This document shows positions 1 through 64,000 of a stretch of DNA of 64,000 nucleotides, in pieces (positions within the stretch are counted from its first letter, which is position 1; each line of letters begins with the position of its first letter). The notes beneath the pieces are model-generated. The model worked only from the letters and a program-made list of their open reading frames with translations, did no database searches and was not told the DNA's origin. Source of the stretch: Lamellibrachia satsuma (lineage: Eukaryota; Annelida; Polychaeta; Sabellida; Siboglinidae); NCBI GenBank assembly GCA_033239005.1, contig BSQZ01000033.1:3497501-3561500 (forward strand), in the 5' to 3' direction. Both the position numbers and the translations under genes were made by a program.

Positions 1-1690
1 TGGGAATTAAATGCTTTCTGTCAAACATGTTTGCTGCTCCACCCGCCGTTCGTTCCCGTCATTTCAAGTGTTTGCTGCTCCACCTGCCGTTCGTTCCCGT
101 CATTTCAAGTGCACACGTTTAGCGAAGACGCGAGACTTTAGTCGGTACTTCATTACCGTTGACCCAACTCTCTCTTTTTATCTGTTCTTACAACGTTCCA
201 GCCGCCATGCCTTACGTAATCTTTCGTTGGGCTCGCTCACTCAGTTGACAGGTCGGCTTTATTTGTCCCAATTATTTCTTTGCATTTCAAAAGCGTTGAA
301 TGCAATGGTAACTTTTGATATGCCATATAACGTAGGACAACCCATCATACAATAATTAATAATTATTATTATGTTTAGGCCAACCCATCTCAAAATGGGT
401 TTGAAGGTATACAGATGGAGAAAATGCAGATACTTACGAAACATTTAATAAACCGACCGTCGCGTGCCTACCTAGATGAGCATTATGCATAACACAGGAA
501 GTACACTACCCTTTACATAATATAATATGTATAAGTACTACGAAGATAAGTGTGTGTAATGACAATACAAGTATAACTACACGCGTGTGCACTCATTAGT
601 CCGCCGTTTTACCACATTGACAGTAACACGGTGGACGGTAACACCTGTTATGTATTTTATTTTGTGCAGTCAATATGTGCTCATGGACATGTCTGCTATA
701 GTTATCCTATCTGTGTGTTAAGGGGGTACATCTGGGATAAGGTTAATTTTGGCGTGGTGACTTTTATTAATCACGTTCCACGTTCAGTTTACATCATAAA
801 GTTCTAGGGTGTGTTCCTATTATTAAGATAACACCCAACAGAAATGACATTATGTGATGAACCAACAATAGAAAAGGCCGTTCGTTATCCGTTATGACAC
901 AAAGGGAACTCGCTCAAAGTTGGGTGGCCTGCAACCGGTTTTACGTACATGGAACAAGAATCAGGGTTATGATTCGCAGTTGTCTTTGGCAGTGTGCGTC
1001 GCATGTCTGTGAAATAATAACGCGGCTAGAGGTTGTTTTGTTATCAGGTCGCGTCCCAACTGCCCCTTGAACGCACGCACACTTAGCCAGCGGAATAAGC
1101 AACGGCGAGATAGTGGTACCAAGGAATTTCTGCAACGACCTGCTGGCGAACAATGCGTGATACCTTAGCACGCCTTACTTAAGAAAGAAAATGAACTGCT
1201 TCCCAATCTCTCCACTCAGCTCGTTCATCCTCCTTCTACCCAGACTGTTTGCTCCTGTAATTCTTCGGACCCAGTTGTTCTCGCAAACTACCATTGTCGG
1301 TCGTTGTTGCACTGTCAGAGCCACCGCCTCAAGACCTTGCAGGCATGTAGGCGATACACATGCTCTCAGGACATTCCCTATCAACATTTCGGTTTGATAT
1401 ACCTGTGTCCACCCTTTCCATGTCCCCCTCTACATTTCGCAACCGCTTGTATATCCACTTCCGCTCATCCTCGGTAACCTTTCCGCCAAGGTACACAAAG
1501 CCACCCCCCTTGCTTCGTCTGGTTTACCGCCAACCTGAGGTCCAATCCCTCTCTGTGCTGTCCAGCCCACTTAATCTATACGTACATTATCCTCCTGGGG
1601 ACATCTTTCGTGCTGATCATCCTGCTGATTTACTCTATCGCCTGATAAACAGTACACGTGTAAGTGCACGTCCTTGACCCAAACCGATAT
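1..1690. other. Intergenic, no gene recognised
   Basis: I see no supported gene. A 43-bp segment around 28-112 is tandemly duplicated (it carries GTTTGCTGCTCCACC). The open frames at 1190-1680 are short, lack splice or family support and are probably chance. Confidence 0.5.
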
Positions 1691-1693
1691 TAA

Positions 1694-2010
1694 CTTGAAA
1701 TCATCCAACATCCCTGATCCAACCTCTACTCTTCATTGTGTTCTCTCATCCAACATCCCAAGTCCAATCTCTACTCTTCCTAGTGTTATCTTATCCAACA
1801 TCCCAAGTCCAACCTCTACCCTTCCTAGTGTTATCTCATCCAACATCCCAAGTCCAACCTCTACTCTTCCTAGTGTCATCTCATCCAACATCCCAAGTCC
1901 AACCTCTACTCTTCCTAGTGTTATTTCATCCAACACCCCAAGTCCAACCTCTACTCTTCCTAGTGTTATATCATCCAACATCCCAAGTCCAAACTCTACT
2001 CTTCCTTGTC
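1694..2010. repeat. Minisatellite, 45-bp unit, about 7 copies
   Basis: Units of 45 bp repeat CATCCCAAGTCCAACCTCTA followed by a CTTCCTAGTG segment. Because 45 is divisible by three, several frames stay open on both strands, giving serine/proline/threonine-rich pseudo-ORFs that I do not call genes. Confidence 0.9.
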
Positions 2011-2129
2011 TTTGTGTTCTCTCATTCATTGCTTCCACCAACCCGACATGTGCTTCTGCCGTTCCCATCCATCTCAGTATAGACTTAACCACCTCTTTCT
2101 CAGAACCGTTCCATAAGCATCTCTAATCT

Positions 2130-3680
2130 CTTTTCCACCAGCTGTCGCAAAATGCTGGATACCAAACATGTTTGATGCTAGATATTAAACATGTTTGATG
2201 CTAGATATCAACAATCAATCTATGACCTTTTTGGTTTGTTTGACATAGAGGGATACTGTTTTACACATAACTGGTTGAATAATTCAAAGACCACAACATA
2301 CCCCCGTGTGTTTGGTTACAACACATACAATTGATCATGATGTCGACCGTATCATTGGGTCCGTTATAACGTTTGTTACTTGCCGATTCTAACACTGGCA
2401 GGCTGTGCGTTGCGGCGGATAAAAAGCATAACATAGTAGTTCTGTGTCAATGGTCCAAGTGCTACAACATCATCTCACACTCTGTGTTCCATTACTTACT
2501 AAACCAACCTACACCCAACGGTACCTGTGTCAGCCGAGGACAGGGTCTTCCTCCTTCCGGTCCCACACCGCCCTCCTGTCGTTCAGTCGCTGTCTCGAGA
2601 GACTGGTCGTGGTCGACCACGACACTGCACCTGTCCGCTCTTCCCTCGTGTCGTCGTCGACTGCCGGCTGTCGTCGGGTCAGGTGCACTGGCCGAGGGCG
2701 GGTGTCTCTCCGTCGTGGTTGTCACCGGCCAGCACCATAGACCTGCACCCAAACATCGGGCATTCTTCCACAAGCACCGGTTGTGTATGTCACACTTCGC
2801 TGCCAAAGGCTTTGTTTCGCCAAGTCCCACGCGATATCTATCTGATTTGTCTACCGAGTTCCGTCGGTTAACCTGGTCTGGCTGTCTCGGTTAATGCACG
2901 TATTTCAATCAAGCGTCCGGGTGTCCAGATTGCTGAAGACCGTTGCTTGTGAAACAGCGACGGACCGTCTGCTTGGTGCCTGCAGCCTGCTCCACTGTGC
3001 GCAGTCAGAACCCTTCAGCGGTTGTTACAGTTGCCAGCGTCTGTTGACATACAATTGATACGTGTACGCGCATCAGCCGACGAGGCATCGTTACCAGACG
3101 AGGCAACTCGATGACTGCGGGAGTCACCACTGACGCGAGATCGTTGGCGGCGACGTCAGCGCCCGTTGCTCTCTGCGCGTTCACCCACTCGCTCGCTCCA
3201 TCGATCGATCGTTGTTCGTAAGTTAATTCGCTGGCGCTTGACATCTTCGGCGCGCGTCGGGTCGTCACCACGTCGTGACGGCACACGTGATTGCTCCCAA
3301 CCTTTCGGCCGTAAAACGGCGTATAGTTTATGGCCTCCGACAACGACGTCAACTAACGGCAACGCCGATAAGCACGCTCTCGTGGTGCGCATGTTTAATG
3401 TAGCAAGTAGTTGACTTGTAATCTGAGTTAGCTTCAGGGCCTTCGCGCAGTAAGTCGCGTCGTTGGAAGATTACGTAATTTAGCAAGAAACGTAATTCGA
3501 CCTGAAAACGTCATCGGTGTCGTTTTCAGAGAAGGCGTGCATCCACAATTCTAATTCAGAATATATCATTCTATGAAGGTGAAACATTTAATGATTTATC
3601 TGTTTTCTTTTAATACAAATGATTGCAAATAGTTTACTTCAGTTGAATTTTCAAAATAATTTAATTATAGAAATACATAT
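2130..3680. other. Intergenic, GC- and CpG-richer stretch at 2.5-3.4 kb
   Basis: The 2.5-3.4 kb part is visibly richer in CG dinucleotides than its surroundings and could be a promoter-type CpG cluster, possibly for the downstream LRRC75-like gene on the plus strand. No first exon could be identified, so this is only a suggestion. Confidence 0.3.
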
Positions 3681-3686
3681 CTGTCG

Positions 3687-4735
3687 ATGTTCTATATCAA
3701 CTGTCGTAGTTTAGAAGCCCATTGGGATTCTGTACAAGAATTATTTTTTAATATGTCTTCAAATGGTCTGACAATAGACGATGGGCATGGTGGAGTTGGG
3801 CTATATATACCAATGAAAGATTCACATACTTCAAACGTGAGGATATCTCAGTATTCATTCCTCGTGTATTTTAATCTATATTTTATGATTCATAATAAAC
3901 CTACAATGGAATGGTGGGTGGTATTCATCGTCCGAACTCTCCTCCCGTGCAGATTTCGAATTATTTATCAGTAAAATATTATAAATCCAAGATCAAATCT
4001 CAACGGAAAATAAAACAACTTATTTGATCAGAGATTATAATATTAATTTACTAAACTTTGACAGTCATCAAAAAACCAATGCCTTCATAGACAGCGTAAT
4101 AGCACAAGGATACATCCCACATATAACCAAACCAACAAGAATAACAAGTTTCTGCAACTCTTATAGACCATTTATATTCTAACCTTACCCAAGGCTAGGG
4201 CTAATTATTCATCTGTATCATCTACTATCGATGCGAATGAAACATATTACAACTTTATATTAATATATAAATCACGAAACATTTTGTCCAATCAAGACTA
4301 TCAGAGGTAATAGAAAGTATATTAAACGAGAACCATGGGTTATGTCTGGCATGTTGGCGTCATCGATACATAATTTAAAACTACTTCGAAAGAAGCTAAA
4401 TAAACCAAGTCCAGAGACAGCTAGTGCACATAAAATCATATTGTAGAATCTTCAATGATATTAAAAGAGCAGCAAAAAATAAACACTATACAGAAATGCT
4501 AGGTCAATGTAAACACAGCTTCAAAGAAACATGGGCTGTATTGGGGCAGGTAATACATAGGCAAAAGGAATGTTTCAAACTACCTGAAACTTACATTGTA
4601 AATGGGAAAGAAATATTCTCATGTGGCTTAATTTCACTAAAAGTGGTGATTCCAAGAACTCATTACAGTGTTCTGAAACCCTTTCGTTCCTCTGCGCTTA
4701 TTGTGAACGTTTTTGTTGTGAGTGAACAAAGTTAA
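3687..4735 (+). mobile_element. Degraded non-LTR retrotransposon (endonuclease region)
   Basis: Several short plus-strand frames read as pieces of a LINE ORF2 amino-terminal half. They include an NCRSL start typical of the AP endonuclease, a GGVGLYI strand, an ITKPTRIT segment, and a stretch at 4424-4660 with KETWAVLGQVI and YIVNGKEI that resembles the linker between endonuclease and reverse transcriptase. Stops and frameshifts separate the pieces, so it is a dead copy. Motifs are seen in the sequence; assignment to a CR1/L2/Jockey-type clade is inferred. Confidence 0.75.
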
Positions 4736-4750
4736 TTCATTCGTTGTGTA

Positions 4751-5143
4751 CCGTTGTGGAGTGTATCTGAACACTTCTTGGTTAACCGTTGTGGAGTGTA
4801 TCTGAACACTTCTTGGTTAACCGTTGTGGAGTGTATCTGAACACTTCTTGGTTAACCGTTGTGGAGTGTATCGGAACACTTCTGGGTTAACCGTTGTGGA
4901 GTGTATCGGAACACTTCTGGGTTAACCGCTGTGGAGTGTATCGGAAACTTCTCGGTTAACCGTTGTGGAGTGTATCGGAACACTTCTGGGTTAACCTTTG
5001 TGGAGTGTATCGGAACACTTCTGGGTTAACCGTTGTGAAGCGTATCGGAACACTTCTGGGTTAACCGTTGTGGAGTGTATCGGAACACTTCTGGGTTAAC
5101 CGTTGTGGAGTGTATCGGAACACTTCTAGGTTAACCGTTGTGG
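4751..5143. repeat. Minisatellite, 35-bp unit, about 11 copies
   Basis: Tandem 35-bp units containing CCGTTGTGGAGTGTATC and AACACTTCTGGGTTAA, with a few single-base variants. It lies between the degraded LINE at 3.7-4.7 kb and the L2-like fragment at 5.2 kb. Confidence 0.95.
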
Positions 5144-5229
5144 TTTCTTACTCCAAACAGCCCCTTCTGGGGCTAACATAGGGGTGTTAGCCCCAGATAC
5201 GTGTTAAGCGAGTCAATACACCATCACGA

Positions 5230-5410
5230 CGGACACGGGACCTCCAACTCGCCCTGGGTAATCCATGTTCTGTGCGGAATAAGTCAGCTGACATTAGCGA
5301 CTATATAGTCACCACTGACAATGATGTCGTTCTGATGACAGAGACTTGGCTAACATCGGTTAAACGTGCTGAACTGAAGCCCGGTGGCTATGATCTGAAG
5401 AATAATGAAG
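5230..5410 (+). mobile_element. L2-like LINE, start of endonuclease domain
   Basis: The frame from about 5272 reads NKSADISDYIVTTDNDVV followed by LMTETWL, the opening part of the AP endonuclease of L2/CR1-type LINEs (NARS...NKS, TETWL). It stops where the 46-bp array begins; the same element seems to resume at 6336 with its ORF2 carboxyl terminus, so most of the reverse transcriptase is missing. Confidence 0.75.
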
Positions 5411-6336
5411 GACAAGGACTGAGAACTCATGAGGTTCTGACACTCAATATACCAAGGACAAGGACTGAGAACTCATGAGGCTCTGACACTCAATATACCA
5501 AGGACAAGGACTGAGAACTCAAGAGGCTCTGACACTCAATATACCACGGACAAGGACAGAGAACTCACGAGGCTCTGACACTTAATATACCACGGACAAG
5601 GACTGATAACTCACGAGGCGCTGACACTCAATATACCACGGACAAGGACTGAGAACTCACGAGGTTCTGACACCCAATATACCAAGGACAAGGACAGAGA
5701 ACTCATGAGGCTCTGACACTCAATATACCAAGGACAAGGACTGAGAACTCATGAGGCTCTGACACTCAATATACCACGGACAAGGACAGAGAACTCATGA
5801 GGCTCTGACACTCAATATACCAAGGACAAGGACTGAGAACTCAAGAGGCTCTGACACTCAATATACCACGGACAAGGACAGAGAACTCACGAGGCTCTGA
5901 CACTTAATATACCACGGACAAGGACTGATAACTCACGAGGTGCTAACACTCAATATACCACGGACAAGGACTGAGAACTCACGAGGTTCTGACACCCAAT
6001 ATACCAAGGACAAGGACAGAGAACTCATGAGGCTCTGACACTCAATATACCAAGGACAAGGACTGAGAACTCATGAGGCTCTGACACTCAATATACCACG
6101 GACAAGGACAGAGAACTCATGAGGCTCTGACACTCAATATACCAAGGACAAGGACTGAGAACTCAAGAGGCTCTGACACTCAATATACCAAGGATAAGGA
6201 CTGAGAACTCATGAGGCTCTGACACTCAATATACCAAGGACAAGGACAAAGAACTCATGAGGCTCTGACACTCAATATACCACGGACAAGGACTGAGAAC
6301 TCATGAGGCTCTGACACTCAATATACCACGGACAAA
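5410..6336. repeat. Minisatellite inside an L2-like LINE, 46-bp unit, about 20 copies
   Basis: Units of 46 bp carry ACAAGGACTGAGAACTCATG and GGCTCTGACACTCAATATACC. One frame of the unit encodes LNIPRTRT, which resembles the motif normally found just before the WNSLP-type carboxyl end of L2 ORF2. The array therefore appears to be seeded from the LINE's own 3' coding sequence and has replaced the element's middle. Confidence 0.9.
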
Positions 6337-6640
6337 GCGGAACATTCTGGAGGATCGCGCTGCACCTAAACTATGGAATTCCCTACCTGAAGACGTGCGC
6401 AATAGCAACGATGTCAATGTTTTAACAGTAAATTGAAGACTCATTATTTTAGCATAGCATATAACTAACTTACAAATTTGTTTCATTTAAATAGCTTTAC
6501 TTTTTATAATCATTTGTATTATTGCATTTGTCTTTACTGTTTTGACAGTTTTACTATACCATTTCGTTTACTTTACAGCACCATAGAATACCATTGTATA
6601 TATATGGTGCTATATAAATGGATAAACATTTACATTTACA
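6336..6640 (+). mobile_element. L2-like LINE, ORF2 carboxyl end and 3' UTR
   Basis: The plus strand reads DRAAPKLWNSLPEDVRNSND and then a KLKTHYF block, the usual end of L2-clade ORF2, allowing for a frameshift. It is followed by a 3' tail with GGTGCTATATAAATGG, typical of L2-type 3' ends. It pairs with the endonuclease fragment at 5230-5410 across the 46-bp array. Confidence 0.8.
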
Positions 6641-6649
6641 CTAGTTCCG

Positions 6650-7735
6650 ATGTAGGCCTGCATACGTTGTCCTTTACCGTAATATTTGACACGGACACAG
6701 ACCCTCCATGGTCTACGGAGTCTTCATACCCCTAACACCCCTTTGGATTCGCTGCTGCCTAAACTTATCTAAAGAAGAGTTATCATAAACCTGAAATATT
6801 CGTCACAATCAAACGTTGTATTATATAACGTAATCTCTATGGCAACGCTTTGTTTTCCAACTGCGTAGATAATCACTTGTCTGGACTCTGATGACAGTGC
6901 TGCATTTGGAACAGGTCTAGGTGAACTCTTCCATATCTTCTTAATTTGCGTATTCGTATATTATACTATATCAAATTAATTGTGCTTGCTTCGATGACGC
7001 ATCGTAAAAAAGTAAAAGTATTTAAGTACATATGTATTATTACAACTACCGTTTGCGTACACCACTAGAACCGTGAAGTTGATACATAAGTAGAGATGTT
7101 GGGGTTGCAATGTTCCTTGGTATTGACAGCTGTTTTTTAAACGATTAAATCGAGCTCATTCTATAGTCGAATATTTTACACGTGTGCGGAAGGCGACTTT
7201 GCGTTTACGATGGTTGCATTTGTTTGGTATGGAATAAATAGTTTGTGATCGAGTAGTCCGGACGAACTTAGTACATTAGGACGCCTGCCCTATAGCTATA
7301 TGCAAGTTTCGTACAATGAACAACTTTTTAAAACCCATTCTGCTCTACGTTGCTCGCCACATTCCCTCCTACTTATAGTTGTAAGGAACGTCGGATATAC
7401 GCAACAAAACATATTAGTAAAAAAGCACTGCATCAGACATCTTTTTAGCCGCATCGACATTACGTATGCTCCTTGTGCGGAAACAAATTATACGTCTGTG
7501 TCGTTTTCTTCAGCTACAAGTCACAGCCATTTGACCAGCAATGCAGCAAAGTATATGGCGGCTTGGAGGAGAGCTGACAGTCTTTATAGAGTTTGCTGAT
7601 CGTGGTTTTTGATTTTGAACGTTCGTCAACCCGATTAGACGGATGACAGATGTGTCTGTAAAAGGCGTCTGCGATGGGTAGTCCAAAGCTAATACTTGAG
7701 TTCACAAACAACACTGTACAAGAAATGTCTGGGCG
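6650..7735. other. Intergenic, no gene recognised
   Basis: AT-rich DNA without convincing coding signal, RNA gene or tandem repeat. Confidence 0.5.
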
Positions 7736-7739
7736 CCAT

Positions 7740-8290
7740 TAACAACAACTTGGCTTAACTTATATCCCTCTACTCAGTGTGGAGCATAGGTCGACCACAA
7801 GCTTCCTCCACTTTGCCCTGTCTCGGGACAACACTTCCAGCTGACCCAGGAGTGTCCCAACGTCCGCCGGTCAGTCTCCACAGACCTTCTCCAGGTATGT
7901 GAACAGTTCCACGTCCTCTATATGTCCTCACACCTCAACTGGATGTTATTCTTGTTCACGTAATTTGCTCTCATATTCCTGGTTTTCTTTTTGCTGATCT
8001 TCAGACCCAATTTTGCAGCAGACTTATACAGTGATGTCGTCTTGTCCTGCGTGTTGTCATGGCGATGTGAAAGTAGTGCGACGTCATCTGCAAAGTCAAC
8101 ATCCTCTAGCTGTTTGGAGAGTGTAGTGCAGGATTGTATTCCGGATTTCTTGTTTCGATGGTCTGTCGGTGTTGATGCGAAGTGGTGTTTCAGCCGGAGG
8201 TATATCTGGAGGCTCATCAGGTGAAGGTCGGTTTAGTATTTCTTAGGAATACTCTTTCCATCGGTTGAGTTGGATTACTTGGTTTGTCAA
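7740..8290 (-). mobile_element. RTE-type LINE fragment (reverse transcriptase)
   Basis: On the minus strand, 8217-7918 reads SGIQSCTTLSKQLEDVDFAD and then DVALLSH, KSAAKLGLKISKKKT. This is the catalytic FADD box and following region of RTE/BovB-like reverse transcriptases. Further down, around 7850-7760, a frame with SRDRAKWRKLV and LCSTLSRGI matches their carboxyl end. Frames are broken, so it is a truncated dead copy. Near-direct repeats containing GAAATGTCTGGGC occur at about 7720 and 8367. Confidence 0.85.
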
Positions 8291-8820
8291 CACCCGTCCA
8301 ATTTTGTCCATAACATGTTTATATATTATATTTGTCCATAATATATTATCAACAACACTGTGAAAGAAATGTCTGGGCACATTTTAACAATCACGTTCGT
8401 CTCTCCGCTGCAGTACCGATGCTGATGAGACCATGGGCAACCGTATCGCAGATGTCACGTCCCATGAGAGCTCGGTGTCCGAAGACAACTTCTTCCTCTT
8501 CGCATGGTTCAAGGTCCAAATGACGTCACTTATTTGATTACTGAATATGTGTGTTTTTAGACGGTTGGCAGTTGATATTGCGATTGCAAGCCACCAAAGA
8601 AGCTCATACCATCCGTAAAGTACTAAAAATCGAAGTAAGATCAGTATATTATAATCCCGTAACGAATCCGAGATCTCTAGTTGCTACTATCGTCTAAGTG
8701 CAGTTATGCATTCATTATATCCACGATCAATCAGACTACAGAATACTATCCGAAACATTATGCATTCGCAACTGACATCTGACATCAGCCATCTTGACAC
8801 CACAAATATTGACCCCGTCC

Positions 8821-10426
8821 ACCTTGACCCCATTTAATATTTCCCAATCCACCAAGGCAATATCGTACTTGACCCCATCTAATATCTCCCAATCCACCAT
8901 GACAACATCCTACTTGACCCACATCTAATATCTCCCAATCCACCATGACAACATCCTACTTGACCCACATCTAACATCTCCCAATCCACCATGACAACAT
9001 CATACTTGACCCACATCTAATATCTCCCAATCCACCATGGCAACATCCTACTTGACCCACATCTAACATCTCCCAATCCACCATGGCAACATCCTACTTC
9101 ACCCCATCTAACATCTCCCAATCCACCATGACAACATCCTACTTGACCCCATCTAATATCTCCCAATCCACCATGACAACATCCTACTTGACCCACATCT
9201 AATATCTCCCAATCCACCATGGCAACATCCTACTTGACCCACATCTAACATCTCCCAATCCACCATGGCAACATCCTACTTGACCCACATCTAACATCTC
9301 CCAATCCACCATGACAACATCCTACTTGACCCAATTTTAATATCTCCCAATCCACCATGGCAACATCCTACTTGACCCACATCTAACATCTCCCAATCCA
9401 CCATGACAACATCCTACTTGACCCACATCTAATATCTCCCAATCCACCATGACAACATCCTACTTGACCCACATCTAACATCTCCCAATCCACCATGACA
9501 ACATCATACTTGACCCACATCTAATATCTCCCAATCCACCATGGCAACATCCTACTTGACCCCATCTAACATCTCCCAATCCACCATGGCAACATCCTAC
9601 TTGACCCCATCTAATATCTCCCAATCCACCATGGCAACATCCTACTTGACCCCATCTAACATCTCCCAATCCACCATGGCAACATCCTACTTGACCCCAT
9701 CTAACATCTCCCAATCCACCATGGCAACATCCAACTTGACCCTCATCTAACATCTCCCAATCCACCATGGCAACATCCTTGACCCACATCTAACATCTCC
9801 CAATTCACAATGGCAACATCCTACTTGACCCCATCTAATATCTCCCAATCCACCATGACAGCATCCTACTTGACCCACATCTAATATCTCCCAATCCACC
9901 ATGGCAACATCCTACTTGACCCACATCTAACATCTCCCAATCCACCATGGCAACATCCTACTTGACCCACATCTAACATCTCCCAATCCACAATGGCAAC
10001 ATCCTACTTGACCCCATATAATATCTCCCAATCCACCATGGCAACATCCTAATTGATCCACATCTAATATCTCCCAATCCACCATGGCAACATCGTACCT
10101 GAACCCATCTAATATCTCCCCGTCCACCATGGCAACATCCTACTTGAACCCATCTAATATCTCCCAATCCACTATGGCAACATCCTACTTGACCCCATCC
10201 ATTTCACCCAAATCACCATGACAACATCCTACTTGACCCCATCCATTTCACCCAAATCACCATGACAACATCCTACTTGACCCCATCCAATTTTACCCAA
10301 TCCACCATGACAACATCCTACTTGACCCCATCCAATTTCACCCAATCCACCATGATAACATCCTACTTGACCCCATCCAGTTTCACCCAATCCACCATGA
10401 CAACATCCTACTTGACCCCATCCAAA
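8821..10426. repeat. Minisatellite, 45/46-bp unit, about 35 copies
   Basis: Units carry CTCCCAATCCACCATGGCAA and CATCCTACTTGACCC(A)CATCTAA. The 45-bp and 46-bp versions alternate and the last five or six copies switch to a CATTTCACCCAA variant. Runs of 45-bp units remain open on both strands and are not genes. The array ends directly in a CR1 ORF2 fragment. Confidence 0.95.
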
Positions 10427-11730
10427 CAAAACGCACGAGACAAGGTTGGACCACTAGAAAACAGCGCTGGAAATATAATATCACAAAGTTTTTTAATGGC
10501 GGAAGACCTAAATGGATACTTCAGTTCAGTGTTTAACAGAGAGGATATTTGTTCATTATCAGTTCCAGAGGCTAAATTGAACTATTTATGGCACTTATTT
10601 GTAACTCCAGAAATGATAGCTAAGAAAATAAAGCAATGAAGGATACTAAATCACCTGGAGTGGATGGAATTCCTCCAAAAATACTAATGTAGACAGTAGA
10701 ACAAGTTAGTATACCACTTGCAAGAGTGCTCAACTTGACATTAAAAGAAGGAGTTTTGAACGGAAAGAAGCAAACATCATACCATTATTTAAAAAGGTTT
10801 CGAGAAATAAGTCAGAGAATTAAAAACAAGTGAGCTTAACATCAGTGATTTGTAAATTATTAGAAAGGCTAATTAAAGACCATATGGTGAACTTACTTGG
10901 TAGGCATAACTTATTAAATCCATCTCAACATGGATTCCTAAAAGCGAGGTCATGCTTAACAAATATGTTGTTTTTTTGAAGAAATCACTAAGTGGATAGA
11001 CGATGTATCACCAGTAGAACATATTTGGATTTTCAGAAAGCTTTTGACAAAGTGCCACATCAAAGATTACTACTTAAATTAAAAGCCCATGGTTTCGGGG
11101 ACGGCATAATCGACTGGATAGAACAATGGCTGACTGACAAAAGACAACGTGTTGTAGTAGATGGCGAGGTTTCAAACTGGAAATCAGTTTGAGTATGGTA
11201 CCACAAGGATCAGTATTACGACCTTTATTATTATGAATGTATATAGCAATGACTTGGACAATAATAGTTATAACTACTCAGCTAGCAACGAACTGAAATT
11301 TGCGGATGACACAAAAGTGTTTAGAAAGGTTAAAAATTATGGTGATAAACGACATTTACAAAATGACTTAGACAAATTAGTTAAATGGTCTGAGAAATGG
11401 CAGATGTTATTAAATTTTGGGAAATGTAGATTAGACATCAGGAAGTACTCGTTCTCAGAGAGCACAATGAATGAATGAACAAATTATCTACAGACTGTGT
11501 AACTGCTAGCTGGCGTGATATATTTAAAAGCAAGGTCGATACATTTCTCAGGAGGGCGGGTTACGCATAAATGAAAATGTTGGACTCTCGATAAGCCAAT
11601 GGCTTCCTTGTCCACTTGCCACTTCCTTGTCCACTTGCCACTTCCTTGTCCACTTGCCACTTCCTTGTCCACTTCCTCTGGGCCTTTGCCTTGGATGGCA
11701 ATCTTGTTAAATCTTGTTAAATCCACCAAG
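10427..11730 (+). mobile_element. CR1-like LINE, degraded reverse transcriptase and 3' end
   Basis: From 10427 the plus strand follows the ORF2 of the better copy at 45.5-47.2 kb: DKVGPLENSAGNII, MAEDLNGYFSSVF, LDFQKAFDKVPHQRLLLKLK, and LKFADDTKVF (the FADD catalytic box), then the carboxyl end. It has many frameshifts, stops and an internal deletion after 11430. The 3' UTR (GGACTCTCGATAAGCCAATG) includes a small tandem duplication of CTTGTCCACTTGCCACTTC at 11600-11670 and ends with AATCTTGTTA repeats, 125 bp before the first recovered LRRC75 exon. Confidence 0.9.
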
Positions 11731-11851
11731 ACCTCCTTCCACCTAAGCACCTTAACCCGATATGGTCTTCTATGAATGCTACAAACCACTTTCAACCAGC
11801 ATGGCACTGCTGCGTGGCACTGTCCTAATCGTTACTCCTGTGCCGTCGCAG

Positions 11852-20699
<8,848 letters not shown>

Positions 20700-20798
20700 C
20701 TATCACGTGACGTGCACGATGGTTACGTGGGCCACGACTGCTAGCGTCCAGCTGGGCTGGTTCCTGCTAGCTCCAATATATGTGGTGATCGACCGTCA

Positions 20799-20804
20799 AT
20801 AAAT
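20799..20804 (+). terminator. Poly(A) signal of LRRC75-like gene
   Basis: AATAAA lies 100 bp after the stop at 20699. Five bases on, TTTATT forms the same signal on the other strand, so the site could in principle also serve the convergent LARP7 transcript. Confidence 0.7.
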
Positions 20805-21380
20805 TTCTTTATTTAAACAAAATTAAATGTTGCCCGAATATGTATGTGTATTGCTTGTTTACTTAAGAACCCAAATATAATATACAATGTGTTTCATTTA
20901 TTTCAAACTGAAACTGCAAAATAATATGCATCACTGCCACATTGTGACTATGGTTAAGTTTTTATGTTCTGATTATGGCGCAGTTTTGTATAATCGAAAT
21001 AGACCAGCCATGCACCAATGTTTCTTTCTGAATGTATAAGTAGTTTCTTTTATAGCACATAAGAATCAATCTATTTCAGAACTTCTTTATACTAAGCCAA
21101 GCTAGACTATACGGGTTCAACGTTTTAAATCACATTATCTACTGTTAAATATATCATATGTCTTACAGGAACAGTAATCATGGCTTGTGAACAAGTTAAC
21201 ACTTCTTGGGAACAAACTACATGTTGATATGACCAACAGTGGTAATTTCTAAGAACAAATATAATATAGATCCTACATAAAGCCAACATCACCAGGGCTA
21301 ATGACAATACAAATGCTGCAATGATAATTGGCCAACACCATCAATCAACGTGGACAATGCACAACAAACGGTTCCTTGGA

Positions 21381-21386
21381 TTTATT
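21381..21386 (-). terminator. Candidate poly(A) signal of LARP7
   Basis: TTTATT on the plus strand reads AATAAA on the minus strand, 265 bp downstream of the LARP7 stop. An alternative lies near 20810. Confidence 0.45.
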
Positions 21387-21650
21387 AAACAAATTACATT
21401 TCCAACAATATTTTTCTTTGGGATATATTTGTCATTTTTGTCATCAACAAATTACATACAATTATATCTTCTTCTGTTTTTACTATAAAATGCAACATCA
21501 CCCTTATCTTTGCAGTTTTAAAGGGCTAACTGTTCAAGAGGAGAAATATTAGGTTCTTATCGGTCGACCCTTCCACTCAATGACAGAGATCTTTCCAGGT
21601 GACACAGAGTCTTAATTTTCTTCACAGAACACTTGGCGACACAGAGCGGC

Positions 21651-21731
21651 TCAATCATCATCATCATCATCAAAGAACGTGTGTTTCTTTTCACCACTCG
21701 TAGCTGACACTTTCTCTGCTTTCTCCGACAC
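21651..21731 (-). CDS. LARP7: LARP7 exon 12 (last)
   Basis: Acceptor ATGTTTTAG; encodes VSEKAEKVSATSGEKKHTFF, six Asp and TGA. Matches the KAEKI....KHIRF carboxyl end of vertebrate LARP7. The Asp run is a GAT triplet repeat. Confidence 0.9.
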   Translation of the reverse strand: MSEKAEKVSATSGEKKHTFFDDDDDD

Positions 21732-24700
21732 CTAAAACATAAAAGACAGTTGTGGATCCCTTCACAACTGAAGTTCAACTGTTGAATCCAGTTAAGATGC
21801 AGGGCAATTCCAATTCATGAATCCAAACAAAAAGCCAAGTGAATTCCTGAATCTGAACAGAAGGCCAATTGCAATTCGTGAATCCGAACACAAGGCTGAT
21901 TTCAATTCCTGAATCTGAACAGGTCAATTCCAATTCCGGAATCAGCGGCCAATTCCAGAATCTGAACACACAGCCAAATCCATTTCCGGAATCTGAACAC
22001 AAGGCCAATTCTGATTCCTGAATCCTAACAGAGGGCCAATTCCTGAACCAGAAACAGGAAGACAATTCCAATTACTGAATCTGACCAGAAGGCCAATTCC
22101 GATTCTGGAATCTGACCAGAAGGCCAATTCCGATTCTGGAATCTGAACAGATGGCCAATTCCAATTCCTGAATTTGAACAGAAGGCCAATTCCAATTCCT
22201 GAATTTGAACAGAAGGCCAATTCGGATTGAGAATTGTTTGGACTGAACACAACAGAATGTTTGAACTGGTATCGACGTCTTAAAGGGAGTGCTCAATGAC
22301 TGTCGTTGTTAAACTTATACAAAGCTAGTCGAGGGTTTGTATAATTAAATTGCCCAAATTCTCTTAACTGTTCTGAGAATTCGAACATTTTAATTATATG
22401 AAACCCCCAACTAGCTGGGAATCAGTTAACCAACGTTATACATCCCTTTAAAGCCGGATTTAAACACTAGTTCTGACCTTATTGCGTCCACGCTTCTTGT
22501 GCTTGGTCTTTGAGTTGAGTTTCTTCTCTCGGTCAGCGGCCAACTTGTTCCAGTAATTTTCTTCCTCCTCGCCTGTCATCAGAACATCACATAGTTCATC
22601 AAGTACACGATTCAAAACGGTAAATAATAATAATAATTAGTTAAATACATAAAACATTTAGTTACAATTCTAAATGATGCCAAGATGCCTATATCTACAG
22701 TTGCTGTCACGCTGCAATCAGCACAGACGACTTTGTGTTCTCTCCGCCAAACTCTGGAATGCTTAACTGAACAAACAAAACCCTGCAGGTCAATATTGGG
22801 CAAGGGGCTGCGTTGTATACAGGGGTAGGTGAGATATTCCCTTCAATTGTGATGGAGGGTGCTGGTGGCTGTACTGCTCGGGACAGGAACACTTTCTACA
22901 CGGTGCACGACTCGTCCATGCGCAGCACATGCAAAGTGTTTGCTTTTGTCTGACATGTCAATAATTACCCATCCTCCTGGGATGTGGTTGATATCAGGAC
23001 AATACCCGGTCCTGCCAGCTGGGTCTTGAAGCAGGAACACCATGGTAGGAAAAATGAGTATGAAATTTCTAGTAAGAAGAAAGTCTTAGAAGAGACTGAC
23101 CTGTGAGTAATGAGAAGTTAAGCATGTTGTTGGTCAGTGCGACAATCTTCTGTGAGTTGTTTGAGTCATGACATCGAATGTGTCCCTCTGTGTTGCCGTC
23201 CACCAGGTCAATGTACGCCACTTCTGCCACGCCATCTATGTGCGACTGAATCACATGTAAAAGTCAAGTTCTTATATAGCGCAATGTCTGGTTCTTAGGG
23301 CCGCTCAAAGTGCTTTATAGTTCACCCCCTGGTGGCAGACCTGTTCCTTTACACTTCACCCTATGGCAGACCTGTTCCTTTACACTTCACCCCATGGCAG
23401 ACCTGTTCCTTTACACTTCACCCCATGGCAGACCTGTTCCTATACACTTCACCCCCTGGCAGACCCGTTCCTTTACACTTCACCCCATGGCAGACCTGTT
23501 CCTTTACACTTCACCCCGTGGCAGACCTGTTCCTATACACTTCACCCCACGGCAGACCTGTTCCTTTACACTTCACCCCATGGCAGACCCGTTCCTTTAC
23601 ACTTCACCCCATGGCAGACCTGTTCCTTTACACTTCACCCCGTGGCAGACCCGTTCCTTTACACTTCACCCCACGGCAGACCTGTTCCTTTACACTTCAC
23701 CCCGTGGCAGACCCGTTCCTTTACACTTCACCCCATGGCAGACCTGTTCCTTTACACTTCACCCCCTGGCAGACCCGTTCCTTCACACTTCACCCCCTGG
23801 CAGACCTGTTCCTTTAAACTTCACCCCCTGGCAAACTTGTTCCTTTACACTTCACCCCTGGTAGACCTGTTCCTTTATACTTCGCCCCGGCAGACCTGAT
23901 CCTTTACACTTCACCCCCCTAGCAAATATGTTCCTTTATACTTCACCCCATGGCTGACCTGTTCCTATATACTTCACCCCCTGGCAGATCTATTCCTTTA
24001 CACTTCACCCCCTGGCAGACCTGTTCCTTTACACTTCAGCCCCGGCAGACTTGTTCATTCCATCACCAACTCGACTTCTCTGGGAAGTTTTCAGCCATGC
24101 TGCAATTAGTGCGAAGACCACTCATTCATTTACATCCATCATTTCATATGGATATACTTCATTACACTACAGAGATTCACACGTTATCTGTGGCACAAAC
24201 CTTCAGCTGTTTGCGTGACATTGACTCTTCGCTGGTGACTTTGAGAATAACCCCAGGCACATATTCAACCTTTGGCCCTGTCTTTGACTTTGACGCGCTT
24301 TCTACAGCAAGCTCGATCTGGCGTTGTTCTTCTGCACAGGATAGAGGTGTATATAGCATCATGACACTGCAATAATGTATCACCCAGACTCTGTCGTACG
24401 GTTAAAAGTACCTGTTTACAAATGAAGCACTCATCTGCAAAACGTGTTCAATGGCAAAATCACATAAATTGAGTTTTTAGTGGTTTTGTGCTGCCATCAA
24501 GTAGATAGTAGGTGAGGTAAAAGTGTTTTGCGCTGCCATCAAGTAGATCGTAGATTAGGTAAAAGTGTTTTGTGCTGCCATCAAGTAGATAGTAGGTGAG
24601 GTAAAAGTGTTTTGTGTTGTCATGAAGTAGATAGTGCTTGAGGTAAAAGTGTTTTGCAGCAAAACGCGTTACACACCATGGTTTTGACTGATCAAATAAC

Positions 24701-27700
24701 GGTTTTCCCATCTATTGCAACATAAAACACACAAACTGGATATAATGGGTTTGTGGATAAATGCCTTATGCATACTTTGAATGTAAATTTCTTTCTACAA
24801 CTATGAAATGATAACAGTGCAGTTGTCTATCATAACTGCAAATACTTCCCAATCAACCTTGGGTAAAACTACTTTTTTAATCAGCCAGCCATAACTACAA
24901 ATACTTCCCAATCAACCATGGGTACAAATATTTTTTCAATCAGCCAGCTACAACTACAAATACTACATTCATAAGCCATAACCTGCAAAAAACTATCATC
25001 AATACACTACAATAAAAAACTTATATTGTGCTCCAATACTCTGGAAATGCAAGTTCAGCAGGGTACCAAAACAAAATGGTTAGACAGTTTCTAGTTGGTT
25101 TAACAATTCCAGTAGTAAACAGTTGGATTAGTACGCTGAGGAACTTTGGTTTTTAGTTGATGGCGAAATGTTACTATATTTCTTACTGACTTAATGCTAA
25201 CAGGGAGTGAGTTCCACAGAGTTGGTGCAGCAACTGATAAAAGCTCGAGTTTTAAAGTTATTGGTAAATTTGAGAACGGAATGTGGATTAGAACTAAATG
25301 ATTGAATCTGTCTGGGCTTTCTTGTCAGACATAATTGCGAATACTTTTCAACCAGAAAATTAACCAATATTATTCATAAATCACAAAACTGTACAAGTGA
25401 GGGCCAGGGACCTAAACCACTAATCTCAGTATGAACAGTGAACGTACCAGCTCTGAGCTGCTGTAAGGTTTCCTTGAGCTCGTGCATGTTCCTCTGCTGT
25501 AGTTCCAGGTACTCTTTCTTCAGTTGCAGCCACTCCAACCTGCAACAAACATCACATACAAATACCGTATAGTTCCAAATACAAGCACACTACCTACAAG
25601 ACGTGTACCCCTTTTCTAAAAGTGAAACCACATGCAAAAGCAGCTTTTCAGGAGTGAAGGCATGCTAAGCTCAAAGGATATATACTGCTGCTGTTGGTGC
25701 TACCTTGCAGACTCTTTTGAAATAATCCATAGTGTGAGTCCTTTTTTGGCACAATTGTCTACTTAGCGTTGCTCATAAAATTGAGTGGAGGCCGGTTGAT
25801 GTTTGTCTGTACAAAATGTGAATGACAGCTTGACCCACTTATGAGAAACTATTAGATGCACCCAAGCCTTGGCACTCGCGCACTGCCTGTCTACTGGCAA
25901 CAATGCACCCAAGCCTTGGCACTCGCGCACTGCCTGTCTACTGGCAACAATGCGGGATGCTAGGTTAAAGCTAATCTAACACAACAGATATGGCAGACGT
26001 CAGTTGACAAAATTGCCTGAAAATTATTATGTAAGATAAGCAGCTCATGGTGGAATATAATCAGCAATGTTACACCTCATAGTTACTTACATGGCTATGA
26101 CATAATTAAAACCTCAATTCACTTATGGATGCTCAAATCTGTAGTGTGTAAATAGTCTTAAGTAATATGCGCAATAAGTTTAATAATACTGCATAATGTT
26201 GTTAAAATCATCAAAAGAATTTACTTTGATCATTCAATCTGATAACATGCTAAAGTGTGAGCACCCTTATGTCATAGTATATAGAGGTGGACCACTTTTG
26301 CCCTTTTTTGATGAATTTTGAGAATTATTTAATTGTTTGTGTGATGATTTCATCGAAACTAAACATTTGTACAAACGTTGTATTAGATACTAGATAGGTT
26401 TTATTTTTAGCAAAATGTTTCTTAAAACCGTTTAGTCCTCAAGTCGGCCAAACCCAGTGGCAGATTGTCGCTTCAATGCAGCCAAACCCAGTCCAACACA
26501 GCAGCGTATTTAAATATATTCAAGAGGCGCACTCTGGCAGACAGTTTAGATAACACATTGGATATAATGCCTGAACGTACTGGCCTCATGTTTTCCCGTA
26601 TCTGGTCAAATAACTGGGGAACGGCTGAAGTCTAGACTAAAGGGCTCTTAATGGTATGTGCAGAGAACTAATTGGAGGAGAGACCTTTCACTCACTTTGG
26701 TATGACTCGTAACTCAGGCAGTTCCTTCGTGACCGCCTTCACCTTCTGTCGATGTCTACGTTGTTTGGTCGTGTGCGGTGCACTATGGACCTGTACGTCC
26801 TCACTGATTCGCACCTTCTTTATATCCCCTGCCTCTGCCCTGCTCGACTTCCTCTTCAAACCTCCCGTCTCCGACAGCAGCTCCCGGCTGACCTTATTGT
26901 CCCCACCTGCTAATGTTACTTCATTCGCTTGCTTCTCTTTCACTTCTGTCACTTCCTCTTTCACTTCTATTGTTTTCTCTTTCACTTCAGTCACTTTCTC
27001 TTTTGCTTCTATCGTTTTCTCTTTTCGTTTACTAGAACTAATATTGTCAACGTCGGCATGTTCTGGTTCTGCTGACTCTTTCTCGTCATGTTTGTTGTTT
27101 CCATCACCTGATGTCTGCTTTAGTTCGCTATCACCAGACGGAGGCATTTCCTTCGCAGTGACCTCTACTTCCTCTGCACTATTCTCGCTACATCTGCGGC
27201 TCCGTTTGCAAGGTCTTGATGTACAACTGACCTCACAGACCAAGTCAGGACCAATGCTGCTCGAGTCGCTACTTGTTCTCTTGCGTTGCTTCTTCTTGCC
27301 ACTAGGTGTCACTTCAGTCTCACCCGATGTCTGTCTTGAGAAGCCATCTTTGAAAGAGACACAAATGTTATGTACTACGAAGCCATTAGCCTATCATGAA
27401 AAAAAGTGTAATCTATGTTTAATCTAAGGCCTGTCTTAGTCAGATATGTCAATTCTGTTTTTTAACATACTGACATTGCTGGCTAATTTATTCCATTCAT
27501 ACATCATCTTCAATGAGAATGAGTATTTTCTCATATCCAATCTAAAGTGTTATTTTACTAATGCTATTTCTTCTTACTTTTGGCAATATCTTCATAACCA
27601 TTCAATATTAAAGAAACATCTATTTAGTCTCCTCTTAATTTCCTGTACAGGATACGAACCATTGCGTTTTGCTTCAATCTGTCTCTGCAGTAACTTCATC

Positions 27701-30700
27701 TGTTTGTTGGCTCGCGGGAAGCGGCCAGGTCTACACGAACTGATTGCTTCGTTGTTGTACGCCTACATGGAAAACACCTCACAGTTCGGCAAATACATCC
27801 TCGAATCACAAGACAACAGTCGTTACCCTGAATGTCATGTTTTGATTGCTAGACAGGGCGTGTACAAACGCAATGCATCGTTAGATCAATTGTTGACTGA
27901 ATTAGAGAGTCGGAAAGAATTACTGTTTCATCAAACAATACATCGTACCAACAATAACGTTTACTGATATTAAACAGAAATTACAACACTAGCATTGGAA
28001 GGCAAAAATCGGCTAATCTGACATTTGAATAACTTCGAACATGATTGAGAATGTGTTAGCATAGATACGCGATTGTTTCAACACAAGGGAAAAGATTACG
28101 AATTATGTGTTGTACTTCCGTCGACAATCTCACACGTTTTCACATTTATATTAGTACTATATTATGCACCAGAGGCGCCACGGGTTATACCAGGTAGTTT
28201 CTGTTGATAACAATTCATTGCAGCTGTTAAATACTTGTCCTGTATCAAAGTATCCACTAATTGTGAATTATTTCTACTGTTCTCTTTAGACAGATTTTGA
28301 CTAATCATCGTGACAAACAGCTGTATGTTTTAAGGCATGTATGTTTCTATTTTTTACTAGTATTTTATGTATATAGATATGTAAAAAGTTAGGTTCTAGA
28401 CAGTTTCAGTTAATATGTGCCGAATTATCTATCCTATTATAGAAAGCCTGAGAGCAAGTGAAAGGACTTGACCGCCTGTGAGGCAACATGATGTGATGTG
28501 TCAGTGGCACGAGGCTAGAGACTAGGAGTGGTTGCCCGAGCGTTTATACATAAATTATTGCTGTGTTAACCATGGAATGCCTGGGTGTGTTACATCGTAT
28601 TATCCTGTTCGGATTGGTACTAATTTGTTTGAACAAAGGTAACGCCCAGGCCCTGGGATGTCCCATTTCTACCACATTATGAAGTGACAAACCTCACAGG
28701 CTTTCGCAGCGCTGTCCGCTGTCTCAAACTCAACGAATGCAAATCCTTTCATGTCTCCTGTTGACCGGTATCTGGGCAGACTGATGTAGGACATGTTGCC
28801 GAAGGAACTGAACGTACGGCGCACCCAGTCATGGTCGGCTTTTGTAGGAATGTATTCCTACAATCAACAGAAACAATCGGTGCCATGAACAGTGAGCAGT
28901 AGTATATTCACTGTTTAAACCATTACCTAAGTAATATCATATATCCTGCTTTCCACGGTGTTCTAGTCATAATTTCTGTGACAGCACTTGTTTTGGTGCT
29001 TCCTTGTGACCAGGTCCTGGGTTTGAACACTAGACCGACCTAGCTATAGCCGACCCAGCTATAATAATATATAATTCGGTAGAACTTAATAACACAAAAT
29101 GTGTGTATGTGTACTGGCCTGGGAAACTTCCGGTTTCTACATGCTGGTCTGTTTAAATCTTTGACAGTGATTTTGAGTGTTGTAAATTACTAAACAAAGT
29201 GTTGATTTTCAATGTTATAGCACAATAGCTGATACCATTCACACCGTGCACGATGGCAACAATGTTGATGTGTTCTCAGATAATTCAGATGTTATTTTAA
29301 ATAGTAATCAGGCGGTTTTTTAACCAATCAACCGGCACAAGTTGATGACAACTGGATGCAACTTTGGCTAGTAGAGGATTCAGAAACTGACTATATTTTG
29401 AGGGTTTCCACAGAGGATGGGTTTTTGACAATTTCACGCAGAGACGCTCTCGAATGTGGTATGGATGGCAGTCCTAGGATAACTATTTTCTAGTTTTGTT
29501 TTGTTACCCAAAAAAACGAAAGGTTAAAATAAATGTTATACACATGTGCTTGTGGTCACTAGTATAACACGTATTCATGTTGAAAAATGCAGTTAGCTGG
29601 CATTCTTTTAACCCTAGAGTGACCACAGGGCCGAATTTAGCCCATGCAATCAGTACAAAACGGGTTCTGGCCGATTTTGGTATCATTCGTTTCCATCACT
29701 CACACGGGAACATATGGTATCATTGGAAAGACGAATCTCTCTTTTACTCTCACTTACAAAACATGTCACATAGTTGGTGCCCATATTTGGCTGCTTTTAC
29801 TACGCTCCACAAAATAAATTTACGTTTCCATTCAAAGTATCTAAATATTTAACACGTTACATCTTTGGAAAGCTCAATGATTGGCCTATTCAAATACATG
29901 TGAATGAGCGAGCTGGCTATATGCAGCGAATGAGCATCGTCGTAACAAACATGTGTTGTCTGGGCCGTCTTGGCTTTTTATTTACTAATCCACCATTTTG
30001 TTTTCTCACTTCGTTCTGTGTCAGTTCTGCCAGATTATTTCAAGTTTCCAAGTCAATATTTCAGCAAACTGCATGACAGCATTAGTGAATCATGTTATTA
30101 TACTAGTTCAGACAGTTGGAACGATGTTGCGGGCTTTTTGGGGTAAATATCACCAAGCTGCCATTGTGATTTCCGTTGGCTTCAACAGCCCGCACTGCCA
30201 CGGAAAACGACACAAGACCGATGGGCCCATCTAAATCGGCAGAGTCCAGTGTTGGAAAAAATCATAAAAATAGAAGTTCTCAATATATTCGATTCATTTT
30301 TGTTTTATTTTGTAGCTGATATGTCCACTCGGTAATTATCTGTTGGCAGGGTGAACATTTTTATTTTTGCTTTCTTTTTTTTAATAAAATTAAAATAGTA
30401 ATATCCCCATGATAATACTATGTGCTGTAGTTGCTATCATGTTATTATAATGAAGTCTTTTTAGCAACAAAATGGTACCTCAATGAAATTTGTGCGATAA
30501 TTATTAGCAATGTTATGATTTTTTAAAAGCACCCTTATGAATAACTCCGATTTGTGTACACCGTTGAAATTTATCATTGGTCACTCCTAGGGTTAAAACT
30601 GATATTTGTCAAAAGTGAAGAAAAAATGGTGACTTTTGTGATTTTTGGTCATTACCTCATATGATAAAAAATACCATAACTTTGTAATGGATAATATTTT

Positions 30701-32119
30701 GGATGGACTTCTGGGATAAAAAATTTAACGGAGCATAAGTGTAACCCTGTTGTGCGAGAAATCTATTACCGCAGTCAGACAAAATACTTGAAATTTCTTT
30801 CATACATCTTGTATGAGCTAAGATCACAAATCTGCCTTCTGAGTAGTGCAAACAAGATTAAATTTAGGAATAGAATGTAGCATACATACAACATATACTG
30901 TTCTGCTATCAATGTCCTTAGGCTCTTCAATTGGTTTTATCCGCCGCACGTTCTTTCCATCACTGCTAACCTGAAGATAAATAAATACATCAAATTATAT
31001 CCCTGACGTCATACATATTATGTTCTATAAAGCTATTCCCGAGATAGGTTATGGGTTGAAAATAATCATGAATTAAAAAAAATCGAATTGTTTATTTCAA
31101 TAAGATTTTTTTTTTTAATCTGTAATATAGACATTTATATAGATGTTTATATTTATAAACTCTTTCAAACATGTTCTATTCAAATCGATTTGGGTACTTG
31201 TCTTAACAGAGGGTACATGATTTTTGCTTATATAAAGACATTAGGCAATGTCCACAAGGCCTCACCTCCTGTAGTTGCATAATCTGTCTTGGAAAGGAAA
31301 GCATGCTGTGTGTCTGTGGCTGTAGCAGTGCTAATTATTGTTTGCTGAGAGGGTGGGTTAGCACCTGTCCAGGGCTCTGTGTATTCTATGGGTATCTAAC
31401 CAGACTGCAAACTGGTACAGTATTAAACAATTGTCACCAAGACTGTCAACACACTGAATTGGTCACAACTAGCACAAGCTCTAAGTGGACTTTAACTCAG
31501 GGCTTCTGACTTGAAAAGATACTTCCTCTTGAAGACAAGTTTGTGTGGCTTCACTACATTCAGAAAGGGAATAGCTTAAACATACACAATGCCATGAAAT
31601 ATTTGACCATCAGGCTATCTGGTGACAATACAACTACACAAGTGTGCACATTGTGCTTTTGTATTAAAAAAACAATACAAAACTTTGTTGATCTCGATGC
31701 TTGTAAACAATTATTTGTGCTAAATTCATACAAATCAGCGATTAAAAAAATCATAAATAAAAAATCATAAATCAATAATTTTTTTTGGAGTGATTTAAAT
31801 CATGATTTAAATCAAACAACCCTGGATAGGTAGAGAAAGTGGCAACAGGTAGTAAAATACTTTGTAATTTCACAAATAAATATAAGACGAACAATATCTT
31901 ACCAGAATATACATAAATTTTTAGATTTTTACTTCCATACTTGTTAACAGAAAGTGTAAATAACAATGCACCAATTCAAACGGTCCAATAAAAATGGGTG
32001 TTGGTCACTAACTACTATTGTACGACTGCTTGGTCAAATAATGTTGTCAATATTTTTCCTTTTGGAACAAAAATATAGATGAAATACATCCTACAAAATG
32101 TCAGTTCGTACATCATAAG

Positions 32120-32167
<48 letters not shown>

Positions 32168-34867
32168 AAATGAAACATAGACTGTTTGTGGGCCAACAAT
32201 TTTTTGAAACATATGTTCAGCAACTGATTAGTTACTGTGCTTGACCCACTGGTCACAAAAGGTTAACATTTTGTCATTAGCACTTACAACTGTACAAGTA
32301 AATCATTTCTTTTTTACCAACTAACTTTAGCTTCTGAAGTACTAAGAGAGATTATTTTACAAGGCTGAAAAAATGGACCCTACTTCATGTCACTGAGGGC
32401 TAAACACGAGGGTTTCTGGTTCAATGTTTTGCACACAGGAGACAGTGGAACTTGCCTCTAGCAGGGCTGACGTGGACAGAGCTTTGGCTACTAGATCCAT
32501 GTCGGTCGTCAGTTGGCGAAGACGGTTGAACTTGGCAAATATCTCCAGGTCAATATCTGAAATGGAAGAATTGTTTTCCAAACCACATTATGTTTCTGCC
32601 ATCAGCTTTACAACATCAGAGCTGCTTTACATCAAAACTCCCTCGTCAATTCATTTAGCACATCACAAAATAGGTTTGTTGATTATCAAATCTGTAGTGT
32701 TTGAATAGGGTATTTTTTCCTAAATGAGTGTGAAACGAAGTGAAAAAACTGGAATGAGGAAGGATCTTCAATGTCCAAGTAGAGAAGGTTGTGTTTAAAT
32801 CCTGTCTACGTGCCACTGAAATGTGATAATCGTAAACATAAATGCTAGATTCAGTAAACGTCTATTGGCCCCAGCTGATATATTGTTTTGAAAAGAAATA
32901 TCAGAATTTGCACAAACATGACAGGACCAGTATAAAATACCTCAAAACTAACAACCTGCTAAATCATTAAGAGAAAACTCACATCCATCTGTAGACCCAT
33001 TTATCTTCTGCTTGATAAACCTATCTTTGTGCAGATTAGAATCACTGAAGTAGAACTCCATCTGCAACAGAACATGACTAGGTTACATAGACTAGGTAAC
33101 ACATAGACTAGGTTATATGTAGACACCTTCAGATCGTGTATATAAATTTTAATTAGTTTTTAGCCTAAAAAACACCCATTGTTGCCCCAATAGCAGTGCA
33201 ATGTCTTTTAACTGGCTCTGACCAGAACTACCAACGGACACAGACGCCACAGGACTTACGACGCTCCTAAGGAGCCGCCCAGTCCTTCACAGGAAGAAGA
33301 AGACTGTGTTACATATATACTGCGTTATACCGAGACTAGGTTACATACAATGGTTGGTATTTGTGATATTAAAATGCACCACACGTTAGATAAACACCAT
33401 AATGAAGTAAATAAACTGTACCTACTCAACATTGTTTATAATACATATATTAGACCACATCTAGAATATTGCATACAAGCATGGTCACCTTATTATGCTA
33501 AAGATTAGGGCAACTAAACTGGTTATAGGATTTTAGGAATTTTCATGAGGAAAGATTAAACGACTAAAACTACATAGACTAAAAAATGCAGATTACAAGA
33601 TTTAATTGAGACTTTTAAGTTGTTAACTGGGAAGGAGAACATAAACCCAGATCAGTTTTTAACATAATCTAAATAACCTCAGAGGCCATAGTAAAAGATT
33701 AAACAAACATCAATTCGAAGCTATGTAGACAGTGACTTTTCAGTCAGAGCTGTAGATATTTGGAATTCATTGCCCAACAATATTATATTTGCAATCTCTA
33801 CGAACATTAAAAAAAAATAGAATCAATAAAGACTGGTGTAAGATGTGGGTGAATTATAAAAGGCTAATCAGTAGCCTTGCAAGTGCCCATCAAGCCTTGG
33901 GTTATTACATTATTATTACAATGCAATGTAATAGATTACTATTACTTAGTTTCCTTTCTATTACTATTACATGCTGAAAGCAATGTAATATAATTACTAT
34001 TACATTTCAAGCTATTACTATTACATTACTATTTTCTTTCAATTAAACATTTTACATACTTTATCACTTACATAGATTCAAATTAACTTATGGGTGTATT
34101 GTCGATAGTAAGTGCACATTTTATGAAAAACTAACAACAAATACTTAGATGACAGTTTATACTTTATTTGGAGGCGAAGCAACTGTTTACTTTAGTGTCA
34201 ATTAATCGTTGTCAACACAAAATCTCTTGCATATAACAATACCGAGATGTGGCAAGATGTCCTGTCTGTAATCTCTCTGTACTCGATCTCTGGGTGTTTT
34301 ATATCACATCACATATTTAACATCAGAACAAGATCGCTTTAGTTAAAAAAAATGGCTGTTAGCCATGCAGCAGTCACACTGCCACCTGCTAATAGTGCTA
34401 AAGTTCATCGACTGTCATGATTCGGATACTAAACCATTTTATCACCACAAAAAAGGTTCCAAATTAGAAATGTTAACAAGTCATGTTATGTCAAAATACA
34501 GAATTTTGTGTCTGATTATTTTTAATGAAATTGAATTTTGGTGTGATTGAAATGTTCAATTGTAATAGCAAAGTAATAGCTCAATTACTATTACTTTGCT
34601 TTCTATTACAATTACTATTACATTGCATTCTGTTCCATCTATTACTAATACTTGAACAATTGTAATCGTTACTATTACTATTACTATTACCCCAGGCCTG
34701 GTGTCCACTACTTGTAAGTGTACTGGTGACCTTGCTGTGTACTTTAGAATTGTCTCCTACTTTACCTGATCTCTAATTTGACTACACAGCCTCTTCAGTC
34801 GCTTCCTCTTTGCCTTCCTTTCAACATGGGCTTCCTCCACACCAGCAATCTTGATTGGATCCTCCAT
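21651..34867 (-). CDS. LARP7: La-related protein 7 (7SK snRNP component), complete 12-exon gene
   Basis: Twelve exons on the minus strand join in phase to 608 codons (human LARP7 has about 580). LARP7 binds the 3' U-tail of 7SK RNA and stabilises the nuclear 7SK snRNP that holds P-TEFb. La module: La motif, residues about 28-95 (FYFSDSNLHKDRFI, GYIDLEIFAKFNRLRQLTTD), then RRM1, about 117-185 (TVYVEYIPTKADHDWVRRTF, MSYISLPRYRSTGDMKGFAF). A long Lys/Glu-rich linker (about 212-420) contains basic nuclear-localisation-like runs and a 14-residue repeat. The carboxyl xRRM, about 480-580, keeps YIDL and the following Arg (GHIRC) expected of the RNP3-type surface. The tail ends in six Asp. Exons: 34766-34867, 32983-33061, 32456-32556, 30890-30970, 28693-28857, 27660-27762, 26696-27347, 25448-25539, 24201-24331, 23101-23245, 22478-22572, 21651-21731. 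Intron 3 uses a GC donor. Confidence 0.95.
21800..22232. repeat. Minisatellite, about 31-bp unit, about 14 copies (LARP7 intron 11)
   Basis: Units carry GAATCTGAACAGAAGGCCAA and TTCCAATTCCT, with many indels. On the minus (sense) strand each unit reads CCTTCTGTTCAG, like a 3' splice site. The array lies only about 70 nt upstream of the exon 12 acceptor, but it is not homologous to that exon. Confidence 0.9.
22478..22572 (-). CDS. LARP7: LARP7 exon 11
   Basis: Acceptor TTCTGATGACAG, donor AAG|GTCAGA, phase 0. Encodes EEEENYWNKLAADREKKLNS and a basic run KTKHKKRGRNK, the xRRM helix 3 region (RYWQKILVDRQ.KL in human). Confidence 0.93.
23101..23245 (-). CDS. LARP7: LARP7 exon 10 (xRRM core)
   Basis: Acceptor CATGTGATTCAG, donor ACAG|GTCAGT, phase 1 out. 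Encodes SHIDGVAEVAYIDLVDGNTE then GHIRCHDSNNSQKIV. Tyr and Asp of YIDL and the Arg of HIRC occupy the RNP3 positions known to contact the 7SK apical stem. Confidence 0.95.
23325..24052. repeat. Minisatellite, 31-bp unit, about 24 copies (LARP7 intron 9)
   Basis: Units carry CAGACCTGTTCCTTTACACT and TCACCCCATGG. With a 31-bp period each frame cycles through the unit, so three long overlapping plus-strand frames arise; none is a gene. It begins about 80 nt upstream of the exon 10 acceptor. Confidence 0.95.
24201..24331 (-). CDS. LARP7: LARP7 exon 9 (start of xRRM)
   Basis: Acceptor TATCCTGTGCAG, donor AAG|GTTTGT, phase 0. Encodes EQRQIELAVESASKSKTGPK then VEYVPGVILKVTSEESMSRK, the first strand and helix of the carboxyl xRRM. 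Confidence 0.93.
24472..24662. repeat. Short tandem array, 42-bp unit, about 4 copies
   Basis: Units carry GTGCTGCCATCAAGTAGAT and GGTGAGGTAAAAGTGTTTT. Located in LARP7 intron 8. Confidence 0.9.
24720..25440. other. LARP7 intron 8
   Basis: Contains an imperfect repeat of ACTACAAATACTTCCCAATC (about 3 copies, 24832-24965). The rest, including a GGGAGTGAGTTCCACAGAG block near 25203, looks like old interspersed repeat but no family is assigned. Confidence 0.45.
25448..25539 (-). CDS. LARP7: LARP7 exon 8 (coiled coil)
   Basis: Acceptor GTTTGTTGCAG, donor GCTG|GTACGT. Encodes LEWLQLKKEYLELQQRNMHE and LKETLQQLRA, equivalent to the vertebrate SEWMDLKKEYLALQ helix. Confidence 0.95.
25560..26690. 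other. LARP7 intron 7
   Basis: Holds a perfect 47-bp tandem duplication at about 25857-25950 (CACCCAAGCCTTGGCACTCG). Otherwise AT-rich without recognised features. Confidence 0.5.
26696..27347 (-). CDS. LARP7: LARP7 exon 7 (charged linker)
   Basis: Acceptor TCTCTTTCAAAG, phase 1 in; donor CCAAA|GTGAGT, phase 2 out; 652 nt. Encodes a low-complexity Lys/Glu/Ser linker with basic clusters (GKKKQRKR, PCKRSRR, GLKRKS) and ends KAVTKELPELRVIPK, the conserved PLRVL-like motif before the coiled coil. It contains an in-frame 42-bp tandem repeat at 26935-27026. Confidence 0.93.
26935..27026 (-). repeat. Coding 42-bp tandem repeat in LARP7 linker
   Basis: Two and a bit copies of a 14-residue unit, KEKTIEAKEKVTEV then KEKTIEVKEEVTEV. 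The unit length is a multiple of three, so the reading frame is kept. Confidence 0.85.
27660..27762 (-). CDS. LARP7: LARP7 exon 6
   Basis: Acceptor TTTTCCATGTAG; encodes AYNNEAISSCRPGRFPRANK and a helix QMKLLQRQIEAKRN, equivalent to the RKPGIFPK stretch after RRM1 in vertebrates. Donor AATG|GTTCGT, phase 1. A plus-strand open frame of 173 codons overlaps this exon and is judged a shadow. Confidence 0.85.
27770..28690. other. LARP7 intron 5
   Basis: No recognised repeat. The plus-strand frame up to 27967 extends into it but has no splice or family support. Confidence 0.45.
28693..28857 (-). CDS. LARP7: LARP7 exon 5 (RRM1)
   Basis: Acceptor GTTGATTGTAG; 55 codons, EYIPTKADHDWVRRTFSSFG then the RNP1-like KGFAFVEF and ADSAAKACE. 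Donor GAG|GTTTGT, phase 0. Confidence 0.97.
29612..30592. mobile_element. piggyBac-like non-autonomous element in LARP7 intron 4
   Basis: Flanked by TTAA (29608-29611 and 30593-30596). The ends are inverted: CCCTAGAGTGACCA at the left, TGGTCACTCCTAGGG at the right (one-base indel). TTAA target duplication plus CCCTAG termini is the piggyBac signature. At about 980 bp with no transposase frame it is a MITE or deletion derivative. Confidence 0.85.
30890..30970 (-). CDS. LARP7: LARP7 exon 4 (linker to RRM1)
   Basis: Acceptor TTATCTTCAG; 27 codons, VSSDGKNVRRIKPIEEPKDI to DSRTVYV, where RRM1 beta-1 starts. Donor GTT|GTATGT, phase 0. Confidence 0.95.
30975..32450. other. LARP7 intron 3
   Basis: AT-rich intron containing an (AT)n run at 32121-32164. 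No gene recognised. Confidence 0.5.
32121..32164. repeat. (AT)n microsatellite
   Basis: About 44 bp of alternating AT. Confidence 0.95.
32454..32455 (-). promoter_or_regulatory. GC 5' splice site of LARP7 intron 3
   Basis: Reads GAG|GCAAGT on the minus strand. Apart from the C at +2 it is a strong U1 match, as is usual for GC-AG introns. Confidence 0.85.
32456..32556 (-). CDS. LARP7: LARP7 exon 3 (La motif, GC donor)
   Basis: Acceptor TTCCATTTCAG; encodes IDLEIFAKFNRLRQLTTDMD and LVAKALSTSALLE. The donor is GAG|GCAAGT, phase 0: a GC-AG intron. Joining at any GT nearby breaks the frame, whereas this one gives ALLE-VSSDGKNVRR, matching the family. Confidence 0.9.
32983..33061 (-). CDS. LARP7: LARP7 exon 2 (La motif)
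   Basis: Acceptor CTGTTGCAG; encodes MEFYFSDSNLHKDRFIKQKI and NGSTDG. Aromatic FYF and the Asp of SDSNL are the U-tail-binding positions of La motifs. Donor GGAT|GTGAGT, phase 1. Confidence 0.95.
33360..33860 (+). mobile_element. LINE ORF2 carboxyl-terminal relic
   Basis: Reads YIRPHLEYCIQAWSPYYAKD followed after stops by RATKLV, LNNLRGHS, and VDIWNSLPN-like fragments. This is the usual carboxyl end of CR1/Jockey-type reverse transcriptases. A related copy lies on the minus strand at 40.4-40.85 kb. Confidence 0.75.
33870..34760. other. LARP7 intron 1, with ATTACT-rich blocks
   Basis: Two low-complexity patches (about 33900-34030 and 34560-34690) are rich in ATTACTATTAC and TAATAG words on either side of 530 bp of ordinary sequence. 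They could be the ends of a short element. Confidence 0.45.
34766..34867 (-). CDS. LARP7: LARP7 exon 1
   Basis: ATG at 34867; encodes MEDPIKIAGVEEAHVERKAK and a basic run ending CSQIRDQ. Donor CAG|GTAAAG, phase 0. The family's La motif begins with QI.DQ here. No in-frame upstream ATG was needed. Confidence 0.9.
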
Positions 34868-35015
34868 GGATAATCTACAATCGATATAAAAGTACAAAGT
34901 GTGCAAATGATGCAACGCTCCACATTCAGCCATGTGGCATGTCCAGTAGTCTACTATTATTGGATGAGAAAGACACTGGGGTCGGATGAATAGTGCTGAT
35001 CTCTGCCCTCGTGAG

Positions 35016-35967
35016 GGGTCCTGGATGGTTCAGCCCAGGACGTGTTTGGCCCATACTGATGAATGGTTCGGCCTAGTCGTTTCGGCCCATGCAGACGACG
35101 GATGGTTTGGCCCACTTCACTGAAAACCTAGTAGCGGAATTCTAAGAATAGTTGTTTTGGCCGACAGCTTGATTCGATAAAAAAATGAAGTTATTGCATA
35201 CAAAAACATACGTACATGCTAATATAATTATTATAGAGCAATATCCATAAGATAACGGATATGACATAATAAATTTAAGGTTATCAACCAACCGGCTACT
35301 ATCGTCAAAGTTGGGAAATGTTTATAACTTGATTAGGCATCTGACAATTCTACGACTATTGAATATTTATATCATAGTGATATTAGTATTACATATAATA
35401 TGTATATAACATATTTTAGAGACTATTAACTGACTTTTAAATTCAAAGTTATCAACTGAATGGCAAATATCGTCACTTTTTAAACTTGTTTTTGTATGCA
35501 TGTTTATACTTTAGTATATTTCGTATTATCTATGCATTAAAATGCTTTTATTGATTATGGGAATAAATTTGATGACTAAACCAACTGACTGCCTCATGCA
35601 GTTTAAAAATTGCTTTTGCATCTTCATCTGTATATATGTTTAATAAAAAACAATTTAATTCTTAATGCATCTGTATGTTTTTCAAGATTCGAAAACGCTA
35701 ATAATTTAGCATATAATATTTCTCCGTTCCAACACGCAAGTTGCAAAAAGTCAAGTCGAAAATAAACGTAATAAGCCCAACAGACCCCACTTTCAAGTTA
35801 GAATTGTTAGAGTTGTTTCTGTCCATGGAGCCCTCTGGCACTGGTTACATACACAGCTGATTCGGCCCATGCTAGCGCAAATATTTCACGGTTCACTAGT
35901 TGCGAAAACAGTTGGTTCGGCCCATAACGGATTCAGCCCATGGGCCGAACCAAAACATCCGACACCC
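35016..35967. mobile_element. hAT-like MITE with GGTTCGGCCCAT motifs
   Basis: The ends are inverted: GGGTCCTGGATGGTTCAGCC at the left and GGGCCGAACC...ATCCGACACCC at the right. Flanking octamers CTCGTGAG (35008-35015) and CTCATGAG (35968-35975) differ by one base and fit an 8-bp target duplication. Both ends repeat GGTTCGGCCCAT in opposite orientation (subterminal repeats). No transposase is visible. It lies just upstream of LARP7 exon 1. Confidence 0.7.
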
Positions 35968-36630
35968 CTCATGAGAAGGGGATGAGGCTGCAATCAATCA
36001 GAGACCTTCAGGCTTCACCTTGCAATGTTTCCGAAGATGGGGGCAAGCTTAGACCCTTGGCCTTGCCTTGGTCACCAATTAAAATGAATTGCTATCATGT
36101 TGTGGCACAACAGGTTATTCACAAAAAGATAATATTGCATAGCTGAGCGTGAAGGGGAGCTATGGCCTATGGTATTGCTCAATGGCAATGCCCCCCCTCC
36201 GCCCAATGTCACCAATACTGTGCCAATATCATACATGTTAAGTCTCCTGCATTCGCCAGTAGACTCCTGGAAATCCACCAAATCTCCTGGAAAGGAGAAC
36301 CGATCTCCTGGATTTTCAGTGAAACCAAAACAAATTTTTTTTCTATGTTATTTTCCGAACTTAGCATGGCCTAATTGGGTTTTATTTCCGGCTGACTCGA
36401 GTATGTTTTTCTGGGTCAACAGAAAGTGTTTAATACCGGTCAATTCCGGTTCTTATTTGCCGTTTTCTGTAACGTGCTCGGGCTTGCAATCACTATGCAT
36501 TACTTGCGCTCGGTCTCAGCAAACATCTTGCCGCCTTATACCGTTTTCGATTGGCTGTTTTCCCCACATGTTCTGTGCACAAAGTGTTATAAAGCGTCTG
36601 ATTCGATGTTTGTTACACGGAAACAATAGT

Positions 36631-37062
36631 ATGGCGAAGCGCGGGTCTGATTCACCATGTGCTAGTTCAGCAAAGGAGAAGAAATATGCTGTAAAATACA
36701 AGCCGGAATGGGCGACTGACTTGCAGTTTATATGCCACAGTGACAAGAGACCGACGTTTGCATACTGTAGTGTGTGCAATACGCACATAAACGTAGCACA
36801 CGGTGCAGTGCGATTTCTACTCCTCGCACGATTGATGACAACTCTCTCTGTGATCGCCCACAGCAACGCCGGCAGCGAGTGTGTGTGCTCGATGTTTCGA
36901 AAGATCAACACTGACTCTCGGTTGCAGCTCGGCAACACCATGCGTGCGCTGCTGTCATGCAAAATTAAAACAGACGATCCTTCCTATTCCTTTGTGCCAG
37001 AGAAGGATCTTCTCAAGTCGGCCAATGTTGCATCATGGAATTATGTGAAGGATCACCAGTAA
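36631..37062 (+). CDS. hAT transposase remnant: BED-like amino end joined to hAT-C dimerisation end
   Basis: A 143-codon frame from ATG to TAA. Residues 20-60 (KYKPEWATDL, then TFAYCSVCNTHINVAHG) resemble the BED-type zinc finger found at the start of hAT transposases and their relatives (ZBED, KIAA1586 and ZNF862 families). Only the first Cys pair is clear, and the His part of the finger appears lost. Residues 72-140 (VIAHSNAGSECVCSMFRKIN, LLSCKIKT, SYSFVPEKDLLKSA) match the carboxyl hAT-C dimerisation region. The catalytic RNase-H-like core between them is missing. This is probably an internal-deletion derivative; a small host-used protein is possible but unsupported. Confidence 0.65.
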   Translation: MAKRGSDSPCASSAKEKKYAVKYKPEWATDLQFICHSDKRPTFAYCSVCNTHINVAHGAVRFLLLARLMTTLSVIAHSNAGSECVCSMFRKINTDSRLQLGNTMRALLSCKIKTDDPSYSFVPEKDLLKSANVASWNYVKDHQ

Positions 37063-37211
37063 ATGTGTAGGCTTGTATCTGTTGTGCATGCTCTGTGAGA
37101 TCGACATGGACGTTATTCTTTTCTGCTAGATTCGTGATATATGTCTAGGGGTTTTCATCAATTATAGGCATGTGCCTGTCATGCATGGTAGTCAACCTGC
37201 ATGCTCTATGT

Positions 37212-39021
37212 CAGGGGTCGGCAACCTTTTTGAATGGAGGGCCAAATAAGTGACTTTGAATGGGTTAGGGGGCCACGCACGCACGCACCCACACTCATGG
37301 TAATTGGCACAATGCAATTATATACCTTGTGTCTAGCAGTTGTATTGACCACTGTTGTAAATAGCACGTCCACGAATATGAGTTATTATTATCGTCAAAC
37401 ATCAACGTCTGATTTTGAACAACAGTTGGATTATTCAAAAACACATTATTCAGGTTACGTGTTCTTGGCATGCCGCTGGTGCCATGTTGCCCCGTGTGAC
37501 ACTGAGGCCTGTTGCTGGTGATGTTGCTGCGCCACCAAGTGGCCCACACCTGTTCCTGGGCGCTTCAGCTTACTTCGGTATACTACAGGAGTTCTTCATA
37601 TCGCGCATTCATCTCGGTCACAAGGTGCTGGAATTGCCGGTAGTTTAGACAGCGAGAGTGAACACAGTTTAGTCTTCACGGCGACCCATAATTATTACGT
37701 TCTGCATTCTCATCGACTTGTCACACGGGCTTTCCCGTTGGATGATGGAGTTTGCCCTGAAGAGCCTTGCTTGGCACCTCCATCTTAGTCTTGAACCTTT
37801 TCCATCAGCGTACTTGCGAGGAGCGGTGGTCTAATGGTTAGAGCACCCACCTGTCGATCGAGAGGACGGTGGTTCGATTCCATCTCCGCCGTTTCGAAGC
37901 TTGGGCAATTTCGTTCACCCCACTTTGCCCGTGTCTTTCGGAAGAGACACTAAAAGCCGTTGGTCCAAACTCCTGCGTTAGCTCAAGATTGGGCTGTTTG
38001 GAGTATAACTACTTGAGACTTGAGACAACTCCGTTCGCCATTTCGCTGGCAGGCGACGAACATTAGTTAAAACAACACATTATCACTCAAACACAAATAA
38101 GGTAGTAGGGTAACCTAGGGCAACACGGTCCCTGGAGGTAAGATGGCCCCCACCACATATTCAAAATATATAACTCTGAACGTTCCAAATCTGGTGCAAA
38201 ATGAAGCTAATTCTATCTGATACCCGCCTGAAAGTTCAGCAACACGAGACAGACGTAATTAAATCAGTGTGTTTTTAAACTTTTATATGCATTGATCTAA
38301 TATTTTGCCAATAGTAAAATGGTGAAACTCAACATACAACGGTGTGAATCATGAATCATGGACGTAATTGGTGACATGATAATATTATTAATCAGTTGAC
38401 AGATCAAACAATACATTCACTGACATTGTTTTCCCCTAATGTTTCTTGAGAATTGTCAAAGTAATTCTAAGTAGGTTTAAGCAGGCCCAAATTCGGTGTC
38501 CACGACCGACCGCGGTATATCCGAATCCGCGTAATAATAAGGCACGACTGTATAAGTAAAAAACACAGGGAGGGGGTTATAGACCGTGTTACCCCAGGTA
38601 GAGGACCGTCTTGCCCCAAGGATGGGGCAAGATGGCTTTTTGGGATATTTACTATTTTTCAAATGCAACTTAATTAGGTTGTTTATTTACTGAAAATAGT
38701 TTTCCAATGGGTAACGCACAGATCTGTCCACAATGTGAACACATTAAATACAAGCTAAAGTTGTTTAATGGTGTGTTCGTTAGGAGGGTCGCGCTGCATA
38801 CTTTCATGTCTGCATACGCAAAAGTGAATTCATTAAATATTAAAGTAAGTATAATTACATATTTGGTATATTATAATGTTCATCACGTGGACATGTTATT
38901 TTGTATACCAATGTGGCAGGGGTGGGCCGCATTTTGCACAATATCGTTGTCAGTCCGCGGGCCGCATGAAATAGCTATGCGGGCCGCAGTTGGCCCGCGG
39001 GCCGCGGGTTGCCGACCCCTG
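37212..39021. mobile_element. hAT element nested in the outer hAT
   Basis: Perfect inverted ends CAGGGGTCGGCAACC and GGTTGCCGACCCCTG, and a perfect 8-bp target duplication CTCTATGT (37204-37211 and 39022-39029). The ends continue with GGGCCA/GGCCGC-rich subterminal sequence. No complete transposase frame is present in its 1.8 kb, so it is non-autonomous. It holds a tRNA-derived SINE at 37815-38065. Confidence 0.92.
37815..38065 (+). mobile_element. tRNA-derived SINE
   Basis: The head has a pol III A box (TGGTCTAATGGTTAGAGCA) and B box (GGTTCGATTCC) in tRNA spacing, with a cloverleaf-like CCACCTGTCGATCGAGAGG between. It is followed by a body with GAAGCTTGGGCAATTTCGTT and TTTCGGAAGAGACACTAAAA. 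Sequence after the B box, plus related copies at 48.0 and 50.0 kb, mark it as a SINE and not a tRNA gene. Confidence 0.8.
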
Positions 39022-39044
39022 CTCTATGTGATATCGACATGGGC

Positions 39045-39250
39045 GTTATTCTTCTGTGCCAAATGTCTAGAACTGACGAGTTATTTGTGAATATATATAT
39101 ATATATATATAATGTGCTTTTGTATCATATATGAACTGTTTGTTTGTTATTCTTCTGTGCCAAATGTCTAGAACTGACGAGTTATTTGTGAATATATATA
39201 TATATATATATATAATATGTGCTTTTGTATCATATATGAACTGTTTGTGA
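39045..39250. repeat. Direct duplication of about 100 bp with AT runs
   Basis: Two copies of CTTCTGTGCCAAATGTCTAG ... (AT)n ... CTTTTGTATCATATATGAAC, at about 39051 and 39148. Confidence 0.9.
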
Positions 39251-39479
39251 TTGGTGATAATAAAACATGGTTGTTACTGTCATGGAAAGTATTCTTTTTT
39301 GTAATATTTTGTTCTCTTAAACCCTCCCGATTTACATACAAGTCCCTGATTTTTCGAGACTATCCGATTTTCTGAGACCCTCCAATTTACGTATAAATCC
39401 CCGTTTTTTTAGACCCTCCGATTTACGTATAAATCTCCTGGATTGGCATTTCTGAAACTTAACATGCATGCAATATCAT

Positions 39480-41130
39480 ATTTATACTAAACTTCTCTAA
39501 AGTGAAGCCGGTGACGGTGTGCACCTGCTAACTTCCAAGCCTAACCTAAGACGACCAACATATAGAACAAGACAAATGTACCAACGACAAGCAAAATTCG
39601 GCAACCACTGTAACATTAACATACATCCGAAAAGTCAACCTTTCAGAAGCCTCGAATTTCACAAACTTCTAACGGGTGCCGTCTACGGAAATGTTCTGGC
39701 GCGAGTAAAGAAAAGCGCATGTCTAACGTAAATTATGTAAACCGTGGTTCCATTGGCTAACGTTTAATTGCAACCCAAATCGAATCCATCGTAACAGATG
39801 CAAACAAATTCGTTTGCTGCGATGGACGCCTTACCGGTGGGCGTTCGTCAGTTTCCATCTCGCAAAGAGCCATTTGCAGTGATTGATTCCAAGTTTCATT
39901 CTATATATACCTAGCGCATGGTAATTTCTCTGAAAATCATATATTCACATGCTTATTTTAATACGCTTTATAATTACTACAGACGCTATCGTTTGGGCGA
40001 TATTAAAGCACTGTTAATATTGTATTTTATTTTTTCATTTCAGTTTAAACTTATTTCGGCTGCGACATGCTAGCTCGTTAAATTTGTACAGATTTGGGTA
40101 ATCACGAACTACACTTACTAGTAATGCACTAAAGCAAAGGGATTAATTTGTAAGGCTGATGTAGACTGTAGTACTGATAAGCCAGGCATAATTTAAGCAA
40201 TTAGGCCTTTTATAATTCGCCCATTTCTTAAGTTAACCCAGTTTGAGTTTTTATCTATTCTTTTTAAAAACATGTTAGTAGAGGGTGCATATATTACTTA
40301 GGTTTACTTAGTTTCTTCCTGACCGTAGGCGGTGGCCTCGTGGTCAGATCTTGAACTTTCCCTTGGAATGCTCTACGACTTCCTGGCAAGGCAGCTTTGT
40401 AATTGTAGAGAAACTCCTCAGTACTTCAATGTCTATCTAGACGGTTTTTAAATGAGTTGATGCTTGGGGCAGTTACAACTACTTTCTTTTCTAACATTTG
40501 TACAAGCACGTTCTATAAACAGTTTCAAACTATGACCCCTTGCACATTTTCGATGACATCTTTGTATTTCTGTTTATAAGGGGAGCATATTGATATTGCA
40601 TAATCTAGATGACTCCTAACTAAAGCTTTATATAATGGCACAAAATATATATAATGTTGTTGGGCAATGAATTCCATACATCCACAACTCTGACTGAAAA
40701 ATCGGCATCTGCACAGCTTCGTGCATTGTTGTTTATTTTTTGTTACTGTGGCCTCTGAGGTTATTTAGATTAATGTTAAAAAATGATCTGGGTTTATGTT
40801 CTTCCCAGTTAACAACTTAAAAGTGTAGATTGGCCTAAATTATTTATGCTGCTAAACGACACTCTTAGCTAATTTTTGCAGTGCCAATTCATTGATTCAA
40901 TCATATTCCACGTACATGGAAATGCAAAAAATAGTGTGTTTTTGTGCACTTTTGTGGTCCAGATAGTGCTGCAGATTGCATCCATGGTGACTGGTAATAT
41001 AAGCCACTGGCGCTTACTGCAGAAGGCACCGAAGCAATGCGGCGCTACTTGTACCAAAAATATTTTTAATGAAATTATTTCAGGTAACATGATAAAAAGA
41101 CAAAAAAGACATTTGTACTTGACACCTGCT
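39480..41130. other. Upstream region or first intron of the ZDHHC-like gene
   Basis: No first exon or promoter recognised. Contains a minus-strand LINE relic (40.42-40.85 kb) and a tRNA A-box-like GCGGTGGCCTCGTGGTCAG at about 40330, perhaps a SINE head. Confidence 0.4.
40420..40855 (-). mobile_element. LINE ORF2 carboxyl-terminal relic
   Basis: The minus strand reads LNNLRGHS, FQSELWMYGIHCPTT (degraded WNSLP region) and then VRSHLDYAI and SPYKQKYKDVIEKVQ. Block order is disturbed by frameshifts. Related to the plus-strand copy at 33.4-33.9 kb. Confidence 0.7.
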
Positions 41131-41136
41131 TACTAG

Positions 41137-41199
41137 CAATGGATGTTGTGGGCCTGGAGAAACTGTTGAAGATTTATCCAGATGCTGTCAGCATTGCAG
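41137..41199 (+). CDS. ZDHHC13/17: ZDHHC-like exon A (first recovered)
   Basis: Acceptor-like CTGCTTACTAG, then CA and ATG (41139). Encodes MDVVGLEKLLKIYPDAVSIA, an ankyrin helix. Donor GCAG|GTCAGT, phase 1. An upstream coding exon is likely, since the acceptor precedes the ATG by 2 nt. Confidence 0.7.
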
Positions 41200-42450
41200 G
41201 TCAGTTCCCAGTTGGTCATAGTTGTATCATCACTGCATTGGCCAGTGACATGAGCCTTGCTTAAGTGCTTGATGAAGTTTGTTGCTATCAGATATTGAAA
41301 CCAGGTTTGGAATTGTTATCTAAAATGAAAATGTTCATTACATAATGCTGAGCTATGATGGTCTGCAAAGTATTTTGGCAATAATATATATATACACACA
41401 CACGCACGCACGCACGCATGCACACACACACATTTACCACATTTCAGGGATCAAGTTAGAATTAAAAGAACAATAATTACGAAAATTGTGGTGAAAATGT
41501 GATGTCAGTATTGTGGACTGTCATCTAGACTAATGACCAGATTTCACCAAAGTTTGCAGGAAATATTCAGGTGATATTCTCTCTATTAATAAATAAGTAT
41601 TTAATTCCTTTCAATATTATATTCCCAGGGTTGCAACCTAACACCGGCCTGGTGGCCAATGGCTGGTACTTTTGCAGTTGGGCCAGTTGCGCCTGAAAAT
41701 AAAAGAGCTTATTATGGCTTTTATTTAACAATCAATACATTATTTCCCAGTGCAGTATCGAGGCTGGTAGAATATCGGTTGGGCAGGTATGTTTTTTAAC
41801 TTACCAGCCCGATGGGGCTGGTGAACAGAAATGTTGGTTTTCAGCCCTTTATGTTCCTCATACAGATAACAGTGGTCTGCAGCCACTACACAGGGCTGCA
41901 ATGACAGGGAACCTAACCACAGTTCAAATCTTGCTCAACATGCATGCCGATCCCAACGCCGTGGCCAGTGCGGGCGAAACACCACTGCTGTTTGCATGCC
42001 ACCGTGCCCACCTCAAGATAATGCACTTATTGGTACAGAGCGGTGCAAACATTGATGCAGTGGACAACGCAGGCTGCGGGGCGATCCACTATGCAGTCAA
42101 TGGTGGCCAGGTGTAAGTCTTCTTCTTGCGTGTGTCATCATCACGGGTCAAATTGCTAGGATGGTCTGCTTGAGCCGCTCAGGCATAACAAATACAGATA
42201 CTTTCATTTCAAGTTAAAAACATGCACATACAACAATGCATTTCAAGTGTACATAAGTTAAAATATAAAGGATCATTTAAAAAGATATAAAGATCACCTT
42301 TGTACGCAATGAAGTGCCCTTGTCCATCTAGATCACACGTTTTATCAAATAATTTTCAATGTCATATACACGTTTTCTAAAAAACATATTCCTGCGCAAG
42401 GGGCATTAAAGTTGTCAATGTAATTGTTAACAAACATACTGATGTATCCT

Positions 42451-42520
<70 letters not shown>

Positions 42521-45500
42521 CATGAACTTTTGACATTACCACATTTATTGTTAGTTCTGATGCCTTTTGCAAATATGTTGCTCATTACTGTGATGTGGCT
42601 GGTGCTTTTTGTCTTGCTACAAAAACTAGTTATTGAAATGTGTTGTACTTGGCATGTATTGTCCTGTCGAACTGCCAGTGTTTTTTCACATGGTTACATT
42701 TGATTAGCTAGTTCTATGTAAGGACTGAGTCTTCGAACAACGGATCTCATCCCGCGTCAGTCGTGTGTCCTTTGGTGACTGTATAGGCCAAGGCACATCT
42801 GGTTCGAGATAATAATAATAAAAGTTAAGCACTTTAGATACATGCCATCATAACAATTATATTAAAAACAATACCAACAATAATAAGTCTAAAATATAGT
42901 CCGTGAAAAAACATGAAAATGTATAAATGGAATTTATTTGTTTTGCAGTATGCATTATACAAAAGTTCTCATCAGCATATCATAAAAATGTATACTGCAG
43001 CAGTGTTTTCACAGTCCTCGCTGAATCTGGCGACTGATTCCACCGATTAGCTATGGTCACTGCACAACAAAATGACGATCACAGTCTGTGAAGCTAGTTC
43101 AGACTATAGATGCAAAGATGTTGGTTAGTTGATGTTTGTGATCACTGTTCATTGTGGCAGACAGTTTGTGTGTGTCCTGGAGTCTAGTCATGTCTGTTGG
43201 TTGGTGTTCTTGTAGTGCAGCTGTTCATTATCTGAACGAAGTGTGCGGACTGTCCACACACACGCGAGACAACCGTCTGCAAACTCCACTCTTCAAAGCA
43301 TGTAACCAAGGACATGTGGACATGCTTAACTATCTGCTGCGAAAAGGGGTAGGTTCATTGCAAAAGGGGTCGGTTCATTGCAAAAGGTGTCGGTTCGTTA
43401 CAAAAGGGGTCGGTTCATTGCAAAAGGGGTCGGTTCATTGCAAAAGTGGTCGGTTCGTTATAAAAGGGGTCGGTTCATTTCAAAAGGGGTAGTTTTCTCA
43501 CAAAAGTTGCAGGTCCATTACAAAAGGAGTTGCAAAAGGGGTCGGTTCGTTACAAAAGGGGTTGGTTCATTGCAAAAGGGGTAGTTTTCTCACAAAAGTT
43601 GCAGGTTCATCGCAAAAGGGGTCAGTTCATTACAAAAGGGATTGGCTTATCGCAAAAGGGGTCGGTTTCTCGCAAAAGGGGTCGATTTCTCGCAATAGGG
43701 GTCGGTTCATTGCAAAAGGGACAGGTTCACCATGAAAAGGGTAGGCTCATTGCAAAAAGGGTAGGTTCATTGCAAGAAACATTATTATGCAATTTATTGA
43801 TATCACATACTTTGTTGCAGCGCAGTGAAGTAGATGCGGAGGATGCAGCTGGGAATACTGCAATTCACGTTACTGCAGAGAAATGTTACAGCTGGAGCTG
43901 CTGGCGCCTCCTGGAGGAGGGCGGGCTTCAACTGCTCCACAAGGCGAATAAGGACAATCTGACGCCTCTAGATGTCGCTATTAAAGCCTCAGCAACAAAG
44001 TATGACAATGCACTGAGCAGAGTTGACACATTGTATGGATGTCCCAAATGGATGTCCCGTATGCAGTTCAGATTGTTTGGAAGGATTATCATTTTGTAAA
44101 AATATCTCTTGATCAGAATATGTTTCATGTAGGTATATCTCATAGACTGATAGATGATCACTCTTGATCAGAATATGTTTGATATAGGTATATCTCATAG
44201 ACTGAAAGATGATGATTCTTGATCAGAATATGTTTGATGTAGGTAAATCTCATAGACTGATAGATGATGACTCTTGATCATACTATAAATATTTTTGGAA
44301 GTAAACATTCTTTAAACTAGAAGTGCAGGGGGGTTACCTAGAGGTGTCTCAAGCAGAACAAGAGGCCACTAGTACAGATAAACCAATATCAAATCATCCG
44401 AAAAACATCTCTGAAAAAGGTTATAGATGCGTATGTTTAAATGCAAGGAGCATAGTAAATAAGAAAAACGAATTAAACATTATGGTAGAAGATATTGACC
44501 CTCACATAATTGGTATAACTGAATCATGGGCCAACATAGATATAACAGATGCTGAATTGGGACTGACAGGATACGTAATGTTTAGGAAAGATCGAATAGG
44601 AAGAAGGGGTGGGGGAGTTATTTTATATGTTAAAGAATCTATTCAGGCTTATGAAATAAAACTAGAAAGGGAAGCAGATTGTGATGAAGCTGTTTGGTGC
44701 AAAATTGTTTCAGGAAATTCAAAATTAACTATTGGATTAGTTTACCGAAGTCCAAACATAAACGAAGAGGACAACACAAAAATAAAAACGCTATAAAGGA
44801 AGTTAGTAAAGGGGAATGTATCATAATGGGAGATTTTAACCATGGACACATACAATGGAATTCTCTAGAGAGCACAGGGATTGAGGATCAACAATTTCTA
44901 TGTTTAATCCAGGATAGCTTTCTTACTCAGCACGTACTAAAACCAACCAGGGGAGAAAATGTATTAGATATAGTTTTGTCATCACAAATAGAATCAGTGG
45001 ACAATGTAAAAATATTTGAACCATTGGGTAATAGTGACCATAATCAAATACATTTTGACATCAATGTAAAATCAGAAAGTAAAAATAAGAAAACGTACAA
45101 GAGAAACTTCCACAAAGGTAACTACAAAGATATGAGAAACTACTTAGCAAAGCTAGATTGGAATAACATGCTGATGAATAAGACCGCAATTGAATGTTGG
45201 AATATTCTAAAATATGAAATTGAGAGTATCATCGATAAATTTGTTCCCTTCCAAAAACAAGGAAAACGGTGTAGAAAGAAACACTTGTCAAAAGAGGCAA
45301 TTAGAAAAATAATGCTAAAACAAACTATGTGGAGGGTTTATAGGCGTACCAGAAAGGAAGAAGACTATGCAAAATACAAAGAGGCACTTAATGCAGCTAC
45401 AACTGAAATCAGACAATCTAAAAGAAGCTATGAGCAAAAACTGGCATGTAACATAAAAACTGACAGCAAGAGTTTTTATGCATATGTCAGGAGTAAACAA

Positions 45501-48500
45501 AACGTACAAGACAAGGTTGGACCTCTAGAAGACAGTGCTGGAAATATAATATCACGGGTTTTTAATGGCGGAAGACCTAAATGGTTACTTCAGTTCAGTG
45601 TTTACCAAAGAAGATATTAGTTCATTACCAGTTGCTGATGCTAAATTTCAGGGGGCTAAATCTGACTATTTAGGACCGTTAGTTGTAACTCCAGAATTGG
45701 TAGCTAAGAAAATAAAGGCAATGAAGGATAACAAATCACCGGGAGTGGATGGGATTCCTCCAAAATTACTAATGGAAACAGTAGATCAAATCAGTATACC
45801 GCTTGCTAGAGTATTCAACTTGTCATTAAAAGAGGGAGTTGTTCCGTTTGAATGGAAAGAAGCAAACATCATACCATTATTTAAAAAGGGTTCGAGAAAT
45901 AAGTCAGAGAATTACAGACCAGTGAGTTTAACGTCAGTGATTTGTAAATTATTAGAAAGGTTAATTAAAGACCATATGGTGGACTTCCTCGTTAAGCATA
46001 AATTATTAAATTCATCTCAACATGGATTCCTTAAAGCGAGGTCATGCTTAACAAATATGTTATGTTTTTTGGAAGAAATCACTAAGTGGATAGACGTGGG
46101 ATTGCCAGTAGATATTATCTACTTAGATTTTCAGAAAGCTTTTGACAAAGTGCCACCTCAAAGATTACTACTTAAATTAAAAGCCCATGGTATCGGGGAT
46201 AGCATAACTGACTGGATAGAACAATGGCTGACTGACAGAAGACAACGAGTTGTAGTAGATGGAGAAGTTTCAAATTGGAAATCGGTTTTGAGTGGGGCAC
46301 CTCAAGGATCAGTATTAGGACCTATATTATTCTTAATTTATATCAGTGACTTGGACGACAGTATAACAAGTAACGTACTGAAATTTGCGGATGACACAAA
46401 ACTGTTTAGAAAGGTTAATACTGATGGTGATAAACAACATTTACAAAACGATCTAGACAGATTAGTGAAATGGTCTGAGAAATGGCAGATGCTGTTCAAT
46501 TTTGGGAAATGTAAATGCCTACATACAGGACATGGGAACTTGAATGTAAACTATAAAATGGGAGATACTGTTCTGGGTACTACTGTAAAAGAAAAGGACT
46601 TAGGACTTACAATAAGCACTAATATGAAAGTTTCAGAGCAGTGTGGTATTGCAGCTTCAAAGGGTAATCAAATTCTTGGATTGATTAGAAGAAACATAAC
46701 ATACAAGGGAAAAAAGTTAATTATACATCTTTATAAAGCAATAGTTAGACCTCATTTAGAATACTGTATACAAGCATGGAGACCATATCGTAAGAAGGAT
46801 ATAGATACGCTTGAACGCATACAAAGGAGAGCAACTAAAATGATTCCAGAACTTAGAGACCTTAGTTATGAAGAACGCCTGAAAGAATGTGGTTTAACAA
46901 CTCTAGAGACAAGGAGGTTAAGAGGAGATCAGATTGAAGTTTTTAAGATATTGAATGGTTATGAAAATATTGATAGCAATATGTTTTTCTCACTCAAGAA
47001 GGATAGCAGAACTAGAGGACATGAGATAAAATTAGTAAAGGATCAATGTAGATTGGACATCAGGAAGCACTCATTCTCACAGAGGACAATAAATGAATGG
47101 AACCAATTGTCTACAGATTGTGTAACTGCTAGCAGCGTGAATATGTTTAAAAACAAGGTTGACACATATCTCAGGAGGGCGGGTTATAAGTAGGTGAACA
47201 TTGTTGGACTCTCGATAAGCCAATGGCTTCCTTGTCCACTTGCCATCTGGGCCTTTGGCTTGGATGGCAAATCTTGTTAAATCTATGAATCATGCTATGT
47301 AGATTTGTATGACTTTATACAGAATATCAAGTCAAAAATGCAGATTTCAACCTAAAAATGTGGTAAACAGGTCTAACTGAGTTCGCTCTCATAGACAAAT
47401 ATATTACTGAGGTGAGAATTGTATACCAAATTTGGGTGTAAGCCATCGAGCAGTAATTTTAGTAGAGGTCAGAAGAATATTGTAGAAAACCATGGTTTAA
47501 CCGACAAAAAGATTCTTTACAGTTAATGTTAAGCATAATGTGGAGCAGTTCAATGGAAGAGTGCTGGAATGTGGAGCATGGCAGTTCAATGGAAGAGTGC
47601 TGGAATGTTGAGCATGGCAGTTCAATGGAAGAGTGCTGGAATGTGGAGCATGGCAGTTCAATGGAAGAGTGCTGGAATGTGGAGCATGGCAGTTCAATGG
47701 AAGAGTGCTGGAATGTGGAGCATGGCAGTTCAATGGAAGAGTGCTGGAATGTGGAGCATGGCAGTTCAATGGAAGAGTGCTGGAATGTGGAGCATGGCAG
47801 TTCAATGGAAGAGTGCTGGAATGTGGAGCATGGCAGTTCAATGGAAGAGTGCTGGAATGTGGAGCATGGCAGTTCAATGGAAGAGTGCTGGAATGTGGAG
47901 CATGGCAGTTCAATGGAAGAGTGCTGGAATGTGGAGCATGGCAGTTCAATGGAAGAGTGCTGGAATGTGGAGCATGGCAGTTCAATGGAAGAGTGCTGGA
48001 ATGTCAGTCGAAACTTATATAATTTCATTCACCCCTCTTTGCGTCAACAAATGTTGCAGTTGTATGATATATGTTGAACACATTGCTTAGTAGTAATTTA
48101 CTACTGTTATTTTGGCTAACAAGATTATGTCGATGTTTCAACAGGAATAGCCAGACAGTGAAAATGCTGCGCTACTACACCTCAGTTGGGATGCGCACTG
48201 GTCATTTAACAGGACCCCGAATGATCTGGTGGTGCCACCTATTGATGCCTGCTGCTGCATACCTCGCTATTTTGATAATCATTCAGTTCACGCACCATCG
48301 AGGTCTGGTTGCTTCAGGACTGCTCATTGGCCTGATAAAGAGTATAATGTGCCACACACCACGCATGCGTTCATACTGTAGGTGGGTATGGTGAACAGAG
48401 AATAACATTTTCCACTTTGTTGTTGTCTTCAGTTAAAACAAAACAGAAATCATGGTTTTGGGCCTATGCATCTATAAGAGTTACTAAGGATAACCAGTTG

Positions 48501-51500
48501 CACCTACAATAAAACATATGATGTCAGCGGTTTACTAGGAAAATCTTGTTGAACACATAGAATCTTTATTTCATACTGTTAGATAGTCATATGTCACGAG
48601 TGCTTGTAGTCTGGCCATATTTGCTCACCAAATGACAATCTTTTTGTAAACACCTAGTGCTGTTCTTGCCAATATGATATGGCCATGCTGTTGTCATCTA
48701 AACTCAACTTCTGCAACACATTTTGCCTTTGTGTGCTAACCTTTTCCTGTTCTGACTTAGCAGCTAGCTTGATTGAGAGTTTACGTTGCTTCTGATGGCT
48801 CTTCTATTTTGGTCAAAGGGACTTAATGTCCCACCATAAGTTGATTTCTTAGAACTGTCAGGCACTTATTGGTCGGCCAATAAATTTTTAGACATGCCTG
48901 CTCAATTGTAGATGGCCGAATCCAGTCTTTACTGGCATGTTTGCCGCAGGACTCTTCTACACTACAACCTGTATTTACCGCGAGATATTAAAGTGTATCC
49001 TTTTTGTGTCTGTGTCTGTTTGGTTTTTAAATAATTGTGTACATCAAGTTTTATAATTAATATTTAGTTTGATTGGAAGATCTTTTATTCATATGTATGG
49101 AACAATTCTACACTTTGTTTAACTGCATGGTTATAGGATTGTAAAATAATATAGTAAGAGCAAAACTGTCAACTTATGCCAATGCAGCTAACAATTAACA
49201 TCACTATGTTACCACTGTTCTCATTTCTATGTCTGTTGTTGTTGTTAGACAGTATTAAAACCATATTCGCCTTCCCCAAACAGTTGTCTTGAACAATATC
49301 CTTACATGCCTTGAAATGCTGTTAAGAATACGTAGAAGATTGTTCAGACATGCAAAACCAAAATAATCTCCATGATGATATTAAGACAATATTTGCCTTT
49401 CACCACCAGTCGTCTAAAGACAATATCCCTATGTGCCTTGAAATGCTGTTGAGAATACATAGAAAATTGTTCAGACATGCAAAGCCCAAATTATCTCCAT
49501 ATAATATTTTTGTTTATCCAGAAGAAAATATTGTGTGAAAGTTTTCTTGTTGAATATTGATGGAAACGTTTGTCTTGTTATGCAATGCATGATATATAAA
49601 ACCATGTAATTGATTCCATAACCAGAGTCAGATATCTACATGGAATACCCAGTGGTCACTGCGGTGTGTGCATCTACAAACATCGCTATGCTAATAGTCT
49701 ACTACAAAATGATAACTTCGCATCCAGGTGAGACTTTTCATTTCTTTGTTGCCGTTGTATTTCTTGCTTGTCAACAAGTCAACAGTCTGGATTTTGGGGC
49801 ACAATTATGGGATATACAATAAAAATTAAAGAAATTTCTAGTGACAGGTTGTCAATCTAATTAATTATCTATAATAATCAGAATCAACCGAATAAAAGCA
49901 ACAGAGGTTTGGCCAAGGAACATTTAGAATCTGACTCAGTTTAGCGAAATGGCAATATCTGAGAATGGGTCTAAGTACCAAAGTTGTTATAATGTCGAAC
50001 CCTCAGTCAAAACGACCATGGTTTAAATCCACTTGCTGTTGTTTCAAAGCTTGGGCAGTTTCATTCCACATTGCCTCAGTTCACTGTGTAACTTACAGTG
50101 GTAGTCTGGTGCATGAACAGATAGTCTTTGTGCATTGCTTCCCAGAGAAGTTGAGTTGGTTTGGATAGAAGAGATCTGCCAGGGGTGTCTGTCAGATGAG
50201 ACATTACAACAATCTGTAAATTCCTTCTGCCTGATGTCTATGCCAGGGGGGAAGTAAAAGATCTCACACAGTGGGTAAATATTTAACTTGTCATGGACTC
50301 AAAATCTCTAGCGTCATGATCACCTAGTGTTATACATAAAGGTCTGAAGTATTTTTTAATAACTGCTTCTGAAAGCTGCAATTGTTTTTTCTCAACAACT
50401 GAAGTGGTTCGGACAAATAAAAAGAAGTAGCCTTATAGTTAATGCCAGATTTGAAGGCATGATGGACATGAGATGAAGATGAGGAACACCACAAAGAAGA
50501 TAGAGGGACGACATAAAGAAGATAGAGGGACGACATAAAGAAGATAGAGGGACGACATAAAGAAGATAGAGGGACGACATAAGGAAGATAGAGGGATGAC
50601 ATAAAGAAGATAGAGGGACGACATAAAGAAGATAGAGGGACGACATAAAGGAGTGGATGAAACCAGGGTGGAATTATCTGAACATAAAAGTGTAAGGTCG
50701 GGCTGAGTGAAAAAACATGTCAAGTTAACATGTCATTGACTCGTATATTATATTAAATAGATGACAGATGTAAAATTAATAAATAGACACATGAAATTAT
50801 CACACAATTGTTTCACCATGTGCATCAAACAACCATGTATCTATGACAATATCAGACGATGAAATTGTGATTTCTATTATGTTGCTGCAAGCATTATTTG
50901 TAGCACAATATATTAAATTTAAACCAATACAATACATATTGTATGCTGTATAGCAAACTGTATGATAGAAAATGTATCAGTATCTTATGAAACAGTGCAG
51001 TCGTAAGTTACACATGTACATACTTGTTGATTAAGAAGCCATGTTTCTGTCTGACAGGCTTGTGTAAGAGCTCCTCTGTAAATGAGAGCACTGGTCATGT
51101 GTACAACATACTTGTTGATTAAGAAGCCATGTTTCTGTCTGACAGGCTTGTGTAAGAGCTCCTCTGTAAATGAGAGCACTGGTCATGTGTACAACATACT
51201 TGTTGATTAAGAAGCCATGTTTCTGTCTGACAGGCTTGTGTAAGAGCCCCTCTGTAAACGAGAGCACTGGTCATGTGTAAAACATACTTGTTGATTAAGA
51301 AGCCATGTTTCTGTCTGACAGGCTTGTGTAAGAGCCCCTCTATAAACGAGAGCACTGGTCGTGTGTACAACATACTTGTTGATTAAGAAGCCATGTTTCT
51401 GTCTGACAGGCTTGTGTAAGAGCCCCTCTGTAAACGAGAGCACTGGTCATGTGTACAACATACTTGTTGATTAAGAAGCCATGTTTCTGTCTGACAGGCT

Positions 51501-54500
51501 TGTGTAAGAGCCCCTCTGTAAACGAGAGCACTGGTCATGTGTACAACATACTTGTTGATTAAGAAGCCATGTTTCTGTCTGACAGGCTTGTATAAGAGCC
51601 CCTCTGTAAACGAGAGCACTGGTCGTGTGTACAACATACTTGTTGATTAAGAAGCCATGTTTCTGTCTGACAGGCTTGCGTAAGAGCCCCTCTGTAAACG
51701 AGAGCACTGGTCGTGTGTACAACATACTTGTTGATTAAGAAGCCATGTTTCTGTCTGACAGGCTTGCGTAAGAGCCCCTCTGTAAACGAGGACACTGGTC
51801 GTGTGTACAACATACTTGTTGATTAAGAAGCCATGTTTCTGTCTGACAGGCTTGCATAAGAGCCCCTCTGTAAACGAGAGCACTGGTCGTGTGTACAACA
51901 TACTTGTTGATTAAGAAGCCATGTTTCTGTCTGACAGGCTTGCGTAAGAGCCCCTCTGTAAACGAGGACACTGGTCGTGTGTACAACATACTTGTTGATT
52001 AAGAAGCCATGTTTCTGTCTGACAGGCTTGCGTAAGAGCCCCTCTGTAAACGAGGACACTGGTCGTGTGTACAACATACTTGTTGATTAAGAAGCCATGT
52101 TTCTGTCTGACAGGCTTGCGTAAGAGCCCCTCTGCAAACGAGAGCACTGGTCGTGTGTACAACATACTTGTTGATTAAGAAGCCATGTTTCTGTCTGACA
52201 GGCTTGCGTAAGAGCCCCTCTGCAAACGAGAGCACTGGTCGTGTGTACAACATACTTGTTGATTAAGAAGCCATGTTTCTGTCTGACAGGCTTGCGTAAG
52301 AGCCCCTCTGCAAACGAGAGCACTGGTCGTGTGTACAACATACTTGTTGATTAAGAAGCCATGTTTCTGTCTGACAGGCTTGCGTAAGAGCCCCTCTGCA
52401 AAGCGAGAGCACTGGTCGTGTGTACAACATACTTGTTGATTAAGAAGCCATGTTTCTGTCTGACAGGCTTGCGTAAGAGCCCCTCTGCAAAGCGAGAGCA
52501 CTGGTCGTGTGTACAACATACTTGTTGATTAAGAAGCCATGTTTCTGTCTGACAGGCTTGCGTAAGAGCCCCTCTGCAAACGAGAGCACTGGTCGTGTGT
52601 ACAACATACTTGTTGATTAAGAAGCCATGTTTCTGTCTGACAGGCTTGCGTAAGAGCCCCTCTGCAAACGAGAGCACTGGTCGTGTGTACAACATACTTG
52701 TTGATTAAGAAGCCATGTTTCTGTCTGACAGGCTTGCGTAAGAGCCCCTCTGCAAACGAGAGCACTGGTCGTGTGTACAACATACTTGTTGATTAAGAAG
52801 CCATGTTTCTGTCTGACAGGCTTGCGTAAGAGCCCCTCTGCAAGCGAGAGCACTGGTCGTGTGTACAACATACTTGTTGATTAAGAAGCCATGTTTCTGT
52901 CTGACAGGCTTGCGTAAGAGCCCTCTGCAAGCGAGAGCACTGGTCGTGTGTACAACATACTTGTTGATTAAGAAGCCATGTTTCTGTCTGACAGGCTTGC
53001 GTAAGAGCCCCTCTGCAAGCGAGAGCACTGGTCGTGTGTACAACATACTTGTTGATTAAGAAGCCATGTTTCTGTCTGACAGGCTTGCGTAAGAGCCCCT
53101 CTGCAAGCGAGAGCACTGGTCGTGTGTACAACATACTTGTTGATTAAGAAGCCATGTTTCTGTCTGACAGGCTTGCGTAAGAGCCCCTCTGCAAAGCGAG
53201 AGCACTGGTCGTGTGTACAACATACTTGTTGATTAAGAAGCCATGTTTCTGTCTGACAGGCTTGCGTAAGAGCCCCTCTGCAAGCGAGAGCACTGGTCGT
53301 GTGTACAACATACTTGTTGATTAAGAAGCCATGTTTCTGTCTGACAGGCTTGCGTAAGAGCCCCTCTGCAAAGCGAGAGCACTGGTCGTGTGTACAACAT
53401 ACTTGTTGATTAAGAAGCCATGTTTCTGTCTGACAGGCTTGCGTAAGAGCCCCTCTGCAAGCGAGAGCACTGGTCGTGTGTACAACATACTTGTTGATTA
53501 AGAAGCCATGTTTCTGTCTGACAGGCTTGCGTAAGAGCCCCTCTGCAAACGAGAGCACTGGTCGTGTGTACAACATACTTGTTGATTAAGAAGCCATGTT
53601 TCTGTCTGACAGGCTTGCGTAAGAGCCCCTCTGCAAACGAGAGCACTGGTCGTGTGTACAACATACTTGTTGATTAAGAAGCCATGTTTCTGTCTGACAG
53701 GCTTGCGTAAGAGCCCCTCTGCAAACGAGAGCACTGGTCGTGTGTACAACATACTTGTTGATTAAGAAGCCATGTTTCTGTCTGACAGGCTTGCGTAAGA
53801 GCCCCTCTGCAAACGAGAGCACTGGTCGTGTGTACAACATACTTGTTGATTGAGAAGCCATGTTTCTGTCTGACAGGCTTGCGTAAGAGCCCCTCTGCAA
53901 AGCGAGAGCACTGGTCGTGTGTACAACATACTTGTTGATTGAGAAGCCATGTTTCTGTCTGACAGGCTTGCGTAAGAGCCCCTCTGCAAGCGAGAGCACT
54001 GGTCGTGTGTACAACATACTTGTTGATTGAGAAGCCATGTTTCTGTCTGACAGGCTTGCGTAAGAGCCCCTCTGCAAACGAGAGCACTGGTCGTGTGTAC
54101 AACATACTTGTTGATTGAGAAGCCATGTTTCTGTCTGACAGGCTTGCGTAAGAGCCCTCTGCAAGCGAGAGCACTGGTCGTGTGTACAACATACTTGTTG
54201 ATTGAGAAGCCATGTTTCTGTCTGACAGCCTTGCGTAAGAGCCCCTCTGCAAACGAGAGCACTGGTCGTGTGTACAACATACTTGTTGATTGAGAAGCCA
54301 TGTTTCTGTCTGACAGGCTTGCGTAAGAGCCCCTCTGCAAACGAGAGCACTGGTCGTGTGTACAACATACTTGTTGATTGAGAAGCCATGTTTCTGTCTG
54401 ACAGGCTTGCGTAAGAGCCCCTCTGCAAACGAGAGCACTGGTCGTGTGTACAACATACTTGTTGATTAAGAAGCCATGTTTCTGTCTGACAGGCTTGCGT

Positions 54501-57500
54501 AAGAGCCCCTCTGCAAACGAGAGCACTGGTCGTGTGTACAACATACTTGTTGATTGAGAAGCCATGTTTCTGTCTGACAGGCTTGCGTAAGAGCCCCTCT
54601 GCAAAGCGAGAGCACTGGTCGCTGGTGTGTACAACATACTTGTTGATTGAGAAGCCATGTTTCTGTCTGACAGGCTTGCGTAAGAGCCCCTCTGCAAGCG
54701 AGAGCACTGGTCGTGTGTACAACATACTTGTTGATTGAGAAGCCATGTTTCTGTCTGACAGGCTTGCGTAAGAGCCCCTCTGCAAACGAGAGCACTGGTC
54801 GTGTGTACAACATACTTGTTGATTGAGAAGCCATGTTTCTGTCTGACAGGCTTGCGTAAGAGCCCCTCTGCAAAGCAGAGCACTGGTCGTGTGTACAACA
54901 TACTTGTTGATTGAGAAGCCATGTTTCTGTCTGACAGGCTTGCGTAAGAGCCCCTCTGCAAAGCGAGAGCACTGGTCGTGTGTACAACATACTTGTTGAT
55001 TGAGAAGCCATGTTTCTGTCTGACAGGCTTGCGTAAGAGCCCTCTGCAAAGCGAGAGCACTGGTCGTGTGTACAACATACTTGTTGATTGAGAAGCCATG
55101 TTTCTGTCTGACAGGCTTGCGTAAGAGCCCCTCTGCAAACGAGAGCACTGGTCGTGTGTACAACATACTTGTTGATTGAGAAGCCATGTTTCTGTCTGAC
55201 AGGCTTGCGTAAGAGCCCCTCTGCAAACGAGAGCACTGGTCGTGTGTACAACATACTTGTTGATTGAGAAGCCATGTTTCTGTCTGACAGGCTTGCGTAA
55301 GAGCCCCTCTGCAAACGAGAGCACTGGTCGTGTGTACAACATACTTGTTGATTGAGAAGCCATGTTTCTGTCTGACAGGCTTGCGTAAGAGCCCCTCTGC
55401 AAACGAGAGCACTGGTCGTGTGTACAACATACTTGTTGATTGAGAAGCCATGTTTCTGTCTGACAGGCTTGCGTAAGAGCCCCTCTGCAAAGCTTGAGAG
55501 CACTGGTCGTGTGTACAACATACTTGTTGATTGAGAAGCCATGTTTCTGTCTGACAGGCTTGCGTAAGAGCCCCTCTGCAAGCGAGAGCACTGGTCGTGT
55601 GTACAACATACTTGTTGATTGAGAAGCCATGTTTCTGTCTGACAGGCTTGCGTAAGAGCACCTCTGCAAACTAGGACACTGGTCGTGTGTACAACATACT
55701 TGTTGATTGAGAAGCCATGTTTCTGTCTGACAGGCTTGCGTAAGAGCCCCTCTGCAAACGAGGTCACTGGTCGTGTGTACAACATACTTGTTGATTGAGT
55801 AGCCATGTTTCTGTCTGACAGGCTTGCGTAAGAGCCCCTCTGCAAACGAGGACACTGGTCGTGTGTACAACATACTTGTTGATTGAGAAGCCATGTTTCT
55901 GTCTGACAGGCTTGCGTAAGAGCTCCTCTGCAAGCGAGGACACTGGTCGTGTGTACAACATACTTGTTGATTGAGAAGCCATGTTTCTGTCTGACAGGCT
56001 TGCGTAAGAGCTCCTCTGCAAACGAGGACACTGGTCGTGTGTACAACATACTTGTTGATTGAGAAGCCATGTTTCTGTCTGACAGGCTTGCGTAAGAGCT
56101 CCTCTGCAAGCGAGGACACTGGTCGTGTGTACAACATACTTGTTGATTGAGAAGCCATGTTTCTGTCTGACAGGCTTGCGTAAGAGCTCCTCTGCAAACG
56201 AGGACACTGGTCGTGTGTACAACATACTTGTTGATTGAGAAGCCATGTTTCTGTCTGACAGGCTTGCGTAAGAGCTCCTCTGCAAACGAGGACACTGGTC
56301 GTGTGTACAACATACTTGTTGATTGAGAAGCCATGTTTCTGTCTGACAGGCTTGCGTAAGAGCTCCTCTGCAAACGAGGACACTGGTCGTGTGTACAACA
56401 TACTTGTTGATTGAGAAGCCATGTTTCTGTCTGACAGGCTTGCGTAAGAGCTCCTCTGCAAACGAGGACACTGGTCGTGTGTACAACATACTTGTTGATT
56501 GAGAAGCCATGTTTCTGTCTGACAGGCTTGCGTAAGAGCTCCTCTGCAAACGAGGACACTGGTCGTGTGTACAACATACTTGTTGATTGAGAAGCCATGT
56601 TTCTGTCTGACAGGCTTGCGTAAGAGCTCCTCTGCAAACGAGGACACTGGTCGTGTGTACAACATACTTGTTGATTGAGAAGCCATGTTTCTGTCTGACA
56701 GGCTTGCGTAAGAGCTCCTCTGCAAACGAGGACACTGGTCGTGTGTACAACATACTTGTTGATTAAGAAGCCATGTTTCTGTCTGACAGGCTTGCGTAAG
56801 AGCTCCTCTGCAAACGAGGACACTGGTCGTGTGTACAACATACTTGTTGATTAAGAAGCCATGTTTCTGTCTGACAGGCTTGCGTAAGAGCTCCTCTGCA
56901 AACGAGGACACTGGTCGTGTGTACAACATACTTGTTGATTAAGAAGCCATGTTTCTGTCTGACAGGCTTGCGTAAGAGCTCCTCTGCAAACGAGGACACT
57001 GGTCGTGTGTACAACATACTTGTTGATTAAGAAGCCATGTTTCTGTCTGACAGGCTTGCGTAAGAGCTCCTCTGCAAACGAGAGCACTGGTCGTGTGTAC
57101 AACATACTTGTTGATTAAGAAGCCATGTTTCTGTCTGACAGGCTTGCGTAAGAGCTCCTCTGCAAACGAGAGCACTGGTCGTGTGTACAACATACTTGTT
57201 GATTAAGAAGCCATGTTTCTGTCTGACAGGCTTGCGTAAGAGCTCCTCTGCAAACGAGAGCACTGGTCGTGTGTACAACATACTTGTTGATTAAGAAGCC
57301 ATGTTTCTGTCTGACAGGCTTGTGTAAGAGCTCCTCTGTAAACGAGAGCACTGGTCGTGTGTACAACATACTTGTTGATTAAGAAGCCATGTTTCTGTCT
57401 GACAGGCTTGTGTAAGAGCTCCTCTGCAAACGAGAGCACTGGTCATGTGTACAACATACTTGTTGATTAAGAAGCCATGTTTCTGTCTGACAGGCTTGTG

Positions 57501-58063
57501 TAAGAGCTCCTCTGCAAACGAGAGCACTGGTCATGTGTACAACATACTTGTTGATTAAGAAGCCATGTTTCTGTCTGACAGGCTTGTGTAAGAGCTCCTC
57601 TGCAAACGAGAGCACTGGTCATGTGTACAACATACTTGTTGATTAAGAAGCCATGTTTCTGTCTGACAGGCTTGTGTAAGAGCTCCTCTGCAAACGAGGA
57701 CACTGGTCATGTGTACAACATACTTGTTGATTAAGAAGCCATGTTTCTGTCTGACAGGCTTGTGTAAGAGCTCCTCTGTAAATGAGAGCACTGGTCATGT
57801 GTACAACATACTGGATGTGGCCAAAGGGAATGTGTCCACCATGGCCTTCTGTCCAGTGTGTGAGGTGAGTGGACAAGACGACACTGGCCTAAGGTGTTTT
57901 TTCTGTTACATAAATGTATTGCTACCTGTTATTGCTACCTGTTATTGCTACCTGTTATTGCTACCTGTTATTGCTACCTGTTATTGTTGTACAATATAAT
58001 TTTTTATATGTTTTCAATGAGATGTTTTGTTGTTGATTCAGCTGTTGCACAGATTTGTGTGTG

Positions 58064-58127
<64 letters not shown>

Positions 58128-58954
58128 AACAAGTGTTTCATGCACTGAGTTGTAAATTTAGATACTCAGTGAATACTTATTAGCAATTCAAGCATTGCAA
58201 TATTTCCGCAGTGGTGATTCTGAGTACATGCATGTAGGCAAACCCCACTGAAAATTGCCCCATGCTGACTGCCAGCACTAATTAACAATGTTGCATATTA
58301 GATGTTGCAATAAAGTATGTACTTTGCAGCCTGTGATAACATCAGTGGCACCTTGGGTAAGACTTGATTGACTAATGATGTTGAGTGGGATTATTTTGGA
58401 GAGTGGCATTACAAAAATATTGTGGGTGGACAAAATGATGTGAAATAAAGGGGTAATCCAAAAGGATTCATAGATAGTTTTTATTGTTGTTTCAGATCAT
58501 CATGCCAAAGTCGTCCCATCACTGCAAGCTGTGCGATGGCTGCATCTGTGAGCTGGACCACCACTGCTTGCTTATAAGCAAGTGCATTGGTCGCGGCAAC
58601 CAACGTATATTTATGCTTTTCCTCGTTATGTGCATCATTTCCATGGGGACCTTTAGCATGCTCACTGTCTGGTATCTCAGCATGGAGTTCAGTGTCTTCA
58701 TTGTACCAGCAATGGACATCGTCCAGGCAATCTTCGACTATTACACCTTCCTGTGGACTATGGTAGTAGGAAACACAATCAGCATGGGCTGGTGCATTGG
58801 AATGCTGATATCACAAGTTTGGATGATATCTAACGGCTATTTGATCGCATACAGGGCAATGCATGGCAGTAAACTGACATACAGAGAACGCATTGACAAC
58901 GTTGTGGCTTTTCTGTTGGGAGAACGTGTTAAACGGGATGTGTGCCAAGTCTGA
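41137..58954 (+). CDS. ZDHHC13/17: Ankyrin-repeat DHHC palmitoyltransferase (ZDHHC13/17-like), nine exons
   Basis: Exons 41137-41199, 41866-42112, 43216-43348, 43821-43999, 48145-48381, 48912-48994, 49632-49727, 57758-57864 and 58496-58954 join in phase to about 533 residues from the ATG at 41139. The amino half has ankyrin repeats (GLQPLHRAAMTGNLTTVQIL, NRLQTPLFKACNQGHVDMLN, AAGNTAIHVTA). Hydrophobic helices lie at about 230-253, 258-272, 291-308 and 320-338. The HPG motif (cf. DPG) is created across a splice junction. The Cys-rich zinc domain has FCPVC, HHCKLCDGC and the catalytic DHHC at 402-405, followed by two more membrane helices. Ankyrin plus DHHC is found only in ZDHHC13/17 (HIP14) enzymes, Golgi S-acyltransferases whose ankyrins recruit substrates. 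DHHC is followed by LL instead of the usual PW. The protein is about 90 residues shorter than vertebrate relatives, so an upstream exon may be missing. Confidence 0.9.
41200..41860. other. ZDHHC intron 1 (between recovered exons A and B)
   Basis: Contains a short AC/GCAC dinucleotide-type run at about 41385-41430. No gene recognised. Confidence 0.5.
41866..42112 (+). CDS. ZDHHC13/17: ZDHHC-like exon B (ankyrin repeats)
   Basis: Acceptor CCTCATACAG. Encodes DNSGLQPLHRAAMTGNLTTV, GETPLLFACHRAHLKIMHLL and GCGAIHYAVNGGQ: two to three ankyrin repeats. Donor GGT|GTAAGT, phase 2; this donor and not GTGTAA two bases earlier gives an open junction with exon C. Confidence 0.92.
42120..43210. other. 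ZDHHC intron 2
   Basis: Contains an (AT)n run at 42450-42517. No gene recognised. Confidence 0.5.
42450..42517. repeat. (AT)n microsatellite
   Basis: About 66 bp of alternating AT. Confidence 0.95.
43216..43348 (+). CDS. ZDHHC13/17: ZDHHC-like exon C (ankyrin repeat)
   Basis: Acceptor GTTCTTGTAG. Encodes AAVHYLNEVCGLSTHTRDNR then LQTPLFKACNQGHVDMLNYL and LRKG. Donor AAAAGGG|GTAGGT, phase 0. A 20-bp minisatellite starts at this donor. Confidence 0.9.
43341..43775 (+). repeat. Donor-derived minisatellite, 20-bp unit, about 21 copies
   Basis: The first unit is the exon C donor itself, GCGAAAAGGG|GTAGGTTCAT. Units that follow read GCAAAAGGGGTCGGTTCATT with variants. Most have GTCGGT or GTAGTT where the functional site has GTAGGT; a few late units again contain AAAGGGTAGG. 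The array ends about 45 bp before the exon D acceptor. Confidence 0.9.
43821..43999 (+). CDS. ZDHHC13/17: ZDHHC-like exon D (ankyrin repeats)
   Basis: Acceptor CTTTGTTGCAG. Encodes RSEVDAEDAAGNTAIHVTAE, a linker, and LTPLDVAIKASATK. Donor ACAAA|GTATGA, phase 2. Confidence 0.88.
44105..44280. repeat. Tandem repeat, about 57-bp unit, 3 copies
   Basis: Units carry CTTGATCAGAATATGTTTGA and GGTATATCTCATAGACTGA. In ZDHHC intron 4, just before the CR1 element. Confidence 0.9.
44318..47285 (+). mobile_element. Nearly full-length CR1-like non-LTR retrotransposon (ZDHHC intron 4)
   Basis: Encodes an ORF2-type protein: AP endonuclease (44.4-45.1 kb; NARSIVNKKNEL, ITESWA, RRGGGVILYV, LVYRSPN, MGDFNH, SDHNQ) followed by reverse transcriptase (45.6-46.9 kb; PGVDGIPPKLL, NYRPVSL, LDFQKAFDKVP, GAPQGSVLGPILFLIYI, LKFADDTKLF) and a carboxyl domain ending SQRTINEWNQLS. 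The frame is broken only twice, by shifts near 44790 and 45560; a stop-free 542-codon segment covers the RT. The 3' UTR ends with CTTGTTAAATC, as in the three copies inside LRRC75. Recent insertion is inferred from integrity. No ORF1 was identified. Confidence 0.93.
47541..48003. repeat. Minisatellite, 36-bp unit, about 13 copies (ZDHHC intron 4)
   Basis: Units carry AGCATGGCAGTTCAATGGAA and GAGTGCTGGAATGTGG, almost identical to each other, so expansion is recent. The 36-bp (triplet) period keeps all plus frames and two minus frames open; no gene is inferred. The array runs into a SINE-body fragment. Confidence 0.95.
48003..48045 (+). mobile_element. SINE body fragment
   Basis: GTCGAAACTTATATAATTTC then ATTCACCCCTCTTTGC corresponds to the 37.9-kb SINE segment GAAGCTTGGGCAATTTCGTT CACCCC. 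Truncated, next to the 36-bp array. Confidence 0.55.
48145..48381 (+). CDS. ZDHHC13/17: ZDHHC-like exon E (first membrane helices)
   Basis: Acceptor GATGTTTCAACAG. Encodes NSQTVKMLRYYTSVGMRTGH and a hydrophobic MIWWCHLLMPAAAYLAILII helix, then LVASGLLIGLI. Donor TGTAG|GTGGGT, phase 2, chosen because it alone fits the frame of exon F. Confidence 0.88.
48390..48905. other. ZDHHC intron 5
   Basis: No repeat or gene recognised. Confidence 0.5.
48912..48994 (+). CDS. ZDHHC13/17: ZDHHC-like exon F (membrane helix)
   Basis: Acceptor CTCAATTGTAG. Encodes WPNPVFTGMFAAGLFYTTTC and IYREILK. The donor is less certain: AAGT|GTATCC keeps phase 1 with exon G; AAA|GTGTAT is a better site but would need another small exon. 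Confidence 0.75.
49290..49500. repeat. Imperfect direct duplication of about 80 bp
   Basis: Two copies of a block with GCCTTGAAATGCTGTT and TTGTTCAGACATGCAAA, spaced by about 120 bp. In ZDHHC intron 6. Confidence 0.85.
49632..49727 (+). CDS. ZDHHC13/17: ZDHHC-like exon G (membrane helix, HPG motif)
   Basis: Acceptor CCAGAGTCAG; encodes IYMEYPVVTAVCASTNIAML and IVYYKMITSHP. Donor CCAG|GTGAGA, phase 1: the last G pairs with GC of exon H to make Gly of HPG, the position of the DPG motif. Confidence 0.88.
50020..50230 (+). mobile_element. Diverged SINE copy
   Basis: TTTCAAAGCTTGGGCAGTTT and GTCAGATGAGACATTACAA match body positions of the 37.8-kb SINE; the head retains only a weak B box (GGTTTAAATCC). 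Confidence 0.6.
50478..50655. repeat. Minisatellite, 22-bp unit, about 8 copies
   Basis: Units of GAAGATAGAGGGACGACATA AA, in ZDHHC intron 7 upstream of the 88-bp array. Confidence 0.95.
51012..57812 (+). repeat. Acceptor-derived minisatellite, 88-bp unit, about 77 copies (ZDHHC intron 7)
   Basis: Each unit is 33 nt of intron end (TGTTGATTAAGAAGCCATG, then TTTCTGTCTGACAG) followed by 55 nt equal to the start of exon H (GCTTGTGTAAGAGCTCCTCT ... TGTACAACATACT). The last unit continues into unique exon sequence at 57813. So every unit has the same 3' splice site, but only the last leads to the exon's own donor. The frame entered from exon G reads ...YNILVD and then stops (TAA, or TGA in the 53.85-56.75 kb block). 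A few units differ by 1-9 nt indels. Long minus-strand frames, up to 1055 codons, result from the periodicity. Confidence 0.97.
57758..57864 (+). CDS. ZDHHC13/17: ZDHHC-like exon H (start of Cys-rich domain)
   Basis: Acceptor TTTCTGTCTGACAG (last copy of the 88-bp unit). Encodes LCKSSSVNESTGHVYNILDV and AKGNVSTMAFCPVCE, giving the first FCxxC zinc ligands. Donor GAG|GTGAGT, phase 0. The first 55 nt are shared with the array; the last 52 nt are unique. Phase with exon G (HP-G) and with exon I (CPVCE-IIMPKSSHHC) supports this copy as the functional acceptor. Confidence 0.9.
57921..57985. repeat. Short tandem repeat, 13-bp unit
   Basis: ATTGCTACCTGTT repeated about five times, 55 bp after the exon H donor. 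Confidence 0.95.
58068..58125. repeat. (TA)n microsatellite
   Basis: About 58 bp of alternating TA in ZDHHC intron 8. Confidence 0.95.
58496..58954 (+). CDS. ZDHHC13/17: ZDHHC-like exon I (catalytic DHHC and last helices)
   Basis: Acceptor TTGTTGTTTCAG, phase 0. Encodes IIMPKSSHHCKLCDGCICEL then DHHC, SKCIGRGNQRIF, and two membrane segments (FMLFLVMCIISMGTFSML, TMVVGNTISMGWCIGMLIS). A cytosolic tail YRAMHGSKLTYRERIDN resembles the TTxE/NER region of the family. Ends KRDVCQV-TGA. The zinc ligands and the catalytic Cys are all present. Confidence 0.95.
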   Translation: MIMPKSSHHCKLCDGCICELDHHCLLISKCIGRGNQRIFMLFLVMCIISMGTFSMLTVWYLSMEFSVFIVPAMDIVQAIFDYYTFLWTMVVGNTISMGWCIGMLISQVWMISNGYLIAYRAMHGSKLTYRERIDNVVAFLLGERVKRDVCQV

Positions 58955-58961
58955 TACCTCT

Positions 58962-59290
58962 GCAGCCCAATACCTCTGCAGCCCGATACCTCTGCAGTCT
59001 GATATTTCTGTAACCCAATATTTCTAGTCTTATTTCTCTGCATCCTAATGACTGCAGCCCAATGATTCTGAAGCCCAATGACTGTAGCCCAAAGACTATG
59101 TAGCCCAATGACTCTGTGAAGACCAATGACTCTGTAGCCAAAAATTACATATAGACCGATGACTCTGTAGCCCAATGGTTATGTAGCCCAAAGACTATGT
59201 AGCCCAATGACTATGTAGCTCAATGATTATGTAGCCGAAGAACTGCCCAATAACTCTGTAGCCAAATTTCTGTAAAGCCCAATGTCTCCG
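58962..59290. repeat. Degenerate short-unit repeat (AGCCCAATGACTCTGT)
   Basis: About 16-20-bp units built on GTAGCCCAATGACT, highly variable, starting 8 bp after the ZDHHC stop codon and so probably within the 3' UTR. The first units read TGATACCTCTGCAGCCC. Confidence 0.85.
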
Positions 59291-59299
59291 AAGCCTGAC

Positions 59300-61180
59300 A
59301 TACCTGTGTTGCTACATGTAATTACAATTTTGCTTGGAGATTACTTCTGCAAATTACTTTGGTTAAAGAGGGCTGTTTGTAAGGACAAAGTTTAAATTCT
59401 GTCTAAGGTAATACCATTGCTATGCTGAACCCCCTAGTCTGGACATTTGACTTTTATTTTATGCTTTCTGAAATGGCTGCACATTGTGCGTGTACAGTTT
59501 ATGAGAAGCAATCACATAGAAAACAGTGTTGTTTTCTTAAATACAATTAATAGTTGCATTTCCATGACCATTGTTGTTTGCTGGGCTTTCTCTAGAACAA
59601 GCCAGAATGTTAGTTATTGATATTAAAACTGTTTGCACATGAGGTGTGATTTTAACTGTTTGTTTTGGGATCGGTGTCAGTATTTATATAGAAATGTCCT
59701 TTTGCAAAATTCAACATTATGGTTAAAATTGTTTGTTGATTGTAACAGTTACATATATGCATTCAGCTAAATATTTACGTTAGACAAAATACATTTTTGA
59801 CATGAGAGTGGCAAGGTGACATTTTGAATATGCGATGGTAGTATGGTACTTGTATATGTGATGGTAGTATGGTACTTGAATATGTGATGATAGTATGGTA
59901 CTTGTATTGCAGAAATGGCTTTAAAAGAAACTGTCCAGAAGTTTCCAAAGAATTGGTATAGTTAATCAGAAAGAATGATTTTGAAACAGCTAAGTTAATT
60001 TCACAACTAGTGCCTCTCAGTTCTGCAATCAGCTTAGTTGCTCTTCTTTTTATTCTCTCCAGCTTCTGTTATTGATATCCTTGTGCTAGTTGTGCCTGTA
60101 TGGCTTACCTTAGGATGATTCTCATAGCAGAATTCATTTGGTTCGTCAGTGATCAGATCTTTGTTTGCTTTACACAAATTATATTTCTGTAAAGTAAACA
60201 AAGATCTGATATACACTTTAGTCTTTATTATATATTTATACTTGTAAATGCAAATACATATTTGTTAAGTGTTTTATTTATTTTATTAATTACAAATTAA
60301 TAAAAATTAAATATCAGTTATTTGACTTAACTGGCTCTAATAAAAAAATTAAATGTCAGTTATTTGACTTAACAGGTTATGGCGAAAAGATATGTGTATC
60401 AACCACTTACTTACAATCTACATAGATAACAGGAAGAACCATTTGATGTATAATCAATGGACAGCATCAGTCATTGAGAATTAGAAAGAAAATAATTAAA
60501 ATAAAATAAAACATTATTACTTGTAGAGATAATGAACAAATAATTTGAGTGACATGGTTATTTTTATGGATGCTGTCCATGGGGCTTCCAGTTATCTACA
60601 CTAATAATACAGTTATGTCTATGGATGCTGTTCATGGGGCTTCCAGTTATCTACACTAATGATACAGTTATGTCTATGGATGCTGTTCATGGGGCTTCCA
60701 GTTATCTACACTAATAATACAGTTATGTCTATGGATGCTGTTCATGGGGCTTCCAGTTATCTACACTAATAATACAGTTATGTCTATGGATGCTGTTCAT
60801 GGGGCTTCCAGTTATCTACACTAATGATAAAGTTTTTTCTCATCTGCTTTTATAACTGGAAGGTGTTTCACTGTTGGAAATTTTTGAGCTTAAGAAGTTC
60901 TAGCCTGTAACTGTGTGGAAAGAAACTACTCGAACACGTCGGATTTAACTGCTGGGGGAATGAAGTGGTGACAATCGCTCGATCTTGTGTGGTGAGTAGA
61001 CATTTTAAGGTAGTCTGGCAAGGTGACAGCGATTTTATTATAATATTTGAATTATAATATTTTCTCCTGTATCATTTATTTATTACAATAGAAACATCAG
61101 CGGTGCAAGCACAGTACCTTGGGGGAAAACCAGAAAACATTTGAATGTGGTGTGAAGCATCACCGTCAACTACAACCTGA
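59300..61180. other. Region downstream of ZDHHC-like gene
   Basis: No gene recognised. Short local repeats: ATGGTAGTATGGTACTTG about three times at 59830-59905, and a duplicated AAATGTCAGTTATTTGACTT at 60308 and 60352. No clear poly(A) signal was assigned. Confidence 0.45.
60556..60830. repeat. Minisatellite, about 56-bp unit, 5 copies
   Basis: Units carry TATGGATGCTGTTCATGGGG and CTTCCAGTTATCTACACTAA. Confidence 0.95.
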
Positions 61181-61186
61181 ATTATC

Positions 61187-61790
61187 CTATTTGTAAGCCA
61201 AGAACTGATCCAACAACATGTCTTTCTCTGGATGCCAGTGTTTTAGTTTGAGACGGAGCCTCTGGTGAGGGACAGTGTCAAAAGCTTTGGTGAAATCTAG
61301 GATTAGAACATCTGTTTGTTTATGGTTTAAAGATCTTGTAAGAGAATCAATGAGAATAACCATCTTTGAATGAATGAATGACTGAATGCTTAGCGCTGAA
61401 ACCATGTTGGGAGTTGATCAGGATGTTGTTTTTATCAAGATTTGCCATGATACAGTGGTATAAGACATGTTCCATGATTTTTCAGCAAACAGAAGTGAGA
61501 AATAGGTTGGTAGTTTTTTTTTATAACCGTCACCTTTTTTTGAAAATGGCACATATATCAGCAGTTTGTTAATCATCAGGCAGTTCTCCTTTGTGGAAGG
61601 AGATATTAAAGATTAATTGTAGAGTTGGTGCTATTTCACCATAATAGTTCTTAAAAATTCTGACAGGGATTTGATCTGGAACAGGTGCTTTATTTACCCG
61701 TAAGTTATCCAAAAGTTTTTGAATTCCTTTGCATGAGAAATTAATATCTGGTATGGATTGATAAGGACTATCTCCCATTGAGGGCATATT
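61187..61790 (-). mobile_element. LINE reverse transcriptase fragment, outer element
   Basis: The minus strand reads FSCKGIQKLLDNLRVNKAPV and PDQIPVRIFKNY (RT start), then after a gap VLILDFTKAFDTVPHQRL (RT motif A region). Frameshifted. Continues the endonuclease piece at 63.3-63.0 kb across an oppositely oriented insertion. Confidence 0.85.
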
Positions 61791-61976
61791 CTCTAGGTCT
61801 TTTGTGAAAATTTATTGAAATTGTTGGTCGAGAGCCTCTGCTTTCCCTACACTTTCAGTTCTGTCATCGAAATGTAGTGGGGAGATGCCAGCCTGGTCTC
61901 GATGTAAATTCCTAATGTAGTACATTAGTGTCTAATAAATTCTTAACGTCATCATGGGCATCTACTAGATGGCCCT

Positions 61977-62890
61977 GTGATCAACGAGATGCTATGTTCT
62001 GTTACAAACAAACTGTCAGTTTTACCCCCAGAGACAACTGTACAGTTGTGCGTGAGTACATACTCAACCAGCAAAATTGACAAATCAAACAATCTCCTGT
62101 TCAACCGTGTGTCTAACTCAGTCTCCCAGATGAGAAATGTAAAGAGGAATGGCGAAAAAAAAAATAAGGAGAATATTTACGACATCATACAGCTGCTACA
62201 AGAGAAGGACAAGGAAGTACCAACGTTTGCTGCAACGGATTTGAGTCGTCTTCCACCAATAACATTTGACAGCATAGATGTGTCTGTGCTGTTGAACAAT
62301 CGACATGGGAATTCTGGCTCTTGTGAAGACAGGAAAGTACCTTGGAGTTACAATAGTAGGGAACTTGACCTGGAATTCCCATGTCATGTAATCACAAAGA
62401 AGGCCAACAACACCCTTGCTCTCCTCTGGAGAAACCTCTCTAGCTGCCCAACCAACATCAAGGCACACTGTTACAAGATCCTGGTCAGGCCTATCCTGGA
62501 GTACACCAGCACATCAAACCCCCACACAAAGACCATCCAGAAGTTGGAAGCTGTCCAATGGCGGGAGGCAAGATTTGCAACTGGAGACTACAAGACCACT
62601 AGTAGTACCAGTCAGATGATCAGTATACTCAGCTGGGAATCCCTGCAACACAGAATGACAACTGCCAGGATAGTCATGATGTACCATGTCACACATTCAA
62701 GCGGCCACGTTATCACATCCTGCTACACTCATCACAAGAGGTCACAACATGTGCTATCTCATCCCCTACTACAGGACAGATGTATATAGGCACTCTTTCT
62801 TCCTGACTGAGTGCATAGTCACATCCCCAACCAATGGTGTTAGACGAGGGGAGATATACTATCCCCTTACTTATTCAATGTCTATGTAGA
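61977..62890 (+). mobile_element. Internally deleted LINE, opposite orientation, inside the outer LINE
   Basis: The plus-strand frame begins with an ORF1-like segment (PPETTVQLCVSTYSTSKI, ENIYDIIQLLQ, VPTFAATDLSRLPPI) and then, after a frameshift, has the end of a reverse transcriptase (YLGVTIVGNLTWNSHV, KILVRPILEYTS, KLEAVQWREARFATGDY). Everything between, including the catalytic core, is missing. ORF1 assignment is by resemblance only. Confidence 0.7.
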
Positions 62891-62984
62891 TTGACTGAGT
62901 TTGTTTCTACTGATACACGGAAGTTGAGCTCTGCCAGACAGTAATTTTTGTGTGGAATATGTCTGTCTATGGATGCAAGTAATG

Positions 62985-63380
62985 CATCCCTAAACATGCT
63001 TCAGGCCAGCTCTACAGTGGTTGTTCTTGGATCTAGCTATTGGAATTAAGTTGCCAAAAAGATCTGCCTTTATGCTATTTGTATCACCTTTTGTAAAAAG
63101 ATATACCATTCTAGGTTTCTTTTTGTTAGCTTTTAGTTTAGTGTTTATGTCAGCAAGAACAATGTCATGATCACTCATCCCTGCGGCAACTGTTACATTT
63201 TGAACCAAGTCAGGGTTTGTAGAAAAGAGGAGATCCAGAATGTTATTTCCATGTGTGGGTTCTCGAACGTGTTGTATTAGAGAATGATCGTTTGCTATGT
63301 CTATCATCTTAATTAGTTATGCCCTCTCCATATTGTGGGGTGTTCTAAGAATGAATCTGAGAGGGTTGTTTGACCATTGT
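62985..63380 (-). mobile_element. LINE endonuclease fragment, outer element
   Basis: The minus strand reads MIDIANDHSLIQHVREPTHG, NNILDLLFST and MSDHDIVLADI, the carboxyl half of a CR1-type AP endonuclease with its SDH catalytic motif. Upstream in the same orientation (63.70-63.66 kb) is FFGGDFNLPGI, separated by the foldback element. Confidence 0.85.
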
Positions 63381-63389
63381 ATGCTGGGC

Positions 63390-63659
63390 GGTGGAGACTC
63401 TGCAGGTTTCGTGCACACCTACATTTAGGAGGTGAATTATGTTGTCTCTCGCCAAAATGCTTTGCAATGGGTTTGTAGAGTTAATTGTGCACTAGCTTCT
63501 TCATTCAGACTGGAGATAGGTCACAGTGCAACAACTATGCATCACACATTGTCAGTTAAGCACAGATACATGAAACCTGCATCACGCAGGTTTCATGCAC
63601 ACCTACAAATGCTTTCTTACTAACTTACGTCACAGTGCACGAAACCTGCAGTCTCCACC
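63390..63659. mobile_element. Foldback-type MITE inserted in LINE endonuclease
   Basis: Inverted ends GGTGGAGACTCTGCAGGTTT (left) and AAACCTGCAGTCTCCACC (right). A second internal palindrome, ATGAAACCTGC-ATCAC-GCAGGTTTCAT, lies near 63570-63597. Flanks TATGCTGGG (63380-63388) and TATGCCGGG (63660-63668) are a likely 9-bp target duplication. No coding capacity. Confidence 0.75.
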
Positions 63660-63720
63660 TATGCCGGGGAGGTTGAAATCGCCTCCAAAAAATGGGAGGC
63701 GATACAATAAGTGTGCAAAA
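63660..63720 (-). mobile_element. LINE endonuclease fragment (GGDFNLPG motif)
   Basis: The minus strand reads LYRLPFFGGDFNLPGIGG, the metal-binding GDFN motif of AP endonucleases. It is the upstream part of the fragment at 62985-63380. Confidence 0.75.
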
Positions 63721-64000
63721 AGCATACAATAAAATGCAATGAAAGTTAAATACAAAAAAAAAAACCTAAGGAGATATACGGACAGCAAACATTTACAAAA
63801 CAGGGTGATGGCCGTAAAATTGTGCTGCAGCGCCATACAATGCGGCAGGTGGCGGCACAAGACGAGCAGTTTAAGCCTCGCTTTCAGGGTAAACATAAGT
63901 CGAGCCCCAAGACGTGGTCCGCTGTTTCGTTAGCGAAGTCTTGTGGAATTTCGACAATGTTTATTTTTAGTGAAAATCGCTGTAACTTTTAGCGAACATT

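What the first reader, a model, noticed from the sequence alone, without database searches (positions are those of the whole stretch)
51012..57864. About 77 tandem copies of a splice acceptor plus the start of its exon
The 88-bp unit is the last 33 nt of ZDHHC intron 7 (polypyrimidine tract and CAG included) plus the first 55 nt of exon H. The boundary is exact: the last unit runs on into unique exon sequence (57813-57864) and a GTGAGT donor, whereas all others run into the next unit. The upstream exon therefore faces about 77 identical 3' splice sites in 6.8 kb. Splicing to any but the last would add about 20 residues after HPG and stop, removing the catalytic DHHC domain. Only the last copy has a downstream donor, so exon definition should favour it. 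This array could act as a tunable truncation switch or simply be tolerated.
Basis: partly seen in the sequence, partly recalled or inferred. Interest (0 to 1): 0.88.

Follow-up and report, generated by a model that had tools for sequence, protein, structure and literature searches.

The report
Giant splice-acceptor minisatellite in a gene
In a palmitoyltransferase-like gene, the end of one intron and the start of the next exon are copied head to tail 77 times, so the splicing machinery faces 77 nearly identical 3' splice sites; this looks like a very large example of a kind of repeat already described in lancelets ('mirages'), most likely a passively tolerated minisatellite.

Summary
An 88-bp unit (last 33 nt of an intron, first 55 nt of the next coding exon) is repeated 77 times at 51018-57812. 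All 77 keep TTGAT, the polypyrimidine tract and CAG; only the last runs into the rest of exon 8. Exons nearby encode ankyrin repeats and a DHHC domain. Each of the 76 earlier acceptors leads to a stop, 71 after 20-22 residues. 'Only the last copy has a downstream donor' is inexact: 75 units hold a weak GTAAGA, and acceptors 73-76 lie under 500 nt from the true donor. A second, 20-bp array starts at the exon 3 donor.

Boundary-spanning minisatellites are known as 'mirages' in lancelet genes, where splicing was reported undisturbed; in human ABCA7 a donor-side VNTR does alter splicing. The array's ends are identical, its centre richer in GC and CpG, its units mosaic: signs of recombination, possibly with GC-biased conversion. 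No robust sign that decoys are kept by selection. Organism, RNA and allele lengths could not be tested. Verdict: a very large new member of a known kind.

The parts
51018..57812 (+). 88-bp x 77 minisatellite spanning the intron 7/exon 8 boundary (acceptor array)
   Evidence: TRF; unit alignment
57725..57757 (+). intronic 33 nt of the last unit: branch-point-like TTGAT, polypyrimidine tract, CAG (inferred genuine 3' splice site)
57758..57864 (+). exon 8 (107 nt, phase 1 in, phase 0 out); 57758-57812 is the repeated part, 57813-57864 unique
   Evidence: reading frame joins exon 7 and exon 9 without stop
49626..49727 (+). exon 7 with strong donor CAG|GTGAGA facing the array; its acceptor side is uncertain
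58496..58954 (+). exon 9 with the DHHC cysteine-rich/catalytic domain and the stop codon
   Evidence: Pfam PF01529; PDB sequence matches
51018..51024 (+). ACATACT, intron-side copy of the 7-bp microhomology that probably seeded the first duplication (inferred)
57806..57812 (+). ACATACT, exon-side copy of the microhomology
43342..43775 (+). 20-bp minisatellite (22.1 copies by TRF) whose first unit contains the predicted donor of exon 3 (AAAGGG|GTAGGT): second, donor-side boundary array in the same gene
41139..44095 (+). predicted exons 1-4 (41139-41199, 41866-42112, 43216-43348, 43821-44095 or to 43999): ankyrin repeats; first exon and exon 4 end uncertain
48145..48992 (+). predicted exons 5-6 (48145-48381, 48912-48992; exon 6 donor uncertain): hydrophobic, membrane-like segments (by eye)

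Best explanation
A boundary-spanning minisatellite ('mirage') that grew to 77 copies and is passively tolerated. Step 1 (inferred from sequence): a duplication at the 7-bp microhomology ACATACT, one copy in the intron just before the last 33 nt and one ending 55 nt into the exon, doubled an 88-bp piece that holds a complete-looking 3' splice site. Step 2 (inferred from variation): unequal exchange and gene conversion expanded and mixed the units in the middle, probably with bias towards G/C, while the end copies stayed in one original state. Step 3 (inferred, from precedents): splicing is mostly normal because exon 8 is defined together with its strong donor GTGAGT, so the last acceptor is preferred and the first 76 are removed as intron; stray use of others gives a short tail and a stop, hence decay or a protein without the DHHC domain.
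For: Array, register and microhomology. Units 1, 2 and 77 are identical over the aligned columns; GC is 0.42 at both ends and mostly 0.48-0.50 in the centre, CpG goes from 0 to 3 per unit. 19 of 28 pairs of the eight commonest variable sites show all four combinations of their two main letters, i.e. mosaic units or recurrent mutation (counted). Variants in 10 or more copies: 8 AT>GC to 1 GC>AT; rarer ones 1 to 5 (Fisher p=0.011). 28 of 76 neighbour pairs identical, 31 distinct units. With matrices recalled from memory, the acceptor scores above 97.8% of 3274 AGs outside the two arrays and the exon 8 donor above 99.9% of 3298 GTs. Precedents with the same kind of geometry and reported normal splicing: BflGb6 globin and Adh3 (PMC3087553, passages), PGBD5, troponin C (PMC3902484, passages). 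A second boundary array in the same gene.
Against: No RNA data, so normal splicing is not shown. The donor faced by the array is strong and 76 equal acceptors are transcribed before the true one, which under first-come-first-served splicing should capture it. In the human ABCA7 VNTR, repeat length does change splicing (PMC5954066, passages). The organism is unidentified, so the lancelet precedent is by likeness. Two joins of the gene model (exon 4-5, 6-7) rest on weak sites, so the gene may be decaying. The GC-bias test uses a post hoc cut-off, unit 77 as assumed ancestor, and copies and columns that are not independent.
Confidence: 0.75

Rival explanations
1. Length-set truncation switch: the 76 decoy acceptors compete with the true one, and longer alleles give more premature stops and less full-length enzyme.
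For: 76 of 77 acceptors have the same score; all 76 decoys lead to stops when read on; the ABCA7 VNTR shows that repeat length at a splice site can shift splicing (PMC5954066, passages).
Against: Lancelet mirages were reported not to disturb splicing. No robust constraint on the decoys: 2 of 33 intronic versus 13 of 55 exonic columns vary (p=0.04), which is not significant without CpG columns (8 of 49, p=0.30). In ABCA7, single-unit retention was about 2% in the tissues measured and did not depend on length; the length effect was on skipping of the next exon.
Confidence: 0.1
2. The array is intronic baggage of a gene that is already a pseudogene, so its splicing is irrelevant.
For: The exon 6-7 join is out of phase with the simplest sites; in-phase GT-AG joins need donors scoring below 0. 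The exon 4 donor at 44095 scores -1.7; an alternative at 43999 scores 3.3. DHHC is followed by LLISKCIG where the aligned human enzymes have PWVNNCIG/PWVNNCVG.
Against: Joins 1-2, 2-3, 3-4, 5-6, 7-8 and 8-9 are in phase and without stops; exon 9 is a 152-residue open frame with a good DHHC match (E=1.6e-19).
Confidence: 0.1
3. Stepwise removal: each unit is an 82-nt mini-intron between GTAAGA of one unit and CAG of the next, leaving 6-nt micro-exons, akin to recursive splicing.
For: GTAAGA lies 6 nt after the acceptor in 75 of 77 units; 6 nt keeps the frame.
Against: The donor scores only 2.7-2.9, about the 85th percentile of GTs outside the arrays, with T or C at -1.
Confidence: 0.02
4. Assembly artefact: a short array inflated by misassembly.
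For: Not testable here; repeat numbers of the PGBD5 arrays differed between two lancelet sequence versions (PMC3902484, passage), and one globin mirage was aberrantly assembled in the draft genome (PMC3087553, passage).
Against: Position-dependent variation with matched ends, gradients and mosaic units is not what simple over-expansion of one unit gives.
Confidence: 0.03

Closest known systems
'Mirage' minisatellites of amphioxus (Adh3, BflGb6/BflGb9 globins, troponin C, PGBD5)
   Same: [quoted passage not shown] BflGb6 has the same geometry (3' end of intron plus 5' part of exon); middle units homogenised, cluster boundary excluded; many units carry splice signals (PMC3087553, passages).
   Different: 77 units here against 6 and 3 (BflGb6 haplotypes) and 2-7 (PGBD5, two sequence versions) in the passages read; here 98% matches between units; GC/CpG gradient; host not identified.
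ABCA7 intron 18 VNTR (human)
   Same: Minisatellite that includes a splice site of the flanking exon; 25-bp unit, about 12 to 427 copies; use of the next unit's site gives a frameshift (PMC5954066, passages).
   Different: Donor side, not acceptor side (the 20-bp array at 43342-43775 is the closer likeness); its VNTR begins at the GT, so exon sequence is not described as part of it; splicing effect shown by experiment.
Intron gain through internal tandem duplication of splice sites (model in PMC3087553; cases in PMC2812944, passages)
   Same: Duplication of a splice boundary creates new potential introns and exons.
   Different: No new intron or exon is shown here; the decoys appear only as sequence.

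Membership tests
Mirage minisatellite | Tandem repeat unit spans an exon-intron boundary of a gene | tested here: met
   33 nt intron + 55 nt exon, frame continuous with exons 7 and 9; boundary predicted from frame and signals, no cDNA
Mirage minisatellite | Authentic splice site is an end copy, running into unique exon sequence | tested here: met
   57806-57864
Mirage minisatellite | Repeats carry splice signals (many, not all, in BflGb6) | tested here: met
   77 of 77 CAG with identical tract
Mirage minisatellite | Concerted evolution in the middle, edges excluded | tested here: met
   units 1, 2 and 77 identical, centre differs
Mirage minisatellite | Length instability between alleles | not testable with these tools
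   one assembled allele only
Mirage minisatellite | mRNA splicing not disturbed | not testable with these tools
   no RNA data
Mirage minisatellite | Cephalochordate host (the cases seen in the passages) | tested here: inconclusive
   The genome search on the window's own assembly did not complete; protein database switched off
ABCA7-type VNTR | Repeat contains the donor site and its length changes splicing | tested here: inconclusive
   20-bp array at 43342-43775 contains the predicted exon 3 donor; effect on splicing not testable
Ankyrin-repeat DHHC palmitoyltransferase (ZDHHC13/17 type) | Ankyrin repeats followed by membrane segments and a DHHC domain in one gene | tested here: inconclusive
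   Pfam Ank_2 1.4e-34 on exons 1-4 and DHHC 2.4e-22 on exons 7-9, same strand and order; that they form one gene rests on two uncertain joins; no orthologue compared

The most novel reading that the evidence does not exclude
The array is a length-dependent dial: with 76 equal decoy acceptors in front of the true one, each allele sets a share of transcripts that stop before the DHHC domain, so a hypermutable minisatellite (germline and perhaps somatic) tunes the output of a lipid-modifying enzyme.
Probability: 0.08. Interest if true: 0.82.

Novelty: new member of a known kind. Interest (0 to 1): 0.5.

Why it matters
It is a natural extreme test of how a 3' splice site is chosen. With 77 equal acceptors after one strong donor, first-come-first-served splicing and exon definition by the downstream donor make different, countable predictions. 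It also shows how large a boundary-spanning minisatellite can grow in a gene, and offers a route to intron gain or dosage change by allele length. If splicing is normal, it is a strong demonstration of exon definition; if not, it is a hypervariable dosage switch.

Tried and rejected
Selection on the decoy acceptors: intronic columns vary less than exonic ones (2 of 33 against 13 of 55, p=0.04), but the difference is not significant when CpG columns are dropped (8 of 49, p=0.30), so I do not claim it.

Special targeting of arrays to splice junctions: of 7 minisatellites (period 10 or more, one row each, picked by me) lying inside the gene model, 2 span a junction; with units placed at random, 2 or more do so in 5.4% of 200000 trials. 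Borderline; two dinucleotide arrays inside the gene and the arrays at and beyond the stop codon were left out. Not claimed.

Higher-order repeats: in a search for recurring blocks of 3-12 units with at least two unit types, only one three-unit block recurs, overlapping itself. Recursive splicing: donor too weak. The antisense ORFs of up to 1058 aa over the array are taken as mechanical: by eye, the consensus unit has one antisense stop codon, lost where column 16 is G.

Organism: could not be found. Six identical requests to search the window's own assembly got no answer; the protein database was switched off; a scan of viral contigs with six peptide patterns of the exon 7-9 protein found nothing, and its answer warns that records of the window's own genome may be left out. 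The 564-residue query against solved structures matched 423 sequences, 60 shown, the best of them ankyrins and designed ankyrin-repeat proteins and none of the 60 named as a DHHC enzyme; the exon 7-9 part matched 8, all DHHC palmitoyltransferases. Pfam was run on 20 open frames (10 each): 3 of 5 from the gene region matched; the four retrotransposon-like ones matched (two of them only below the curated cut-off); the other 11 gave no family, so no neighbouring gene was named.

Literature: searches. The original Adh3 paper (Canestro et al. 2002) I know by recall and through citations; I did not see its text. No paper on a mirage of this size was seen in those listings, but the library lacks most subscription papers.

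Full report
What is there. TRF reports an 88-bp period over 51018-57812 with 77.1 copies and 98% matches. Anchoring on the acceptor finds 77 units, 66 of 76 spacings exactly 88 bp and the other 10 between 87 and 93. The unit is the last 33 nt of an intron plus the first 55 nt of the next exon. Seven bases, ACATACT, occur at both ends (51018-51024 on the intron side, 57806-57812 on the exon side), so the junction between units can be drawn anywhere within them. This is the mark expected of a microhomology-mediated or slippage duplication as the founding event; that step is inferred.

The gene. On the + strand, exons can be traced at 41139-41199, 41866-42112, 43216-43348, 43821-44095 (or to 43999), 48145-48381, 48912-48992, 49626-49727, 57758-57864 and 58496-58954. 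The first four give ankyrin repeats (Ank_2 E=1.4e-34), the last three a DHHC palmitoyltransferase domain (E=2.4e-22), with sequence matches to 8 solved sequences, all named DHHC palmitoyltransferases. The layout is that of ZDHHC13/17 (recalled; no orthologue could be compared). Exons 7, 8 and 9 join in one frame: HPG, LCKSSSVNESTGHVYNILDVAKGNVSTMAFCPVCE, IIMPKSSHHCKLC. This places the exon 8 start at 57758, immediately after the last unit's CAG. The exon 4-5 and 6-7 joins are doubtful: the simplest exon 6-7 join is out of phase, and the in-phase GT-AG ones need donors scoring below 0. I therefore cannot exclude that the gene is damaged, or that the ankyrin and DHHC exons are not one gene.

Splice signals. 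77 of 77 units have TTGAT, its A 27 nt before the end of the AG, and the identical tract TGTTTCTGTCTGACAG. With weight matrices recalled from memory, 76 of 77 acceptors score the same (the true one included; above 97.8% of 3274 AGs outside the two arrays); the odd one has C instead of G at +1. The exon 7 donor (99.7%) and exon 8 donor (99.9% of 3298 GTs) are strong. Reading on from any of the 76 earlier acceptors leads to a stop: 71 after 20-22 residues, the others after 9, 15, 50, 50 and 52. The intronic variant at column 16 (A or G) changes the usual stop from TAA to TGA.

Variation. Units 1, 2 and 77 are identical. Between them the array changes by steps to a centre with more GC (0.42 at the ends, mostly 0.48-0.50 in the centre) and CpG (0 to 3 per unit). 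Taking unit 77 as the ancestral state, variants found in 10 or more copies are 8 AT-to-GC and 1 GC-to-AT; rarer ones are 1 and 5, leaving out four that change neither way (Fisher p=0.011). Of 28 pairs among the eight commonest variable sites, 19 show all four combinations of their main letters (counted), so units are mosaics, unless the same mutations recurred. This is what exchange and GC-biased gene conversion in the middle of an array would leave, with the ends excluded. The cut-off was chosen after seeing the data and copies are not independent, so I treat it as suggestive. There is no robust evidence of selection on the decoys.

A second array. A 20-bp repeat at 43342-43775 (22.1 copies) begins at the predicted donor of exon 3: its first unit is AAAAGGG|GTAGGTTCATTGC. 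Of the 20 later units that begin with AAAAG, 8 carry GTCGGT, which scores lower (0.3-4.4 against 7.9); the last unit, GTAGGT after AGG, scores slightly higher than the first (8.2). Thus the same gene model has a donor-side and an acceptor-side boundary array. Two of seven minisatellites spanning a junction is borderline under random placement (5.4%).

What it is. [quoted passage not shown] the authors write that their RT-PCR and the Adh3 data suggest regular splicing, while noting that the extra sites could serve as cryptic ones (PMC3087553, passages). PGBD5 and troponin C are further cases (PMC3902484, passages). In the human ABCA7 VNTR, the 25-bp repeat includes the exon 18 donor; about 12 to 427 copies occur; retention of one unit was about 2% in the tissues measured and independent of length, whereas skipping of exon 19 rose with length (PMC5954066, passages). 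So both outcomes, indifference and modulation, have precedents.

Verdict. By the sequence features that could be tested this is a mirage minisatellite, with many more units than those in the passages I read. The likeliest account is passive: a chance duplication expanded by recombination, with exon 8 still defined by its strong donor. A length-dependent truncation switch is possible but has no direct support here. The host species, RNA and allele lengths could not be reached.

Noticed in passing
43342-43775: 20-bp minisatellite whose first unit is the predicted donor of exon 3; 8 of the 20 later units listed carry the weaker GTCGGT, the last two GTAGGC and GTAGGT.
   Followed up: yes
44305-47193: Non-LTR retrotransposon with endonuclease and reverse transcriptase domains (Pfam PF14529, PF00078), spread over several frames, between predicted exons 4 and 5.
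   Followed up: partly
52968-56938 (- strand): Antisense ORFs up to 1058 aa over the array; by eye a mechanical effect: 88 is not a multiple of 3 and the G variant at column 16 removes the one antisense stop of the consensus unit.
   Followed up: partly
1-64000: The window is rich in minisatellites (TRF gives 64 rows, some overlapping), e.g. 66 bp x 26 at 18082-19797, 46 bp x 35 at 8823-10422, and a 38/76-bp family at 12178-14300 whose consensus units include a donor-like GGAAGGTGAGG. No gene was identified around them with the few frames tested.
   Followed up: no
58953-58997: A 16-bp repeat begins within the stop codon of the DHHC exon (58952-58954) and further similar repeats follow.
   Followed up: no
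58556-58591: The DHHC motif is followed by LLISKCIG, where the human enzymes aligned have PWVNNCIG or PWVNNCVG; this may mean altered or lost catalysis.
   Followed up: no
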